A stretch of DNA of 64,000 nucleotides from positions 930,001 to 994,000 of the forward strand of contig NZ_JABSPA010000002.1 in assembly GCF_013214175.1 (NCBI RefSeq). The letters run 5' to 3'. Origin of the DNA: Colwellia sp. (GTDB lineage: Bacteria; Pseudomonadota; Gammaproteobacteria; Enterobacterales; Alteromonadaceae). Below are positions 1-64,000 of this stretch, one piece after another; the first letter of the stretch is position 1, and every line of letters starts with the position of its first letter. The position numbers and the translations under genes are program-made. A model generated the notes under the pieces. It saw only the letters and a list, made by a program, of their open reading frames with translations. It did not search any database and was not told where the DNA came from.

Positions 1-1146
1 CTGCTCTGGCATTATTTCATTCAAGGCGGCAAAGAATACATCTTGCGGAGTAAGTTGTGTGGTTACTTTAATTCGCTGAATATGCTTTTGTAATGGGTAC
101 CAAAGCAAGGCAGCAAATAAAAATGCTGGCGTTACCCTTTGATCGTTATTGATGCGTTTGTCAGTATTTTCCATGGCCAATCTAATGAAAGGCAGCAAAA
201 AACCTTGTTCTTCTGGTGCTTGGTTAAGTGCTTGCTCAACGGCTGGGAAGAAATAACCAAACAAGTTATAACTACGCAATTGTTCAAAGTTAGCCACCGC
301 TTTACCGGCAATAAACATTTTCAAGAATTCTTCAAACAAACGAGCGGCAGGAATATTGGCCATTAACGAAGAAAGCTCTTTAATCGGAGCTTTAGTTTCA
401 TCACATATTTGCATATCGAGCTTAGTGGCAAAGCGAATCGCCCGTAACATACGTACCGGATCTTCACGGTAACGAGTTTCAGGATCGCCAATTAAGCGGA
501 TAACTTTATCTTTTACATCTTGCACGCCATTGGCAAAATCATACACTTTAAAGTCTTTGGTAGAGTAATAGAGCGCATTGATAGTGAAATCTCTACGCTC
601 AGCATCTTCTTCAATGCTACCGTAGATGTTGTCACGCAATAACATGCCATCTTCACTTTGCTTAGAGGTTTTCTTGCAACTTTTATCTTCTTCAGAAGCA
701 TTATCATGGTGGCCCCTAAAAGTGGCAACCTCAATAATTTCGCGACCAAAAACAATATGAGCTAAACGAAAACGTCGGCCAATTAAGCGACAATTTCTAA
801 ATAATTCTTTAATTTCATCAGGTGTCGCGTTAGTAGCAATATCAAAATCTTTCGGCTCTAAGCCTAATAAAATATCACGAACACCACCACCAACAAGATA
901 AGCATCAAAGCCACTTTTATTTAAGCGGTATAAAACTTTCAGTGCACTTGGGCTTAATAATTGACGGGAAACAGGGTGCTGATCTCGGGAGAAAACTAAG
1001 GGATTATCAAAAGATGCAGTAGCAATATTAGTTTTGTTACTGGCGCTTTTTTTTGCGTTCTTTTTAGGGGTCGTTTTTGCGATAGTTTTACTCGTTTTTC
1101 TAGAGAAAACTCTTTTGCATAAATTTATAACGCTTTTGATAGTCAC
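1..1146 (-). CDS. pcnB: Poly(A) polymerase I, partial (3' end outside window)
   Basis: Adds poly(A) tails to RNA 3' ends and so feeds mRNA and sRNA decay. The 382 codons visible show a Lys/Ser/Thr-rich N-terminus, then the class II nucleotidyltransferase head (LVGGGVRDILLG, followed by PKDFDIAT with the metal-binding Asp residues) and the RNA-binding neck region (RDFTINALYY, EDPVRMLRAIRF). I place the start at GTG 1144-1146, because an in-frame stop lies three codons upstream and AAAGG just precedes the GTG. No ATG occurs before the catalytic head. The reading frame is open to the window edge without a frameshift. It follows gluQ and the SDR gene on the same strand, matching the usual dksA-gluQ-pcnB order. 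Identity is seen in the sequence; the role comes from the family. Confidence 0.93.
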   Translation of the reverse strand, partial: MTIKSVINLCKRVFSRKTSKTIAKTTPKKNAKKSASNKTNIATASFDNPLVFSRDQHPVSRQLLSPSALKVLYRLNKSGFDAYLVGGGVRDILLGLEPKDFDIATNATPDEIKELFRNCRLIGRRFRLAHIVFGREIIEVATFRGHHDNASEEDKSCKKTSKQSEDGMLLRDNIYGSIEEDAERRDFTINALYYSTKDFKVYDFANGVQDVKDKVIRLIGDPETRYREDPVRMLRAIRFATKLDMQICDETKAPIKELSSLMANIPAARLFEEFLKMFIAGKAVANFEQLRSYNLFGYFFPAVEQALNQAPEEQGFLLPFIRLAMENTDKRINNDQRVTPAFLFAALLWYPLQKHIQRIKVTTQLTPQDVFFAALNEIMPEQ

Positions 1147-1305
1147 AGGCCTTTAAGACAGACATAAAATAGTGGCGCAATGATATAACAGTGCAGGGCA
1201 AAAGAGAATAACAGAGAGGGTAAATAGCATGAAAAAGCAGCTAAAGTGTGGCAGAGAGAGAAACGCGACTATGACAGCACGCTTTTCTTTCTCTAATCTA
1301 ATCTA

Positions 1306-1353
1306 AAGTTGGATAATGACTGAGGTATTAAGCGCTCAGTCATTATCCAACTT
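1306..1353 (-). terminator. Perfect 19-bp hairpin after the SDR gene
   Basis: Arms 1306-1324 and 1335-1353 are perfectly complementary around a 10-base loop, starting 7 bases after the SDR stop codon on the minus strand. The sequence after it on that strand is only moderately T-rich, so it could be a weak terminator or an RNA-stabilising stem separating the SDR gene from pcnB. Confidence 0.55.
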
Positions 1354-1360
1354 GGTATTG

Positions 1361-2053
1361 CTACCAAGGTAATGTTTCACCATTAGAGTGCTTAAATACG
1401 CCTGAATCGGCCATGGTTAAGTTGTCCATTAGAGCGATTAATCGCTGTGCTGCGACATCGGCGCTGATATCACCATTGTTTAACACGCCATCGCTATTGA
1501 CCATCTCAGTTTGCACGTAACCTGGGTGATAAATACCAACAGCGATATTTTCTGCACTAAGGTCTCTTGCTAATGAAACCGCGGCAATATTTAGTGCTGC
1601 TTTTGACATGCGATAACCGTATCTGCCACCAGAAGTATTGTCGGTGATGGAGCCCATTCTTGAGGTGATTAAGCCTATTTTGCTACCCGCAGATAAATTA
1701 CCGAGTAAAGCGTGGCTCAAGCATAGTGGTGCTAGGGCATTAACATTAAATTGCTCGATAATAGTCTCTTGATTTAGGTCGCTTAGTTGCTCATCACGTA
1801 AAATACCGGCATTGTTGATCAATAAATCAATGTTAATACTACTAAGAGCTGAGACAGCAGTATCGATACCTGCTTGTGTGGCAATATCAACCTGCGCTAC
1901 CACATTGACGCCAAGGGCATCTAATTGTGCAGAGCTGTGACGACACAGTGCATAAACGCTATCGCCACGTTGTTGACAAATTTTAGCCATGGCATAACCG
2001 ATACCACGATTAGCGCCTGTAATTACAATAGTTTTTGCTGTGTTGGTAGACAT
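1361..2053 (-). CDS. Short-chain dehydrogenase/reductase (SDR) family protein
   Basis: A 230-residue classical SDR oxidoreductase, probably NADP-dependent. The Rossmann-fold nucleotide motif TGANRGIG is at residues 12-19, NNAG is near residue 80, a serine (SRMGS) near 130, and the catalytic YRMSK (YxxxK) near 147. The tail SNGETLPW resembles the CsgA/sniffer-like group of small SDRs; the substrate cannot be told. It lies between gluQ and pcnB, which are directly adjacent in many gammaproteobacteria, so it looks like an insertion into that cluster. It is bounded by about 108 bases upstream and a strong hairpin downstream. Confidence 0.88.
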   Translation of the reverse strand: MSTNTAKTIVITGANRGIGYAMAKICQQRGDSVYALCRHSSAQLDALGVNVVAQVDIATQAGIDTAVSALSSINIDLLINNAGILRDEQLSDLNQETIIEQFNVNALAPLCLSHALLGNLSAGSKIGLITSRMGSITDNTSGGRYGYRMSKAALNIAAVSLARDLSAENIAVGIYHPGYVQTEMVNSDGVLNNGDISADVAAQRLIALMDNLTMADSGVFKHSNGETLPW

Positions 2054-2161
2054 AACATTTCCTTTTATTTATGAATTTAGTTTGTCGTAGCTTAGTGCCA
2101 GTAGTGCTCAAACGCCTAGTTTTCAGTAACTTATTTTTAAGTAGTTAAAGAGGTCAGGGAG

Positions 2162-3109
2162 TTAATCAATGTTTATCTCAACCTTATTGGGTACACGGCT
2201 TCGTTGCCAACTTTTAATTGCCCATTGAATTATTTCTGCAACGCTCGCACCTGCTAACTCAGGCTCAGGTGATTGTCCCAAGAATGCTAGTGCGGCAATA
2301 AGTGCTGGTTGCGGTTTATCATTATCGATAGCTGGCGCTTTATTTTGTTTACTCAGTTTATAACCATCATTACATACAGCTAAGGGGATATGACCGTATT
2401 TCGGCGTGGTACAGGGTAAAAAACTAGCGTTTAAGGTTTGATAGAGCGTTAGTTGTCTGGCAGTGGGTTCAAGTAAGTCACAGCCTCTAACTACGTGGGA
2501 GATATTTTGGGCAATATCATCGGCAACTACAGCAAGCTGATAGGCAAATAAGCCGTCTTTACGGTGAATAATAAAATCCTCATCTGCTAAGGCTTGATCG
2601 CACACGACTTCACCCTGAAATATATCATTAAATTTATGTAAACCGTATTGGTTAACAAGTCTAATGGCGCACCCAGATGCTTGATGATTTGCGCTGCGGC
2701 AATGTCCTTGATATATGCCACCGATAGCCTTGATTTTGCCACGTGTACATTGGCAGTAATAGCTTAGTTTTTGCTGTGTTAGGCTAGACAATATCTCACG
2801 ATAATATTGACTCTGCTGGCTTTGGTAAAGTTCAGTTTCATCCCAATGCAAGCCAAAAGCGGCAAGTGTCGTTAATATTGCTGAGCTAGCGCCTTGTTGT
2901 TCACGAGGAGGATCAATATCTTCTAGGCGAAGTAGCCACTTTCCTTGCTCACCATTAGCATTAACAAAGGCTTTTGCATCAAGAAAACTCGCTAGAGCAG
3001 CGATAAGGGAACCAAAGTGGAGTAAACCAGAAGGGGATGGAGCAAAGCGACCACGATATTGAAGAGCCTTATTAGGCTCCCGTGGTCGCATATTATGCAT
3101 GTTTTGCAT
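2162..3109 (-). CDS. gluQ: Glutamyl-Q tRNA(Asp) synthetase
   Basis: A truncated glutamyl-tRNA synthetase paralogue that attaches glutamate to queuosine at the wobble position of tRNA(Asp). The HIGH-like motif is in RFAPSPSGLLHFGSL (about residues 21-35). A zinc site is suggested by CQCTRG followed by YQGHC, and the KMSKS-like motif is KLSKQNK. The anticodon-binding domain of true GltX is missing, as expected for GluQ at about 300 residues. It follows dksA with a 42-base gap, the classic dksA-gluQ arrangement. The start is the first of three close ATGs (MQNMHNM), and no clear ribosome-binding site separates them. Confidence 0.93.
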   Translation of the reverse strand: MQNMHNMRPREPNKALQYRGRFAPSPSGLLHFGSLIAALASFLDAKAFVNANGEQGKWLLRLEDIDPPREQQGASSAILTTLAAFGLHWDETELYQSQQSQYYREILSSLTQQKLSYYCQCTRGKIKAIGGIYQGHCRSANHQASGCAIRLVNQYGLHKFNDIFQGEVVCDQALADEDFIIHRKDGLFAYQLAVVADDIAQNISHVVRGCDLLEPTARQLTLYQTLNASFLPCTTPKYGHIPLAVCNDGYKLSKQNKAPAIDNDKPQPALIAALAFLGQSPEPELAGASVAEIIQWAIKSWQRSRVPNKVEINID

Positions 3110-3151
3110 TGAACTATTGCTAACTAAAGCTAGTTTAGGTTAACTAAAAAA

Positions 3152-3598
3152 TTAGCCCGCCATTTGACGTTCTTTAATTTCAGCTAACGTTTTACATTCA
3201 ATACAAAGATCGGCAGTAGGACGGGCTTCTAAACGACGAATGCCAATCTCTATACCGCAAGAGTTACAAAAACCAAAATCGTCATCTTCAATGAACTGTA
3301 AGGTTTTCTCAATTTTCTTGATCAGTTTACGCTCACGGTCTCGTGTACGTAATTCAAGACTGAACTCTTCTTCTTGAGCTGCTCTATCCACAGGATCTGG
3401 AAAGTTAGCTGCTTCGTCTTGCATATGCGATACGGTACGATCAACTTCTTCACGTAATTGTGAGCGCCAAGCATCTAAAATTTTCTTAAAATGCTCTTGT
3501 TGAGGTGCTTCCATGTACTCTTCGCCAGCTTTTTCTTGATATGGCGCAACGCCCGCTAAAGCAAGAATACCTAATGGCTTGTGTTTCTTTGTTGGCAT
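3152..3598 (-). CDS. dksA: RNA polymerase-binding transcription factor DksA
   Basis: A 148-residue DksA that binds in the RNA polymerase secondary channel and, with ppGpp, resets rRNA, amino-acid and stress promoters. A long coiled coil carries the tip motif DPVDRA (around residue 68; the DxxDxA tip is intact). The C4 zinc finger is CNSCG followed about 17 residues later by CIECK. The length and C-terminus (EIKERQMAG) match the E. coli-type protein. It is the first gene of the dksA-gluQ transcription unit; about 270 bases of gene-free DNA upstream should hold its promoter. Confidence 0.97.
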
Positions 3599-3871
3599 GC
3601 TTTTCTCCCAATGCTACATAGACCAAGACGATTTATTAATATACCACGTTTTATGTGGTACAACGCCTCTGTTGTAAGTGCCAATATTTTATATATGACC
3701 CGATGAATCAGGACTATATTGTGTCGCTCATGATAAAAATCAACAAATTAGCTAAAATAAATATTTTTGTCTAACTTTATCAACTAGTTAATGGCGATGA
3801 TAATTTTTGTACTGATATTTAAAAATTTTGAGCAAGCTTTTTTAGCAAGTTTTACTATGACTAGTCAATCA
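3599..3871. other. dksA-sfsA intergenic region
   Basis: This 273-base AT-rich gap contains a short hairpin (TACCAC-gttttat-GTGGTA near 3642-3661) and should hold the minus-strand dksA promoter. I see no gene, repeat or confident operator in it. Confidence 0.4.
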
Positions 3872-4585
3872 TTATCGTTCAATAAATGGAATTTTTTCAG
3901 ATAAACTCATATTAAGTTCACCTCGTTTGAGCGAAAAGTCTGCTTTATAGGCGATTATTTCAACACCAGCATGTTTGGCTTCTTTGAGTAACTTGGCATA
4001 AGTAGGGTCAACATGGCTGGCGGCAGCAACGTCATTAATACCACTATGTAAGACAGCAAATAATAAAACGGCTCTATGCCCCTGTTCTACCATATCCACT
4101 AATTCACGCAAATGTTTTTGACCGCGTGTGGTAACAGCATCGGGGAAATAACCGTGGCCACTTTCTAATAAGGTCACTGATTTTACTTCAATATAGGTAT
4201 CTGGAGCATCATAGTAAGAGGCCAAAAAATCTACTCTACTATTTTCATTGCCGTATTTTACTTCTCGTTGTAATAAATTAAAGCCGCTGAGTTCAGCAAT
4301 TAAACCTTTGTGCAAAGCTTCTTCGACTAATTGGTTGGCACGTAAGGTGTTGACGCAAATAAAATGATCATCTTGGCTTTGGGTGATTTCCCAGCTGAAA
4401 GGGTATTTTCGTTTAACATTCGTTGAAGTGCTATACCAAACGGTATCTGCAGGCTCAGCACAACCTTTCATCGCCCCGGTATTGGCACAATGTATGGTGG
4501 TTTCTTCACCATTGGTAAGTTCGATATCGGCTAAAAAACGTTTATAACGCTTAATTAATTTGGCGGCTTGTACTTGGAGTAACAT
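3872..4585 (-). CDS. sfsA: Sugar fermentation stimulation protein SfsA
   Basis: A 237-residue SfsA family protein, proposed to bind DNA or nucleic acid; its biochemical role is unsettled. An N-terminal OB-like part ([30 protein letters not shown]) precedes a nuclease-like core with [16 protein letters not shown] and [19 protein letters not shown]. The D..ExK pattern recalls restriction-endonuclease folds. sfsA next to dksA is a conserved gammaproteobacterial arrangement. The start at 4585 is the first ATG. Confidence 0.95.
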
Positions 4586-4599
4586 ATTAAAATGAGCTC

Positions 4600-4864
4600 A
4601 TACCAATTGAAATAATGAATCGACCAACTTAGAGCTTCAGTAGAGAGCTTAAAACAAACAAAATGAGTTAAACATAGTTATTCTATATTTCATTCATTTT
4701 GCGATGTTATCAGTTTGCTACTGAGTTCCCGAAGGGCGAGTTTAAAAGGCCTACATGCGGCGTTATTGATTTTGACAAGGGAATAACCATTCTCTTCAAT
4801 CAATGCCTTGCCTCTAAGCCTTTTAATTCTCGCTAAGTGGTGCATTCATTAATTCAATTGGTAT
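4600..4864. repeat. Palindromic intergenic repeat with ATACCAATTGAA ends
   Basis: A non-coding element of about 265 bases between sfsA and the next gene. Its ends are inverted repeats: the left end reads ATACCAATTGAAATAATGAA and the reverse complement of the right end reads ATACCAATTGAATTAATGAA. The interior contains CCCGAAGGGC and smaller stems. No transposase is present, so it looks like a MITE-type or REP-like element of the kind common in Alteromonadales genomes (inference). Confidence 0.7.
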
Positions 4865-4911
4865 TACGATTGTTTCGCCCATCATAACGAAGTTTTATTG
4901 GTAAAGTAATT

Positions 4912-5355
4912 TTAATTCACTCGGGATTTTTTTTGTTGTTTATTGTTTAATAAGTTTGCTTGCTCAATAAAGTCATTGAGCCAATTGCTCGCACTATCGC
5001 TATCGCTAAAGACATGAAAGTCAATTTTGCAATCGTGGTAAATACGTTGTAATTGCATTTGCTGCATATCGGCATAAGCACTATTTAGAATAACGACCGC
5101 TATAGCAATCATGCCCCTTTTTTGACGATATTGCGCGGTTTCCCGTAATTGCTGTTCGGCTTCAGGGGTAAAAACACTATTGCCACGAAAGGTGATTAAA
5201 GAACCCCAGGGCTCACCAGTCATTTTCTCGGTGAGTATTTTTATATCATGGTGGTATTGCTCGGCTGTCACCTCATTAAAAGGCCCTTGTGCATCAACCA
5301 ACAAAATATTATCTTGCTGTTCAATAACATAACGTCCATGTGCTGAGTATTCCAT
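4912..5355 (-). CDS. Conserved hypothetical protein, possibly SpoIIAA/STAS-like
   Basis: I do not firmly recognise this 147-residue soluble protein. It starts with MEYSAHGRYVIEQQDNILL, has alternating strand-like and helix-like stretches (GSLITFRGNSVFTPEAEQQL, GMIAIAVVILNSA) and ends in a helix (ASNWLNDFI) plus a Lys/Asn-rich tail. That pattern would fit a SpoIIAA/STAS-like fold, but this is inference from appearance. GAGGA lies 7 bases before the ATG, which supports the start. There is no signal peptide or membrane segment. Neighbours on the same strand (thioesterase, sfsA) are too far away for obvious co-transcription. Confidence 0.75.
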   Translation of the reverse strand: MEYSAHGRYVIEQQDNILLVDAQGPFNEVTAEQYHHDIKILTEKMTGEPWGSLITFRGNSVFTPEAEQQLRETAQYRQKRGMIAIAVVILNSAYADMQQMQLQRIYHDCKIDFHVFSDSDSASNWLNDFIEQANLLNNKQQKKSRVN

Positions 5356-5532
5356 GTCATTTCCTCTGTGATTAGTGCTAATTAATTAAAGGGGGAACGT
5401 TTATTAATAACAGCCTTTAAATAACTTGCCAAGTAAGCATAAATAATTTTTTTTGCAAGTTTAATTAGGTGTTTTTAAGGCTTAAATAATGTATGGAAGA
5501 AAAAGGGATTACGCTAAGTTATTGCTATTTAT

Positions 5533-6018
5533 TTATTTCCAACCAAGTTGTTCTTCAAAATCTTGGTCTAATTTAATGGCAAATTCCTTAGCATGCATGG
5601 CTACCTGTTCTAATTTTTTTTCTTCTTCATTTTTGGGTTCAAATTTATTTACTTTGACCGGATAACCGCTCTCATCTGTAGCCATAAAGGTGATAAAGCA
5701 GCGATTGGTAACCACATAGCTTTGCTCTTTAGGGTCACAAGCTCTAACCACCACATAAATGTGCATGCTACTGCGACCAGTGTGTACTATTTGTGCGGTG
5801 ACTGTGATCATTTGACCCACCAATATCGGACGAATAAAGCGTATGCCGTTGGCAGAAACGGTGACGCTGTACCGCTTACTCCATTTTGCTGCACAAGCAT
5901 AAGATGCTTGATCAATCCACTTCATCACCATACCGCCGTGCACTTTACCGCCAAAGTTCACATCGGTTGGTTCAGCTAAAAAACAAAATTCAATCATGTT
6001 ATCGAGAGTTTTTTTCAT
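5533..6018 (-). CDS. Acyl-CoA thioesterase, hotdog fold
   Basis: A 161-residue acyl-CoA hydrolase of the YciA/BACH type, which splits acyl-CoA into free acid and CoA in the cytoplasm. The hotdog domain covers residues 5-130. The characteristic stretch FGGKVHGGMVMKWIDQASY holds the active-site region and central helix, followed by RFIRPILVGQMI and the GRSSMHIYVVV strand. Chain-length preference cannot be predicted. It is divergent from hrpB; the two starts are separated by about 130 bases, so the promoters share a short region. In E. coli the matching place, beside hrpB and sfsA, is held by thpR/ligT instead. Confidence 0.92.
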   Translation of the reverse strand: MKKTLDNMIEFCFLAEPTDVNFGGKVHGGMVMKWIDQASYACAAKWSKRYSVTVSANGIRFIRPILVGQMITVTAQIVHTGRSSMHIYVVVRACDPKEQSYVVTNRCFITFMATDESGYPVKVNKFEPKNEEEKKLEQVAMHAKEFAIKLDQDFEEQLGWK

Positions 6019-6151
6019 CGCAGAGTTACCTTGAAAAGCTGTTGGTAAAAGATAGTTTTATTATAGACAAAATCAATTGCTTATCGAATTATACCCAGCA
6101 AGTAATAATTGTTATGATAAAGGTCATTTTATTCATAAGTTTATTTTATCG

Positions 6152-8683
6152 ATGGCTGTGACTACTTCTTTACCCATAGAAGCAATTAAAAAACAATTTT
6201 GCCAAGCCCTTGGTGAGCAAAATACGCTTATATTATCGGCCCCCCCTGGGGCAGGTAAGTCAACCTGTTTACCTTTATGGTTATTAACCTTGCCAAGCTT
6301 GGCTGATAAAAAAATATATTTGCTGCAACCTAGACGTTTAGCGGTTAAAAATATCGCCACTTTTTTAGCAAAGCAACTCGATGAAAACGTCGGTTTAACC
6401 GTTGGTTATCGATTGCGTAATGATAGTAAAACCTCTAAAAGTACTCGCCTTGAAGTGATCACAGAAGGGATATTAACCCAGATCATTCAAAAAGATGCCG
6501 AGTTATCGGGTACAGCGTTAGTCGTTTTCGATGAATTTCATGAGCGCAGTTTACAAGGGGATTTAGCTTTTGCCCTTACCCGTGAAGTACAAACAGAGTT
6601 GCGCGATGATTTAAAAATACTGCTGATGTCTGCGACCCTAGACACTGAGTATTTAAGTAAGGCTTTACCTGATGCACAGCTACTGAGCAGTGAAGGGCGA
6701 AGCTTTCCTGTTGAAGTGAGTTACCAAGCGCCTAAAAGTCACCTGCGTTGGCGTGATCATGCGTTGGCGGTTATCAAAGATAAAATGTTTAACCATATGG
6801 GGTCAATATTAGTTTTTTTACCTGGCGTCGCAGATATTCGTTTTTTAGTTGAGCGTTTAAGCACTCAACAAAGCGGAGGGGCCAAGGTTTGCCCTTTATT
6901 TGGTGAGCAAAGCTTAAAAGAACAGCAACAAGCGATAGCGCCCTGTGCAGATGGTCAGCGGAAAATTGTTTTAGCCACTAACATCGCGGAAACTTCACTA
7001 ACGATTGATGGCATTGATCTGGTTATTGATTGCGGCCTAGAAAAAGTGGCTATTTATGATAGTGCTAGTTTAATGAATAAGCTGATGCAAAAGCAGATAG
7101 CGAAAGCTTCGGCTATACAAAGAGCTGGGCGTGCCGGGCGATTAATGCCTGGGCATTGTATCCGCTTATATGGCAAAGATGATTTTGAGCGCAGGCCGCA
7201 ACATAGTGTTAATGATATTCAACAAGCAGACTTATTACCAACTCTTATTGAAGCGGCGCGTTGGGGCGTATCTGCATTAAAAGAATTACCCTTATTAGAG
7301 CTACCGAGTAAAACTAAAGAGAGCCAAGCTTGGCAAGAGTTACAAAGCTTAGCTATTGTCGATGGCAAATGCCTACTGACCAAACATGGCGAAAAAGTAG
7401 CAAATCTACCTTGTCATCCACGTTTCGCTCATATGATCTTAATGGCAGGGAATCATGGTGAGCAAGCAAGTCTATTGGCTTGTTTAATTGCGGCATTACT
7501 CGAAGAACGTGATGTTTTTAAGGGCGAGCAGGCGAAATTCGATTGTGATTTAAATCATCGATTACAATTGCTTATTAAAGTTAACAGTCATAAAAATCCA
7601 TTGTTAACACGGGTTATACAACAAGCCAATCGACTTGCCCAACATATGAACTTGCGTTTTAGCACAAACTCATTGGAATTATCAAAAGCGGGTCTACTGC
7701 TGGCTTATGCGTACCCTGAAAGAGTTGCCATGGCCCGCAGCAGCCATGGCGATTATATTTGTGTGAATGGTAAAGGGGCATCAGTGCATGAGCAAGACGC
7801 TTTAGCCACAGAGAGCTTTATTGTTATAGCTCAAGCCAGTCAGCGTGATAATCAGTTGCATGTACGTTTAGCTAGCCAACTGAGCTTGGTAGAAATTACC
7901 GAAGTTTTTGCAGAGCAAATCAAACAGCAAGATATAGCCAAATTTGATAATAAGAGCGGTAGGATAATAACGCGCCAGCAAACATCATTAGGGGCAATAG
8001 TGCTAACAGAAAAGCCTTTAAAGCAAGGGATCACGACTGAAGCCATTAGTGAAATGTGGTGTCAGCTGGTCAGAAAAAAAGGTTTGAGCTTTCTACCATG
8101 GCAGAGCAAAGATTTAGCATTAAAGTCACGTTGGCAATGGTTAAATAACTACTTTCCAGAATATAATTTAGCGGCTATCGATGATAATAGTCTATTGGCC
8201 GAGCTAGCAATTTGGTTTGCTCCTTTTGTTGGCGATATAAAGTCCAAAGCACAGCTAGCTAAGCTAGACTTGTCACAAATGTTGTTATCTTTACTCAACT
8301 ACCAAGAGCAAAAGATATTAAAGCAAGCGGCGCCAACTGTTTATATTGGACCCACTGGACGCCACTGTCCCATTAGCTATGATTTAGAGCGTTCGCCAAA
8401 AGTTTCACTGCCTATGCAGGAGCTATATGGCTTAACACAAACGCCCAATATTGGTGTTTTAGTAGGGATAAATGAACAAAAGCAGGGAGTTCCTTTGTTA
8501 CTAGAGTTACTTTCTCCTGCACAACGACCTATTCAAGTAACACAAGATTTAGTTAAATTTTGGTCGGGCAGTTATCAAGCAGTGCAAAAAGACATGAAAA
8601 GCCGTTATCCTAGGCACTATTGGCCAGATGATCCTGCCAATGCCAAGGCAACCAATAAAACTAAACGCCATATAAAAGAATAA
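6152..8683 (+). CDS. hrpB: ATP-dependent helicase HrpB
   Basis: A DEAH/RHA-type helicase of 843 residues, cytoplasmic, presumed to act on RNA; its cellular role is poorly defined. Walker A is SAPPGAGKST (residues about 29-38). Motif II is DEFH in VVFDEFHERS, motif III is SATLD, and motif VI is QRAGRAGR. The HrpB-specific C-terminal half ends with the typical YPRHYWPDDP. The reading frame is open back to a TTG at 6077, but I chose ATG 6152 (MAVTTSLPIEAI) because it aligns with the N-terminus of known HrpB proteins. mrcB follows 36 bases later on the same strand, as in E. coli. Confidence 0.95.
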   Translation: MAVTTSLPIEAIKKQFCQALGEQNTLILSAPPGAGKSTCLPLWLLTLPSLADKKIYLLQPRRLAVKNIATFLAKQLDENVGLTVGYRLRNDSKTSKSTRLEVITEGILTQIIQKDAELSGTALVVFDEFHERSLQGDLAFALTREVQTELRDDLKILLMSATLDTEYLSKALPDAQLLSSEGRSFPVEVSYQAPKSHLRWRDHALAVIKDKMFNHMGSILVFLPGVADIRFLVERLSTQQSGGAKVCPLFGEQSLKEQQQAIAPCADGQRKIVLATNIAETSLTIDGIDLVIDCGLEKVAIYDSASLMNKLMQKQIAKASAIQRAGRAGRLMPGHCIRLYGKDDFERRPQHSVNDIQQADLLPTLIEAARWGVSALKELPLLELPSKTKESQAWQELQSLAIVDGKCLLTKHGEKVANLPCHPRFAHMILMAGNHGEQASLLACLIAALLEERDVFKGEQAKFDCDLNHRLQLLIKVNSHKNPLLTRVIQQANRLAQHMNLRFSTNSLELSKAGLLLAYAYPERVAMARSSHGDYICVNGKGASVHEQDALATESFIVIAQASQRDNQLHVRLASQLSLVEITEVFAEQIKQQDIAKFDNKSGRIITRQQTSLGAIVLTEKPLKQGITTEAISEMWCQLVRKKGLSFLPWQSKDLALKSRWQWLNNYFPEYNLAAIDDNSLLAELAIWFAPFVGDIKSKAQLAKLDLSQMLLSLLNYQEQKILKQAAPTVYIGPTGRHCPISYDLERSPKVSLPMQELYGLTQTPNIGVLVGINEQKQGVPLLLELLSPAQRPIQVTQDLVKFWSGSYQAVQKDMKSRYPRHYWPDDPANAKATNKTKRHIKE

Positions 8684-8719
8684 TCAAGTTAGCTAAATTA
8701 ATAAGCATATCGAAGAATA

Positions 8720-11029
8720 ATGTCAAAAAATAAAGTAAAGAAACGCAGCGGCGCATCCGTTAAAAAAATCTCTCTTTTAGCTCGAATAGCAATCACCTTA
8801 GGTAAATTAACGATTGCGCTCATTTTTGCCTTAGGGATTTATTCAATTTACCTTGATGCTAAGATCAGACAAACCTTTGAAGGACAGCGCTGGCATGTGC
8901 CAGTGCAAGTGTATGGTCAGCTGCAAATATTACAACTAGGAGAGCGTGCAAATCTTGAAGAAATAGCAGAATCACTGATCATTAATGGCTATAAAAAAGT
9001 TAGATATGTTACTCGAGCTGGGCAGTTTGCTTTATTTAAAAAGCGCTTAGCCATTTTTCAACGTCCATTTGATTTTTCCGATGGCGTAAGTCATGCGCAG
9101 CAATTAAGTATTGAAGTTGTCAGTGATATTGTGGTTGCTTTGAGTGTCGATAAACAAGCTGTAGCGCAGCTAACCCTAGAGCCACAGTTATTGGCGCGTT
9201 TAGTGCCAGATAATAAGGAAGACCGCGTACTGGTGTCCCTTGAAGAGCTGCCTAGTCAGTTAATCGATACTTTATTATTAATTGAAGACCGCGATTTTTA
9301 TCACCATCATGGTGTTTCACCTGTAGGGATTTTTCGCGCACTAATTAATAATATTCGAGCAGGACGTACCGTACAAGGTGGCAGTACCTTAACGCAGCAG
9401 CTGGCAAAAAATATGTTTCTTAGTCGAGAGCGAACACTTTCTCGCAAGATTAAAGAAGCACTGATGGCATTAATTTTAGAATATAGGTACAGCAAAGACC
9501 AACTATTAGAAGCCTACATTAATGAAGTCTATTTGGGGCAAAACTATGCCAATGGCGTGTATGGTTTTGGCTTGGCCGCACAGTTTTATTTTGGTAAATC
9601 AATTAATCAATTAAGTAATGCTCAAATGGCTTTATTGATAGCACAAGTCAAAGGACCAAGTTACTACGACCCTTGGCGTCATCCTGAACGTGCGATTGAG
9701 CGCCGTGATCTTGTTTTAAGGTTAATGTTTGAGCAGCACTTGTTATCACTGGCAGACTTTGAACAAGCTGCTGAGTCTACTTTATCTATTCGGTCACATA
9801 GACGCTTAGCTAAAAAAAATTATCCCGCTTATTTGCAACTTGTTAATGCCGAACTCAATCAACATCTTTCAAGTTTTACTCAAAAATCAGGTATTAAAGT
9901 TTTTACCGGCTTTTCGCATCGCAGTCAGCAATTATTAGAGCAAAGTGTTACCGAGCAATTACCACGACTAGAACGACAATATAAACAAAGTGGTTTAGAG
10001 GTCGCCATGGTGGTCACCGATATTGCTAGTGGCGAAATTAGAGCATTGGTTGGTGGTAGGGAAAGTGGCTATGCGGGCTTTAATCGAGCCGTTAACGCTA
10101 AACGTCACATAGGCTCTTTAATTAAACCGGCGATTTATGCTGCGGCATTAGAGCGTTTTCAAGAGTATAACTTTGCTACTATCCTTGATGATAAGGCAAT
10201 AACCTTAAAAAGTGGCTCAGGTAAAAAGTGGCAACCAAAGAATTATGATGGTAAATATCGTGGACAGGTTTCATTAATTGAGGGCTTGGTCTACTCATTG
10301 AATATACCAACGATTAACCTTGGTATGAGCTTAGGTTTAGATAATGTTGCCGATACCATTAAAGCTTTAGGCTTTCAGCATAAACTGCAAATGCGCCCGT
10401 CAGTATTATTAGGCGCAATTAACATGTCACCTTTGGAAGTTAATCAATTGTATTTACCCATTGCTGGCAAAGGTTACGCGAAAAAGAGTCATACCATCAC
10501 CAAAATACTGTCTGCCAAAAATGAGACGTTATGGCAACAGCAGCAACTAAGTGAACAGCGGTTATCTACCAATACCGCCTATTTACTCGATTATGCGCTT
10601 GCCCAAGTGACCGAAAGGGGCACTGCTAAGTCACTGACTTGGCGTTTAAATAATCACAAGGTCGCGGGTAAAACGGGTACTAGTAATGCCTTGCGTGATA
10701 GTTGGTTTGTCGGCTATGACAACAGCCATCTAGTCACTACTTGGCTAGGAAAAGATAACAACGCACCAACAGGATTAACAGGCAGTAGCGGTGCACTAAC
10801 ATTATTCGCCAACTTTATGAAAAAACAGGGTGTGGTAAATAAGGTTACAGAAAAACCTGAAGGTATAGTTATCACTTTGTTTGAGCAACAAACAGGTAAT
10901 GCCGTTACCGAGGAATGTGCCAATACCATGATTTATCCTGCTGTTCGAGCAGGAATCATTACCTCTAAGCAGTGTTTACAAGAAAAAGTCGATCAGCGCT
11001 CTTGGTTTGAGAAAGTCTTTGGCGAGTAG
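8720..11029 (+). CDS. mrcB: Penicillin-binding protein 1B (bifunctional glycosyltransferase/transpeptidase)
   Basis: Polymerises and cross-links peptidoglycan at the inner membrane. The 769 residues run: short basic cytoplasmic tail, one membrane anchor (about 27-45), the UB2H-type segment, a glycosyltransferase family 51 domain (EDRDFYHHHG with the catalytic Glu; GGSTLTQQLAKN), then the transpeptidase domain with SxxK in GSLIKPAIYA, SxN in YSLN and KTG in AGKTGTS. All catalytic motifs are intact. It is probably co-transcribed with hrpB and is followed by a terminator at 11052-11081. The outer-membrane activator LpoB is not seen in the window. Confidence 0.96.
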   Translation: MSKNKVKKRSGASVKKISLLARIAITLGKLTIALIFALGIYSIYLDAKIRQTFEGQRWHVPVQVYGQLQILQLGERANLEEIAESLIINGYKKVRYVTRAGQFALFKKRLAIFQRPFDFSDGVSHAQQLSIEVVSDIVVALSVDKQAVAQLTLEPQLLARLVPDNKEDRVLVSLEELPSQLIDTLLLIEDRDFYHHHGVSPVGIFRALINNIRAGRTVQGGSTLTQQLAKNMFLSRERTLSRKIKEALMALILEYRYSKDQLLEAYINEVYLGQNYANGVYGFGLAAQFYFGKSINQLSNAQMALLIAQVKGPSYYDPWRHPERAIERRDLVLRLMFEQHLLSLADFEQAAESTLSIRSHRRLAKKNYPAYLQLVNAELNQHLSSFTQKSGIKVFTGFSHRSQQLLEQSVTEQLPRLERQYKQSGLEVAMVVTDIASGEIRALVGGRESGYAGFNRAVNAKRHIGSLIKPAIYAAALERFQEYNFATILDDKAITLKSGSGKKWQPKNYDGKYRGQVSLIEGLVYSLNIPTINLGMSLGLDNVADTIKALGFQHKLQMRPSVLLGAINMSPLEVNQLYLPIAGKGYAKKSHTITKILSAKNETLWQQQQLSEQRLSTNTAYLLDYALAQVTERGTAKSLTWRLNNHKVAGKTGTSNALRDSWFVGYDNSHLVTTWLGKDNNAPTGLTGSSGALTLFANFMKKQGVVNKVTEKPEGIVITLFEQQTGNAVTEECANTMIYPAVRAGIITSKQCLQEKVDQRSWFEKVFGE

Positions 11030-11051
11030 TTATGGCATTAACAGTAAATAT

Positions 11052-11081
11052 GAACGCTCAAGAATATCCTGTTGAGCGTTC
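11052..11081 (+). terminator. Intrinsic terminator after mrcB
   Basis: GAACGCTCAA and TTGAGCGTTC form a perfect 10-bp stem around a 10-base loop, followed by TTATTTAG. It lies between convergent mrcB and the DUF3718 gene. Confidence 0.75.
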
Positions 11082-11097
11082 TTATTTAGCCATCATC

Positions 11098-11442
11098 TTA
11101 AAACGTTACTTTAACTTTTGATAATGCCGCAACATCAGTAATACTCACATTACCAATACTTTTTTGTAGTCTAGCTGCGGTTTTATTTGCGCCATAACTT
11201 TCAGCAAAGCTAATGACATCTTGACCATTACAGACTAATTTTAATGCTACGGTTTTATGTTTTAGACGATATCCTTTTGTGGTGCTATTAAGTTTTAAAA
11301 TACTATTGCTCTTAGCGGCTTTACAAACATTAATTAATGCACTTTCTAAATAGGGGTCCATTGCTGCTTGGCTAGGTAAGCTGATAGCTATCAGGGGTAA
11401 AGAGGCAGCAAGAGCAACTAAAGTTTTTTTAATCGTAGTCAT
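11098..11442 (-). CDS. DUF3718-type secreted protein
   Basis: A 114-residue exported protein of unknown function. A clear signal peptide (hydrophobic residues about 8-20, cleavage after PSQA) precedes a short mature domain. Two cysteines (NVCKAA and LVCNGQ) could form a disulfide. The KSN..LKL..TTKGYRL..K.VALKLVCNGQ pattern resembles the DUF3718 family of Shewanella and Colwellia; this assignment is from memory. GGAGA sits 6 bases before the ATG, so the start is well supported. It is convergent with mrcB and divergent from yebG. Confidence 0.8.
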   Translation of the reverse strand: MTTIKKTLVALAASLPLIAISLPSQAAMDPYLESALINVCKAAKSNSILKLNSTTKGYRLKHKTVALKLVCNGQDVISFAESYGANKTAARLQKSIGNVSITDVAALSKVKVTF

Positions 11443-11784
11443 GGTAATTCTCCAAAGTGTTTTTATAATTCGTTAGTGTTTTATGCACCTAGTTATGCAA
11501 GGCACACCATAATAGTGGCCTGTTTTTAGTTAAAAGTTGTAACCATCCACACAGAGGATGTAAGTAAAAATCAATTGTTTCATGTTAGATTTTTGCTAAG
11601 TGATTGATTGCTTGTTTATTCAACATTTAACTTAGGATTTAGCTGAAATTAATATTTACATTTGGTGATAATTTGACATACGAAACTTGCTGTATAAGTA
11701 ATTAATCTTGCGGTAATTGACTAAGCCTATAAAAATTTAGTAGCCTTAGTGGTGTAAAAATAACCTTTTAACTGTTTTCTCACA

Positions 11785-11800
11785 CTGTTTTTATATACAG
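11785..11800 (+). promoter_or_regulatory. LexA (SOS) box upstream of yebG
   Basis: CTGTTTTTATATACAG is a 16-base match to the gammaproteobacterial LexA operator CTG-N10-CAG with an AT-rich centre. It lies 130 bases before the yebG ATG. Since yebG is a LexA-regulated gene in E. coli, site and gene support each other. The rest of the 11443-11929 gap is AT-rich and shows no other feature I can support. Confidence 0.85.
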
Positions 11801-11929
11801 TTTGTATTGGTACTGTGTTATTGTAGCTAAAATTATCGGGAAATAAGTTAATTTAATGCCTTTGGTATTAAGTTCATAACGATGTAGCGAGCGCTAATTG
11901 AGCTCAAATGTAGGAATTGGGGAAAACTA

Positions 11930-12307
11930 ATGGCAGTTGAAAGTCGGTTTGTAGTGATTAGAAACGGGGTAGAGGCGAAAACATTTATGGATAAGAAATC
12001 AGCAGATGAATATGACAAAATGTTGGATATGGCTGATAACTTAAGCCAAGTTTTCTCTCAATCTCCGGTAGCCTTAAGTGATAGTGCTAATGAAGAATTA
12101 AGTATTTATTTAGCGCAACATAGAGATGATGTACTCGTGGCACTATTGGCTAAAAAGCCGACAAAACCAACGGCTAAAAAGGCAACTGAAAAAATAATTG
12201 CTGCATCTATAGCTGAAGTTGTTGAAAATGAAGAGCAAAAGCCTACCGCTAAAGTAAAAAAGAGCAAAGCTAAAACTGCGACTGCAAAATTAAGTGCAGC
12301 AAGTTAA
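11930..12307 (+). CDS. yebG: YebG family DNA damage-inducible protein
   Basis: A 125-residue homologue of E. coli YebG, an SOS-induced protein of unclear mechanism. The N-terminal 70 residues carry the family pattern (MAVESRFVVIRNGVEAKTF, SADEYDKMLDMADNL, a helix with LSIYLAQHRDDVL). The last 50 residues are a Lys/Ala/Thr-rich, probably disordered basic tail (KPTKPTAKKATEK, KVKKSKAKTATAK) that could touch nucleic acid; the E. coli protein lacks such a lysine-rich tail. GGGGA 9 bases upstream supports the start. A LexA box lies upstream. The metallopeptidase gene begins 30 bases downstream and may be co-induced. Confidence 0.92.
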   Translation: MAVESRFVVIRNGVEAKTFMDKKSADEYDKMLDMADNLSQVFSQSPVALSDSANEELSIYLAQHRDDVLVALLAKKPTKPTAKKATEKIIAASIAEVVENEEQKPTAKVKKSKAKTATAKLSAAS

Positions 12308-12337
12308 TCAATGATAAGGTGTTGTGGCTAGTTTTCT

Positions 12338-13093
12338 ATGCTTGAATATCAGCTTATCCGCAGTAAACGTAGAAAGACACTCAGCTTGCAAGTTAAGCAT
12401 GGTCGAGTGACTGTACGTGCTCCTCATTATGTTAAATCAGCTTTCATTGATACTTTTATTCAAGAAAAGTCAGCTTGGTTACAAGCAAAGTTAGTTGAGC
12501 AACAAAGTATTGCTAAGTTTTGTGACTTTAGCCAAGGCGCAAGTTTGCTTTTTTTAGGCGAACAAGTAAGCCTTAATATAGGTACAGCAAAACAAGCGAG
12601 GGTTTTCTTTGCTGATAAACTAGTAACTGATACGGATTTATTGCGTATACAACAACCTGCATTCAGACAACTTAATGTTGTTATTAGTAATAGAGTCAGC
12701 ACTAAACTAGCGAGCGATCTAGCAATAACTAAGCAGGTTAAAAAACAATTAGAAGCTTATTTTAAGCAGCAAGCGGAAAAACTTATTATTGAGCGCCTAG
12801 AAGTCATAAGTGAACGAACGTCTTTAACGCCAACAAAAGTAAATATTCGCCAATATCGAGCACGTTGGGGCAGTTGTAATAATCGCGGTGAAGTAAGTTT
12901 TAATTACTTTTTAATGATGACACCTTTATTTGTCATTGATTACGTTATTATTCATGAACTTTGCCATTTAGAATTCCTCAATCATTCTAAAAGCTTTTGG
13001 CAACTGGTTGAACAACACTCTCCTGATTATCAAAAAGCCAAGCAATGGCTTAGCCATCATCAATCACAATTATATTGGCTAAACCCTAGCTAA
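12338..13093 (+). CDS. YgjP/WLM-type zinc metallopeptidase (DUF45)
   Basis: A 251-residue protein with the DUF45/YgjP architecture: an N-terminal strand-rich part (YQLIRSKRRKTLSLQVKHGR, typical of the family) and a C-terminal gluzincin core, VIIHELCHLEFLNHSKSFW. HELCH is the HExxH zinc-binding and catalytic site, and the downstream NHSKSFW supplies the third ligand region. RWGSCNNRGEVSFN is also conserved in the family. Substrate is unknown. It starts 30 bases after yebG on the same strand, so it may share the SOS-regulated transcript (inference). Confidence 0.9.
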   Translation: MLEYQLIRSKRRKTLSLQVKHGRVTVRAPHYVKSAFIDTFIQEKSAWLQAKLVEQQSIAKFCDFSQGASLLFLGEQVSLNIGTAKQARVFFADKLVTDTDLLRIQQPAFRQLNVVISNRVSTKLASDLAITKQVKKQLEAYFKQQAEKLIIERLEVISERTSLTPTKVNIRQYRARWGSCNNRGEVSFNYFLMMTPLFVIDYVIIHELCHLEFLNHSKSFWQLVEQHSPDYQKAKQWLSHHQSQLYWLNPS

Positions 13094-13242
13094 AGAATAC
13101 AAAACACTCCAAGTTCCATGATCTTAATCACAGATTTAGACAAAGTGCCAACCATTAACTACACTTTCCCCAGTGCTCTTGAATTATAATCACTTTACTA
13201 ACTATTTATCCTCTTTTAATTCAAGTTTGAAAAGGCATTGTG

Positions 13243-13338
13243 ATGAAAATTAATTTACATAGTATCAAAATGATTACTGTTTATAGCAGTTCAGCAATAC
13301 TCTCTCTCGCTTGTGCGTCATTTCTTGTTGGCGGTTAG
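13243..13338 (+). CDS. Possible 31-residue small protein
   Basis: A small open frame starting MKINLHSIKMITVYSSSA and ending CASFLVGG. AAAGG lies 8 bases before the ATG, a good ribosome-binding site. The centre is hydrophobic with a cysteine, so a tiny membrane peptide or a degenerate lipoprotein signal is possible. It sits alone in a 490-base gap and is followed by a terminator at 13500-13538, which would fit a short independent transcript. Without homologues this is only a candidate. Confidence 0.35.
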   Translation: MKINLHSIKMITVYSSSAILSLACASFLVGG

Positions 13339-13499
13339 TCTTCAGTTGACCATAAGATTGCTAAACTTGTAAGCGAAGCTTATTCGCTCTATATTTTTTA
13401 GTAGTTAATTTCATTGACTATTCACTTTAGTCGTCACTGAAAATCTATTATACCTTCAGCTTGAACCTGCTAGTTTTATCCTTATTAGCTCAGTAGCAC

Positions 13500-13538
13500 A
13501 AAAAAAAGCAATTGTTGATTAACAATTGCTTTTTTTTA
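13500..13538 (+). terminator. Bidirectional-type intrinsic terminator
   Basis: A run of A, then AGCAATTGTT-gatt-AACAATTGCT, then eight T. The stem is a perfect 10 bp and continues into A/T pairing. It ends whatever transcript enters from the small open frame or the metallopeptidase gene, 50 bases before the receiver gene. Confidence 0.85.
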
Positions 13539-13586
13539 GGGTAAATTATCCTTAATAAAATAATAATATTTAAGGTCCTTTCTTGT

Positions 13587-13952
13587 ATGAGTCCGTCTGT
13601 ACTTATTTGTGATGATTCTAATATGGCTAGAAAGCAAGTGCTTAGAAGCCTCCCCGAGCAATGGAAAACCTCAGCTCAAACAGCAAACAATGGCGCTGAA
13701 GCCTTGACTCTGTTGCGTGATAATAGCATTGAAGTGTTATTTCTTGATCTTACTATGCCGGGTATTGATGGTATTGGTGTGTTACAAGGCATAAAAAAAT
13801 TGAACCTTAACTGCAGTGTATTTGTTATTTCAGCGGATATTCAACCGGAAATGCAAGCTAAGGTGAAAGCTTTAGGGGCAAAAGAGTTTATACGTAAGCC
13901 GGTAAAACCCGATGTTTTAATCAACCACTTACAACAGCATGGCCTTTTATGA
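13587..13952 (+). CDS. CheY-like single-domain response regulator
   Basis: A stand-alone receiver of 121 residues. The acidic pocket is D9 and D10 (LICDDS), the phospho-acceptor is D54 (LFLDLTMPG), the switch Ser is in VISAD, and the Lys is in IRKPVKP; all key residues are present. There is no output domain, so it must act through protein contacts. Its last four bases overlap the start of the next gene (ATGA), giving translational coupling with a CheC-like phosphatase candidate and then a diguanylate cyclase. The three genes look like one signalling module; no kinase is encoded beside them. Confidence 0.93.
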   Translation: MSPSVLICDDSNMARKQVLRSLPEQWKTSAQTANNGAEALTLLRDNSIEVLFLDLTMPGIDGIGVLQGIKKLNLNCSVFVISADIQPEMQAKVKALGAKEFIRKPVKPDVLINHLQQHGLL

Positions 13953-14557
13953 GTGAATTTCACCTAACTGAAGACCAGCAAGATTGCCTGCAAGAGTTAA
14001 TAAATATTGCTATGGGTCAAGCAAGTGACCAACTTGCTCGTTATCTTGACACCTTTGTTTATTTGAAAGTACCAAGCATTGAAAGCATTGATGCAAAAGA
14101 TTTATTACAAACCTTGAGTCAACAGCAAAATACTATGGCTGTAGTAAGCCAAGGTTTCTTTGGCTATGAAGGCATAAGGGGTGAGGCGCTACTTTCTTAT
14201 CAAGAAGAAGATTCAGGTCGAATTGGTGATTTACTCGGTTATGAGCCTGATGAGTTATCACAGGATGAACAATTAATCGATATTAGCTCTATTTTAACAA
14301 CCACTTTTTTGAATGTATTCGCTCGGCAAATAGACAACCAAATGTCTTATAATGCCCCTAAATTATTGCCAAGTGTGCAAAACTGTTTGTCAGAACATTT
14401 ACAGGAAATGACCTTTAATTGGGACCTAGCGTTAAAAATAAATATAAATTATCAAGTCACTGATTATTCTTTTAATTGCAATATGATCTTATTGATCCCC
14501 GAAACCGCAATAATTAATATCAAAAAGGTACTCGACCGGATTTTAGCAGAGTTTTAA
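13949..14557 (+). CDS. CheC/CheX-type chemotaxis phosphatase-like protein
   Basis: 202 residues with a CheC-like fold. The first site, DCLQELINIAMGQASDQLARYL (D12, E16, N19), matches the CheC phosphatase signature D/S-xxx-E-xx-N. The second, pseudo-symmetric site reads LIDISSILTTTFLN, where the usual Glu and Asn are Asp and Ser, so only one active site looks intact. The likely partner is the receiver encoded directly upstream (overlap ATGA), which it may dephosphorylate. The stop codon overlaps the start of the diguanylate cyclase gene (TAATG). Family membership is fairly clear; activity on this receiver is inferred from gene order. Confidence 0.82.
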   Translation: MSEFHLTEDQQDCLQELINIAMGQASDQLARYLDTFVYLKVPSIESIDAKDLLQTLSQQQNTMAVVSQGFFGYEGIRGEALLSYQEEDSGRIGDLLGYEPDELSQDEQLIDISSILTTTFLNVFARQIDNQMSYNAPKLLPSVQNCLSEHLQEMTFNWDLALKININYQVTDYSFNCNMILLIPETAIINIKKVLDRILAEF

Positions 14558-15564
14558 TGTTAGATTTTAATGCGCTTACAAGCGAAAATAACACCAGCAT
14601 ACAGGCATTGTCTGGGACTGTGCTTAAACAAATAAATACGCAAATTTCCAATCAGATAAATACTGGGGTTTTGGTATTAGATGCTGAATTTAATATTGTG
14701 CTGTGGAATCGTTTTCTGCAAGTACATACAGATAAAGATGCCGCTAATATTATTGGTCAGTCTATATTTATTGCCTTCCCTGAATTGCCTGAACGTTGGT
14801 TAAGCCGAAAGTTAAGTGCTGTTTTACAGCTCAATACCCCAAGCTTTTGTTCTTGGCAACAAAGACATCACTTATTCGAACTACCTCACACTAGACAAAT
14901 CACCACAGATAGTGAATTTATGGCTCAAAATTGTACTTTTTTGCCGATAGATACTGATTGCGAGCATAAACATATCTGCATCTTAATTGAAGATGTCACC
15001 GATGTATGTCATTACCAAGGCCAGTTACAAAAGACCTTAGCAGAGCTCGCTCAAATGAGCCGTATTGATGGATTAACCCAAATTTATAACCGTAGGCATT
15101 GGCAAGATTCACTGGTTCAAGAATATGCAAAGTCACGCCGACATAGCAAGAACCTTTCGCTGATAATGCTTGATTTAGATCACTTTAAGTTACTCAACGA
15201 TAATTATGGTCATCAATGCGGTGATATGGTGTTAATTGAAATCAGTGCTTTAATTAGTTCTTTGCTGAGAGTTGAAGACATCTTTGGTCGTTATGGTGGG
15301 GAAGAGTTTGCCATTATTTTGCCTGAGACAAACTTAACCGGCGCGATGGAGCTTGCCCAGCGTATTTGCCATAGTATTGCAAAAGCCCCGTTACAATATA
15401 ATGGTCAGGTTATCAAGGTAACAGTGAGTTTGGGTGTTGCCCCGCTTAGTAAGCAGACCTCTAGTTATGAAGAGTTGATAACTCATGCCGATTTAGCTTT
15501 ATATCAAGCTAAAGCACAAGGGCGAAATCAAGTCTGTAGTGCCACTAACATGGCGACTGCTTAG
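14557..15564 (+). CDS. PAS-GGDEF diguanylate cyclase
   Basis: 335 residues, no membrane segment. A PAS-like sensor region (about 30-150; NTGVLVLDAEFNIVLWNRF) is followed by a GGDEF domain (about 165-330). The active site is RYGGEEFAIILPE, so catalytic residues are present. RVED five residues before GGEEF is the RxxD inhibitory site, so product inhibition by c-di-GMP is expected. DGLTQIYNRRHW and DLDHFKLLND are the other classic motifs. It is third in the operon with the receiver and CheC-like protein, suggesting that c-di-GMP output is controlled by that pair (inference). Confidence 0.94.
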   Translation: MLDFNALTSENNTSIQALSGTVLKQINTQISNQINTGVLVLDAEFNIVLWNRFLQVHTDKDAANIIGQSIFIAFPELPERWLSRKLSAVLQLNTPSFCSWQQRHHLFELPHTRQITTDSEFMAQNCTFLPIDTDCEHKHICILIEDVTDVCHYQGQLQKTLAELAQMSRIDGLTQIYNRRHWQDSLVQEYAKSRRHSKNLSLIMLDLDHFKLLNDNYGHQCGDMVLIEISALISSLLRVEDIFGRYGGEEFAIILPETNLTGAMELAQRICHSIAKAPLQYNGQVIKVTVSLGVAPLSKQTSSYEELITHADLALYQAKAQGRNQVCSATNMATA

Positions 15565-15703
15565 TATAAATATCAGAGTCAGCTTTAATTTTATGCAAAA
15601 CAACCGTTAAAAATAAGCTTTTATGCATAAATTATAACGTTTTATTTAATATTTATTGTTATTAATGATTGACAGATATCTTCACTTAAGGCACTTTAGA
15701 GTT

Positions 15704-15781
15704 ATGAAAATAAGCAACAGCCACAATACCAATATTATTATTACCACCACCACCCTTATTAGGATGGCGGTCGCTGGCTAA
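15704..15781 (+). CDS. thrL: thr operon leader peptide
   Basis: A 25-residue leader whose middle reads TNIIITTTTLI: five Thr and five Ile codons in all. This is the sensor of a Thr/Ile attenuator: ribosome stalling at these codons when charged tRNA is scarce favours an antiterminator. The attenuator hairpin lies 27 bases after the stop, and thrA starts about 160 bases after the stop. Too short for usual gene finders, but composition and position make it convincing. The ribosome-binding site is weak (AGAG). Confidence 0.92.
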   Translation: MKISNSHNTNIIITTTTLIRMAVAG

Positions 15782-15807
15782 CGTGTAAAAAATAACAATT
15801 TTATCGA

Positions 15808-15840
15808 AGCCCGTGACCTGAAAAGGTTACGGGCTTTTTT
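15808..15840 (+). terminator. Transcription attenuator of the thr operon
   Basis: AGCCCGTGACC and GGTTACGGGCT form an 11-bp stem (one G-U pair) around a 5-base loop, followed by a run of T. It sits between the Thr/Ile-rich leader and thrA and so is the rho-independent attenuator. Confidence 0.92.
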
Positions 15841-15940
15841 ATATTTACGATGAATAGTTTTAACTCTAAAGTTAATTGACGGCTAATAGCCAAACTGACA
15901 AAAGAGTTTCTCTTTATTGTTCTTTACCAAGGAAAAAAAC

Positions 15941-18418
15941 ATGCGTGTACTTAAATTTGGCGGCTCTTCATTAGCGTCGGCAGAGCGTTTTCGTCAAGTT
16001 GCCGATATTATCAAAGATAAAAGTAAATCTTCAAAAGTTGCGGTAGTTGTATCAGCGCCACAAGGTGTTACCAATCACTTAGTTGCCATGGCTGAAAATA
16101 TTAGCGATGAAGCAAAGCTGGTAACCGATTTAGGTCACTTTAATCGCGCAATAACCACAATTATTGATGATTTATCAGCAAGTATTACAAATTTTAATAA
16201 CCAGCATTGTAAGCAAGCCCTAACAAACTATGAACAGCAACTTGAACGTTATATGCAAGGGGCGACCTTACTAACCTATTGCCCTGCTCATATTCGTGCT
16301 CGTATTATTAGTACCGGTGAGCGCTTAAGCGTGGCAATACTTGATGCCGTGTTACAAGCTTATGGCTTGCAGGTTTCTTTATTAGCACCGGAAAAGTTCT
16401 TATATACTAATAATTCCTCACTGAACGCCGTGGCAGATTTAGTTTTATCGAAAGACAAATTCGCCAGTGAATACAATAAACTGAGCCAGGTGGCATTAAT
16501 GCCGGGCTTTATTGGCGTAAATGCTGACATTAAGAATGGTATGCCACAAGTAACGACATTAGGGCGTAATGGCTCTGATTACTCGGCTGCGGTATTAGCC
16601 GTTTGTGCTGAAGCTGAGTGTTGTGAAATTTGGACGGATGTTGATGGTGTTTATAATGCCGATCCTCGTTATATCAAAGAAGCAAAGTTACTGGATTATT
16701 TATCGTATCAAGAAGCCATGGAACTATCATATTTTGGTGCCAGTGTTTTACACCCGAAAACCATAGGTCCAATTGCGCAATATCATATCCCTTGTTTAAT
16801 TAAGAATACCAGTAACCCAAGTGCGCCAGGTACCTTAATTTCCAGTGAAAATGATCAACAAAAGCGTGTAAAAGCGATTTCTAATCTTGATGACCTAACT
16901 ATGGTCAATGTTTCAGGACCTGGTATGAAAGGCATGGTTGGCATGGCGAGTCGTGTCTTTGCTACCATGAGTAGAGAAAATATCTCCTTAGTCTTAATAA
17001 GTCAGTCGTCCAGTGAGTATTGTATTAGTTTTTGTATTTACTCTAGTGATGCTGAGCTTGCTAAACAAAGCTTACAAGATGAATTTGAATTAGAGTTGTT
17101 AAATGGCTTACTTGAACCTTTATCGTTAAAGGGTGAGTTATCCATAGTGTCACTGGTGGGTGATGGTATGCATCACCAGCGCGGCGTAGCAGCTAAATTC
17201 TTTAGCTCATTAGCGCAAGCGCGAGTTAATGTAATTGCCATAGCGCAAGACTCCTCAGAGCGTAGTATCTCTGTTGTTGTTGAGCAAAGAAAATGTATGG
17301 ATGCGATGAAAGTTAGCCATCAAAACTTCTTTTCTCACAAACCTACCATTGATGTGTTTTTAGTTGGCTGTGGTGTTGTTGGTAGCGAGCTTATCGCGCA
17401 AATTTCTCGTCAACAAACAAGCTTAAAAGAGCAAAATATCGTCTTGAAAGTTTATGGCATTGCTAACTCCAAAGGCATGGTTTTTGACAAAGAAGGTATT
17501 GATTTAAATAACTGGCAAGACGTTGTTGCTCAGGCAGAGCAAGCATTACCTGTTAATGTTGAGAACTTAAAAGCCTTTGTCCGCGATAATCATTTAATCA
17601 ATCCGGTATTTGTTGACTCAACCTCTAATGAAGCGCTAGCAATGAGCTACGTCGATTATTTAGCGGAAGGTTTTCATGTGGTCACACCCAATAAAAAGGC
17701 CAATACAGATTCTTGGGAATATTACCAAAAACTACGTAGTACTGCCCAGCAAACTAATCGTCGTTTCTTATATGAAACAACGGTAGGTGCAGGTCTGCCG
17801 ATTATTGATACTTTGCAAAGTTTAATTAAAGCTGGTGATGAATTACAACGTTTTGAAGGGGTATTATCAGGCTCTTTATCTTATATATTTGGCAAGCTTG
17901 AAGAAGGTATGTCGTTATCAGAAGCTACCGCCATAGCCAAGGAAAATGGTTTTACTGAGCCTGACCCTCGTGATGATTTAAGTGGTCTGGATGTTGCTCG
18001 TAAATTATTAATTATGGCCCGTGAATCGGGCATGCCATTAGAGTTATCTGATATCTCTATCGAGTCAGTATTACCCAGTGATTTTGATGATAGCGGTGAT
18101 ATCAGCGAGTTTATGACTAACTTAAGCAAGCTTGATAGTGACTTCGCTGAGCGTGTAGCCAGTGCAAAGTCAGCAGGTAAAGTATTACGTTATATCGGTA
18201 ATATTGTTGATGGCAAGTGCCAAGTATCAATTGAAGCCGTTGGCACTGACCATCCACTTTATAGTATTAAAGATGGTGAAAATGCTTTAGCTATCCATAG
18301 TCGCTATTACCAACCGCTACCGTTTGTTTTACGGGGTTATGGCGCAGGCGCAGCCGTTACGGCCGCCGGTGTTTTTGGTGATTTATTAAGAACCTTAGCT
18401 TGGGAGCAACAACACTAA
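15941..18418 (+). CDS. thrA: Bifunctional aspartokinase I / homoserine dehydrogenase I
   Basis: Catalyses aspartate to aspartyl phosphate, and aspartate semialdehyde to homoserine. 825 residues: aspartokinase ([30 protein letters not shown]), central ACT-type regulatory domains expected to bind threonine (about 320-460), then homoserine dehydrogenase ([16 protein letters not shown] nucleotide fold at about 470; [18 protein letters not shown]). Start ATG 15941 is chosen over the TTG 24 bases upstream because of AAGGA and the match to E. coli MRVLKFGG. It is the first structural gene of the attenuated thrABC operon; its stop overlaps the thrB start (TAATG). Confidence 0.97.
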
Positions 18419-19401
18419 TGTCTGTTAATAATACGAGTTCTTCAACAAGTGTCTCAGTTTTTGCTCCGGCTTCTATCGGCAATGTTAGTGTTGGTTTTGA
18501 TGTCTTAGGACTAGCGGTAAAGCCTATTGATGGCACTTTATTAGGCGATGTTGTTACTGTATCGGCGACAACAGAAGAAAATAGCTTAACGGTGATCGGC
18601 AACTTTGCTAAAAAGTTGCCGAGTAATAAAGAAGATAATATTGTTTGGTCATGTTTATTACTTTTTAATGAACAATTAATAAAGGCAGGACAAACTCCCG
18701 TTAGTGTTGCGCTGACTTTAGATAAAAAAATGCCTGTTGGTAGCGGCTTAGGCTCAAGTGCCTGTTCAGTTGTTGCCGCGCTTGCCGCGTTAAATGCTTT
18801 TTATGCTAAATACCATGATTTTAGTTTTGCTAAAAATCTCATATTGAAAATGACCGGACAAATGGAAGGGAAAATTAGTGGCAGTATCCATTACGACAAT
18901 GTTGCGCCTTGTTATTTAGGTGGTTTGCAATTAATGGTGCCGGATGAAAACGTCATCTCGCGCCTTTTACCAAGCTTCGATGATTGCTTCTACGTTATGG
19001 CCTATCCAGGCATAGAAGTATCAACTAAAGCTGCTCGGGAGGTTTTACCGACGGATTATAGTCGTAGTGACCTGATCTGTTTTGGCCAAAATTTAGCAAC
19101 TTTTGTTGATGCCTGCCATCGTCAAGATAAGGACCAAGCCTTTTCTGTATTAACAGATGTTGTTGCTGAGCCATATCGCACAAATTTGTTACCAAGATAT
19201 CAAACATCTCGCGACTATTTGACTGCACAAGGCGCTTTAGCCGTTGGTATTTCAGGCTCAGGACCGACACTATTTTGTATTTGTGATAGCGAGCAGCAAG
19301 CACAGCAATTTGCCCTATGGTTACAAGATAATTATTTACAAACAACCTTAGGCTTTGTGCACGTATGTAAAGTAGATAAAGTGGGTGCAACTGAGCTTTA
19401 G
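18418..19401 (+). CDS. thrB: Homoserine kinase
   Basis: Phosphorylates homoserine to O-phosphohomoserine with ATP. 327 residues of the GHMP kinase family: FAPASIGNVSVGFDVLG near the N-terminus, the ATP-binding loop MPVGSGLGSSACSVVAAL (about 103-120), and GISGSGPTLFCICD near the C-terminus. ATG 18418 overlaps the thrA stop codon, so translation is coupled; an in-frame upstream start at 18400 would lie within thrA. It is slightly longer than the E. coli enzyme because of a Ser/Thr-rich N-terminal extension. Confidence 0.96.
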   Translation: MSVNNTSSSTSVSVFAPASIGNVSVGFDVLGLAVKPIDGTLLGDVVTVSATTEENSLTVIGNFAKKLPSNKEDNIVWSCLLLFNEQLIKAGQTPVSVALTLDKKMPVGSGLGSSACSVVAALAALNAFYAKYHDFSFAKNLILKMTGQMEGKISGSIHYDNVAPCYLGGLQLMVPDENVISRLLPSFDDCFYVMAYPGIEVSTKAAREVLPTDYSRSDLICFGQNLATFVDACHRQDKDQAFSVLTDVVAEPYRTNLLPRYQTSRDYLTAQGALAVGISGSGPTLFCICDSEQQAQQFALWLQDNYLQTTLGFVHVCKVDKVGATEL

Positions 19402-19482
19402 CTGATAGTTTAATAACGATTGGCATTAATCATATCTAAGTACTAAAGCTAAACAATTCAGTAACAGATTATAGGAATGACA

Positions 19483-20787
19483 GTGAAATATTATAATTTA
19501 AAAGAAAACGATGAACAGGTAAGTTTCTCCCAAGCAGTAAAGCAAGGCTTAGGTAAAAATCAGGGGCTATTTTTTCCTAGCACTATGCCTAAATTAGATA
19601 ACATTGAAGCATTACTGGCACTGCCTTTAGTTGAACGTAGCGTTAAAATTTTACAACCCTTTGTGGGCGATGATTTAAGTAAAAGTGAATTAACAGAGAT
19701 TGTTACCGACGCTTTTAACTTCCCCGCTTTATTACAACCTATTAGCCCTGACCGAGCTATTTTAGAGCTATTCCATGGTCCTACATTGGCGTTTAAAGAT
19801 TTTGGTGCTCGCTTTATGGCGAAATGTTTACAAGTATTTGTTGCCAAAGATGCCAAAGCCAGTGGTGAAACTAAGCCTTTAACCATTTTAACGGCGACCT
19901 CTGGCGATACCGGTGCTGCCGTCGCTCATGCTTTTCATGGCATTGATAATATTCGTGTTGTTATCATGTATCCGAAAGGTAAAATCAGCTTACTACAAGA
20001 GAAAATGTTTACCACCCTAGGCGGTAATATTGAAACATTAGCCATTGAAGGTGATTTTGATAACTGTCAGGCGTTAGTTAAGCAATCTTTTGATGATAAA
20101 GAGCTGGCCAATACCATTGGCTTAAACTCAGCAAACTCAATTAATATCAGTCGATTGCTGGCGCAAGTATGTTATTACTTTGAAGCAGTAGCGCAATTAT
20201 CTCGCGTAAAAAGTGATTTAAGTAACATAGTATTCTCTGTTCCAAGTGGTAACTTTGGCAACTTAACTGCGGGCTTATTGGCTAAAGCGATGGGTCTACC
20301 CATTAAGCGCTTTATTGCTGCAACTAACGATAATGATACTGTGCCACGTTACCTTGAAACAGGGGAATGGACAGTCAATAAAACCGTAGCGACTATTTCA
20401 AATGCCATGGATGTTAGTAATCCGAGTAACTGGCCACGAGTAGAACATATGCTGAAAAGCGGTATTGTTACACAAGGCTGTGTCAGCTCGGTATCTATTG
20501 ACGAAGAGCAAACCCAATCTGCAGTCATTAAGCTGAGTAAGCTTGGTTATATCAGTGAGCCGCATGCGGCTGTTGCTTATAAAGCGCTACAATACAGTGC
20601 TGAGGAAGGGGAGTTTGGTATCTTTTTAGGCACAGCTCATCCGGCGAAATTTAAAGAAGTTGTAGAAAGTATTCTGGGTCAACCTATTGGCTTACCAAAA
20701 GAATTGGCAGATTGTGTCGGCGAGCCTATTTTATCGAAAGATCTCTCGACCGACTTTAGTGATTTACGTAGTTATCTTCTAGCGTAG
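19483..20787 (+). CDS. thrC: Threonine synthase
   Basis: PLP-dependent conversion of O-phosphohomoserine to threonine, last step of the pathway. About 434 residues. The PLP lysine is in GPTLAFKDFGARFMA, the phosphate-binding loop is in TATSGDTGAAVAHAF, and SANSINISRLLAQ is family-typical. I choose GTG 19483 as start: AGGA is 6 bases upstream and the resulting MKYYNLKENDEQVSF matches the E. coli N-terminus MKLYNLKDHNEQVSF. ATG 19477 has the Shine-Dalgarno sequence touching it. A strong terminator closes the operon. Confidence 0.96.
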   Translation: MKYYNLKENDEQVSFSQAVKQGLGKNQGLFFPSTMPKLDNIEALLALPLVERSVKILQPFVGDDLSKSELTEIVTDAFNFPALLQPISPDRAILELFHGPTLAFKDFGARFMAKCLQVFVAKDAKASGETKPLTILTATSGDTGAAVAHAFHGIDNIRVVIMYPKGKISLLQEKMFTTLGGNIETLAIEGDFDNCQALVKQSFDDKELANTIGLNSANSINISRLLAQVCYYFEAVAQLSRVKSDLSNIVFSVPSGNFGNLTAGLLAKAMGLPIKRFIAATNDNDTVPRYLETGEWTVNKTVATISNAMDVSNPSNWPRVEHMLKSGIVTQGCVSSVSIDEEQTQSAVIKLSKLGYISEPHAAVAYKALQYSAEEGEFGIFLGTAHPAKFKEVVESILGQPIGLPKELADCVGEPILSKDLSTDFSDLRSYLLA

Positions 20788-20854
20788 CCGGGTAAGTAGT
20801 ATCATTTAGTATTGTTTTATAATGCTTAATAATATAAAAATAAAGTAAACTAAG

Positions 20855-20888
20855 AAAAGCTATCACTTTAGGTGATGGCTTTTTTTTA
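20855..20888 (+). terminator. Intrinsic terminator of the thr operon
   Basis: AAAGCTATCAC-ctttag-GTGATGGCTTT stem (one G-U pair) followed by eight T, about 70 bases after the thrC stop. Confidence 0.9.
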
Positions 20889-20936
20889 GCTTTTAATTTC
20901 GGGCATTAATTCTAAGTCCTAACTCCAGGTATTATC

Positions 20937-21629
20937 ATGATCAAACCCCAATGGCAGCAGTTACTTAACCGTGAAGCTAACAAAGAATACTTTCAAACAC
21001 TGACCAGTGAAATAACAAATCAAAGATCGGCTGGCATTCTAATTTACCCGGCTGAAGAGGCGGTGTTTAATGCCTTTAATCATGTTGATTTAAACGATGT
21101 TAAAGTGGTTATTCTTGGTCAGGATCCTTATCACGGAAAGGATCAGGCCCATGGTTTAGCCTTTTCAGTACAAGCGGGTATTAAAGTGCCGCCATCACTG
21201 GTGAATATATATAAAGAGTTGGTAACGGATATCAAGGGCTTTAATACACCCAAACATGGTTGTTTAAGCGATTGGGCAGAGCAAGGCGTTTTATTGTTAA
21301 ATACCGTGTTAACCGTGCAGCAAGCAAATGCTCACTCACATGCAAAACTTGGTTGGGAAACGTTTACTGAACAAGTGATTAATGAATTAAATGAACATAA
21401 TAGCGGCTGTGTTTTTATTCTTTGGGGAGCGCATGCGCATAAAAAAGGTAAAAATATCAATCAAGATAAACACCTTGTTTTATCCGGTCCACATCCTTCA
21501 CCACTGTCTGCTTATCGAGGTTTTTTTGGTTGTCAGCATTTTTCAAAAGCGAATGCTTGGTTAACAAAGCAGGGAATTAAGAAAATTGATTGGCAATTAC
21601 CCCTTGATGTTTCACTTGATGGTGGCTAA
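20937..21629 (+). CDS. ung: Uracil-DNA glycosylase
   Basis: Removes uracil from DNA as the first step of base excision repair. 230 residues of the family 1 enzyme. The water-activating motif GQDPYHG is at about 61-67, followed by AHGLAFSV. The uracil-binding Asn region is LLNTVLTV, and the DNA-intercalation loop HPSPLSAYRGFFGC lies near the C-terminus. All catalytic residues are present. It is a monocistronic unit between the thr terminator and a MITE-like element. Confidence 0.97.
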   Translation: MIKPQWQQLLNREANKEYFQTLTSEITNQRSAGILIYPAEEAVFNAFNHVDLNDVKVVILGQDPYHGKDQAHGLAFSVQAGIKVPPSLVNIYKELVTDIKGFNTPKHGCLSDWAEQGVLLLNTVLTVQQANAHSHAKLGWETFTEQVINELNEHNSGCVFILWGAHAHKKGKNINQDKHLVLSGPHPSPLSAYRGFFGCQHFSKANAWLTKQGIKKIDWQLPLDVSLDGG

Positions 21630-21787
21630 AGATTCGCTTCTTCGAGTAACAGCACCGGTGAAAATTACCGGTGAAAACCTCTGTAAATAACTATCACTAG
21701 GTATATGCACTAATAAAGTCTGATTAGAGGCTCAACTAGCAATAGTTAAAATTTTTTAATTGAAGTGAGTCTGCTATATTTTAATTA

Positions 21788-22051
21788 GGGGCTGTTGATC
21801 TTTCAGTTTATAGCGCTGTTGTCTTGAAAAAGAGGGTACTCGAGGCGCTTAATGTAATGTTTGGTTGTTCCAAATGCACATTAAGCAACAAAGAGTAACG
21901 CTTTTTCAAGACAACCCGAAGGGCTATAGCTAATTTTCAAGCTAACATCGTTGAAAATCGTTAAAGTAGAGTGACTACATAACACTCTTTTCGCCTTGGT
22001 ATCTTAAAAATTAGCCTATAGCAGAGACTAAAATGAAAGATCAACAGCCCC
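21788..22051. mobile_element. 264-bp MITE-like element with 18-bp perfect terminal inverted repeats
   Basis: Ends are GGGGCTGTTGATCTTTCA and its exact reverse complement. Inside is a second stem: GTTGTCTTGAAAAAG (about 21820-21834) pairs with CTTTTTCAAGACAAC (about 21911-21925), and CCCGAAGGGC follows. There is no coding capacity, as expected for a non-autonomous element moved by a transposase elsewhere in the genome (inference). No clear target-site duplication can be read. The right end is 35 bases from the next gene's start, so the element may supply that gene's upstream region. Confidence 0.8.
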
Positions 22052-22085
22052 TTGATATTACTTAATACAATCAACAGGAATAATA

Positions 22086-22388
22086 ATGAGTGTAGATTTT
22101 ACCCAATTTGATGAGTCGGCTATCGTTATACTCAAAGTATTAGCGCAGCATTTTCCTATGCCGACTGAAATTGGCTTTAATGATGTATTTCCGGACGCTG
22201 AGATTGATGCCAATAAACGCGCAGCTCATATAGGCACACTGGCCTTTTTACGCCATGAAGACATTATTGCCCATGAGGTAGGGAGTGCCTCATCTTTTAT
22301 CCTTACTCAAGCAGGGCTAGCGTTATTTAATGAAGACATCTTTAAACACTTAGCTGAGCAACTTAATGATGATGGTAATAATATTTAG
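22086..22388 (+). CDS. Small hypothetical protein, possible winged-helix
   Basis: 100 residues, unrecognised by name. A helix-rich N-terminus (DESAIVILKVLAQHFPMP) leads to HIGTLAFLRHEDIIAHEVGSASSFILTQAGLALF. This helix, turn, strand layout resembles winged-helix proteins in which a phenotype is set by a short beta hairpin before the final helix. There is no signal peptide. AGGA precedes the ATG by about 7 bases. Its upstream DNA is the MITE-like element, so its promoter may lie in or beyond it. Convergent with the GNAT gene. Function unknown. Confidence 0.7.
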   Translation: MSVDFTQFDESAIVILKVLAQHFPMPTEIGFNDVFPDAEIDANKRAAHIGTLAFLRHEDIIAHEVGSASSFILTQAGLALFNEDIFKHLAEQLNDDGNNI

Positions 22389-22443
22389 CTTTATCATTTA
22401 AAACATTCCTAAATATAACTAGATATCGCTTCACCTCACAATG

Positions 22444-23028
22444 TTAGCCTTGACTATTAAAGTGAATAATCATCTCAGCGGCTTCACAATGACAATCATG
22501 ACCACATAAAACGCAATCATAACCTTGCCTACTGTCTTCATTCCATTTATCTGGGTGTGACTTTATTAGTTTTCCACCGCACTTACTGAAATAGGACACC
22601 GCACTATTATTAGGGCTTTGTTTCCATAAATGACTTATACCTGCTTGAGCACCTTGCTGTTGTGCGGCTTCGATGGCAAGTTTGAGCAGTTGTTTACCTA
22701 TGCCTAAACCGCGGTATTTTTCATCAACGGTATTACATTTAAAGTAACAACACTTTTGACTATCAACTTGCCATAACGCGGGACTGCACCATTGATCTAT
22801 TGACCATTGGTTGGCTGAATAGGTGCTACGAAAGCCAACAAGTTTATTATCGAGTAAAGCGACAAAACTACAGTTAATAGCATTTACTATGCCTTTATTG
22901 GTCCACTGTTTTATTTTTTCATCATCTAAATAACCCTCACCGTGCACTTGATTGGCTAGGATTATCACTTGTGAAAAATAGACTGAGGTTAAAGGTAAAT
23001 AGCGAATAGTATCTTGGTTGTTGGTCAT
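22444..23028 (-). CDS. GNAT family N-acetyltransferase with C-terminal Cys motif
   Basis: 194 residues. The GNAT acetyl-CoA site is seen as VDEKYRGLGIGKQLLKLAI (R/QxxGxG/A), followed by NNSAVSYFSKCGG, the usual beta-bulge and final-helix region. The tail carries a dense Cys/His cluster, CVLCGHDCHCEAA, that could bind a metal. No substrate can be deduced. It is convergent with the small hypothetical gene and has a 200-base gap upstream that contains the end hairpin of the following dehydrogenase gene. Confidence 0.85.
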   Translation of the reverse strand: MTNNQDTIRYLPLTSVYFSQVIILANQVHGEGYLDDEKIKQWTNKGIVNAINCSFVALLDNKLVGFRSTYSANQWSIDQWCSPALWQVDSQKCCYFKCNTVDEKYRGLGIGKQLLKLAIEAAQQQGAQAGISHLWKQSPNNSAVSYFSKCGGKLIKSHPDKWNEDSRQGYDCVLCGHDCHCEAAEMIIHFNSQG

Positions 23029-23136
23029 AGAACTTCTTAAGGCACTTAATTGATTACTCTAGGCTAAGATAGCAAACCTGCGAGTAAGTTGCAGCTAAGT
23101 TTCTAGGTAAGAGCCTAGTTAAGTTCCTAAGTAAGC

Positions 23137-23195
23137 ACCGGCTATAATTCCAGCTAGACTTCAGGAATAAAATTCTAGCTGGAATTATAGCCGGT
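23137..23195. repeat. Perfect 21-bp inverted repeat, 17-base spacer
   Basis: Arms 23137-23157 and 23175-23195 are exact reverse complements, beginning ACCGGCTATAATTCC. It starts 40 bases past the dehydrogenase stop codon on the minus strand and ends about 110 bases before the GNAT start. There is no T-tract on either side, so it is not a typical intrinsic terminator. It may be a palindromic repeat or stabilise an RNA 3' end. Confidence 0.75.
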
Positions 23196-23234
23196 AGTTT
23201 CAGTGTGAAAATTTAAACACTCAGCAGAATTTAA

Positions 23235-24188
23235 TTAGTCTAAGCGGTTTAAACGTTCACCTTGCTTAAAGGCACTAATGTTCTCGCTCAATAAATTAAT
23301 GAGTCGCATTTGTGCTTCAATACTTGCCCAGGCAATATGAGCTGTTACTTTCAAATTGTCTAGCTTACTACTCAATAATATGTGCTCTGCGGGCGGTGGC
23401 TCCTGGCTCAAAACATCGAGTACAGCATAAGAAATTTCTTTATTCTTTAAAGCAGTAACTAAAGCTAGCTCATCAATGAGTGCGCCGCGGGCCGTATTGA
23501 TTAACACCGCAGTATTTTTCATAGTCGATAAAACTTCTGCATTAATAAGGTTTTCTGTTTCAGCGGTTTGTGGGCAATGTAAACTAATAATATCCGCCTG
23601 CGCTATTAGCTTATCAAAAGCAATCCGGCCTGTTCTAACAGCTGTTGCCTTTGGTCGCTCACTAATGAGTACCTGCATATTAAATGCCTGTGCAATTGCG
23701 GCAACGGCTTTACCTAAATTACCGTAACCAATAATACCGAGAGTTTTACCCGCTAACTCACTAAAGCCATTACCGTGATAGCAAAAAGCAGCGCTTGTTG
23801 ACCATAAACCCTGTGCAGTGTTGTTATTGTGATGGCTGGTTTGTTGAAAATACTCGAGTAATTGAGCAAAAACGTATTGAGCAACTGATTGCCCGGCGTA
23901 ACCACTAACATTAGTGACGGCAATATTTAAATCCCTAGCGGCACCAATATCGACATTGTTATAACCCGTAGCGCTGATACAAATAAGCTTTAACTTAGGT
24001 AAGGTCGATAAAATTTCAGCCGTTAATTGTACTTTATTGGTAATAATAATTTCAGCGTCTAGGCAACGGGTGAGCACTTCAGCAGGGGAGGTCTTGGCAT
24101 AACAGTTTAATTTAGTAACTTGTTGTTCAATGATTGAAAAGTCAATGGCAGAGCTGAAAGTGTCTTTATCTAGAAATACCGCGCGCAT
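23235..24188 (-). CDS. D-2-hydroxyacid dehydrogenase (NAD(P)-dependent)
   Basis: 317 residues of the 2-hydroxyacid dehydrogenase family related to glycerate and phosphoglycerate dehydrogenases. The coenzyme fold is GKTLGIIGYGNLGKAVA. The catalytic Arg is in NTARGALIDE, the Glu in LSQEPPP and the His in TAHIAWAS, so the triad is intact. VTNVSGYAGQSVAQYVFAQL is the usual inter-domain hinge. ATG 24188 (MRAVFLDKD) is preferred to the TTG at 24200 because GAG stands 7 bases before it. The physiological substrate is not evident; glycerate or hydroxypyruvate is a reasonable guess. Confidence 0.9.
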   Translation of the reverse strand: MRAVFLDKDTFSSAIDFSIIEQQVTKLNCYAKTSPAEVLTRCLDAEIIITNKVQLTAEILSTLPKLKLICISATGYNNVDIGAARDLNIAVTNVSGYAGQSVAQYVFAQLLEYFQQTSHHNNNTAQGLWSTSAAFCYHGNGFSELAGKTLGIIGYGNLGKAVAAIAQAFNMQVLISERPKATAVRTGRIAFDKLIAQADIISLHCPQTAETENLINAEVLSTMKNTAVLINTARGALIDELALVTALKNKEISYAVLDVLSQEPPPAEHILLSSKLDNLKVTAHIAWASIEAQMRLINLLSENISAFKQGERLNRLD

Positions 24189-24239
24189 GTATGTACTCAA
24201 TGGTTTTAGTGGATTAGTTCTGGTGTTTTTATGGCTGTA

Positions 24240-24279
24240 AAAAAATAAGCTAGCGAGTATAGTTAAGACTCGTTAGCTT
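24240..24279 (-). terminator. Intrinsic terminator after nnrS
   Basis: On the minus strand AAGCTAACGAGT and ACTCGCTAGCTT form a 12-bp stem (one G-U pair), followed by ATTTTTTT. It lies 14 bases after the nnrS stop and before the dehydrogenase gene. Confidence 0.85.
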
Positions 24280-24292
24280 AGTGTAAATTACC

Positions 24293-25498
24293 TTAGCCGG
24301 GTCGACCATCTTTTCTTGCGTTCATTAACATAGGTGCATAGCCAACAATAAATATAACGAATGCGCCAATCCATAACCCACCACTGATATCAATAAAAAG
24401 TAAGGTTTTATCAGGTAATCCCCAAGGGCCGAAAGTACGCACCAGTGCTGCTAAACTAATAAGGATAAAAGCTAGAGTCATCGATTTTGGAGCTGTTAGT
24501 GGGCGGCCGGTATGACCTAAAGAAACCCGTGAAATCATCGCTAAAATTAAACCGCCAATCCCGCCAATAGTGAGTAAATGCCAAACATGGTTACTTGGTA
24601 CTTCAGGGATTAAATAACTTAGTCCGAGAACAAATAAACCAAAGCAGATAAATTTCATCGCGCCGTGAAGGGACCATAGAAGTGGCACGTTTAAGGTGAT
24701 CCAAGGTCGCCATCTTAACCAACGCATAGTTTGAAATATGCTGGCAATAATAAGTAAGACACCAAAAAAGACTGCAGAAAAACCAACTAAAGGCTGTAAC
24801 AGTAAACTGAACATGGCAATTGCTAAACTGCCATTGGCCGCTTTATCTAACCAAGGTAACGGCGTTGCTTTCGGGGTTTTTGTACCGTTTGCAGTAAACA
24901 TAGGAGCAACACGACCAGCCATTACCGACATTAAAAAGGTTACTAACATAACCCCAGCATAACCAGAGTAAACGCTGTTAAATGTCTCAGGGTATGCTAT
25001 TGCTAGGTGCATCTCTAAGTTAGCGACAGTAAATAAGGCTAACAAGGGGACAAAAAACAAATTCCGGTACTGTTTGATAGCAATAATAGGTTTTGCCAAG
25101 ACAAAGGCAACGGTAGGCAGAAAGGCTAAGTCAATTATGCTGGTAAGAGTTGTGCCCAGTAAGTCAGGTACTAGCAGCACGGTGCGCCCTGCTAGCCAAA
25201 GTAAGAAGAGAGCTAAAAGGGTATTTCCTTGAGCACCTCGTACGCCAGTCCAGTTCTGTACAGCTGTTAATAAAAATCCAGCAATGATGGCACCACCAAA
25301 ACCAAAAATCATTTCATGAATATGCCACCAATAACCACCACCTAAGGGAGATAAGCTAATGGCGCCCTTATAGATTAATAACCAAAGCGTAACGGCGAAA
25401 ACGCTAAAGAGGGCGCCGCTAAGAAAAAAGGGCCGAAAGCCTAAGCGTAATAGCGGCGGTATTTTTTGTTCAGTTTTTAAATCGGTGATTTGCATCAT
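24293..25498 (-). CDS. nnrS: NnrS family heme/copper-type membrane protein
   Basis: 401 residues, about 12 predicted membrane helices, inner membrane. NnrS proteins are haem- and copper-containing and linked to resistance to nitric oxide stress. Typical features are RLGFRPFFLSGALF near the N-terminus, YWWHIHEMIFGFGGAIIAGFLLTAV with conserved His residues, WHLLTIGGIGG and SRVSLGHTGRPL. It stands alone: no denitrification gene or NsrR regulator is in the window. No clear FNR or NsrR site was recognised upstream. The start is the first of two adjacent ATGs. Confidence 0.92.
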   Translation of the reverse strand: MMQITDLKTEQKIPPLLRLGFRPFFLSGALFSVFAVTLWLLIYKGAISLSPLGGGYWWHIHEMIFGFGGAIIAGFLLTAVQNWTGVRGAQGNTLLALFLLWLAGRTVLLVPDLLGTTLTSIIDLAFLPTVAFVLAKPIIAIKQYRNLFFVPLLALFTVANLEMHLAIAYPETFNSVYSGYAGVMLVTFLMSVMAGRVAPMFTANGTKTPKATPLPWLDKAANGSLAIAMFSLLLQPLVGFSAVFFGVLLIIASIFQTMRWLRWRPWITLNVPLLWSLHGAMKFICFGLFVLGLSYLIPEVPSNHVWHLLTIGGIGGLILAMISRVSLGHTGRPLTAPKSMTLAFILISLAALVRTFGPWGLPDKTLLFIDISGGLWIGAFVIFIVGYAPMLMNARKDGRPG

Positions 25499-25673
25499 AT
25501 CTGTGCCTTATATACATCTAAGATGATTACGACAATATTGTTATTTAGAATTGTAATGAATAGTGACAGCCGATGCCTGAAATAGATCAATGAAAAGTGA
25601 ATTACTTGGCTTAAATATTTGAGCTTAAGCCATTAAGTGTTGATAGCTTAAGCTCGTTATGAGTTAAAATTTA

Positions 25674-25708
25674 ACTCATAACTCATAACTCATAACTCAT
25701 AACTCATA
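25674..25708. repeat. Tandem repeat, five copies of ACTCATA
   Basis: Five exact 7-base units in a row, just after a palindrome (TTATGAGTTAAA / TTTAACTCATAA, about 25658-25682) whose right arm merges into the first unit. It lies between the thioredoxin stop and the nnrS start, both minus-strand genes. It could expand or contract by slippage; any effect on nnrS transcription is speculation. Confidence 0.85.
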
Positions 25709-25725
25709 AACCAAAAACCTTAGTA

Positions 25726-26058
25726 TTAATGTTGTAGAACAAATTTCTTCACTTGGCTGATAGAAGCCGCGCCCACTTGTGTAGCCACTAACTCGCCATT
25801 ATTCATCAATAATAAGGTTGGAATACCTCGAATACCAAACTTAGCCATCAATTCTTGACTATTGTCAGCATTAATTTTGACAACTTTAATGTCATCATGT
25901 TCTTGGGCAATTTGCTCGACTACTGGTGCTAACATTTTGCATGGTGCGCACCAGGGGGCATAAAAATCTATTAATACTTTTCCCTTTGCTTGTTCTACTT
26001 CTGGAGTAAATTGCTCTGCTGAAATCTCGGTAACTTTTATTAATGTCTCTATGTTCAT
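25726..26058 (-). CDS. Thioredoxin with WCAPC active site
   Basis: A 110-residue cytoplasmic thioredoxin. The active site is FYAPWCAPCKML, so the residue between the cysteines and Pro is Ala where canonical TrxA has WCGPC; RGIPTLLL contains the cis-Pro. The rest of the fold is complete. ATG 26058 (MNIETLI) is preferred over ATG 26070 because GGAG lies 6 bases upstream of it, inside the longer frame. It is divergent from a LysR-type regulator, which is its likely regulator by gene order. Confidence 0.92.
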   Translation of the reverse strand: MNIETLIKVTEISAEQFTPEVEQAKGKVLIDFYAPWCAPCKMLAPVVEQIAQEHDDIKVVKINADNSQELMAKFGIRGIPTLLLMNNGELVATQVGAASISQVKKFVLQH

Positions 26059-26213
26059 GGTGTACTCCATTCTATTGCTGTTGGTATTGCTATTGGTAAT
26101 TAAGGATTAATTAGTAAGGGCAGTGTACTTAAGTTGTAATTACTTAATTAGATGTGTTTAATGGGAATCATTGTTCTAAAAATGAAACAATATCGGGTAA
26201 AGGTAAGATAAAT

Positions 26214-27152
26214 ATGAAATTGAGCAATTTAGATGATTTACATTTATTTGTGACTTTAGTGGAAGCTGGCTCGTTTACCTTGGCGGCAAAGACTTTAGGC
26301 ATAGCAAAATCGAAATTAAGTCGACGCCTAGTGCAGCTTGAGAACGAATTAGGTTGTGATCTTCTTATTCGTACCACACGAAAACAATCACTTACTGAGA
26401 GTGGTCGCTTACTTTTTTGTGCGAGTAAAGAGCATATAGAGGCTTTATCTCGAGTAGAAGAAGAGCTCTATTCCTCATTAAAACAAGTTCAAGGTAAGCT
26501 CAATATTTTATTACCTTTAGAGTTTTTTAATACCATCATTAGTAATTTAATTGGCGATTTTTTACAGCGCTATCCTAAAATAAACTTACATTGTCAGCAC
26601 TATTCAGGCGCAGTGCCAGAATTTGATCCTAAGTTTGATCTCTGTTTTGTTTTGCATGAGCAGGCATTGCCAGCATCAAACTGGATTGCAAAGGAGTTGC
26701 TAAGTTTTCCGCAATCTATATACCTTTCGCCGCAACTGGCCGCTGACCTAGCGATTAAACCGCTAATGACAGGGCGAGCTAAGCCAGAGCAACTGGCTCA
26801 ATTTGACTGTATTTTAGCGGAAGAAGATCAGCCTTGGCACTTTCGAAATGCTGATAAAATTGAACAGGTTAATGTTAAAGGTAAGCTGATACTTTCTAGT
26901 CCTGAAATGCGTCTTCGAGCAGCAGAACAAGGTTTAGGCTTATGTAAACTACCTGACTATGTGCTAAATAACTATGCCTTAAAGGATAATGTCCTAAAAA
27001 ATAATGGCCAAAAACAGAGTTTACAACGATTAGCATTGAGCCAAGAGAGTGTTGCCCAACGCCTAAGTGTACTTTATCAAAGTCGTAATATTGCCAGTAA
27101 AACCCGAACCTTTTTAGATTACTTTCAAAGTAATGTTGGGCAATTATTGTAA
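26214..27152 (+). CDS. LysR family transcriptional regulator
   Basis: 312 residues. An N-terminal winged HTH (LDDLHLFVTLVEAGSFTLAAKTLGIAKSKLSRRLVQLE) and a C-terminal effector-binding domain (about 90-295) show the LTTR layout of the group that includes many single-gene, thioredoxin-adjacent regulators. ATG 26214 with AAAGGTAAG upstream is better than the in-frame ATG at 26154, and MKLSNLDDL is a normal LTTR start. It is divergent from the thioredoxin gene across about 155 bases, the typical arrangement for a LysR protein and its target. The effector is unknown. Confidence 0.92.
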   Translation: MKLSNLDDLHLFVTLVEAGSFTLAAKTLGIAKSKLSRRLVQLENELGCDLLIRTTRKQSLTESGRLLFCASKEHIEALSRVEEELYSSLKQVQGKLNILLPLEFFNTIISNLIGDFLQRYPKINLHCQHYSGAVPEFDPKFDLCFVLHEQALPASNWIAKELLSFPQSIYLSPQLAADLAIKPLMTGRAKPEQLAQFDCILAEEDQPWHFRNADKIEQVNVKGKLILSSPEMRLRAAEQGLGLCKLPDYVLNNYALKDNVLKNNGQKQSLQRLALSQESVAQRLSVLYQSRNIASKTRTFLDYFQSNVGQLL

Positions 27153-27243
27153 AGGTGTTGGCAGTTCTCGCTGCTACTTTGCCACGGGCACTCGCGGTTG
27201 CTATGATGTCGCATCTTTTTCCAATGAAAAACTATTGAATTTT

Positions 27244-27921
27244 ATGTCAACAATGCCTCTTGAACGAATTACCGTCGAACCTAAATCGCCAGCTACTTCC
27301 TGTGTTATCTGGTTACATGGTCTGGGTGACTCTGGTGCCGGTTTTGCTCCTATTGTGCCGGTATTAGCTTTGCCAGAAAATCACGGTATTCGCTTTGTAT
27401 TTCCTCATGCACCAGAGCAAGCTGTAACCATTAACCAAGGTTATGTAATGCGATCTTGGTATGATATCAAAAGTATGGATTTGCATAACCGCGCCGATAT
27501 GGCCGGTGTACTTGAGTCTGAAAAACGTGTGCAAGCGTTAATCCAAGAACAAATAGATTTAGGTATAGCCTCGAAAAATATTGTCTTAGCTGGCTTTAGC
27601 CAAGGCGGCGTATTGAGTTTATTTACCGGTTTACGCTTTTCGCAAAGTTTAGCGGGTATTTTGGCATTATCTTGTTATTTACCAACGGCAGATAAACTGC
27701 CCGAGCAATGTCATAGCTCTAACCTAGCGACGCCTATTTTACAAAATCATGGTGAGCGAGATGATGTGGTACCACTGAGTGCTGGTAAAATGGCAAATAC
27801 CTTGCTAACCGCTGCTAAATATAAGGTGACTTGGCAAACTTATCCTATGGAACACTCGGTATTACCAGAGCAACTTAAAGACATATCCGCTTGGTTACAA
27901 GACCGATTGCTTGCTCGCTAG
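27244..27921 (+). CDS. Carboxylesterase/phospholipase family alpha/beta hydrolase
   Basis: 225 residues, like the small bacterial carboxylesterases (Pseudomonas EstB type). The oxyanion region is VIWLHGLGDSGAGF, the nucleophile elbow GFSQGG, the Asp is in GERDDVVP, and the His in MEHSV: the Ser-Asp-His triad is intact. YVMRSWYDI is also family-typical. I use ATG 27244 (MSTMPLERITVEP), since the longer frame from 27133 overlaps the LysR gene and adds unrelated sequence. The ribosome-binding site is weak, so translation could be coupled to the upstream gene. Confidence 0.9.
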   Translation: MSTMPLERITVEPKSPATSCVIWLHGLGDSGAGFAPIVPVLALPENHGIRFVFPHAPEQAVTINQGYVMRSWYDIKSMDLHNRADMAGVLESEKRVQALIQEQIDLGIASKNIVLAGFSQGGVLSLFTGLRFSQSLAGILALSCYLPTADKLPEQCHSSNLATPILQNHGERDDVVPLSAGKMANTLLTAAKYKVTWQTYPMEHSVLPEQLKDISAWLQDRLLAR

Positions 27922-28078
27922 TTATTAGCTAGCCTTGTTTAGGCTGTAATCGGTCTAGTCACGGCAAAAAGTCACAGTAAAAAATGATGGTTAATTGTTA
28001 CTGGATAAAAAACAGTCTTAGGAGTAGCAACTTATAGCTTTTTTTAACAAACGGACAGATAGAATCGGAAGGTGATTT

Positions 28079-28987
28079 ATGCACAGCGTTAAAGTACAAA
28101 ACGGCACTGAAAAGCCAGTGAAGGCAATAAAGGTAACGCAGATTACTCATTGGTTTACTCGCCAGCTCTTTAGCGTTGCTAACGTATTAAAGATAATCAC
28201 TTTACTGGCGCTGTGTCTTTTTATTTATAACAAATCGACCCAATCTCAACAAGAAAATGATGATAGTTTGGCCTATCTTGCCAGCCCTAAAATCGATGAT
28301 ATATATTTTTTAGATTTTAGGGTGCTTAGTGACGCACTAAGGCCAAAAGAGAAATACCGCATTGCTAAGGTGGTCGATATTACTGGCGATACAGTGACGC
28401 TACTTTATGGCAATATGTTTTACTTACGCCAACAATCGTTAAAAGATAGTATCCACTACGGCCAGTTAAGATATAAAGGTTATTTTGAGTCCAAACGTTA
28501 TGACTTAACCCTAACGCAGTTAAAAGCCATGCATGACTCCGCGGCCATTTATATGATTAAAAGGCCGGATCTAAATATGTTGTACGGAAATTATATCAAT
28601 GATCCTAAGCCTGAACAGACTACTAAGCGTTACATTCCCGGTAAGCGAGAAAACCTCGAAGGGTTAAGTTTCCTAAAAGCTAGTTACTTAGAAAATAGTT
28701 TAGAACAAGCTTTTGAGCGGTTAAGCCGCTCAGCCCAGTTAGGTTTTGCCCAAGGGCAAGTTAATTTGGCGCAAATGTACTTAAACGCTCAATATGTTGA
28801 TAAAGATCTTAGCCAAGCTATGTATTGGTTTAAACAAGCCGCACTGCAAAGTGATAAGGCTGGAGTGCTTAAATACGTCATAGTTTGTCGGCAGGTGAGT
28901 TATTGCCAAGAGGGAGACTTTTATCAAGAGTTAAGCAATGCTGGCGTAAATATTAAAGTGAGATCACTAGACTTTAAGCTTAACTAG
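28079..28987 (+). CDS. Membrane-anchored protein with Sel1-like repeat
   Basis: 302 residues of unknown function. A cytoplasmic stretch of about 30 residues and a single membrane helix (about 38-55, VLKIITLLALCLFIYN) precede a probably periplasmic domain. Residues about 205-265 contain Sel1/TPR-like helices (AFERLSRSAQLGFAQGQVNL, LSQAMYWFKQAALQ), usually protein-contact modules. The middle part is unassigned. GGAAGG before the ATG supports the start. There is no clear operon partner: esterase upstream, glrR convergent downstream. Confidence 0.78.
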   Translation: MHSVKVQNGTEKPVKAIKVTQITHWFTRQLFSVANVLKIITLLALCLFIYNKSTQSQQENDDSLAYLASPKIDDIYFLDFRVLSDALRPKEKYRIAKVVDITGDTVTLLYGNMFYLRQQSLKDSIHYGQLRYKGYFESKRYDLTLTQLKAMHDSAAIYMIKRPDLNMLYGNYINDPKPEQTTKRYIPGKRENLEGLSFLKASYLENSLEQAFERLSRSAQLGFAQGQVNLAQMYLNAQYVDKDLSQAMYWFKQAALQSDKAGVLKYVIVCRQVSYCQEGDFYQELSNAGVNIKVRSLDFKLN

Positions 28988-29065
28988 CACATTTAAAGTT
29001 AAGCACTTTTCTTAACTACCTACTTCTTTAATTAATTGGCACTCTCATTACTTTTATAGAGTAGA

Positions 29066-29090
29066 AAGTCACACTTGCCTAGTGTGACTT
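29066..29090. terminator. Hairpin between convergent genes
   Basis: AAGTCACACT-tgcct-AGTGTGACTT is a perfect 10-bp stem between the Sel1 protein gene (plus) and glrR (minus). T-rich on the minus-strand exit side only weakly; probably terminates glrKR transcripts or both. Confidence 0.55.
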
Positions 29091-29111
29091 ACTTCTTAGT
29101 TATTTACTTCG

Positions 29112-30497
29112 TTAATCTACACGATATGACTCAGCGACCAAGTGATGACGGTTTAGTAGCTTATAAAACTCGGTCCGATTACGCTGAGCAATTCGTGCTG
29201 CTTGTGAGACATTTCCGGCAGTGATTTTTAATAGTTTGGATAAATAATCCCGCTCAAAATGATCTCGCGCCTGTTGAAAAGAAGGGAATTGAGTAGAATC
29301 ATCACGCAGGGCATTTTTCACTAAAGTTGCACTGATAACATTTTCACTTGATAACGCCACGCTTTGCTCGACCACGTTTTGCAGCTGTCTGATGTTACCT
29401 GGCCAAGGGGCACTAATCAGTAATTCCATCGCTTCTTGGCTGATGCTTTTTATCGGCATATTGGAACGAGCAACTGCTTGGGTTAAGAAGTATTGTACTA
29501 ACAAGGGGATATCTTCCCGTCGCTGGACTAGGGTCGGCAACTCCAACTCAACAACATTGAGTCGGTAATACAAATCTTCTCGAAAGGTATTGGCTTTTAT
29601 GGCTTTAGTTAAATTAACATGGGTTGCCGAAATGATGCGTACATCAACTTTTATTGCTTGGGTACTTCCTACCGGTCTAACTTCTCTTTCTTGCAGCACT
29701 CGCAAAAGTTTTACCTGAAAGCTCAGTGGCATATCGCCAATTTCATCGAGAAATAAAGTGCCGCCATCGGTTGCTTGAAATAAACCTTGATGATTGCGCT
29801 CAGCGCCAGTAAAAGCACCTTTAACGTGACCAAATAATTCAGACTCGAGTAGTTGTTCGGGAATTGCTGCACAGTTTATCGCGGTAAAAATCTGATCTTT
29901 TCTGTTACTGGCTTGATGAATTGCTTTAGCTAACAGCTCTTTACCGGTACCACTTTGGCTGTGAATGAGCACACTAAAATCACTGTTGGCAACTTTTTTA
30001 GCTTGTTGTAATAACGAGGTCATTACCGTGCTGCGGCTAATAATATTATTGCGCCAAAGCTCGGTTTCACAAGTTTGTTCACCACTCGATGGTTGTAAAC
30101 GTATGGCTTGCTCAACAGTGTCTAGCAATTCTTGGCTTTCAAAAGGCTTAGTTAAAAAACTAAATACCCCTTGTTTAGTGGCATTAATTGCATCGGGAAT
30201 TGTGCCGTGGGCAGTCATGATCACTACCGGGATATTAGGGTGTTGTACTCTAATTTGTTCGAACAAAGCCATGCCATCCATGCCTTCCATGCGTAAATCG
30301 CTAATGACCACTTGCGGAATGAAGTGTTGTAATGTGCCTAAAGCTATTTTTGCATTGGCGGCGGATTCTACGTTATAGCCAGCAGCGGATAGACGAATAC
30401 TGAGTAAACGTAAAAGGCTAGGGTCATCATCGACAATAAGGATTTTGGCTGCATGTTTGGCTGTTTTTTTGGTAATGTTTTGAGTGTTTAGGCTCAT
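29112..30497 (-). CDS. glrR: Sigma-54-dependent response regulator GlrR (QseF)
   Basis: 461 residues: receiver (phospho-acceptor Asp in VVISDLRMEGMDG, Lys in TKPFES), AAA+ sigma-54 interaction domain (Walker A HSQSGTGKE, sigma-54 contact loop GAFTGA, Walker B GGTLFLDEIGDM), and a Fis-type HTH at the end (GNVSQAARIAQRNRTEFYKLL). With glrK and the qseG-like lipoprotein gene it reproduces the enterobacterial glrK-qseG-glrR order, where GlrR activates glmY and rpoE through sigma-54. A TGTC-N10-GACA box and a sigma-54 promoter lie just beyond glrK, pointing to the divergent EF-hand gene as a target. Confidence 0.93.
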   Translation of the reverse strand: MSLNTQNITKKTAKHAAKILIVDDDPSLLRLLSIRLSAAGYNVESAANAKIALGTLQHFIPQVVISDLRMEGMDGMALFEQIRVQHPNIPVVIMTAHGTIPDAINATKQGVFSFLTKPFESQELLDTVEQAIRLQPSSGEQTCETELWRNNIISRSTVMTSLLQQAKKVANSDFSVLIHSQSGTGKELLAKAIHQASNRKDQIFTAINCAAIPEQLLESELFGHVKGAFTGAERNHQGLFQATDGGTLFLDEIGDMPLSFQVKLLRVLQEREVRPVGSTQAIKVDVRIISATHVNLTKAIKANTFREDLYYRLNVVELELPTLVQRREDIPLLVQYFLTQAVARSNMPIKSISQEAMELLISAPWPGNIRQLQNVVEQSVALSSENVISATLVKNALRDDSTQFPSFQQARDHFERDYLSKLLKITAGNVSQAARIAQRNRTEFYKLLNRHHLVAESYRVD

Positions 30498-30515
30498 AAA
30501 TTTCTCTCTTAGGGC

Positions 30516-31151
30516 TTAGCCACGCTCATTAATATTCTGGTCAATTTTCTTTAATAATATCAGCTGTTGTTTTACCCGCTTTAATTGGCTTTCTAATTGT
30601 GCAATTATCGCGTGATGTTCATCGCTCTGCTTATTAAATTTCTTACTAGCCTGAGCTTGTTTTTCAAGTAAATGCAGCTGAGTATTCAGTTGATCTCTAA
30701 GTAGCATGGTAAAGGCTAGGTTCTCTTTACTCATGTTATTGCTGACTAATAAATGTTCATTGAGCAGTCGTTTAGCTTTATAGGGTTGATGAAGCGGGCT
30801 ATTGGCTAAACTATAAATTAAAATAAGCTTACCTTGGCTAGGATCTACGTCGTTTACTGTATTGTTTAATCTATTGTTTAATCTATTGTTTAATCTATTG
30901 TTTAGTAAAGCTTGTTGTTTATGTTCTTCGGTCAAAACCTGCTTTTTGTTTAAGGTTGTTAACCATAAATAATAATTACTATAACTGACCACATTATGAG
31001 TTTTATCGGCCGGCGTAGTCATCTGGCAGGCGCTTGATAAACTGCCTATTAGCATGATAAATATGATTGAAAAGTGTTTTTTTCTATTACTAAAAAACAC
31101 TGCTTTAGCGGTGTTTATGGTGGCGGTTAAACTAAGGTTATTTGTTTTCAT
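30516..31151 (-). CDS. qseG: QseG-like outer membrane lipoprotein
   Basis: 211 residues between glrK and glrR. A membrane-spanning signal (IIFIMLIGSLSSAC) ends in a lipobox cysteine near residue 42, so a lipoprotein is predicted. A coiled-coil helix covers the C-terminal third. In enterobacteria QseG sits in the outer membrane and interacts with the QseE/GlrK kinase. Sequence similarity is weak, so the name rests mainly on position and type. Residues about 85-96 are repeated RLNN units encoded by a 12-base tandem repeat. Its start overlaps the glrK stop (ATGA), and glrR follows after 18 bases. Confidence 0.72.
   Translation of the reverse strand: MKTNNLSLTATINTAKAVFFSNRKKHFSIIFIMLIGSLSSACQMTTPADKTHNVVSYSNYYLWLTTLNKKQVLTEEHKQQALLNNRLNNRLNNRLNNTVNDVDPSQGKLILIYSLANSPLHQPYKAKRLLNEHLLVSNNMSKENLAFTMLLRDQLNTQLHLLEKQAQASKKFNKQSDEHHAIIAQLESQLKRVKQQLILLKKIDQNINERG
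30861..30904. repeat. 12-bp tandem repeat inside the qseG-like gene
   Basis: ATTGTTTAATCT is repeated three times exactly and followed by a partial unit (ATTGTTTA). Because the unit is 12 bases, copy-number change keeps the frame and only adds or removes the four residues RLNN. It lies in the linker after the lipobox. Confidence 0.9.
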
Positions 31152-32683
31152 AATTCAATATCTGTTTGCGTAATAGGCAAGGTGATGGTGACACAAGCAC
31201 CGCTGTTATTACCGGCGTTTAATTTTTCTGCCTGGCTTATCTTGATGCTGCCATTAAGGCGAAGTAATAGCTCTTTGACTATGGTAAGCCCTAAACCACT
31301 GCCTTTTATTAGGCTATTTTCAGGTGCTTTTCCTTGATAGAAAGCATCAAATACTTTATCGGTTAGCGATGATTCTATTCCTGGACCTTGATCAATAATG
31401 TTAATGGTTAAGCACTCCTTGCTACTGCTATACGTTATGGTGATATTACCGTTTATCGGCGAATACTTTATCGCATTCGACAGAATATTATCTAGAATTA
31501 CACTCAGTTGCTTACTATTACTGTAAATAAAGTAGGGATTGTTATTGTACTTTAAGGTTAAATATTTAGACTTAATGTCGAGCTTTCTTAACTTACAGGC
31601 ATCGCTAATCAGTTCCGCTAGATTTATTTTTTCTAGACCATGCAAGCTGGTTGAATCCAACACAATATTAAAGTCGAGTAAGTCTTCAATTAATCGTTGT
31701 AAACGATTTACACTTGTACGAATAATATCGCAAATTTCTTGTTGTTCGTCGTTGAGCGGGCCAACGCTATTATCATAGATAAGTTCAGTGCCTTCTCTAA
31801 TTGCCGCTAACGGTGTTTTTAATTCATGGGATATATGGCGAATAAAGCTCGATTTTTGTAATTCTAAGCTATGAAGACGTTGCCGCATGTTCTCTAAAGC
31901 ATCTGCTATTGCTCTTACTTCGGCAGGGCCATGTAAGTTGATTTCTTGTTCAAAATTACCTTGCTCTAATAATTGAATTTTATCAGTGAGTCGTTTTAAT
32001 GGTTGGGTAATTAGGATGATAAATATACCGGCAATTAATAGGGTGACAGGAATAATATACAAGCGTTCAAGGATGCTATCGCTAATGTTTTCTGTGGTGT
32101 GGTATATGTCCAACACTTGCTGATTAACAACAAAGTTGCTGCGTTTTTCCAGCTCTTTACTTATAAAATGTAATTGCTTAAATTCTGCTTGGACCTGATC
32201 TAATGATAGTGACATTGCACTGTCACTAGCCATCAAGGCTTGTATGCGCTCACTTTCAATTTGTAATGAGCTTAATAATTCTTTTAATACTATATCTTGC
32301 TGCATTAATACGGTTGCTTGAATTATGTCAGCTAATACTTCTTGATGGCGATTAAAAGCAGTATGTAATTCATCATCTTTAAGCACGATAAATTGACTGG
32401 CATAGCGCTCCACTTTAGCAATAGTGTCCTCAAGCCTACTATTGAGCTGGGTTAATTGCGCAACATGATATATAGCACTGGTACTTTGTTTGGCTAACAA
32501 ACTGACCTTATTGGCACTAAAAAGTAAAGCCATCACTAAAGGCATAGCGACAAAGGTAAAACCAAGTAAGGTCAGTTTATTAATGGATACCCTGTTAAGT
32601 ATTGACTGACTAAAAATATAAAGCGAAAACAGCAGCTTGCTTAATATCGTTTTACTTTTTCTTAGCTTGTTTAGGTAATCCAT
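31148..32683 (-). CDS. glrK: Sensor histidine kinase GlrK (QseE)
   Basis: 511 residues in the inner membrane. Membrane helices at about 38-57 and 214-232 flank a periplasmic four-helix-type sensor. HAMP follows (ITQPLKRLTDKIQLLEQGNFEQ), then HisKA with the phospho-His in FIRHISHELKTPLAA, and HATPase_c with N box NILSNAIKYSP, DQGPGI and GSGLGLTIVKELL. All kinase motifs are intact. A longer frame exists to TTG 32755, but ATG 32683 is the first ATG. It is first in the glrK-qseG-glrR operon and divergent from the EF-hand gene. Confidence 0.92.
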   Translation of the reverse strand: MDYLNKLRKSKTILSKLLFSLYIFSQSILNRVSINKLTLLGFTFVAMPLVMALLFSANKVSLLAKQSTSAIYHVAQLTQLNSRLEDTIAKVERYASQFIVLKDDELHTAFNRHQEVLADIIQATVLMQQDIVLKELLSSLQIESERIQALMASDSAMSLSLDQVQAEFKQLHFISKELEKRSNFVVNQQVLDIYHTTENISDSILERLYIIPVTLLIAGIFIILITQPLKRLTDKIQLLEQGNFEQEINLHGPAEVRAIADALENMRQRLHSLELQKSSFIRHISHELKTPLAAIREGTELIYDNSVGPLNDEQQEICDIIRTSVNRLQRLIEDLLDFNIVLDSTSLHGLEKINLAELISDACKLRKLDIKSKYLTLKYNNNPYFIYSNSKQLSVILDNILSNAIKYSPINGNITITYSSSKECLTINIIDQGPGIESSLTDKVFDAFYQGKAPENSLIKGSGLGLTIVKELLLRLNGSIKISQAEKLNAGNNSGACVTITLPITQTDIEL

Positions 32684-32758
32684 GAAATTTAGTCTGAACT
32701 CTACGGCAGTGAATAAATCTGCAACTACTTTGTCTGAAAAATAAAACAAAAACAAGGG

Positions 32759-32776
32759 TGTCTTTATTTTGAGACA
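32759..32776. promoter_or_regulatory. Candidate GlrR binding site (TGTC-N10-GACA)
   Basis: TGTCTTTATTTTGAGACA matches the TGTC-N10-GACA pattern reported for enterobacterial GlrR sites. It overlaps a palindrome, GAGACAGTTACTGTCTC (32771-32787). It lies 76 bases upstream of glrK and about 200 bases upstream of the sigma-54 promoter of the EF-hand gene, a usual enhancer distance. The match is read directly; binding is inferred. Confidence 0.6.
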
Positions 32777-32971
32777 GTTACTGTCTCTGCCTAGTATTAT
32801 TTTAAGTTATTGTATTTATTGGTTTTGTAGCTGAGTGTTACTTATGAGTAGTGATTGTTAGTCATTAATATTTTATTTTGTTGCTATATGGCGACGGTTT
32901 TGATTGGTTTTGCGGGCAAGGTAATCACTGTTTATTTATAAAAGCCTATTAAATCAATGTGATAATAAATG

Positions 32972-32987
32972 TGGCACGCTGTGTGCT
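32972..32987 (+). promoter_or_regulatory. Sigma-54 promoter for the EF-hand gene
   Basis: TGGCACGCTGTGTGCT keeps the invariant GG (32973-32974) and GC (32985-32986) exactly 10 bases apart, with a perfect -24 TGGCACG and a near-consensus -12 (GTGCT against TTGCT). Transcription would start near 32998, about 55 bases before the ATG of the EF-hand gene. Confidence 0.75.
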
Positions 32988-33053
32988 ATTCCTCAATCGA
33001 TAATGAATTCAATCAGCGCTAATGAACGCTTTAATAGTTAAAAGAGGATTACC

Positions 33054-33413
33054 ATGAAGAGTATCAGTTTAACGCAAGTAACCGCATTTGTTGTAGTCGT
33101 AAGCTTGGCTGCTTTTTTTGTTAGTGCAGAGGATGCATTTGCTCACAGCATTAAAGACAACAGTGTGGCTCATAGCGAGCACTCAATTAGCACTGAAATT
33201 ACTGACACAGTAGAAGAAACTAGTGAAAGGTTTACTTTTACTTCTTTAGATACTGATAAAAATGGCAAGTTAAGCCAGCAAGAAGTTATTGCTGGAAAAA
33301 ATGAATGGTTGGTTAAATCTTTCAAACACATTGATAGCAATGCTGATGAATCGTTAACAGAACAAGAGTTAGTTGATTTTGTTGCAAAAACAACTTCAGC
33401 CACTTTTCAGTAA
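33054..33413 (+). CDS. Secreted EF-hand calcium-binding protein
   Basis: 119 residues. A signal peptide (hydrophobic VTAFVVVVSLAAFFVSA, cleavage near residue 24-32) is followed by a His/Ser-rich linker and a pair of EF-hand loops, DTDKNGKLSQQE and DSNADESLTEQE. The loops keep Asp/Asn at positions 1, 3 and 5 and Glu at 12, so Ca2+ binding is plausible. AGAGGATTACC before the ATG supports the start. It has a sigma-54 promoter and lies divergent from glrK-qseG-glrR; an intrinsic terminator follows at 33544. Likely periplasmic, function unknown, possibly an envelope-stress or cell-envelope sensor partner (inference). Confidence 0.88.
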   Translation: MKSISLTQVTAFVVVVSLAAFFVSAEDAFAHSIKDNSVAHSEHSISTEITDTVEETSERFTFTSLDTDKNGKLSQQEVIAGKNEWLVKSFKHIDSNADESLTEQELVDFVAKTTSATFQ

Positions 33414-33543
33414 TAGATAAATAACGAGTACAAATACTCGACCCAGTTTAAGGGGAGCTCCCAACCCATATCAATTCGTTTCGTTGTCATTCTTAAGGAC
33501 TGAGAAAGGGCTTAATTGACTTGTTATACTCCACTCCCCTTTG

Positions 33544-33573
33544 GGCTGGCTACTTCGGTAGCCGGCCTTTTTT
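33544..33573 (+). terminator. Intrinsic terminator after the EF-hand gene
   Basis: GGCTGGCTAC-ttcg-GTAGCCGGCC (one G-U pair, UUCG tetraloop) followed by six T. A strong terminator 130 bases after the stop codon. Confidence 0.92.
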
Positions 33574-33708
33574 ATGCCTTGAACCTTGAGCTGAAGTTAA
33601 AAATAAGTTTAATTGTATTGATCTTGCGATAGACGGTCATTGCAAGCATTTCCCCTCAACTATTTGCTTGTTAAACTATTGGCAACTTCTATAAAAAGAG
33701 AATATTCA

Positions 33709-35898
33709 ATGAAACCCCTATTTATCAAGGCATTTTTAGTTTCTAGTATTTTGATGGGTTGCTCAACAGCAACTGAAACTACTGATGTTCAGCCAGCGGC
33801 TAATACATTAAATAAAGTGACTAGCGTGCAAACAGTACAAGAGTCACAAGATCTTCTTTTGGCTAAGTGGCAAGGACCGTTTCAGGGTGTACCAGCCTTT
33901 GATAAAGTCACCCAGGCAGGTTTAGTACCAGCGATGGACAAAGCCATGGCTGATAAGTTAGCGGAAGTAGAATTGATTGCTAATAACACTGACGCACCTA
34001 CCTTCGAAAATACTATTGTTGCCATGGAGAAAACTGGCGCAGAGTTGAGTCGACTATTCACTTATTACGGTATTTGGCGTTCAAATAAATCAAGCCCAGA
34101 ATTTAGATCGCTACAAAGTGAAATAGCGCCAAAATTGTCGACGTTTTATTCGAAAATTAATCAAAACGATAAATTATTCAAGCGTATTTCAGCGGTTTAT
34201 AATAGTGATGCAACTAAAGCGATGAGCCCAGCTAATCAACGTTTAGTGTTATTAACTTATAACAGCTTTGCTCGTAATGGCGCGACTTTAAATGTGGCAG
34301 ATAAAAAGCGTTATGCAGACATAAACTTACGTTTAGCGCAGCTACAAACTAAGTTTGGTAATAATATTTTAGCGGATGAAGAAGGCTATGTACTGTATTT
34401 AGATAAATCACAATTAGGTGGTTTACCTGAATCAATTATCGGCGTAGCGGCAGCCGCTGCAGAAGCGCGTGATCATCAAGGTCAATACGCTATTACCAAT
34501 ACACGTTCGTCAATGGACCCATTTTTAACTTACTCAACTGAGCGTGAATTACGTAAAACAGTGTGGAATAGTTACTATAGCCGTGGTGATAATGGCGATC
34601 AGTATGATAACAATGGCATCATTGCGGAAATATTACAGTTACGTCACGAACGTGTTGGTTTATTAGGTTATAAAAACTATGCTTCATGGCGCTTAGAAGA
34701 CCGCATGGCTAAATCACCTGAAAATGCCATTGCCTTGATGGAGTCTGTTTGGCCGGCAGCTATTGCCCGTGTTGATGAAGAAGTTGCTGACATGTTAGCG
34801 ATCGGCAAAAGACAAGATGGTATTGAGCAAGTTGAAGCATGGGATTATCGTTTTTATGCTGAAAAAGTTCGTAAAGATAAATACAATTTAGACTCTGATG
34901 AAGTAAAACAATACTTACAACTTGATAACCTTCGTGAAGCTATGTTTTATGTAGCAGGGCGTTTGTTTAACTTTAACTTTACCGAAATAACCGATGGCTC
35001 TGTGCCGGTATTCCATGAAGATGTGCGTGTTTGGGAAGTAAAAGATGAAACCTCAGGTGAACATATTGGTTTATGGTATTTAGACCCGTTCGCTCGCCAA
35101 GGTAAACGTTCAGGTGCTTGGGCAACGACTTATCGTTCTCACACTACATTCCAAGGTAAGAAGAATGTTTTATCTTCTAACAACTCAAACTTCTCTAAAG
35201 CTGCTGCGGGACAACCTACGTTAATTTCTTGGTCAGATGCAGAAACGTACTTCCATGAATTTGGTCATGCATTGCACTTTTTAGCGTCTAAAGTTGAATA
35301 CCCAACACTAAACTCTGGTGTACGAGATTATACTGAATTTCAATCGCAGTTATTAGAACGTTGGTTATCAACAGATGAAGTGATTGATAATTACCTAGTA
35401 CATTATAAAACGGGCAAACCAATGCCTAAATCACTAGTCGCTAAAATTAAACAAGCCGCTACCTTTAACCAAGGGTTTAGCACCACTGAATATTTAGCGT
35501 CAGCGCTAGTTGATATGAAGTTTCATACAGTTGACCCAACAGGTATTGATGCTGATAAGTTTGAACGTGAAACATTAGCAGCCCTGAAAATGCCTAAACA
35601 AATTGTTATGCGTCATCGTAGTCCTCAGTTTGGTCATATCTTTAGCAGCGAAGGTTATGCTTCAAGTTATTATGGCTACATGTGGGCTGAAGTACTTACC
35701 TCTGATGCTGCTGAAGCTTTTGCTCAAGCGCCGGGTGGTTTTTACGATAAAGAAGTTGCCGATAAACTTGTTGAACACTTGTTTAGTGTGCGTAATGCCG
35801 TTGATCCAAGTGAAGCTTATCGTGCCTTTAGAGGGCGTGATGCTAAAGTTGAAGCGTTAATGCGAGATCGTGGCTTCCCTGTGAAGGTTAAAAACTAA
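33709..35898 (+). CDS. dcp: M3 family dipeptidyl carboxypeptidase, lipoprotein
   Basis: A zinc peptidase of 729 residues, related to Dcp/oligopeptidase A. The active site is AETYFHEFGHALHFLAS (HExxH, with the third ligand Glu about 25 residues later in YTEFQSQLLERW). An N-terminal signal with lipobox SILMGC predicts a lipid-anchored, envelope-located enzyme, unlike cytosolic E. coli Dcp. ATG 33709 with GAGAA upstream starts at the signal sequence; the frame opens earlier at 33640 without one. The C-terminal ...HRSPQFGHIFSSEGYASSYYGYMWAEVL is typical of the family. No operon partner. Confidence 0.92.
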   Translation: MKPLFIKAFLVSSILMGCSTATETTDVQPAANTLNKVTSVQTVQESQDLLLAKWQGPFQGVPAFDKVTQAGLVPAMDKAMADKLAEVELIANNTDAPTFENTIVAMEKTGAELSRLFTYYGIWRSNKSSPEFRSLQSEIAPKLSTFYSKINQNDKLFKRISAVYNSDATKAMSPANQRLVLLTYNSFARNGATLNVADKKRYADINLRLAQLQTKFGNNILADEEGYVLYLDKSQLGGLPESIIGVAAAAAEARDHQGQYAITNTRSSMDPFLTYSTERELRKTVWNSYYSRGDNGDQYDNNGIIAEILQLRHERVGLLGYKNYASWRLEDRMAKSPENAIALMESVWPAAIARVDEEVADMLAIGKRQDGIEQVEAWDYRFYAEKVRKDKYNLDSDEVKQYLQLDNLREAMFYVAGRLFNFNFTEITDGSVPVFHEDVRVWEVKDETSGEHIGLWYLDPFARQGKRSGAWATTYRSHTTFQGKKNVLSSNNSNFSKAAAGQPTLISWSDAETYFHEFGHALHFLASKVEYPTLNSGVRDYTEFQSQLLERWLSTDEVIDNYLVHYKTGKPMPKSLVAKIKQAATFNQGFSTTEYLASALVDMKFHTVDPTGIDADKFERETLAALKMPKQIVMRHRSPQFGHIFSSEGYASSYYGYMWAEVLTSDAAEAFAQAPGGFYDKEVADKLVEHLFSVRNAVDPSEAYRAFRGRDAKVEALMRDRGFPVKVKN

Positions 35899-35921
35899 TT
35901 ACTCACATTTATAGTAAGTGT

Positions 35922-36082
35922 AATACCATTTTTATTAAGTTTGTGATCTTGTTGTGCTTAGGAAAAATATTTCAGGACAAGGCGCTCGATGGAACAATAG
36001 CTGGCTATTGGGATTGAGAGCAACGCAGTCTTGGAGTATTTTAACCAGCACAAGTGGGCAATAACTTAGTGAAATTGGTATA
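35922..36082. repeat. Palindromic intergenic repeat (ATACCA type)
   Basis: About 160 bases with imperfect inverted ends: left ATACCATTTTTATTAAGTTT, right (reverse complement) ATACCAATTTCACTAAGTTA. The core has ACAAGG, then AATAGCTGGCTATT and AGAGCAACG. A related core is at 46965-47130. Non-coding and without a transposase, it is likely a REP/MITE-type element. Confidence 0.65.
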
Positions 36083-36110
36083 ATTAACGCTCATTTATTA
36101 CTGAAAATAA

Positions 36111-36134
36111 AAACTCGCTTCGGCGAGTTTTTTT
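36111..36134 (+). terminator. Intrinsic terminator (first of a matching pair)
   Basis: AAACTCGC-ttcg-GCGAGTTT followed by T residues, after the dcp gene and its repeat. The same hairpin occurs at 37889-37912. Confidence 0.92.
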
Positions 36135-36296
36135 ATACTTATTATTCGTTGTTTTTATGAGGTTTTATATTCGAAGTTAGCTTTTTTAGGTCACTTGGCC
36201 TAAAAAAAACGGTTATTTTTTATAGCAAAATATATTCCCGACTATAATTTGTCAAAGTATGAATTCTGTATGGAAATAACCCAAAAAGGAACTTCA

Positions 36297-37853
36297 ATGA
36301 AAACCTTAACTCTATGTCTTGCCTGTGTAGGACTTTCGCTTTTGACTTCTTGTCAATCAACGACTAAATCTTCGATGACTAAAAATGCTGAGGTGAACCA
36401 GCAAACTCAATACTTTATTGAAGCGAAAGTTTCTTTGGATAAGTTGAAGCAAGATATTAGTCAAGGGAGAACAGACCAACTTGCTTATTTTGCTCCAAGT
36501 ACCTTTAAAAAAGCGGTGGCTGAATTTGATAATGCCACTGAAGTTTATACAGATATAGGTAAAAACGGTGCATCTTCTTTTAATGTTTTTAAAAGTGATA
36601 CCGAGCAGTACCTGCAAGCTAAGCAAGAAATAATTAGCTATATTACTCTGGCAAATCAGAAGTTAAAGTTTTCTTATAGTATTAAAGATACAGCGGAAAG
36701 CACCTTGGCAGAAACCTTTAAGCAACGGGTGTTTTTAAAAGGTATTGGCGCACCTAAAGTATTTGCTAAAGATTATAGAAAAATTAGCGCTAGAGTTGAT
36801 GATTTAGTTGAATACATTGATGAGGGAAAGGTAAGTAAAGCACAGGAAAAACAGCCAAAACTTATTGTCGATATGCAAGCGTTAGAAGTACGTACCGTAC
36901 GAAAAAATGCTTTAGGCCAACTTGATAGCGATATCGCATATATTAAGAAAAAACGTTTGGCCAAATATGTGCCTATTAGTCACCAACAGTTATTAGCAGC
37001 GCGCAGTCATGCGAATACCATTCTTACAGCTACTCCTAGAGCAACCGCCGAAATAAAAGTGGCAGTTGAGTTAGCTGAATTTGAACTTGCTCATCTTTAC
37101 CATATATCGAAAGAAGTTAATGCCTTGAAGAAAACAAAAAGTAAGTATTATGAGCAATATTTACTGGCTAAAGAAACACTGTTACACACGGTAAGTGAGT
37201 CGTTAGAAATCGCGGATGTACGAGATTTACCAATAACTAAGCAAGTGGCCGCTATAGCATTACAAGCGGGTACTATGAAGGGTAAGTTAACTACAGCCAA
37301 TGCTGCTGTGTTAGCACTGCAAAGTGATAGTAGCCAATCATCCGCCGCTACGGAGAGTCTTAGAGCCGAATTTAAAAGCCAACTGGTTAATTTAAATGCT
37401 AAATATGATGTTCTTGTTGTTGAAAATTCATCGCTAAATAAGCAATTACAAAGTAAAGAGATCGAGTTGGTGCGTTTAGAAGCCTATAAAGAAGCGGTAT
37501 TACAGATTGAAGGTAAACATGCCGTTGAAAAAGAGCTGGCCTTACAAGCACAAGCTAAAAAAGAGGCTGAGCAAAAAGCACTGGCTTTAAAAGAACGAGC
37601 GAAGCAAGAAGCGTTAGCTTTAGATGAAAAAGTTCAAAAAGAAGCGCAGCAAGCAGCTTTAGTGCTGCAAGAGCAAACAAAAAAACAGGCTGAGCAAAAA
37701 GCTTTGGCTTTACAAGCACAAGCAGTGGTTCAAACTGTACCAGTAAAACAAGCCATTGAGCCGGTAAAATCGACGGTAACTAAGCTGGAAGTAAAGCAGG
37801 AGGTTGTTGAGATAGAGCTTGAAAAGCCAGCTAAGGAAAAAGAGAACAACTAA
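36297..37853 (+). CDS. Coiled-coil lipoprotein of unknown function
   Basis: 518 residues. The signal MKTLTLCLACVGLSLLTSC ends in a lipobox Cys at 19. A largely helical body follows (about 50-340), then a charged coiled coil rich in Ala, Glu, Lys and Gln (about 370-480: KKEAEQKALALKERAKQEAL, TKKQAEQKALALQAQA) reminiscent of TolA or OmpA-linked tethers, and a Val/Lys/Glu tail. There is no peptidoglycan-binding OmpA domain. AAAAGGA six bases before ATG 36297 fixes the start over 36249. It is monocistronic, between two identical terminators. A structural periplasmic role is a guess. Confidence 0.78.
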   Translation: MKTLTLCLACVGLSLLTSCQSTTKSSMTKNAEVNQQTQYFIEAKVSLDKLKQDISQGRTDQLAYFAPSTFKKAVAEFDNATEVYTDIGKNGASSFNVFKSDTEQYLQAKQEIISYITLANQKLKFSYSIKDTAESTLAETFKQRVFLKGIGAPKVFAKDYRKISARVDDLVEYIDEGKVSKAQEKQPKLIVDMQALEVRTVRKNALGQLDSDIAYIKKKRLAKYVPISHQQLLAARSHANTILTATPRATAEIKVAVELAEFELAHLYHISKEVNALKKTKSKYYEQYLLAKETLLHTVSESLEIADVRDLPITKQVAAIALQAGTMKGKLTTANAAVLALQSDSSQSSAATESLRAEFKSQLVNLNAKYDVLVVENSSLNKQLQSKEIELVRLEAYKEAVLQIEGKHAVEKELALQAQAKKEAEQKALALKERAKQEALALDEKVQKEAQQAALVLQEQTKKQAEQKALALQAQAVVQTVPVKQAIEPVKSTVTKLEVKQEVVEIELEKPAKEKENN

Positions 37854-37888
37854 CTCAGTTCCTAGATAGCACTTTATATTAAATTTAA

Positions 37889-37912
37889 AAACTCGCTTCG
37901 GCGAGTTTTTTT
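37889..37912 (+). terminator. Intrinsic terminator (second of a matching pair)
   Basis: AAACTCGC-ttcg-GCGAGTTT plus T-tract, the same hairpin as at 36111-36134, 36 bases after the coiled-coil lipoprotein gene. Confidence 0.93.
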
Positions 37913-38146
37913 ATGCCGATAAACGATCATACCGGTTTATTTTAAATCAATATTATGACACTAAGATGAAGATTTACGCTTGCTTATCAGGTATTAACTT
38001 TAGGTTACACGAGTAAACAAAGTTACCACATATTAGCCAATATTGTCGTGTAGACTCGATCTTGATTCGCAGTTTAATTACCAATGTCATCTACTTTGTT
38101 CTATTCACGCATACGGGCATGGGGAGCTGCATTGACCTTAGTTAAT

Positions 38147-38164
38147 TTAGGGAAAAACCCCTAA
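38147..38164. promoter_or_regulatory. Inverted repeat upstream of the DUF5666 gene
   Basis: TTAGGG-aaaaac-CCCTAA is a 6-6-6 palindrome ending 22 bases before the ATG. It could be an operator; I know no regulator for it. The rest of the 37913-38186 gap shows nothing I can support. Confidence 0.35.
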
Positions 38165-38186
38165 TATATAGAGTGGAATAGTATTG

Positions 38187-39827
38187 ATGCAACATAAGTT
38201 TATGGCGTTTGCCACAGTGGCAAGTTTAGGTCTATTTTTATCAGCTTGTTCAGATGAAGACGAAGTATTAACACAAAATGCAACTAGCTCAGGCGTTGTA
38301 AGTGGCTTTGGTAGTGTGTATGTAAATGGCCTACGTTATGTGACTGAAAATAGTAATATCCTAAGTAATGGTGTTGAAAGTGACGAAGCGGCACTTAAAG
38401 TAGGTATGAAAGTAGTTGTTAACGCACATCAGTCCAGTGCGACTGAGGGCACAGCCTTTGAGGTGAAATACCTTGCCGATGCTATTGGTGAAATTGAAGC
38501 TATTGATTTAGCAGCGCCTTCAATAAGCGTGTTAGGGCAAACCTATTTAATCACCTCCGCAACAAAACTTGATGAAGTGATTTTTAATGAACTGCGCGAA
38601 AGCATGGTGGTTGAATTGAGTGCTTTTGAAAATGCTAACGGTAGCTTTACGGTTACCTACTTAACCATCAAAGACGATTTCAGTGAGCATCAACTGACTG
38701 GTAGGGTATCAAAGCTTAAAGCTAGAGATAAAATTTTTTTTATTGGTGAATTACTGGTTAATTACGGTGATGCTGATGTGGATGGTAGTTTGTATGATGG
38801 CTCTACAGTTTCGTTAAAAAATGATATCGGTCTGATTGCTAGTGAATTTAATGCTGATGAAGTGAGCGTTCAAGGCATGCTTTTAGTTATTGGTGGCACA
38901 CTGACGGTTTCAGGTATTGTTGAAACTAAAAAAGAAGTCGACGAAGGCACTGTTATTAAAGTTGATGGTCGCAACTTCCTACTAACCAATGAGGCAGACT
39001 TTAGCCAAGGCGATGTAGAAAACTTACGTGTTGGCGATCAAGTGAACTTAATCGCTACGATAATCGAGTCAGAACAACAGTATCCTTATTATCCTATCAA
39101 TAATATTCGTGTTGAATTAGCTAATGAAATCAGCCTTGAAGGTATTGTTCAGTCAGCTACTGGCAGCAGTTTTACACTTTTTGGCCAAGAATTTACAGTA
39201 GATAGCTATACCCTGTATGAAGATAATTCAGAGCAAGAGTTACGTTATTTCACTTTCTCTGATATTGCCATTGGTGACAGGTTAGATATTGATGCTTATG
39301 AACTTAATGATATTTTAATTAGCCGCAAAGTAGAGCGTAAAGAAACTGGTACCAGTGAGCAAGACACTTATGAGATTGAAGGTGTGGTTGACAGTATTGA
39401 TGTTGATTTACCAAGCTTCTCTGTTAAAGGTATTAATGTATTAGTTGATGCAGACACTAAGTTTGAGAATGCTCTAGGTAATTCGATAAACCAAGAAGTT
39501 TTCTTTCAGACTATTGTTAAGGGTGATGAAGTTGAAGTTGAAACTTATTACACTGTAGATGGATTGTTGGTGGCGCTAGAAGTTGAAATTGATGGTGATG
39601 ATAAAGATAACGAGGTTGAACTAGTCGGTACTATTGATAATTTTACTAATATATTCAGCTTTACCGTTAACGGGCATCAAGTTATGACTAACTTGCAGAC
39701 TGAATATGACAATGGTAATGCGAGTGACCTAAAAAAAGGTGCATTGATTGAAGTTGAAGGTCAAATGAATGGCAATAAGCTAATTGCTGACGAAATTGAC
39801 TTTATCGAAACTGAAGTAAATCAGTAG
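38187..39827 (+). CDS. DUF5666 repeat-containing lipoprotein
   Basis: 546 residues. A signal with lipobox FLSAC is followed by about six to seven consecutive strand-rich repeats of roughly 70 residues with the DUF5666 pattern (SGVVSGFGSVYVNGLRYVT; EGIVQSATGSSFTLFGQEFT; EGVVDSIDVDLPSFSVKGI; VGTIDNFTNIFSFTVNGHQV, each followed by LKKGALIEVEG-like ends). Acidic overall. Function unknown; probably surface- or periplasm-exposed, OB-like small barrels (inference). ATG 38187 is preferred to the TTG one codon earlier. Followed by a terminator. Confidence 0.85.
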   Translation: MQHKFMAFATVASLGLFLSACSDEDEVLTQNATSSGVVSGFGSVYVNGLRYVTENSNILSNGVESDEAALKVGMKVVVNAHQSSATEGTAFEVKYLADAIGEIEAIDLAAPSISVLGQTYLITSATKLDEVIFNELRESMVVELSAFENANGSFTVTYLTIKDDFSEHQLTGRVSKLKARDKIFFIGELLVNYGDADVDGSLYDGSTVSLKNDIGLIASEFNADEVSVQGMLLVIGGTLTVSGIVETKKEVDEGTVIKVDGRNFLLTNEADFSQGDVENLRVGDQVNLIATIIESEQQYPYYPINNIRVELANEISLEGIVQSATGSSFTLFGQEFTVDSYTLYEDNSEQELRYFTFSDIAIGDRLDIDAYELNDILISRKVERKETGTSEQDTYEIEGVVDSIDVDLPSFSVKGINVLVDADTKFENALGNSINQEVFFQTIVKGDEVEVETYYTVDGLLVALEVEIDGDDKDNEVELVGTIDNFTNIFSFTVNGHQVMTNLQTEYDNGNASDLKKGALIEVEGQMNGNKLIADEIDFIETEVNQ

Positions 39828-39868
39828 TTATATACAGTTAATCTCAGTATTAGCTTAAACATCAAGTT

Positions 39869-39902
39869 AAGCCGCAGTTAATCACTTAACAGCGGCTTTT
39901 TT
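39869..39902 (+). terminator. Intrinsic terminator after the DUF5666 gene
   Basis: AAGCCGC-a-GTTAA-tcac-TTAAC-a-GCGGCTT, a 12-bp stem with one A-A mismatch, followed by T residues. Lies between the DUF5666 gene and the convergent DUF2164 gene. Confidence 0.92.
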
Positions 39903-39935
39903 AGGTCTATATTTTAGATATAAATATAGCTGCAA

Positions 39936-40193
39936 TTAACGGATAGGCTTTTCTATCTCACTAATGCCTTCGTGTATCATTTCACTAATATTCTCAAGCT
40001 TAGCTGCAATAACTGCTTGTGCATCAAACAAACCGCGATTATAAAAATAAGCACCAACTTCTGTTGAGAAAAAATCTAATAAAAACTCTGCATCAAACTG
40101 ACCAAGATCTTGGTCGAGCTCTTTAGCAAAGTAGCCTTGTATTTTAATGACTAATTGCTCTGTTTCAGTGCTGGAAAATTTAATGTTACTCAT
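39936..40193 (-). CDS. DUF2164 family protein
   Basis: 85 residues, all-helical, of unknown function. The family pattern is clear: IKFSSTETEQLVIKIQGYFAKELDQDLGQFDAEFLLDFF, then YNRGLFDAQAVI. No signal peptide. GG near the start on the minus strand (AGGTTTATT before ATG) is a modest ribosome-binding site. Convergent with the DUF5666 gene, upstream neighbour is the porin-like gene (divergent). Annotated from family resemblance. Confidence 0.88.
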   Translation of the reverse strand: MSNIKFSSTETEQLVIKIQGYFAKELDQDLGQFDAEFLLDFFSTEVGAYFYNRGLFDAQAVIAAKLENISEMIHEGISEIEKPIR

Positions 40194-40434
40194 AATAAAC
40201 CTGTAAAAAAGGAGGCGATGTCAATGTTTAGTTGTCTCTTAGTAGTATACCTAGTTGAGCATTGAAGGAACAATGCTTTCAATCGTATGTTTTCTGTATG
40301 CCAGTTGTATGGTTTTAGCTGCTATGTGTCTAAAAAGTGTAAGTTTATTAATCTATTAATAGACGTGGTCTTACTTTAATGACATATTTATTTTGCTTTT
40401 TAATGGACAATAAAATAATAAGGATATTAAGCTG

Positions 40435-41412
40435 ATGAAATTATCAAAACTATCAAAACTATCAAAACTATCAAAACTATCAGGTCTAGCAGCGTTGCTG
40501 CTCTCGAATGTGGTACTTTCACAAAGTTACCAGTCTTTTTCCACCATAAGTTATTCACATAATAGTTACACATCTAATATGCCAGAGTACGACATTTATG
40601 GTAAAAGTGACACGGATTCAGTTGCGTTATATAGCAAATATTTCTTCGACGAGCAGCAAGCACTTGGTCCGCTAAATGAGTTTGCTTATATTAATAGCAG
40701 TAGTAATATTTATGCTGCAATTAGTAATAGCAACAGCGAAGTTTCTTCTACATATAGATCTCATGATTCTAACTCTTCATCAACTGATAATAGTATTTCT
40801 GTTGGCGGGCAGTGGATAACTAATAATTTCATTTTTGGTGCAAGTTATAGCTACTTCAAGGCAGAAGGTAAGTTGACTGACTCCTATTTTAGTGATGGTC
40901 GCGAGATCTCCTATGATAATAGCAGTAGTTATTATGGGGCTGAACTAGGCTACTTAATTTCAGACGATTTAGTCATAAGTGCTTATTATAATGACGGCGG
41001 CGATGGCGATGACTATTTTAGTTATAGCGCCAGCTATAACTGGCAACTCACAGGTACCGACTATATAGGCTTTAGCTATAATGTTGATGAAGACTTTGAT
41101 ATTCATCAGCTGTCATCACGATACTTTTTCGGACTTGGAGATCAAAGCTATTTAGTGCTCGGTGGTGCTTATACCTTTGATAATAGAGATTATATTATTG
41201 ATGATGATTACTGGAGTGTTAACGGCAGTTATTATTTTAATGATAGAACCTCAGTGTCTGTGACATATAGTGATGATGATTACTATGGTGTCAGTGCAAA
41301 CTACTTCATTAACCAAAACTACTCAGTACAAGCGGGTTATAATTCAGTGTCTAATGATAGTGATGAAAATGAATCTGAGGGTTATTACTTGAGCTTTAGT
41401 GCGCAATTTTAA
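40435..41412 (+). CDS. Outer membrane porin-like beta-barrel protein
   Basis: 325 residues. The signal peptide holds five KLS repeats then GLAALLLSNVVLSQS. The mature part is Ser/Tyr/Asp/Asn-rich with alternating hydrophobic strands (DSVALYSKYFFDE, FIFGASYSYFKAEG, YLVLGGAYTFDNRDYI, DDYWSVNGSYYFNDRTSVSVTY) and ends in LSFSAQF, the terminal Phe expected for barrel proteins recognised by BAM. Probable 12-16 strands. Substrate unknown. It resembles the unspecific putative porins of Shewanella and Colwellia. A terminator follows. Confidence 0.82.
   Translation: MKLSKLSKLSKLSKLSGLAALLLSNVVLSQSYQSFSTISYSHNSYTSNMPEYDIYGKSDTDSVALYSKYFFDEQQALGPLNEFAYINSSSNIYAAISNSNSEVSSTYRSHDSNSSSTDNSISVGGQWITNNFIFGASYSYFKAEGKLTDSYFSDGREISYDNSSSYYGAELGYLISDDLVISAYYNDGGDGDDYFSYSASYNWQLTGTDYIGFSYNVDEDFDIHQLSSRYFFGLGDQSYLVLGGAYTFDNRDYIIDDDYWSVNGSYYFNDRTSVSVTYSDDDYYGVSANYFINQNYSVQAGYNSVSNDSDENESEGYYLSFSAQF
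40438..40482. repeat. 9-bp tandem repeat in the porin signal peptide
   Basis: Five consecutive 9-base units, the first AAATTATCA and four of AAACTATCA, each coding Lys-Leu-Ser directly after the initiator Met. Unit length keeps the frame, so slippage would lengthen or shorten the signal-peptide N-region by three residues. Confidence 0.92.
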
Positions 41413-41467
41413 TTAAAGATATAAGTTAAGAACAGTGGTTAAGTCATACTCTAAACATTCTTAGCAA

Positions 41468-41502
41468 AAAGCCACCGTTGCCTCGAGGTAACGGTGGCTT
41501 TT
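41468..41502 (+). terminator. Intrinsic terminator after the porin-like gene
   Basis: AAAGCCACCGTT and AACGGTGGCTTT are a perfect 12-bp stem with an inner CCTCGAGG palindrome, followed by T residues. Confidence 0.92.
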
Positions 41503-41601
41503 CTATAAAGCTTCAGCAAAAATTAATTACGGTAGCTGTGCACTAATGAGTTATCACTAGCAGTTAACTAGGCTTTATTAGCTATTCATTTGGTATGGCT
41601 A

Positions 41602-42060
41602 CTAAATATAATCAACCGGCAGGGCGGTGGTATATTTTATTTCCTCCATAGCGAAACTAGAGCTAATATCAGAAAAATCTACCTTGGTAATCAGTTCTTT
41701 ATAAAAGCGATCGTATGCTTTCATATCTGGCACAACTACGCGCAGCAAGTAATCAACATCGCCACTCATTCGATAGAACTCGACAATTTCAGGGAAATCC
41801 TGGGCAACCTTGGCAAAAGTGGCTAACCAAGCAGGATTATGCTGATTGGTTTTCACCATGACAAAAATAGACAGACCAACATTTAATTTTTCGGGATCTG
41901 CTAGCGCCACTCGGCCTTTAATTATGCCTGATTTTTCCATTGCTTGAATTCTACGCCAACAAGGGGTGGTCGATAGTCCAACTCGCTCGGCGATGTCACT
42001 CGTTGAAAGGGTACAGTCTTTTTGTAAAATACTAAGAATGTGCTTATCAAAAGAATCCAT
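41602..42060 (-). CDS. Lrp/AsnC family transcriptional regulator
   Basis: 152 residues. An N-terminal winged HTH (DSFDKHILSILQKDCTLSTSDIAERVGLSTTPCWRRIQAM) and a C-terminal RAM/AsnC ligand-binding domain (GLSIFVMVKTNQH..., EFYRMSGDVDYLLRVVVPDM) are complete. It resembles the amino-acid-responsive Lrp group more than E. coli AsnC. Just upstream of its start, in the divergent direction, lies the remnant of a cysteine synthase gene, so its former or present target may have been an amino-acid enzyme gene (inference). Confidence 0.93.
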   Translation of the reverse strand: MDSFDKHILSILQKDCTLSTSDIAERVGLSTTPCWRRIQAMEKSGIIKGRVALADPEKLNVGLSIFVMVKTNQHNPAWLATFAKVAQDFPEIVEFYRMSGDVDYLLRVVVPDMKAYDRFYKELITKVDFSDISSSFAMEEIKYTTALPVDYI

Positions 42061-42289
42061 TTTATTACCTAAGGCTATTGAATAGAATTTAAAACTAAAT
42101 TTTCACTGGAATTTGGTATTGTATTTCTCCTTGTGGTCAATTGATAGTGAAATAGGCACAAATATTTCCCAATAAAGTGGAGAAATTAACTTATAGATTA
42201 AAACATAATAATGACTTTGTTTATCGGGTGAATAAAAAGAAGGATTTGATATTAGTGACTAGCTGAAAATCAGCAAACTCATTTAGTCT
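42061..42289. other. Intergenic region before the cysteine synthase remnant
   Basis: AT-rich DNA upstream of the Lrp/AsnC-type gene. It probably contains that gene's promoter. I could not read any further cysteine synthase homology upstream of 42290 because of stops in frame. Confidence 0.35.
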
Positions 42290-42388
42290 ATGAGCGTTGG
42301 CCGACGTGTTGAGTTTAAAGGGAAAAATATAGTGAAAGTTTTGGCTGATAATGCCGAGCGTTACTTTAGTACCGATTTATTTTCTTAA
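42290..42388 (+). pseudogene. Remnant of a PLP-dependent cysteine synthase gene (3' end only)
   Basis: A 32-codon frame ending NIVKVLADNAERYFSTDLFS followed by a stop. This matches the conserved C-terminus of cysteine synthase/cystathionine beta-synthase type enzymes (usually ...VVVILPDSGERYLSTxLF). An in-frame TAG lies two codons before the first Met, and no upstream homology is visible, so the rest (about 300 residues) is gone. It is most likely a deletion scar and not a gene in use. Confidence 0.65.
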
Positions 42389-42588
42389 CCAAAATAAGCA
42401 TCATATAAATACTTACGCTGTGGGATCACTGTATTATCTTTTAAAAGTTCCGATGGTATCATTCTGTTGTTATTATAGTTTTTACTAGAAAAGTGCAGCG
42501 ATTTCACGAGTAGATTAATGATGAAGAGTTTTAAAAAATGGTGGCATAGCGATTGTGCTTTTTGTCGAAAGGTTAGGTTGCTATTCAT
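42385..42588 (-). CDS. Doubtful small hypothetical protein
   Basis: A 67-codon frame starting MNSNLTFRQKAQSLCHHFLK and ending RKYLYDAYFG. The central part is hydrophobic (LFIINLLV). There is no good ribosome-binding site, and its end overlaps the cysteine synthase remnant by four bases. The composition is compatible with a small membrane-associated protein, but it could be a chance frame. Confidence 0.3.
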   Translation of the reverse strand: MNSNLTFRQKAQSLCHHFLKLFIINLLVKSLHFSSKNYNNNRMIPSELLKDNTVIPQRKYLYDAYFG

Positions 42589-42692
42589 CTGGCTTATACT
42601 AATGTTAATTATAGATTTATTTTTCTTTCAATTATTATTTTAGTGGCTAGTTAAGCCACTAAAATAATGGTGTTAAGTATAGGCTGAATATC

Positions 42693-42899
42693 ATGGAAAA
42701 CGGACTACTTTGGAGTGATTCACAAGAAATTGCGTTGGATCTAATTGAGCAACATGATGATGTTGACCCGTTCAAATTACACTTTACTGAATTAAGGCAA
42801 TGGGTACTTGCATTAGAGCGTTTTGAAGATGATCCGGAACATTGCGGTGAACGAGTGCTTGAAGCCATTCAACTGGCTTGGATGGCCGAAGTTGATTAA
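42693..42899 (+). CDS. iscX: Fe-S cluster assembly protein IscX
   Basis: 68 residues, acidic (pI low). Matches IscX/YfhJ closely: LLWSDSQEIALDLIEQH, DPFKLHFTELRQWVLALERFEDDPEH, LEAIQLAWMAE. IscX binds IscS and acts as an iron-dependent regulator or adaptor of Fe-S assembly. It is usually the last gene of the isc operon after fdx; here none of iscRSUA-hscBA-fdx is adjacent, so it is separated from the operon. A long-loop hairpin follows. Confidence 0.93.
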   Translation: MENGLLWSDSQEIALDLIEQHDDVDPFKLHFTELRQWVLALERFEDDPEHCGERVLEAIQLAWMAEVD

Positions 42900-42939
42900 A
42901 TCACAGAAGCTAAACGCTAGTGTTAATGATTTTTCAAAG

Positions 42940-43006
42940 AAAAGACCTTACTTTTATCATTAATAATTAGCTAATTTTTCATATAGTAGAATCGAAAGGT
43001 CTTTTT
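42940..43006 (+). terminator. Long-loop hairpin after iscX
   Basis: AAAAGACCTT (42940-42949) pairs with AAGGTCTTTT (42996-43005) over a 46-base AT-rich loop, followed by TTTAAAA. It may terminate iscX; the long loop lowers confidence. Confidence 0.5.
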
Positions 43007-43159
43007 AAAATCTATTCCAAATCGATTCAGGTAAATCCCCTATATTTTTAACAAATTCAATCATTCTCTTGCTTTGCAGCTGGATTAATATCATCTATAC
43101 TTTGCTGAATTAATTTAGTCAATATTCATCATTCACCAAACATATAAGCAGTCAGTCAA

Positions 43160-44848
43160 ATGCCCCAATCTAAACGCCCACTTTATATTCATTATGCAGG
43201 TCCTTCTTTATTAGAAACCCCTTTACTTAATAAAGGCAGTGCCTTTAGCAAAGAAGAGCGCGGTAGTTTCAACTTAACAGGGTTATTACCGCCACGCTTT
43301 GAGACTATTGATGAGCAAGCTGAGCGCGCTTATCGTCAGTACAGCTGCTTTAATAGTGACATCAATAAGCACATCTATTTACGTGCCATTCATGATAATA
43401 ATGAAACTTTATTTTTTAAATTAGTGCAAAATCATCTTGCCGATATGATGCCAATTATTTATACCCCGACAGTTGGCGATGCTTGTGAACAATTTTCTGA
43501 TATTTATCGCAGCTCACGTGGTTTATTTATTTCTTACGAAGATAGATTCAATATTGATGATATGTTGCGTAATGCCACTAAAAATAAAGTAAAAGTGATT
43601 GTAGTTACCGATGGCGAACGCATTTTGGGCCTTGGCGACCAAGGTATCGGCGGTATGGGTATTCCTATTGGCAAGCTTTCTCTTTACACCGCTTGTGGTG
43701 GTATTAGTCCCGCCCATACTTTACCTGTGATGCTTGATGTTGGTACTAATAACCAGAAGTTATTAGACGATCCTATGTACATGGGCGCACGTCATAAACG
43801 TATCGACCAAGACTCATATGATGAATTTTTAGAGTTATTTATCAGCGCAGTTAAACGTCGCTGGCCACAGGTTTTATTGCAGTTTGAAGATTTTGCTCAA
43901 CCGAATGCCATGCCTTTATTACAACGTTATAAAGATAGAATTTGTTGTTTTAATGACGATATTCAAGGAACGGCTGCCGTTACGGTCGGAACTTTACTTG
44001 CTGCCTGTCGTAGTACCGGATCTAAATTATCAGAGCAGAGCGTTGCTTTTGTTGGTGCAGGCTCAGCGGGTTGTGGTATTGCCGAACAAATTATCAGTCA
44101 GATGATCAGTGAAGGTCTTTCCCCTGAAAAAGCGCGTAGCCAAGTATTTATGGTAGATAGATTTGGCTTGCTAACAGAAGGCATGGCCGAACTTCGCGAT
44201 TTCCAACAAAAATTAGTACAAAACAAGGACGCCCTTGCCTCTTGGGATATTACTGGCGAGTTTGCCTCACTTGTTGAAGTCATGCATGGCGCTAAACCTG
44301 ATATTCTTATCGGTGTTTCAGGACAAGCAGGTTTGTTTACCGAAGAAGTTATTACCGCGATGAAATCTCATTGTGATAGACCAATTATCTTCCCGTTAAG
44401 TAACCCTTCACGTCAAGTAGAAGCAACTCCTAGTCAAGTAATTAATTGGACCAAAGGAGAAGTGATTATTGCCACGGGTAGCCCATTTGCGCCGGTTGAA
44501 TATCAAGGCAAAACTTTCCCTATTGCCCAGTGTAATAATAGTTATATCTTCCCAGGTATTGGCTTGGGTGTTGTATCGGCAAATATCACACGTATTACCG
44601 ATGACATGTTAAAAGTGGCCAGTGAAACCTTAGCGTCGGCTTCACCGCTAGCTAATAATGAATCGGATCAATTACTACCGCCGTTAACCGCCATTGCGCA
44701 ATTAAGTAAAGACATTGCTTTTGCGATTGCGAAAGTTGCTTTTAAGCAAAACTTAGCACTAGCTATGAGTGACGAAGAGTTACTTGCCAAAATAGAGCTA
44801 AGCTTCTGGAAACCGGTTTACCGCGAATATCGCCGGACTAGTGCTTAA
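43160..44848 (+). CDS. maeA: NAD-dependent malic enzyme
   Basis: Oxidative decarboxylation of malate to pyruvate. 562 residues, the usual length. Markers: [50 protein letters not shown], the metal/malate region [13 protein letters not shown] and [12 protein letters not shown], and the NAD fold [19 protein letters not shown]-terminal [18 protein letters not shown] is typical. The first two residues of the NAD fold and the acidic residue after it favour NAD over NADP. It is monocistronic, followed by a terminator. Confidence 0.95.
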
Positions 44849-44886
44849 GCCACAAAAAAACACTGTCACTTGGGACTAGTTAATTA

Positions 44887-44926
44887 AACTAATGATGTTG
44901 CTTTGACGCGATATCATTAGTTTTTT
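44887..44926 (+). terminator. Intrinsic terminator after maeA
   Basis: AACTAATGAT and ATCATTAGTT form a 10-bp stem with a 16-base loop, followed by six T. Confidence 0.88.
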
Positions 44927-45033
44927 CGTCTACTTTCGTCTATAATGCGCCCAAATTTTTAGCCATTTAAATAAATGGCTAACGACATATTTAAATTTTT
45001 AACTTAAATTAATACAACTTAAAAGGGCTTATC

Positions 45034-45465
45034 ATGGCTATCGAACGTACTTTTTCTATCGTAAAACCAGACGCAGTTGCTAAAAACTTCATCGGTCAAA
45101 TCTACAATCGTTTTGAAACTGCTGGTTTAAAAATCGTTGCTTCTAAAATGATCCACTTAAGCAAAGAAAAAGCTGAAGGTTTCTACGCTGAACATAGCAA
45201 ACGTCCTTTCTTTGGTGCTTTAGTTGAGTTCATGACTTCAGGTCCAGTTATGGTTCAAGTTTTAGAAGGCGAAAACGCTGTTCTTAAAAACCGTGAAATC
45301 ATGGGTGCTACTAACCCTGCTGAAGCACTTGCTGGTACTATCCGTGCTGATCTTGCTGATAGCATCGACGAAAATGCTGCTCACGGTTCTGACGCTTTAG
45401 AATCTGCTGCACGTGAAATTGCTTACTTCTTCTCAGACGAAGAGATTTGTTCACGTACTCGTTAA
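45034..45465 (+). CDS. ndk: Nucleoside diphosphate kinase
   Basis: Transfers the gamma-phosphate between nucleoside di- and triphosphates. 143 residues, the standard length. [12 protein letters not shown] at the N-terminus, [19 protein letters not shown], and the catalytic His in [12 protein letters not shown]. Codon use is strongly biased, as in highly expressed genes. AAAAGGGCTTATC before the ATG supports the start. The mRNA 3' region contains a conserved structured element (45462-45584) and a strong terminator at 45589. Confidence 0.97.
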
Positions 45466-45504
45466 TTCATTTTTAATTTTCGCAAAGCTCACGACTTCAT
45501 TGTC

Positions 45505-45541
45505 GGCTGTACTCATTGACTAGCGTCAACTCCGTGCAGCC
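45505..45541 (+). ncRNA. Conserved internal-loop hairpin in the ndk 3' region
   Basis: GGCTGTAC pairs with GTGCAGCC (8 bp), then an internal loop TCA/CTCC, then TTGAC-tagc-GTCAA (5 bp). It is nested in longer pairs: GCAAAGC (45482-45488) with GCTTTGC (45562-45568), and TTAATTCAT including the ndk stop codon (45462-45470) with ATGAATTAA (45576-45584). The same core, with compensatory base changes, is found after guaB and guaA. Probably a cis-acting structured RNA or a repeat family member. Confidence 0.65.
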
Positions 45542-45588
45542 TTCTAGAATTCATTTCGCTTGCTTTGCTTAAAGCATGAATTAAATTG

Positions 45589-45622
45589 AAAGGATTTTAC
45601 TGAGTGTCAGTAAAATCCTTTT
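45589..45622 (+). terminator. Intrinsic terminator after ndk
   Basis: AAAGGATTTTACTGA-gtg-TCAGTAAAATCCTTT is a perfect 15-bp stem with a 3-base loop, then TATTATTTT. It closes the ndk transcript after the structured element. Confidence 0.93.
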
Positions 45623-45760
45623 ATTATTTTAAGTGGATTATAAATTCGCTTAAGATAACCAGTAAAATTGCGATTGTTGCTTGAAAAGCGTACAATGTGC
45701 GCCTTGTTTTTTAGGCTGCTTTATCGAGTAGTTTAATTTTAGTTATTGAGAGTTTGTTGT

Positions 45761-46933
45761 ATGAGTGATGTAAACAGTAAAGTAAACCTACTTAATTTTG
45801 ATCATAAAGGTATGCGTGAATACTTTGAATCTATTGGTGAAAAACCATTTAGGGCCGATCAAATGATGAAGTGGATTTATCACTTTGGCTACAGCGACTT
45901 TGAGTTAATGACCAATATCAATAAGAAGCTACGGGAAAAGTTACAGCGCAATTGTGTGATAACAGCCCCTGAAATCTCTGAAAAACAAGTCTCTTCTGAC
46001 GGCACGATAAAATATTCCTTAAGACTTGAAGGCGGCCAAGAAATTGAAACCGTATGGATCCCTGAAAATGATCGTGCCACCTTGTGTGTCTCGTCTCAAG
46101 TTGGCTGTGCATTAGAATGTACCTTCTGTGCTACTGCTCAACAAGGCTTCAATCGCAATTTATCTATGGCTGAAATCATTGGCCAAGTATGGCGTGTTGC
46201 CAATGATATCGGTGCAACGCGCATTGCCGGTACTCGTCCGATAACCAACATTGTCATGATGGGCATGGGTGAACCACTATTAAATATGAAAAATTTAATA
46301 CCTGCCCTTGATACCATGTTGAACGATTTAGGTTATGGTTTGTCCAAACGTCGTGTGACGGTAAGTACCTCTGGTGTAGTACCAGCATTAGACATGCTTA
46401 AAGAAAAAATTGATTGTGCCTTAGCTATCTCTATTCACGCGCCAAATAATAAGTTGCGTGATGAGTTAGTGCCAATCAATAAAAAATATCCATTGGAAGA
46501 TTTTCTTGCCGCAGCCGGACGCTATATTGATGGCTCAAAAGCAAATAAACAAGCAACCATAGAATACGTTATGCTTGATCATGTTAATGACAGTACCGAT
46601 CAAGCACACGAGCTGGCACATGCTTTAAAAGATTTACCAAGTAAGATCAATTTGATCCCTTTTAATCCTTATCCAGGTTCACCTTATAAACGTTCAAGTA
46701 ATTCTCGAATTGATCGTTTTGATAAAGTATTACAAAGCTATGGCTTAACGGTAATTACTAGGCGTACCCGTGGTGGTGATATTGATGCTGCTTGTGGTCA
46801 ATTGGCAGGTGATGTTATAGATAGAACTAAACGTAGTGCATTTATTAGCGCAAAGAATGCTGCAAAAAACGTTGAAATAAGTTCATTGAAAGATCAGCCT
46901 AAAACTGACACTATCTCTATCAAATCAATCTAA
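45761..46933 (+). CDS. rlmN: 23S rRNA (adenine2503-C2)/tRNA (adenine37-C2) methyltransferase
   Basis: A radical SAM enzyme of 390 residues that methylates A2503 of 23S rRNA and A37 of some tRNAs. The radical SAM cluster is [17 protein letters not shown] (CxxxCxxC). [10 protein letters not shown] and [10 protein letters not shown] follow, and the methyl-carrying Cys is in [21 protein letters not shown] 45761 is chosen over the upstream TTG. rlmN precedes pilW-rodZ as in many gammaproteobacteria, but is separated from it here by a repeat element. Confidence 0.96.
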
Positions 46934-46964
46934 GCATTAGTGCACTGTTTTTTAGTGAAAAATA

Positions 46965-47130
46965 CGTGAAATTTCATTAATTAAGGTACCGCTTCAATTT
47001 TACCGAAGCAATGACAATAGATGTTGATGAACAAGGTAATCGATTGAGTAATAGCCGGCTATTGACACTGAAAGTAACGATGGTGTTGGTTAGATAACTA
47101 TTTGAAAATGCTCACTGAGTAGTGAAATCT
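46965..47130. repeat. Intergenic repeat between rlmN and pilW
   Basis: A non-coding stretch sharing a core with the element at 35922: ACAAGG..TCGAT, then AATAGCCGGCTATT (inverted, TAATAGCcgGCTATTG), and AAGTAACG. Ends are imperfectly inverted (GTGAAATTTCATTAATTAAG; CTCACTGAGTAGTGAAATC). Copies differ by many substitutions, so they are old. It lies upstream of pilW, with AAGAGG of the pilW leader just after it. Confidence 0.55.
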
Positions 47131-47166
47131 CTACAACAATAAGAGGCGGTTAATACATTGCATATT

Positions 47167-48948
47167 ATGGATAAAGCTATGGCTAAATATATTTTTCCGA
47201 CACTTTTGACTGCGATTTCAATATCGATGTTAAGTGGTTGTGTTACCCAGAGCTTTGAAAATAATGAACCCATTGTAAAAAACCAAGCTAATCGTGATGA
47301 GATGGCGGCAACCCGTGTTGCTTTAGGACTCGGCTACCTAAAAATGGGCGACATGTCCCAAGCTAAGCTCAATTTAGAAAAAGCGAAAGGATTCTCGCCA
47401 GGTCTAGTGCAAGTGCATACGGCATTTGCTCACTATTATGAAACAGTAGGTGAAAGTGAACTTGCTATTGGCTCATTCGAACAAGCTTTATCAATTAAAG
47501 CCGACAGTGCAGATACCTTAAATAACTATGGGGTGTTTTTATGTCGACAAAATAAACTTGCCGATGCCGAAGTTCAGTTTTTAAGAGCGATTGCTGTGCC
47601 TAGTTATATTTTGGTCTCGCAAAGCTATGAAAACCTTGCCTCCTGTTATTTACAAAATGATGACTTTGAAAAAGCGGAAATGTATTTGAATAAGGCTATA
47701 TTTCATAGCCCAAATAGAACAAGACCTTTATTGCAAATGGTTCGCATGCAATATGCCATGACCGATTACCAAGAAGCTAAGCGTTTTTTACATAAATACG
47801 AACGACATACTCGGCGTTTTACGGCCAACTCATTAGCACTAGCCTATAAATTATATTGGAAATTAGGTCAGCGTCGCACAGCAACAAATTACGCAAATAT
47901 GTTAGTGAAGATGTACCCACAATCATGGGAAGGTAAGCAATACCTACTCAATGACTTAGAATTTATTGAAGCGGATGATTTAGCGAGAAAATACCAAGTA
48001 AGTCAAAGAGAAAAAAATCGTTTATCACCCAGCAGTAGTAAACGTGTGGTAAAACTTTCTCCTAGAAAAGTAAATAATTCGCCCTATACCACCAGTGTTA
48101 AAACCGCTAGTCCTGCTAAAAGTAGTAGTGAACTCGCTGAGGTCGCCAAAATAGCGAAAGTGCCAACAGCATCAGTTGCAGTTACAACGGCAATGACATC
48201 TTCGCCGGTAGTGCTAGCTACACCTGCAGTGGCCGCTATGCCTATAGTGACAACTGCGCCACAGCTGGCCACAAGTGCAACACAAACGGTACTTGGCTCA
48301 GGAACAGCTTTGCTCTCTGCTACGGTAGCGGGTACGGTTGCCGCGACAAGTATGCCACTAACTAACAGCACAGTAGTTAAAACTGACATCACAGCAACTG
48401 ACACAACATTAACGAATGCTGAAGAAATTAATACTATCAGCAAAGAAGTCGTAGACCTTGCACCAGCGGCTACATCAGTAGTGGCAATAAGCGCAGTAGT
48501 TACTCAACCGGTACCCGCTACCATTGAACCTACTTCAACTAAGCCTATTCCCGCGACACGTGATGTGCCTTTACCTGAAGCCTTACCGCAACAAGTTGAA
48601 GCAGAAACTCTCGTTGCTAAAACGGTAACGTCTGAAGCTGGTGTGATTAAAGCACAAGCTAATGTTGATGAGGCGCTACTAATGGCAACAGCTCCAGTGT
48701 TAGCCGCAGCGGCAGTATCAAGTGTTGTTGTAGCCGAAGCATTGGTAAATGATATTGAAACAGTTGCTGCCCAAGATGCTTTCCATAAAGTCAGTCCAGG
48801 TGAAAACCTTTACAATATTTCGGTAAAATATAACGTCAAGTTAAAAGCATTACGTAAGTGGAATAATATCTCCGAAAAAAATAAAATCCGTATAGGCGAT
48901 AAGCTTTATGTGGTTGACCCTCAAACAGTGAAAAATATTAATGATTAA
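47167..48948 (+). CDS. pilW: PilW-type TPR lipoprotein with C-terminal LysM domain
   Basis: 594 residues. The lipobox MLSGC is at 21-25, then TPR repeats (about 40-220; VALGLGYLKMGDMSQAKLNLEKAK, IGSFEQALSIKADSADTLNNYGVFLCRQNKL) as in PilW/PilF, which helps multimerise the type IV pilus secretin. Then about 300 residues are a low-complexity Ala/Thr/Val/Pro-rich linker, and a LysM domain ends the protein (HKVSPGENLYNISVKYNVKL). Ordinary PilW proteins are about 250 residues, so the linker and LysM are an unusual extension, probably tethering to peptidoglycan. ATG 47167 is used; TTG 47158 and ATG 47179 are possible. Overlaps rodZ by 8 bases. Confidence 0.88.
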   Translation: MDKAMAKYIFPTLLTAISISMLSGCVTQSFENNEPIVKNQANRDEMAATRVALGLGYLKMGDMSQAKLNLEKAKGFSPGLVQVHTAFAHYYETVGESELAIGSFEQALSIKADSADTLNNYGVFLCRQNKLADAEVQFLRAIAVPSYILVSQSYENLASCYLQNDDFEKAEMYLNKAIFHSPNRTRPLLQMVRMQYAMTDYQEAKRFLHKYERHTRRFTANSLALAYKLYWKLGQRRTATNYANMLVKMYPQSWEGKQYLLNDLEFIEADDLARKYQVSQREKNRLSPSSSKRVVKLSPRKVNNSPYTTSVKTASPAKSSSELAEVAKIAKVPTASVAVTTAMTSSPVVLATPAVAAMPIVTTAPQLATSATQTVLGSGTALLSATVAGTVAATSMPLTNSTVVKTDITATDTTLTNAEEINTISKEVVDLAPAATSVVAISAVVTQPVPATIEPTSTKPIPATRDVPLPEALPQQVEAETLVAKTVTSEAGVIKAQANVDEALLMATAPVLAAAAVSSVVVAEALVNDIETVAAQDAFHKVSPGENLYNISVKYNVKLKALRKWNNISEKNKIRIGDKLYVVDPQTVKNIND

Positions 48949-49924
48949 TGATCTAGCTCCGACTGGAAAACCAGATAAAGAACAACAAAGTACTATCACC
49001 GAACAAATGACTGAACAAGTTACCGAACTGAGTGAAGACATGGAAATGGTAAGCCCAGGAGCCATGTTACGTGAAGCTCGAAAAGCGCTATCTCTCTCTC
49101 AAGAACATATATCCAGTAAACTGAACTTTAAGGTAGACTTGGTTAACGATATTGAAAACGATATTTTTTCGCCATCAACGCCGGTTACTTTCATCCGTGG
49201 CTATCTAGTTAATTATGCTAAATTAGTTGCTGTTGAAGTAGAAGATATTTTGGCAAGCTATGATGCCTTAGATGCTGCCAGTATTCAGCGCAGTGAAATG
49301 TTGAGTTTTTCGAATGAAACCACTAAACAAGCTGAGCACAGTCGTGTTATGTGGTTAAGCTACCTAATAGTAGCTGTTTTAGTGGGGTTAACCGTTTTAT
49401 GGTGGCAGCAAGAGAGTAGCCAGCAAGCGGCAAACCCTGTGAGTCTTACTGCTGACTCTCAAGAGGTTAACGTTGAAAAGATTAGCGATGAACAAGCAGC
49501 TACTGCTGTTGTACAGGGCTCTTTAAGTGAAGATACTGCTTCAGTTACTAATGACGTTCAAATTATTGGACAGAAGAGTGAAAATGAAACCTTAAACAGT
49601 GCTGAAGTTACTGAAATTCCAGCGGTTTTGCCTGAGCTAATCGTCAGTGAAACGGCTCAGCCACAGGTGCCAGAGATAAGTACCGCGGTGTTTACTTTTA
49701 AAGGAGATTGTTGGGTCAATATTTATGATGCTACCGGTGAACGTATTGCTTGGGGTGTTAAAAAGGCAGGTTATGTAATGACCATTCAAGGTAAAGCGCC
49801 ACTAAGTATTACCGTAGGTAAACCTGAGTTAACCAGTATTGTCTTTAACGGCAAGCCAATAGATATGTCAGCGTTTGATGATGGTAATATTGCTAAATTT
49901 AAATTACCTATCATTGCTGAGTAA
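48941..49924 (+). CDS. rodZ: Cytoskeletal protein RodZ
   Basis: 327 residues, inner membrane, links MreB to cell-wall synthesis. The N-terminal XRE-type HTH (GAMLREARKALSLSQEHISSKLNFKVDLVNDIENDIF) is the MreB-binding part, followed by one membrane helix (about 137-155, MWLSYLIVAVLVGLTVLWW) and a periplasmic DUF4115 domain (about 245-325, FKGDCWVNIYDATGERIAWG). The start overlaps the pilW stop, as is usual for this operon. Core gene order pilW-rodZ-ispG-hisS is conserved. Confidence 0.94.
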   Translation: MINDLAPTGKPDKEQQSTITEQMTEQVTELSEDMEMVSPGAMLREARKALSLSQEHISSKLNFKVDLVNDIENDIFSPSTPVTFIRGYLVNYAKLVAVEVEDILASYDALDAASIQRSEMLSFSNETTKQAEHSRVMWLSYLIVAVLVGLTVLWWQQESSQQAANPVSLTADSQEVNVEKISDEQAATAVVQGSLSEDTASVTNDVQIIGQKSENETLNSAEVTEIPAVLPELIVSETAQPQVPEISTAVFTFKGDCWVNIYDATGERIAWGVKKAGYVMTIQGKAPLSITVGKPELTSIVFNGKPIDMSAFDDGNIAKFKLPIIAE

Positions 49925-50004
49925 GCATTGCTGAATAGGTGCTGTTGACTAGTTGTTAGCATTTGCTTTTGAGTTAAGTAACTCCCTTTATATAAAGAAA
50001 AATT

Positions 50005-51135
50005 ATGTTTAAAGAATCTCCAATTATACGTCGTGTTTCTCGTCAAATTATGGTCGGTAATGTACCCGTAGGTGGTGATGCACCTATTACTGTGCAATCA
50101 ATGACTAATACATCGACCACAGACGTTGCCGCAACAGTTGCACAAATCAAGGCATTGGAAGCTGTTGGGGCCGATATCGTCCGTGTAAGTGTACCAACCA
50201 TGGATGCTGCAGAAGCGTTTCGTGAAATCAAAAAACAAGTCAATGTGCCTTTAGTGGCAGATATTCACTTTGATTACCGTATCGCCTTAAAAGTAGCCGA
50301 GTATGGCGCTGATTGTTTACGAATTAATCCGGGTAATATTGGCAATGAAAGTCGAATTCGCAGTGTGGTTGATAGTGCTAGAGATAATAATATCCCTATT
50401 CGTATCGGTGTTAATGGCGGCTCATTAGAGAAAGACATTCAAGAAAAGTATAAAGAGCCAACAGCTGAAGCACTGTTCGAGTCGGCTATGCGCCATGTTG
50501 ATATTCTCGACAGGTTGAACTTTGATCAGTTTAAAGTCAGTGTCAAAGCATCGGATGTTTTTCTTGCGGTTGAGTCATATAAATTATTAGCTAAACAAAT
50601 TGATAATCCATTACATTTAGGAATTACCGAAGCGGGCGGCTTACGTTCTGGTTCGGTAAAATCATCGGTAGGTTTGGGCATATTATTAGCACAGGGCATT
50701 GGTGATACCTTACGTATTTCATTGGCGGCAGACCCAATTGAAGAAATCAAAGTAGGCTTTGATATTTTAAAGTCATTGAAATTACGTAGTCGTGGTATTA
50801 ATTTGATTGCTTGTCCAAGTTGCTCCCGTCAAGAGTTCGATGTGGTGTCAACGGTCAATGCCTTAGAGCAGCGTATTGAAGATATTATGACGCCGATGGA
50901 TGTATCCATTATTGGCTGTATTGTTAATGGCCCAGGTGAAGCTATGGTGTCAGATCTTGGCTTAACCGGTAGCAGTAAAAAAAGTGGCTTTTATTTAGAT
51001 GGCATACGTCAAAAAGAGCGCTTTGATAATAATAACCTGGTGGATCAACTTGAACAGCGCATCCGTGCTAAAGCACACGCGATAAATGAACGCCAAGATG
51101 AAAAGAATAAAATTGACTTTAAATCTGTCGATTAA
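50005..51135 (+). CDS. ispG: 4-hydroxy-3-methylbut-2-enyl diphosphate synthase (flavodoxin)
   Basis: Makes HMBPP from MEcPP in the MEP isoprenoid pathway; an Fe4S4 enzyme. 376 residues. [15 protein letters not shown] near the N-terminus, a TIM-barrel core ([33 protein letters not shown]), and the cluster-binding cysteines in [12 protein letters not shown] and [12 protein letters not shown]. The same order as in E. coli (rodZ-ispG-hisS). Confidence 0.97.
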
Positions 51136-51313
51136 CTTCTGATATGAACCGTCAAATAAAGCATAAGTTTATTAGCGCTCTGTTATTAGGTATACTGCGC
51201 GTTGCGCAAATTTAACACAGCACTTAATATATTAATTAAACGTAAGCGCTGACAGCTATGTCTAATATGGCAAGCCTCAGCTTTACCTAAGAATAAGAAA
51301 GAGAGACCCATCA

Positions 51314-52594
51314 GTGGCTAAACAAAAGGCTCTACAAGCAATTCGTGGTATGAACGATTGCCTTCCCAGTGAAACAAGTACTTGGCAAATGGTTGAAGCG
51401 GTACTGCGCCGCGTTGCCAGTAATTATGGTTTTGCTGAAATACGCATGCCCATTGTTGAGTCAACCGCACTATTTAAACGCGGTATTGGTGAAGTCACCG
51501 ATATTGTTGAAAAAGAAATGTACACTTTTGATGACCTTAATGGTGATAGCTTAACGCTACGTCCAGAAGGTACCGCGAGTTGTGTTCGCGCTGGTGTTCA
51601 ACATGGCTTACTGTATAACCAAGAGCAGCGTCTTTGGTATATGGGACCTATGTTTCGCCACGAAAGACCACAAAAAGGTCGTTATCGCCAGTTTCACCAA
51701 TTCGGCCTGGAAGCCTTTGGTATAGCGACTCCTGACATAGATGCTGAAATTATTTTACTGACAGCGCGTTTATGGAAGGAACTTGGCATCAATGAGTTTG
51801 TCACACTAGAGTTGAATTCATTAGGATCAAACGATGAGCGTGCTAATTATCGTGAAGCCTTGATTGCTTATTTAATTGAGCATGAAGAGTTACTTGATGA
51901 TGACTCTAAACGTCGCATGCACACTAACCCGTTAAGAGTGTTAGATAGTAAGAATGCAAAAGTTCAAGAAGCATTGACTAATGCACCTAAGTTGTCTGAT
52001 CATTTTGGTGAAGAAACGCAAGCGCATTTTGATACCTTATGTGTTCGATTAGATGCCGCAGGTGTTAACTACGTTTTAAATGAACGTCTAGTACGTGGTT
52101 TAGATTATTATAACCGCACCGTATTTGAATGGGTTACAACAACATTAGGCGCACAAGGTACTATTTGTGCTGGTGGCCGTTATGATGGTTTAGTTGAACA
52201 ACTTGGTGGTAAAGCAACGCCAGCCTTTGGCTTTGCTTTAGGTATCGAACGTTTAGTGTTAATGCTAACGGAGTTAGATAAAGTTACTAATACTCGCCCA
52301 CAAGTAGATGCCTATGTGGTTATCTTAGGTGATGATGCGCAAGTGATAGCAAACAAGTTAGCTGAACAATGGCGTGATCAAGTGCCAGACATTAGATTGC
52401 AGTGTCACTGTGGTGGTGGCAATATGAAAAAACAATTAAAGCGTGCCGATAAGTCCGGTGCACAAATAGCGTTAATACTGGGTGATGATGAAATTGCTCA
52501 AGAGCAAGTTATGGTGAAATACCTACGCGGTCAAAAAGAACAACAAAGCGTGGACTTTAATCAAGTTTCTAGCTTGTTAACTGAATTAATTTAA
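51314..52594 (+). CDS. hisS: Histidine-tRNA ligase
   Basis: Class II aminoacyl-tRNA synthetase, 426 residues. [11 protein letters not shown] at the start, motif 2 [39 protein letters not shown] for histidine recognition, motif 3 [16 protein letters not shown], and the C-terminal anticodon domain. The start is GTG 51314 ([15 protein letters not shown]), with GAGAG about 10 bases upstream. Downstream yfgM begins 23 bases later. Confidence 0.97.
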
Positions 52595-52617
52595 GGGCTT
52601 TAAGCCAAGGTGAAGTA

Positions 52618-53304
52618 GTGGAAATTTATCAAACGGAAGAACAACAAGTAGAAGCCATTAAAGGTTACTGGGCAAAAAATGGTATGACCATCAGTGCTGG
52701 TATCTTTTTAGGTTTCGCCGGTTTTATCGGTTTTAATTTTTATCAAGATAACCAGCTTGAGCAAGAGCTTGCTGTTTCAGACAGCTATCAAACGCTTATG
52801 GAACAAAGCGCTACTGACGCTAAAGCTTTTACTGAAAATGGCGAGAAGTTTATCAGTGAAAATGGTAACAATAGCTATGTGTCTTTAACTGCATTGGCGC
52901 TAGCAAAAGAGTCAGCGACCCATAAAGATTGGACGCAAGTTGAAAAGCAGCTAACCACTGCGATAGAATCTGCGCCAACTGATGGTATTAAAGCCATTGC
53001 TAGCTTACGTTTAGCGCGAGTACAAGTGCAACTTGAGCAATACTCACAAGCTTTCGCTACCTTAAATAACAATTTACCTGAAGCATTTACCGCTGCTATT
53101 GAAGAAATTAAAGGTGATGCGTATTTACAACAAGGTAAAAAAGACCTTGCTCGTAATGCCTATCAAGCCGCGATTGCTGCTGACGGTATAGCGACAAGCC
53201 CAAGTTTACAAATTAAATTAGATGATTTAGCTCAAGTAACTACATTGCCTACTGCTAAGAAAGTAGTAGCAGAGCCCGTAGTAACTGAGTCTGAAGATAA
53301 GTAA
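52618..53304 (+). CDS. yfgM: YfgM family TPR membrane protein
   Basis: 228 residues: a cytoplasmic N-terminus (MEIYQTEEQQVEAIKGYWAKNG), one membrane helix (about 24-43), then a periplasmic TPR region (about 85-195). YfgM is an ancillary subunit at the SecYEG translocon with PpiD and a periplasmic chaperone. The start is GTG. Position between hisS and bamB is as in E. coli. It ends in an acidic tail. Confidence 0.94.
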   Translation: MEIYQTEEQQVEAIKGYWAKNGMTISAGIFLGFAGFIGFNFYQDNQLEQELAVSDSYQTLMEQSATDAKAFTENGEKFISENGNNSYVSLTALALAKESATHKDWTQVEKQLTTAIESAPTDGIKAIASLRLARVQVQLEQYSQAFATLNNNLPEAFTAAIEEIKGDAYLQQGKKDLARNAYQAAIAADGIATSPSLQIKLDDLAQVTTLPTAKKVVAEPVVTESEDK

Positions 53305-53353
53305 CTTACCCGGTTATTTGGCACACTCATTTATTTTAGTTAAAAGGCAAACT

Positions 53354-54598
53354 ATGCGTTATTTTGAACATAAAATTTTTAAGGGCTTTAGTGCTAAAAA
53401 GGCACTAGCTATTGTCTTGTTGTCTGCAAGTTTACTGGCTTGTTCTTCAAATGATGATGAAGATCCTAGTACAAAAGTGGCAGAGCTCTCAGACTTAGAG
53501 AATGCTTTTGATGTCGAAGTATTATGGGATCGCAGTGTTGGTGATGGCGTTGATGATTATTTTTCACGGCTAAAACCTATCGTTGCGTACAACAAAGTTT
53601 ATAGCGCTAGTCGTATGGGCGATGTGATTGCCTTTGATAAAGACAGTGGTAAAAAAGTTTGGCAAGCCGACTTAAGTGATATTAATAACGAACGTAGTTT
53701 TTGGGATAGCCGAATTTCTGCTAAAGTTGCTGGTGGTCCGACAGCCGGTCTAAATAAAATATTCTTAGGTACTGAAAGTGGTAAGGTTTATGCCTTAGAT
53801 GCCGAGACTGGCGAGCTAGTTTGGCAAGCAAAGATTAAGGGTGAAGTGATAACTCAACCCGCGATAGACTCAGGTATCTTAGTGGTAAATTCTGCCTCAG
53901 GCCTAATTAAAGCTTTTGATGCCCGCACGGGTGAAGAGTTGTGGCAGGTTGAGCAAGATGTTCCAGCATTAACCTTACGCGGTATTAGTACGCCGGTAAT
54001 AGCCTCTGGTGGTGTCTTGATTGGCTCTGGCAAGGGTGAACTTTCCGTTTACATTCTTGAGAAAGGCCAAGCAGGCTGGACTACCGAAGTAGGCGAAGCG
54101 ACTGGTTCAACAGAATTAGAACGTGTTATTGATGTTGATTCTGCGCCGGTAGTTTTTGGTGATAAAATTTACGTAATCTCTGCGCGTGGCAACCTAGTTG
54201 CTATCGATTTAAAATCAGGTCGCATTTTATGGAAACGCCAATACTCATCATTTAGACAAATTTCTGTTTATCGAAATGATATTTATATTACCAATACCAG
54301 CGGTCACGTTTATGCACTTAATCGTATCAATGGTATTGAACGCTGGAGTAACATGGAGTTAACTAACCGAAGTGTTACCGGCCCAGCCGTAGTTGATAAC
54401 TATATTGTTGTTGGTGATTTTGAAGGTTACTTACATTGGCTTGATCAAGAAACCGGTGAAATCGTTTCTCGTCATAAAGTCGATGGTAGTGGTATACATT
54501 CAACACCAACAGTGGTTGATGATGTTTTATATAGTCAATCTCGTGATGGTGATTTACAAGCTATCATCACACCAAAAATTGTCAGTGCTGCTCAATAA
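53354..54598 (+). CDS. bamB: Outer membrane protein assembly factor BamB
   Basis: Lipoprotein of the BAM complex that helps insert outer membrane barrels. 414 residues. The signal ends in lipobox SLLAC, then an eight-bladed PQQ-like beta-propeller of WQ/W repeats (GKKVWQADLSD, GELVWQAKIKGE, GEELWQVEQ, GRILWKRQYSS, GIERWSNMEL). ATG 53354 with AAAAGG upstream fixes the start rather than TTG 53318. Lies between yfgM and der, as expected. Confidence 0.96.
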   Translation: MRYFEHKIFKGFSAKKALAIVLLSASLLACSSNDDEDPSTKVAELSDLENAFDVEVLWDRSVGDGVDDYFSRLKPIVAYNKVYSASRMGDVIAFDKDSGKKVWQADLSDINNERSFWDSRISAKVAGGPTAGLNKIFLGTESGKVYALDAETGELVWQAKIKGEVITQPAIDSGILVVNSASGLIKAFDARTGEELWQVEQDVPALTLRGISTPVIASGGVLIGSGKGELSVYILEKGQAGWTTEVGEATGSTELERVIDVDSAPVVFGDKIYVISARGNLVAIDLKSGRILWKRQYSSFRQISVYRNDIYITNTSGHVYALNRINGIERWSNMELTNRSVTGPAVVDNYIVVGDFEGYLHWLDQETGEIVSRHKVDGSGIHSTPTVVDDVLYSQSRDGDLQAIITPKIVSAAQ

Positions 54599-54650
54599 GT
54601 TGCACTGTTTTTAGCTACTTCTTTTTCGAAAGAAAGCAGCTAAAATTAAT

Positions 54651-54690
54651 AACGGCTCCTATGCAAAGTGCATCAGGAGCCGTTGCTTGT
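54651..54690 (+). terminator. Intrinsic terminator after bamB
   Basis: AACGGCTCCT and AGGAGCCGTT form a 10-bp stem, topped by ATGCA-aag-TGCAT with one bulged C, then GCTTGTTTTT. A second weaker stem, TTAGCT/AGCTAA (about 54611-54643), precedes it. Confidence 0.85.
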
Positions 54691-54817
54691 TTTTAGCAAT
54701 ATCAATTTTAACTTAGTAGACTGAGCAGTCTTGCTTTTTATTCTTGATATTTAGTTTTTATATATTTCTGAAAAACCATGCATTACTCGCTTGTATGGTT
54801 ATTTCTTTGAGGTGCTC

Positions 54818-56305
54818 ATGCTTCCTGTAGTTGCTCTTGTTGGCCGTCCTAATGTCGGAAAATCAACGTTATTTAACCGTTTAACCCGTAGTCGTAATGC
54901 ACTTGTTGCCGATTACCCTGGTCTAACTCGCGATCGTCAATATGGTCAAGCTGAAGTAGAAGAACATCCATTTATTGTTATTGATACCGGCGGTATTAAT
55001 GGTGATGAAAAAGGCATTGACGTAAAGATGGCTGAACAGTCATTACTGGCGATTGAAGAAGCCGATGCAGTGCTATTTTTAGTTGATGCTCGCGATGGCT
55101 TAACCGCAGCTGATCATGGTATTGCTGATCATTTACGTAAGCAAAATAAAAAGATATTTGTTGTAGCCAATAAAATTGACGGTATTCATGGCGACTCAGC
55201 TGTTGCCGAATTCTATTCTTTAGGTTTAGGTGAACATGTCCATCAAATTGCTGCTGCCCACGGTCGTGGTGTTACGCAACTATTAACGCTTGCCTTAACT
55301 CCACATATTGAAGCTTTGGCTAACCCAGTTGAGCCTAAAGAAGAAGGCGAAGAGAATGATGAATTCTCTGACGAATTAGAGGTTGAGCTAACAGAAGAAG
55401 AGCTGGCTAAAAAGCTTGAAGATGAACCTAAAGAAAATGACAAAATAAAATTAGCTATCATCGGTCGTCCGAATGTAGGTAAATCAACACTAACTAACCG
55501 TATTCTGGGTGAAGAACGTGTTGTTGTTTATGATATGCCAGGTACTACACGTGATAGTGTTTATATTCCAATGGAGCGTAATGGCCGCGAATATACCTTA
55601 ATTGATACTGCGGGTATTCGTCGTCGTAAAAATGTTACTGACGTGGTAGAAAAATACTCGGTGATTAAAACCTTACGTGCTATTGAAGACGCTAACGTTT
55701 GTCTACTTATTATTGATGCGCAAGAAGGTATTAGTGATCAAGATTTAAGCTTACTGGGCTTTATTCTTGAAGCAGGACGTTCTTTAGTTTTAGCGGTAAA
55801 TAAATGGGATGGCTTAGAGGATCATGAAAAAGATCGTATTAAGACAGAGCTTGATAGACGTTTAGGCTTTATCGACTTTGCCCGTATACATTTTATTTCT
55901 GCTTTACACGGCACTGGTGTTGGTCACTTGTATGAATCAGTGGAAGAAGCATTTGTTTCAGCAACAAAACGTATTTCAACCGCTATGGTAACTAAAATAC
56001 TTGATATGGCGGTTTTTGATCACCAACCACCAATGCACCAAGGGCGTCGTATTAAACTTAAATATGCCCATGCAGGTGGTTATAACCCACCTATTATTAT
56101 CGTGCATGGTAACTTGGCGAAGAAATTGCCAATGTCTTATAAACGTTATTTAATGAACTACTATCGTAAGTCGTTAAAAATGATGGGTACACCTATTCGT
56201 ATTCAGTTTAAAGACACCTTGAATCCATTTGCCGGTAAGAAAAAGTTAACCTATACCCAGCAAAAGAAAATTGCTCGATTAACGCAAGGTTATAAAAAAG
56301 ACTAA
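54818..56305 (+). CDS. der: Ribosome biogenesis GTPase Der (EngA)
   Basis: 495 residues with two tandem GTPase domains and a C-terminal KH-like domain. G1 motifs: GRPNVGKST at about 10-18 and again at about 219-227. G3 DTGG and DTAG, G4 NKID and NKWD. An acidic linker (about 170-205, rich in Glu) joins the GTPases. Needed for maturation of the 50S subunit. ATG 54818 with GAGG 5 bases upstream is used; the upstream TTG is less likely. Terminator at 56312. Confidence 0.97.
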
Positions 56306-56311
56306 CGTTTG

Positions 56312-56350
56312 TTGCAACTTACTGTGCTTACAGTAAGTTGCAATTTCTGT
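56312..56350 (+). terminator. Hairpin terminator after der
   Basis: TTGCAACTTACTG and CAGTAAGTTGCAA form a perfect 13-bp stem with a 6-base loop, followed by a T-rich run (TTTCTGTTTTATT). Confidence 0.85.
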
Positions 56351-56402
56351 TTTATTTAATTAAGGTTATAGGTACGTTCCACGTTTGATCTTATTGAAAA
56401 AT

Positions 56403-57086
56403 ATGGCAGGACAAGCAATTTTAACCAACCCCAAAAAACCTTCTGCGCGTAATTTAGCTTATCTAAAAGCGGGTGCGCCTATCACTATTGATATCTGTAC
56501 CCCAGCAGGTCAAAAAAGAAAGTTTCATACCTTTTATATTGGTTACTTACCTAAGAAGTATGTACTTATCGAATATCCCGATGCGACCAAATTAGGTGCA
56601 TTTTCTCAATATATTTCTCAAGGCACAGTTATCACTGTTCGTGGCCTTATTGAAGGTCGTGATGGCGCTGCGGTGGCTTTTATTAGCAGTGTTAGACAAA
56701 CCTTGCAAATACCCTCACGTATTATGGTGTTAGACATCCCTAATACCGTAACCTTACAACAATTACGTTCCTCGGTGCGTATTGATACCCACATTTACGC
56801 TAAAGTAAAAATTGATGACGTTTACTGGCAAACAACCATGACTAACTTATCGGTTGATGGTGGTCAGCTAGATATTATCAATGGCGAACAGTTGGTATTG
56901 GCAGAAGATAAAGTAATCGATATTGTGGTGGAAACAGGGGAAGGGGAAAGTAATATAAAACTCAACGCCACCATTTGCAATATTAAACAGCAAGTTGATG
57001 GTCTCTCTTTTGGGGTTAAATTTAATAAAGTGAGTAAGCAACAGGTCATTGAGTTGCTTTATCAAGCGCTAGCACATGATCACTAA
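56403..57086 (+). CDS. PilZ domain protein with YcgR-like N-terminal domain
   Basis: 227 residues. The N-terminal part (about 10-105) resembles the YcgR-N/PilZN split barrel, and the C-terminal PilZ domain carries the c-di-GMP motif RSSVR (RxxxR, about residue 118) and NLSVDGG ((D/N)xSxxG, about 152). Both halves of the c-di-GMP site are intact. It is a likely c-di-GMP effector, for example a flagellar-brake-type or other motility/adhesion regulator. The start is ATG 56403; TTG 56385 is possible, and neither has a strong ribosome-binding site. It is convergent with xseA. Confidence 0.85.
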   Translation: MAGQAILTNPKKPSARNLAYLKAGAPITIDICTPAGQKRKFHTFYIGYLPKKYVLIEYPDATKLGAFSQYISQGTVITVRGLIEGRDGAAVAFISSVRQTLQIPSRIMVLDIPNTVTLQQLRSSVRIDTHIYAKVKIDDVYWQTTMTNLSVDGGQLDIINGEQLVLAEDKVIDIVVETGEGESNIKLNATICNIKQQVDGLSFGVKFNKVSKQQVIELLYQALAHDH

Positions 57087-57136
57087 CCTACTTATATTGC
57101 TTTACTGCTCAAGCAAAACCCTTATCAGTGGTAAAT

Positions 57137-58471
57137 TTATATTACCCGCGCATTAATACTGCCATCAGTTAATTGCACACTTATTTCTTCATCCTTGCAC
57201 ACCTGAGTAACTTTAGTAATAACAGTATTATTTTTATTGCGGGTGACACTGTAACCTCTAGCTATCGTTGCTAATGGGCTAACCAGTTGCAATTGCTCAA
57301 TCAAGTGGACAAAACTTTCACTTTTATGCTGTAAAGTGTTTTGCATTGCATGGCTAATTCTTTGCATATTCTGCTGAGTTTTTTCTTGTTGTAATTGAAT
57401 CACTTTTGCCGGTGATTGTTGTAATAGTCTTTGGCTAAGCTGAGCAGGTTTCGTTTGAATTTCTACTAGATTACGCTTCATCGCTTGCTTTAAACGTAAG
57501 GCCAATTCATCGGATTTTTGTTGCTGTAATTGTAACTGTTGTTCAGGATGGACTTGCGATAACCTGTGTTGTAAATAATTTCTTTCATTGCCTAAATGGG
57601 CGAGTTTTACTTGTTGAACTTTAAGCAAACGTTGTTTAAGCATAACAACACGCTTAAGTAACTCACTGCTATCGCTTGATACTAGCTCCGCGGCTGCAGA
57701 AGGCGTAGCGGCGCGTAAGTCAGCAACATAATCACTTAGTGTGGTATCAATTTCATGACCAACGGCGCTAATCACTGGCAGTTCGCTTTGATAGATAGCG
57801 CGAACAACACTTTCTTCATTAAACGGCCATAAATCTTCTAAAGAGCCACCACCTCGACCAACAATAAGTACATCACATTCTTGACGACTATTAGCACGCT
57901 CAATGGCATGGCAAATATCACCTTGCGCATAGTCACCTTGTACCAAAGCGGGATAGATAATAGCTTTGATATTTGGATTACGACGTTTAAGTACCGTTAA
58001 AATGTCTTTCACCGCAGCACCGGTAGGAGAAGTAACAATACCAACACAATTGATATGTGTTGGTATTGCTTTTTTATGGCTTAAATCAAATAAGCCTTGT
58101 GCGTTGAGTTTGTTTTTTAATTGTTCAAATTGCTGACGCAGCATACCGGCACCAGCATCTTCCATATGTTCAATAATTAGTTGGAAGTCACCACGAGGCT
58201 CATATAAAGACACTTTAGCGCGCACAAGAACTTGTTGGCCATTACTCGGTTTTGCTCCTGTGCCTAAACGTACACGTCTATTACTGCCTTTAAACATGGC
58301 ACACTTAACTTGCGACTTGGCATCTTTCAATGATAAATACCAATGACCTGAACTAGCGGCAATAAAATTGGATACTTCACCGGTTAACCAAACCGTATTT
58401 AGCTCACTTTCTAGAATAAAGCGTACTTTTTTAGTTAATTCGCTTATTTGTAATATATGCTGTTGGCTCAT
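57137..58471 (-). CDS. xseA: Exodeoxyribonuclease VII large subunit
   Basis: 444 residues. Catalytic subunit of the single-strand DNA exonuclease ExoVII. N-terminal OB domain (LTKKVRFILESELNTVWLTGEVSNF, SSGHWYLSLKD), the nuclease core GIVTSPTGAAVKDIL and DVLIVGRGGGSLEDLWPFNEE, then a long coiled coil and a C-terminal motif (LATIARGYSVTR). It is alone here; xseB is not in the window. Convergent with the PilZ gene, divergent from guaB. Confidence 0.96.
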   Translation of the reverse strand: MSQQHILQISELTKKVRFILESELNTVWLTGEVSNFIAASSGHWYLSLKDAKSQVKCAMFKGSNRRVRLGTGAKPSNGQQVLVRAKVSLYEPRGDFQLIIEHMEDAGAGMLRQQFEQLKNKLNAQGLFDLSHKKAIPTHINCVGIVTSPTGAAVKDILTVLKRRNPNIKAIIYPALVQGDYAQGDICHAIERANSRQECDVLIVGRGGGSLEDLWPFNEESVVRAIYQSELPVISAVGHEIDTTLSDYVADLRAATPSAAAELVSSDSSELLKRVVMLKQRLLKVQQVKLAHLGNERNYLQHRLSQVHPEQQLQLQQQKSDELALRLKQAMKRNLVEIQTKPAQLSQRLLQQSPAKVIQLQQEKTQQNMQRISHAMQNTLQHKSESFVHLIEQLQLVSPLATIARGYSVTRNKNNTVITKVTQVCKDEEISVQLTDGSINARVI

Positions 58472-58835
58472 AATGAAGAGGTAATCGTGGTTTTGTGTAG
58501 GCAGATAGCTAGCTAGTATATCAAGTCTACTGAGATAATGCCGAACTGATAACCGCTAATGTCATAAGCATATATTACTAGTGTTTAGTGCCTTTCGCTC
58601 AAACTTTATAGTTTATTGTAATACGGTTAATTAGTTGACACTTCTGTCAATAATTAGCTGTTAGGACATTAATCCAAATTATATTCTTATAAATAAAGTA
58701 TTTCGGCACTATTATTGCGTTGTTTTTTAGTGAGTTGATAAAAGTTTAAAAAATAGGTTTACCTAAAACAAGAAAACGGTTAAAATTCTGCCGCAATATT
58801 CACTCCCTAACCAACCTTTTTAGAGAGATGTTGCG
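58472..58835. other. xseA-guaB divergent promoter region
   Basis: 364 bases of AT-rich DNA between divergent xseA and guaB. It must hold both promoters. AAGAAAACGGTTAAAA near 58770 vaguely resembles a purine repressor box but does not match well. Nothing else supported. Confidence 0.4.
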
Positions 58836-60308
58836 ATGCTAAGAATTGCCCAAGAAGCTTTAACTTTTGATGACGTATTACTTGTACCTGCTCATTCAAA
58901 AGTACTCCCACACACGGCTGATTTAAAAACTAAATTAACCCGTAAAATTAATTTAAACGTACCGATGATTTCTGCGTCTATGGACACAGTTACCGAAGCG
59001 CGTCTAGCGATCACGTTAGCGCAAGAAGGTGGTTTAGGTTTTATTCATAAAAACATGACCATTGCTGAACAAGCGCAGAATGTTTCTCAAGTGAAGAAGT
59101 ATGAAAGTGGCATAGTTTCAGACCCTGTAACTGTAGATAGCAAATTTACTATTGAACAGGTTATGCACAAAGCTGATGACCTAGGTTTCTCAGGTTTCCC
59201 CGTTGTTGATGATAATAACAATTTAGTGGGTATCATCACTGGACGTGATTTACGTTTTGAAACAGATTTAAGTAAACCTGTCTCTTCACTAATGACAATA
59301 AAAGAAAATCTAGTGACAGTTAAAGAAGGCGCTGCTCGCGAAGAAATTTTAGGTTTAATGCACAGTAACCGTATTGAGAAAATCTTAGTGGTTGATGATG
59401 CGTTTAAACTTGTAGGTCTTATTACTGCAAAAGATTACCAAAAAGCTGAAGACAAGCCTGACGCCTGTAAAGACGAATTTGGTCGTTTACGTGTTGGTGC
59501 TGCTGTAGGTGTTGGCGCAGGTACTGATGAGCGTATTGACGCTCTAGTGGCTGCGGGAGTTGATGTTTTATTAATTGATACTTCACACGGTCATTCACAA
59601 GGTGTATTAGATAGAGTTAAAGAAGCCCGTAATAAATACCCAGACTTGCAAATTATTGCCGGTAATGTTGCAACCGCATCGGGCGCAAAAGCTATGGCTG
59701 ATGCCGGTGTTGATGCCGTTAAAGTAGGTATAGGCCCAGGGTCAATTTGTACTACACGTATTGTTACAGGTGTGGGTGTGCCACAACTAACTGCTATTTC
59801 AAATGCTGTTGAAGGCTTGAAAGGCACAGGTATTCCAGTGATTGCTGATGGCGGTATTCGTTTCTCGGGTGATATTGCTAAAGCACTTGTTGCTGGCGCG
59901 CACTGCGTTATGGTTGGTAGTATGTTAGCCGGTACGGAAGAAGCACCAGGTGAAGTTGAGCTTTATCAAGGTCGTTACTACAAGTCTTATCGTGGTATGG
60001 GCTCTTTAGGGGCTATGGCGCAAAAAGATGGCTCAAGTGATAGATACTTCCAAAAAGCTGAAGGCGAAGCAGACAAATTAGTACCAGAAGGTATTGAAGG
60101 TCGTGTTGCTTATAAAGGCCCTGTAGCGGCAATTATTCATCAGCAAATGGGTGGTTTACGTTCGTCAATGGGCTTAACTGGCTGTAAAGATATTGAAACT
60201 ATGCGTACCAAACCTGAGTTTATGAAAATTACTTCAGCCGGTATGGGCGAGTCGCACGTACATGACGTTACCATCACCAAAGAAGCGCCAAACTATAGAA
60301 CGGGTTAG
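58836..60308 (+). CDS. guaB: Inosine-5'-monophosphate dehydrogenase
   Basis: Oxidises IMP to XMP, the first committed step of GMP synthesis. 490 residues: a TIM barrel interrupted by two CBS domains (about 95-205; [37 protein letters not shown]). The catalytic Cys loop is [15 protein letters not shown], then [12 protein letters not shown] and [21 protein letters not shown] before the ATG. Followed by a structured element, a terminator, and then guaA, so guaA probably also has its own promoter. Confidence 0.97.
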
Positions 60309-60352
60309 TCGAACAGATTATTTCTGTGCTAGTTAACGCAATAGCAGCATCA

Positions 60353-60387
60353 GAAGTGCTCACTGACTAGCGTCAGCTCCGCGCTTC
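60353..60387 (+). ncRNA. Conserved internal-loop hairpin after guaB
   Basis: GAAGTGC pairs with GCGCTTC (7 bp), then the internal loop TCA/CTCC, then CTGAC-tagc-GTCAG (5 bp). A longer outer pairing exists: CTAGTTAACGC (60329-60339) with GCGCTAATTAG (60400-60410), about 10 of 11 pairs. The same core as after ndk and guaA, with different stem bases but conserved pairing and loop. Confidence 0.65.
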
Positions 60388-60469
60388 TTCTTTGCTTTAG
60401 CGCTAATTAGCTTTGAACTAAACTATTCTTCATCTCTTAATTAAAATTAAGAAGATAACAAATTCAAAC

Positions 60470-60510
60470 AGGCTGAGCAGGAATCTCACAAGAGAAAGCT
60501 CAGCCTTTTT
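60470..60510 (+). terminator. Intrinsic terminator between guaB and guaA
   Basis: AGGCTGAGC and GCTCAGCCT form a 9-bp stem with a 19-base loop, followed by TTTTTATTT. Confidence 0.85.
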
Positions 60511-60584
60511 ATTTAATGCACACCGCTCTAAATGAACAAGTATAAAGTTTGTTCATGATAAGCGTTAACAGTAGGAAAACAACC

Positions 60585-62162
60585 ATGAGTAAAAACATTC
60601 ATGATCACCGCATACTAATATTAGATTTTGGTTCTCAGTACACTCAACTTATCGCACGTCGTGTACGTGAAATAGGTGTTTACTGTGAACTTTGGTCGTG
60701 GGACGTAACTGAAGAGCAAATTAAAGGTTTTAACCCAACGGGTATTATCCTTGCTGGTGGTCCAGAGTCAGTAACTGAAGCTAACTCTCCTCGTGCACCT
60801 GAATATGTATATACCGCTGGCGTACCAGTATTAGGTATTTGTTACGGCATGCAAACCATGGCTGAGCAACTTGGCGGTGGTGTTGAAAGCTCGAGTCATA
60901 AAGAATTTGGTTATGCTGCTGTTGAGTTAATTGCCCAATCTGCGTTATTCAACAAAGTTGAAGACAGCGTTGGTGATAATGGTAATGCCTTACTAGACGT
61001 TTGGATGAGTCACGGCGATAAAGTGTCTGCAATTCCTGAAGGCTTTGTTACTGTTGCAAAAACAGCAAGTTGTGCTTTTGGCGCAATGGCCAATGAAGAG
61101 AAGAAATTTTACGGCGTACAATTCCACCCTGAAGTTACGCACACAAAACAAGGTTTACGCATTTTAGAAAACTTTGTTGTAGATATCTGTAAATGTGAAA
61201 AGCTTTGGACTTCAGCGTCAATTATTGATGATGCTATTGCCAAGATGAAAGCACAAGTAGGTGACGATGAAGTTATCCTTGGTCTTTCTGGTGGTGTTGA
61301 TTCATCTGTTGTTGCCATGTTATTACAGCGCGCTATCGGTGATAAACTGACTTGTGTATTTGTTGATAACGGTTTGCTTCGTTTAGATGAAGGCAAGCAA
61401 GTAATGGATATGTTTGGTGATCATTTTGGTCTTAAAATTATTCATGTTCAGGCTGAAGACAGATTCTTAGATCGTTTAGCCGATGAAAGCGATCCAGAGA
61501 AAAAACGTAAAATCATTGGTAACGTTTTTGTTGAAGTATTTGAAGAAGAATCAAAGAAACTTGAAAATGCTAAGTGGTTAGCACAAGGTACTATTTACCC
61601 TGATGTGATTGAGTCAGCGGCTTCTGCTACTGGTAAAGCACATGTGATTAAATCTCACCATAACGTTGGTGGTTTACCTGAGCATATGGAAATGGGTCTA
61701 GTTGAACCATTACGTGAGTTATTCAAAGATGAAGTACGTAAAATCGGTTTAGAGCTAGGTTTACCGTACGACATGCTTTATCGTCACCCGTTCCCTGGAC
61801 CTGGTTTAGGTGTACGTATTTTAGGTGAAGTGAAAAAAGAATATGCTGACTTATTACGTCGCGCCGATGCTATTTTCATTGAAGAATTACACAACCACGA
61901 CTTATACAAAAAAGTAAGCCAGGCATTTACCGTATTTTTACCGGTAAAATCTGTAGGTGTGATGGGCGATCAGCGTAAATACGATTGGGTTGTTTCTTTA
62001 CGTTGTGTTGAAACTATCGACTTTATGACCGCTCGTTGGTCACATTTACCGTATGATTTCTTAGGCTTAGTTTCTAACCGTATTATCAACGAAGTTGATG
62101 GTATCTCACGCGTAGTTTACGACATCTCTGGTAAACCACCAGCGACTATCGAATGGGAGTAG
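60585..62162 (+). CDS. guaA: GMP synthase (glutamine-hydrolysing)
   Basis: Makes GMP from XMP, ATP and glutamine. 525 residues, exactly the usual length. Class I glutamine amidotransferase domain (catalytic Cys in [11 protein letters not shown], His-Pro-Glu in QFHPEVTHT), ATP-pyrophosphatase domain with the P-loop [14 protein letters not shown], and a C-terminal dimerisation domain ending [11 protein letters not shown] 60585 with TAGGA upstream fixes the start over 60549. It lies downstream of guaB in the normal order but behind a terminator. A structured element and terminator follow. Confidence 0.97.
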
Positions 62163-62195
62163 CTTTATAGTAAGCTTGATATAACAATCAACTTC

Positions 62196-62241
62196 GGCGT
62201 TGAAAGTACTCACCTATAGTCATAGGCTCCGTGCTTCCGCC
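62196..62241 (+). ncRNA. Conserved internal-loop hairpin after guaA
   Basis: GGCG (62196-62199) pairs with CGCC (62238-62241), AAGTAC with GTGCTT, then the internal loop TCA/CTCC, then CCTAT-agtc-ATAGG (5 bp). Compared with the ndk and guaB copies the upper stem bases have all changed while pairing is kept, which is strong evidence for a selected or recently copied RNA structure. Confidence 0.65.
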
Positions 62242-62300
62242 TTGAATTTGAATGTTCTACCTACGCTTTCAATTAAAGCTCTGCATATAGAATTTAATTT

Positions 62301-62338
62301 AAACCTCACTGTTGAAAAACACTGAGGTTTTATTTTTT
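62301..62338 (+). terminator. Intrinsic terminator after guaA
   Basis: AAACCTCA-ct-GTT-gaaa-AAC-ac-TGAGGTTT stem followed by TATTTTTT. It lies 140 bases after the guaA stop, beyond the structured element. Confidence 0.88.
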
Positions 62339-62384
62339 ACGCACAAGGAATAGCTCTAACTAGTTGGGATTTTAGCAAAGCTTT

Positions 62385-62490
62385 TGAGTGTTTTATTTTT
62401 GAGATTATGTTCAGGATGAACGGTATGTCGCGATGGCATGGATGCCAAGGAGAGACGATGACTATAAGTGATGCCTTTACTTATAGAAAG
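62385..62490. repeat. Short-hairpin-rich intergenic stretch before the RidA gene
   Basis: Contains GGCAT-gg-ATGCC (about 62434-62445) and CTATAAGT-gatgccttt-ACTTATAG (62462-62486, perfect 8-bp arms). CAGGATGAACGG...GGATGCCAAGGAGAGACGATG has the look of a dispersed Alteromonadales repeat. No gene is seen in 62339-62542. Confidence 0.45.
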
Positions 62491-62542
62491 TAAACATAAA
62501 ACAATGCCGATAAAATATCTACTAGGACGAGCAGAAATTATA

Positions 62543-62893
62543 ATGACTATTACTAGATTAGAAACTAAGCAAAGAATGAGTAGAATTGTTAAACACAACG
62601 GTACTATTTATTTATGTGGTCAAGTAGCGGCGGATGCCACTAAAGATATCACCGAACAAACACAAACCATGCTGGATAAAGTTGATGCTTTGTTAATACA
62701 AGCAGGCAGCGACAGAGGGCACATCTTATCAGCAACTATTTATGTTAAAGACATGAGTTACTTTGCTGATATGAACGCGGTATGGGATGTTTGGCTACCC
62801 GAAGGGCATGCTCCTGCGCGTGCTTGTGTGGCAGCAAAAATGGCAAGAGAAGCTTTGTTAGTGGAAATTTCAGTAGTAGCTGCTGAAAAGTAA
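62543..62893 (+). CDS. RidA family protein, YoaB-like
   Basis: 116 residues. RidA proteins are small trimeric enamine/imine deaminases that protect PLP enzymes from reactive 2-aminoacrylate-type intermediates. The YoaB-subgroup features are seen: [49 protein letters not shown], and the end [23 protein letters not shown], whose Arg (R in ARACVAA) is the conserved substrate-binding arginine. I use ATG 62543, which matches the usual RidA N-terminus, rather than the frame start at 62468. The ribosome-binding site is weak. Confidence 0.9.
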
Positions 62894-62976
62894 TGTGATT
62901 GTCTGATTTTTTTACATAAATGTATGAATATATAAGTTGATGACATTAAAGCTCTATTAATCAGAGTCTTGTAATG

Positions 62977-62993
62977 TTGGTTTGTTTTTTGCA
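62977..62993 (+). promoter_or_regulatory. Sigma-54 promoter for the PEP-CTERM gene
   Basis: TTGGTTTGTTTTTTGCA: GG (62979-62980) and GC (62991-62992) are exactly 10 bases apart with TTGCA at -12. The expected start is near 63004, about 30 bases before the ATG at 63036. PEP-CTERM gene sets in other bacteria are regulated by the sigma-54-linked PrsK/PrsR pair, which agrees. Confidence 0.7.
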
Positions 62994-63035
62994 CAGACCA
63001 AAGCAATCAGGTAATAATTATATTAAGAGATAAAA

Positions 63036-63566
63036 ATGAAAAATTTTAGTTTAGTTCTAGCTATGGTTTTAGCTTTGTTCGTAGCTAAGTCTGCGAATGC
63101 AACGTTAATGACATTAGAGTTTGAAGGGAATTCAACGGGTGTAAGCTACGTTGAAGCAGGAATGACTATTTCAGCTACATCAGCAGAGCCAATTAGAACT
63201 AATGGTAAATGGTTTCTTGATTGTTGTGATGCAGGACCAGAAACTTTTTCATTATCCACCGGCGGAATTTTTGACCTTGTCAGTGTTTTCAGAAGTCATA
63301 TTGATGCAGCTGATCCAGTTGTTTGGGTAGGTTACTTTAATGGTCAAGTAGTGGCGAGCCAATCGTATAACTCTGGTCAGAATAGTGTTTTTAACTTTGC
63401 TGGTTTCACCGGTTTAGATCGTGTCGATGTTTCTGTTGCCGGAAGCTGGACTGATACTTCTTTTGATAACCTTACCTACCAAGCTTCAAGTATTCCAGAG
63501 CCAACTTCAATTGCTTTAATTTCTTTGGCATTATTTGGTATGACAGCAGCTAGAAAAAGAAAATAA
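63036..63566 (+). CDS. PEP-CTERM sorting domain protein
   Basis: 176 residues. An N-terminal signal peptide (LVLAMVLALFVAKSANA) precedes a strand-rich domain with a CC pair (FLDCCDAG), and the C-terminal sorting signal IPEPTSIALISLALFGMTAARKRK shows the PEP motif, membrane helix and basic end processed by exosortase. Such proteins are usually surface- or exopolysaccharide-associated. The exosortase itself is not in the window. The upstream sigma-54 promoter and AGAGA ribosome-binding site support expression; a terminator follows. Confidence 0.93.
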   Translation: MKNFSLVLAMVLALFVAKSANATLMTLEFEGNSTGVSYVEAGMTISATSAEPIRTNGKWFLDCCDAGPETFSLSTGGIFDLVSVFRSHIDAADPVVWVGYFNGQVVASQSYNSGQNSVFNFAGFTGLDRVDVSVAGSWTDTSFDNLTYQASSIPEPTSIALISLALFGMTAARKRK

Positions 63567-63597
63567 CCTTAGTCAGAACGGGTTACTACTTGCAAAC

Positions 63598-63630
63598 AAA
63601 CCTTAGGTTTTCCTAAGGTTTTTTTTTGCA
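63598..63630 (+). terminator. Intrinsic terminator after the PEP-CTERM gene
   Basis: AAACCTTAGG-tttt-CCTAAGGTTT, perfect 10-bp stem, followed by a run of T. Confidence 0.93.
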
Positions 63631-63771
63631 TAAATTTATAAATAATAAGAATTATTATATAAATTTTGACTCACTAAGTATTAACACCGTATATTGTTGA
63701 ACAGTTTTATCACAGCGAATTTTACCGATAAAATAATTCAATAAAGCAAACCTTAAATGATAGGGAATCAA

Positions 63772-63843
63772 ATGTCTTCAAAAGGCTTCACCGAACAAAA
63801 GGGTGTTGTTGCAGCGGTAAGTGCTTGTCCAATTGAAGGTTAA
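63772..63843 (+). CDS. Possible 23-residue peptide
   Basis: A small frame starting MSSKGFTEQKGVV and ending SACPIEG. AGGGA lies 6 bases before the ATG. It sits 67 bases upstream of the GST-like gene, in the same direction, so it might be a leader peptide or a tiny gene. Too short to assign. Confidence 0.35.
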   Translation: MSSKGFTEQKGVVAAVSACPIEG

Positions 63844-63910
63844 GTTGATTAAAGCTAGGCAGTTTCTTTACTGTTGTTTTGTGTGTTATTAAATAAATAA
63901 GGAACTGATA

Positions 63911-64000
63911 ATGATCAGATTATATAGTTTTGGATCTAGCTTTGGTGTAATGGATCCTAGTCCATTTGTGGTGAAAGTAGATGCCTTTTTAAAAATGGCA
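63911..64000 (+). CDS. Glutathione S-transferase-like protein, partial (5' end)
   Basis: 30 codons before the window ends: MIRLYSFGSSFGVMDPSPFV, then KVDAFLKMA. This matches the thioredoxin-like N-terminal domain of the GST/metaxin-like group (…DPSPFVVKVDAFLKMA). AAGGA stands 7 bases before ATG. The protein continues outside the window. Confidence 0.75.
   Translation, partial: MIRLYSFGSSFGVMDPSPFVVKVDAFLKMA

Follow-up and report, generated by a model that had tools for sequence, protein, structure and literature searches.

The 64,000-nucleotide stretch of the Colwellia sp. genome analyzed here (hereafter, the window) contains three copies of a hairpin element of about 120 nt that are located downstream of ndk, guaB and guaA, respectively (Table 1). 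The first bases of the ndk copy fall within the ndk stop codon (TAA, 45463-45465); the host of the second copy is guaB, given that the top NCBIfam match for the C-terminal 300 aa of its product is IMP dehydrogenase. These three are part of a set of 34 strong copies detected in the 5.01-Mb genome with the covariance model R1, each 118-121 nt long and scoring at least 68.6 bits; the next-best match in the same genome is a single one at 32 bits, which leaves a gap below the 34. The pattern of the apical core, RYRCTCA-N(8-20)-CTCCGYGC, has 26 exact matches genome-wide compared to none for the reversed-pattern control. The Rfam comparison suggested by the first-pass annotation provided no family for the element: there was no match at the gathering score within the window, and in five loci with copies, the single match above the gathering score was a lysine riboswitch located apart from the element.

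Table 1. Positions in the window of the three element copies, their apical cores and adjacent features
Feature	Positions	Strand	Basis
ndk, gene upstream of the element copy	45034..45465	+	NCBIfam, nucleoside-diphosphate kinase
Element copy 3' of ndk, ~120-nt hairpin	45464..45582	+	R1 match, 86.3 bits
Apical core of the ndk copy, GTAC-TCA-TTGAC-TAGC-GTCAA-CTCC-GTGC; internal loop TCA/CTCC, T.G mismatch	45509..45537	+	Pattern match
Intrinsic terminator 3' of the ndk copy	45587..45623	+	Terminator scan; arms present in 30/30 ndk loci read
Element copy 3' of guaB (stop TAG 60306-60308)	60310..60429	+	R1 match, 108.2 bits
Apical core of the guaB copy	60356..60384	+	Pattern match
Element copy 3' of guaA (stop TAG 62160-62162)	62162..62279	+	R1 match, 90.7 bits; guaA by NCBIfam
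Apical core of the guaA copy	62206..62234	+	Pattern match

Every copy is a ~120-nt hairpin of fixed geometry in which the internal loops are conserved in sequence and the arms covary. At the apex, a 5-pair stem closes a 4-nt loop; below it lies the internal loop TCA/CTCC, followed by an 8-pair stem with a T.G mismatch that is present in 94 of the 97 non-redundant copies, a second, sequence-conserved internal loop CRTY/YKCYTT, and longer outer stems that contain a 3x3 loop. The 40 pairs of this structure were set on an ungapped 120-column alignment of 25 of the 26 pattern copies (L021, which needs a gap, was omitted). In this alignment, both sides change in 36 of the 40 pairs and the covariation score is 0.627, compared to 0.210 in shuffles and at most 0.186 in slid versions; 87.3% of the cells are paired (63.2% in shuffles), two-sided changes are found in 254 cells (85 in shuffles), and none of the 500 shuffles attains any of the five covariation measures, although these figures amount to no formal probability because the structure was derived from these same copies, which are related to one another. 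The stems and loops that the first-pass annotation quoted at the three genes are present in the sequence, and the compensatory changes around a conserved TCA/CTCC that it described are borne out by this alignment. The apical hairpin that it took as the unit also stands, but not its extent: the pairing level is 0.66 at the first column of the ~120-nt unit and drops to 0.16 two columns outside, being at the background level just beyond the edges. Columns 55 and 93 (in a 149-nt frame) covary without standard pairing, with C.T in 16/26 and T.G in 8/26.

All 34 copies in this genome are located at a gene edge. Twenty-eight of these are in the sense orientation, the distance between the end of the upstream stop codon and the left foot ranging from -14 to +12 nt; the remaining 6 have the inverted orientation, and their left foot is offset by -35 to +12 nt relative to a start codon (taken as the first possible one). 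The polarity is apparent also across genomes: of the 97 non-redundant copies, 94 have enough flank, and an ORF stop lies no more than 15 nt from the left foot in 79 of them and from the right foot in 4; for the distant copies, a sense stop is found 12 nt or less from the left foot in 13/31, and the right foot is at a convergent stop in 2/31. None of the 31 distant copies read is contained in an ORF of at least 100 aa. A neutral repeat was expected in the first-pass annotation to lack covariation or to include copies inside genes, neither of which is the case. One locus (L093) contains a head-to-head pair between two co-directional genes (G000:C13:652122-652241 on the plus strand and 652297-652416 on the minus strand), with one copy in the sense orientation after the stop codon of the first gene and the other inverted ahead of the next start codon.

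The sense hosts are dapD, iscA, lapB, glyA, dnaB, guaB, flgI, eno, acnB, dnaK, hisG, infB, yajC, mreB, ubiU, purH, argS, purL, guaA, ilvE, nqrF, ndk, acnD and tuf, along with genes for an acyl-CoA dehydrogenase and an aldolase-II protein; one inverted-copy host encodes a lipoamide-dehydrogenase-type protein. These names are the top NCBIfam matches for C-terminal 300-aa pieces, some of them below the cut-off, and there was no NCBIfam match for 2 of the 28 sense hosts and 2 of the 6 inverted hosts. A guanine-metabolism regulon (ndk, guaB, guaA) was rejected because the hosts are a mixture of housekeeping genes, with purH, purL, guaA, guaB and ndk accounting for 5 of the 28 sense hosts. The most recurrent hosts across genomes are nqrF (7 records), iscA (6) and guaB (5, two of them from Aliivibrio), and 4 of the 6 inverted-copy host genes bear an inverted copy in other genomes as well. 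The Aliivibrio and Colwellia guaB copies are 45-48% identical, less than random pairs are on average (55.5%), which gives no support to common descent at the guaB site.

The genome and genus-wide covariance-model search that had been proposed along with the original description revealed a broad distribution. All 39 Colwellia genomes searched (this one included) match, with at least 6-44 matches each, and R1 matches at E 0.01 were obtained in 8 of 8 relatives, namely two Aliivibrio, two Photobacterium, Thalassotalea, Thalassomonas, Pseudocolwellia and an uncultured member of the Alteromonadaceae. At E 0.001, R1 matches 37 of the 274 genomes of the class and 67 of the 299 genomes of the phylum, 53 of these 67 being outside the class. 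The weak distant matches may include other families, given that long palindromes can score through pairing alone; TCA...CTCC is seen in 24 of the 29 class loci inspected (at least one, L316, is mis-sliced near a contig end), a count that is not independent because R1 rewards this motif. A Pseudomonas genome yielded 12 weak R1 matches at E <=10 (the best at 0.002), and the apex TCA...CTCC or CTGC was found in 9 Pseudomonas copies read. In Pseudomonas tumuqii (G087; L259, L261-L268), such an apex lies within a longer palindrome, several of which end TTGAAAAAC...GTTTTTCAAC. Head-to-tail tandems occur in Pseudocolwellia and Photobacterium obscurum (G084:C12:244576-244810, G086:C23:95801-96029 and G086:C9:49128-49374).

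Among the 132 pattern-matched loci (112 + 20), R1 was run on 46 + 54, and 32 (L175-L206) were scanned for the core and pairing only. The control set of 54 loci, viral and mostly unrelated bacterial, produced no R1 match at E 0.01, and nothing below E 0.8 was found in the Chitinophaga and Mycoplasmatota control genomes. Carriage by phages was rejected, the core pattern being present in 20 viral contigs none of which matches R1; a plasmid search found nothing with its two queries, a Colwellia copy and a distant one.

The first-pass annotation could name no family for the hairpin, but the element resembles ERIC (also IRU or RU-1), which is described as a MITE of Enterobacteriaceae and Vibrionaceae in the available text of PMC10969869, PMC2229807 and PMC2759123. 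Both are imperfect palindromes (~120-127 bp in ERIC) that are intergenic and multi-copy, and both share the apical plan TCA - 5-bp stem - 4-nt loop - CTCC, the ERIC apex reading CAG-TCA-CTTAC-TTAT-GTAAG-CTCC-TGG. In addition, 3 of 9 ERIC stretches start about 10 nt or less from a sense stop codon. Of 9 enterobacterial ERIC loci, 6 are matched by R1 from one end to the other, in the place and orientation of the ERIC element, with E-values from 1e-4 to 0.055; the model missed the other three and found nothing beyond ERIC in the same 8872 bases at E <=10. The reciprocal model R2, built from 9 ERIC sequences, matches 7 of 30 copies of the Colwellia sp. genome at E <=1 (the best at 7e-7) but none of 8 Vibrionaceae and 4 Pseudomonas copies. 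R2 also reveals a further copy in this genome that is absent from the R1 list (L031, 1701-1823, minus strand; G000:C13:158968-159090; E 3e-6); it has an ERIC-style core (CAG-TCA-CTTAG-TGTA-CTAAG-CTCC), is located just past a stop codon and faces an R1-type copy. A search for the ERIC consensus at the DNA level produced weak and partial hits in 2 of the 274 genomes of the class.

There are also differences between the two. The arms of ERIC share little sequence with those of the Colwellia-type element, and in the R1 alignment, ERIC has one base fewer below the loop and is missing the T.G mismatch. The available text of PMC2229807 and PMC2759123 describes TA termini and a TA duplication for ERIC, whereas the ends of the members identified here are either GTRAC...GTYAC or not fixed, some distant ones showing 8-bp duplications; across 96 copies, fixed TA termini were not found, and 2-bp duplications are present in 0/17. 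Thus, the element is best treated as a relative of ERIC and not as ERIC proper, and the end-to-end recovery of 6 of the 9 ERIC copies indicates that it is a branch of a superfamily that contains ERIC. Judged from these comparisons of sequence and structure, the kinship appears well supported. Among the literature matches listed, none links ERIC to Colwellia or Alteromonadales.

The hairpin was originally proposed to be either a selected 3'-UTR RNA structure or a transposed palindrome family, and the pairs in the arms bear on this choice. The arms demand Watson-Crick pairs, and G.U is tolerated no better than A.C. In the 97 non-redundant copies, the 2716 cells of the arms comprise 2478 Watson-Crick, 42 G.U, 49 A.C and 147 other combinations (the count was restricted to pairs that are at least 80% standard), with G.U in 39 and A.C in 43 of the 1940 cells of the variable pairs. 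The inverted copies contribute 4 G.U and 10 A.C of 385 cells. By contrast, 29 lysine riboswitches of the genus contain 148 G.U versus 3 A.C in 1376 cells (18 versus 1 among the 289 cells of their variable pairs), and the arms of the ndk terminator, 4 G.T versus no A.C in 360 cells; this control set is small, consisting of one riboswitch and one terminator. The riboswitches come from 29 of 30 loci that passed a length filter, out of a larger set of matches, and were taken instead of the FMN riboswitch, which is present in too few genomes of the genus (3 of 39); tRNAs were unusable because the program draws standard pairs only. The element windows were kept if they were ungapped, contained the core and had at least 29 of the 40 pairs standard with G.T counted as standard (97 of 127 remained after 85% redundancy filtering), so that the scarcity of G.T is not caused by the filter. 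Helices 4-5 taken alone favor G.U (14 versus 9 A.C of 1164 cells). For the same gene in different genomes at more than 70% identity, there are 253 Watson-Crick double changes, 143 A.C steps, 52 G.U steps and 290 others, as sums over non-independent comparisons. We read these counts as indicating that the fold of the arms is selected as DNA, or that the arms are copied, rather than that the transcript is selected; it is most likely as DNA that the shape of the element is maintained.

The leading alternative is that the hairpin is co-transcribed with its host gene as part of the 3'-UTR and controls mRNA decay, processing or the behavior of the ribosome at the stop codon. The sense orientation of 28 of the 34 copies and their tight spacing from the stop codon are what an RNA function would give too. 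The same host genes recur in other genomes and genera, housekeeping genes (tuf, eno, infB, guaA, purH, ndk and others) are frequent among the hosts, and ERIC in Yersinia sets a precedent, being described as destabilizing mRNA depending on orientation, with an RNase E site, in the available text of PMC10969869 and PMC2229807. The predicted folds of the window copies likewise speak for RNA and against the DNA reading: the plus-strand RNA folds of the ndk, guaB and guaA copies have z-scores of -5.4, -4.3 and -3.2, each beating 200 of 200 dinucleotide shuffles, and the minus-strand DNA folds are less exceptional (-2.9, -2.3 and -3.1, equaled by 2, 5 and 1 of the 200 shuffles, respectively). However, G.U does not exceed A.C even in the sense copies (33 versus 37 of 2214 cells), unlike in the lysine riboswitch, and 6 of the 34 copies are inverted at start codons. 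On balance, we consider selection on a 3'-UTR transcript unlikely.

We regard as somewhat more unlikely still a mutational process that keeps the arms complementary while the fold is under little selection. Template switching perfects quasi-palindromes, and such a process would yield arms that have only Watson-Crick pairs, contain G.T and A.C equally often and change in pairs. Under this scenario, though, the mismatched loops should vanish as well, whereas TCA/CTCC is retained in all 26 pattern copies (the pattern itself demands this motif) and in 24 of 29 distant matches (the model rewards it).

REP/BIME elements are intergenic hairpins often found downstream of genes, and the proximity of REP hairpins to stop codons has given rise to the idea of ribosome stalling and mRNA control. 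A REP-type element moved by RAYT (REP-associated tyrosine transposase) would share with the present one the intergenic hairpin with an internal mismatch and the polar placement, but REP/BIME are short and RAYT-linked (20-40 bp for REPs in the available text of PMC3733652, compared to 120 nt here), and this candidate was rejected as highly improbable because a search for Y1_Tnp (PF01797) at E 1e-5 found no match either in this genome, for all its 34 copies, or in three other genomes (G003-G005) with at least 36-37 copies each. Pseudomonas intergenic repeats are described as preferring tail-repeat-tail sites in the available text of PMC2718517.

The ndk copy directly precedes a terminator, but the possibility that the element is part or a variant of a terminator can be dismissed with similar assurance, since a separate terminator is kept at all 30 of the ndk loci examined, whether the element is present or not. 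In the genus, ndk was found in 38 of 39 genomes, and 18 of the 30 loci read have an element match at E 0.1; four loci look decayed or apex-deleted, three with a match (L312, L299, L309) and one without (L306). At the same ndk 3' site, L288-L290, L305 and L314 carry other sequence with, by eye, TTGTAG...CTACAA-like arms. The first-pass annotation placed each copy between a stop codon and a terminator, which holds for the stop codons and for the ndk terminator; the scan gave no terminator where one would be expected 3' of guaB and guaA, so that ndk is the only gene for which a copy is firmly placed ahead of a terminator. An inverted repeat precedes a T-run at 60466-60510 downstream of guaB, whereas downstream of guaA there is no 12-nt inverted repeat, a shorter hairpin and a T-run being visible by eye.

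The description as a transposed palindrome family fits what was found, a repeated, structurally constrained element with copies next to stop codons. Our preferred reading, to which we assign a probability of roughly 0.6, is that these are non-coding, non-autonomous, mobile-type elements that form the Colwellia branch of an ERIC-containing superfamily, with the folded DNA hairpin as the likely relevant form. The DNA fold would be either a hairpin formed by one strand or a cruciform, and a protein, most simply the transposition machinery, would read the conserved loops. Integron attC sites similarly combine a free arm sequence with conserved mismatches and are read as folded single-stranded DNA, the difference being that the conserved part of the present element is at the apex. 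Copies would settle beside stop codons, doing little harm there, and persist until decayed.

Evidence on mobility comes from the distant copies, of which 7 of 33 have exact 8-bp flanking duplications, compared to a shuffled mean of 0.21 (the largest value being 3). The 33 are 40 stretches minus 7 without a core by the pattern, and their ends were set by complementarity and GTAA, not by the duplication. Copies with the duplication mostly end GTAA...TTAC-type and are all from outside the class (L406, L407, L411, L412, L413, L416 and L420), the genomes concerned being G386, G461, G501, G559 and G608; duplications of this length are present in none of 12 Colwellia copies with settable ends and none of 5 other in-class copies. 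In one genome (G485), several copies have common right flanks, so the unit there may exceed the hairpin. The 8-bp duplications and the GTAA...TTAC-type ends suggest that an IS66-type transposase would move the elements in trans, which is the weakest step of the proposed mechanism. In the available text of PMC11946415 and PMC3916326, IS66 elements likewise have ends beginning with GTAA and 8-bp target duplications, but the ends are GTAAGCG (PMC11946415) as opposed to GTAACTAYTCAGC in the elements described here. Extended further, ERIC and the Colwellia-type elements may constitute a single old superfamily that reaches beyond Gammaproteobacteria, with the folded DNA hairpin, the stop-codon polarity and a putative IS66-type transposase in common, a proposal that is decidedly tentative. 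In such a superfamily, the trans-acting transposase would read the two conserved internal loops and leave 8-bp duplications.

This analysis describes a new ERIC-related branch with a wide span and presents a quantitative case against a transcript-level function, for which more controls are needed. Dozens of divergent copies in Colwellia have rewritten arms with unchanged loops and geometry, and such copies allow a statistical approach to the question of whether DNA or RNA is selected. The importance of the shape of ERIC is a long-standing question, and the transfer mechanism is given as still unexplained in the available text of PMC2759123 (2007). The elements described here add a stop-codon polarity and, in distant members, target duplications that suggest a class of transposase.
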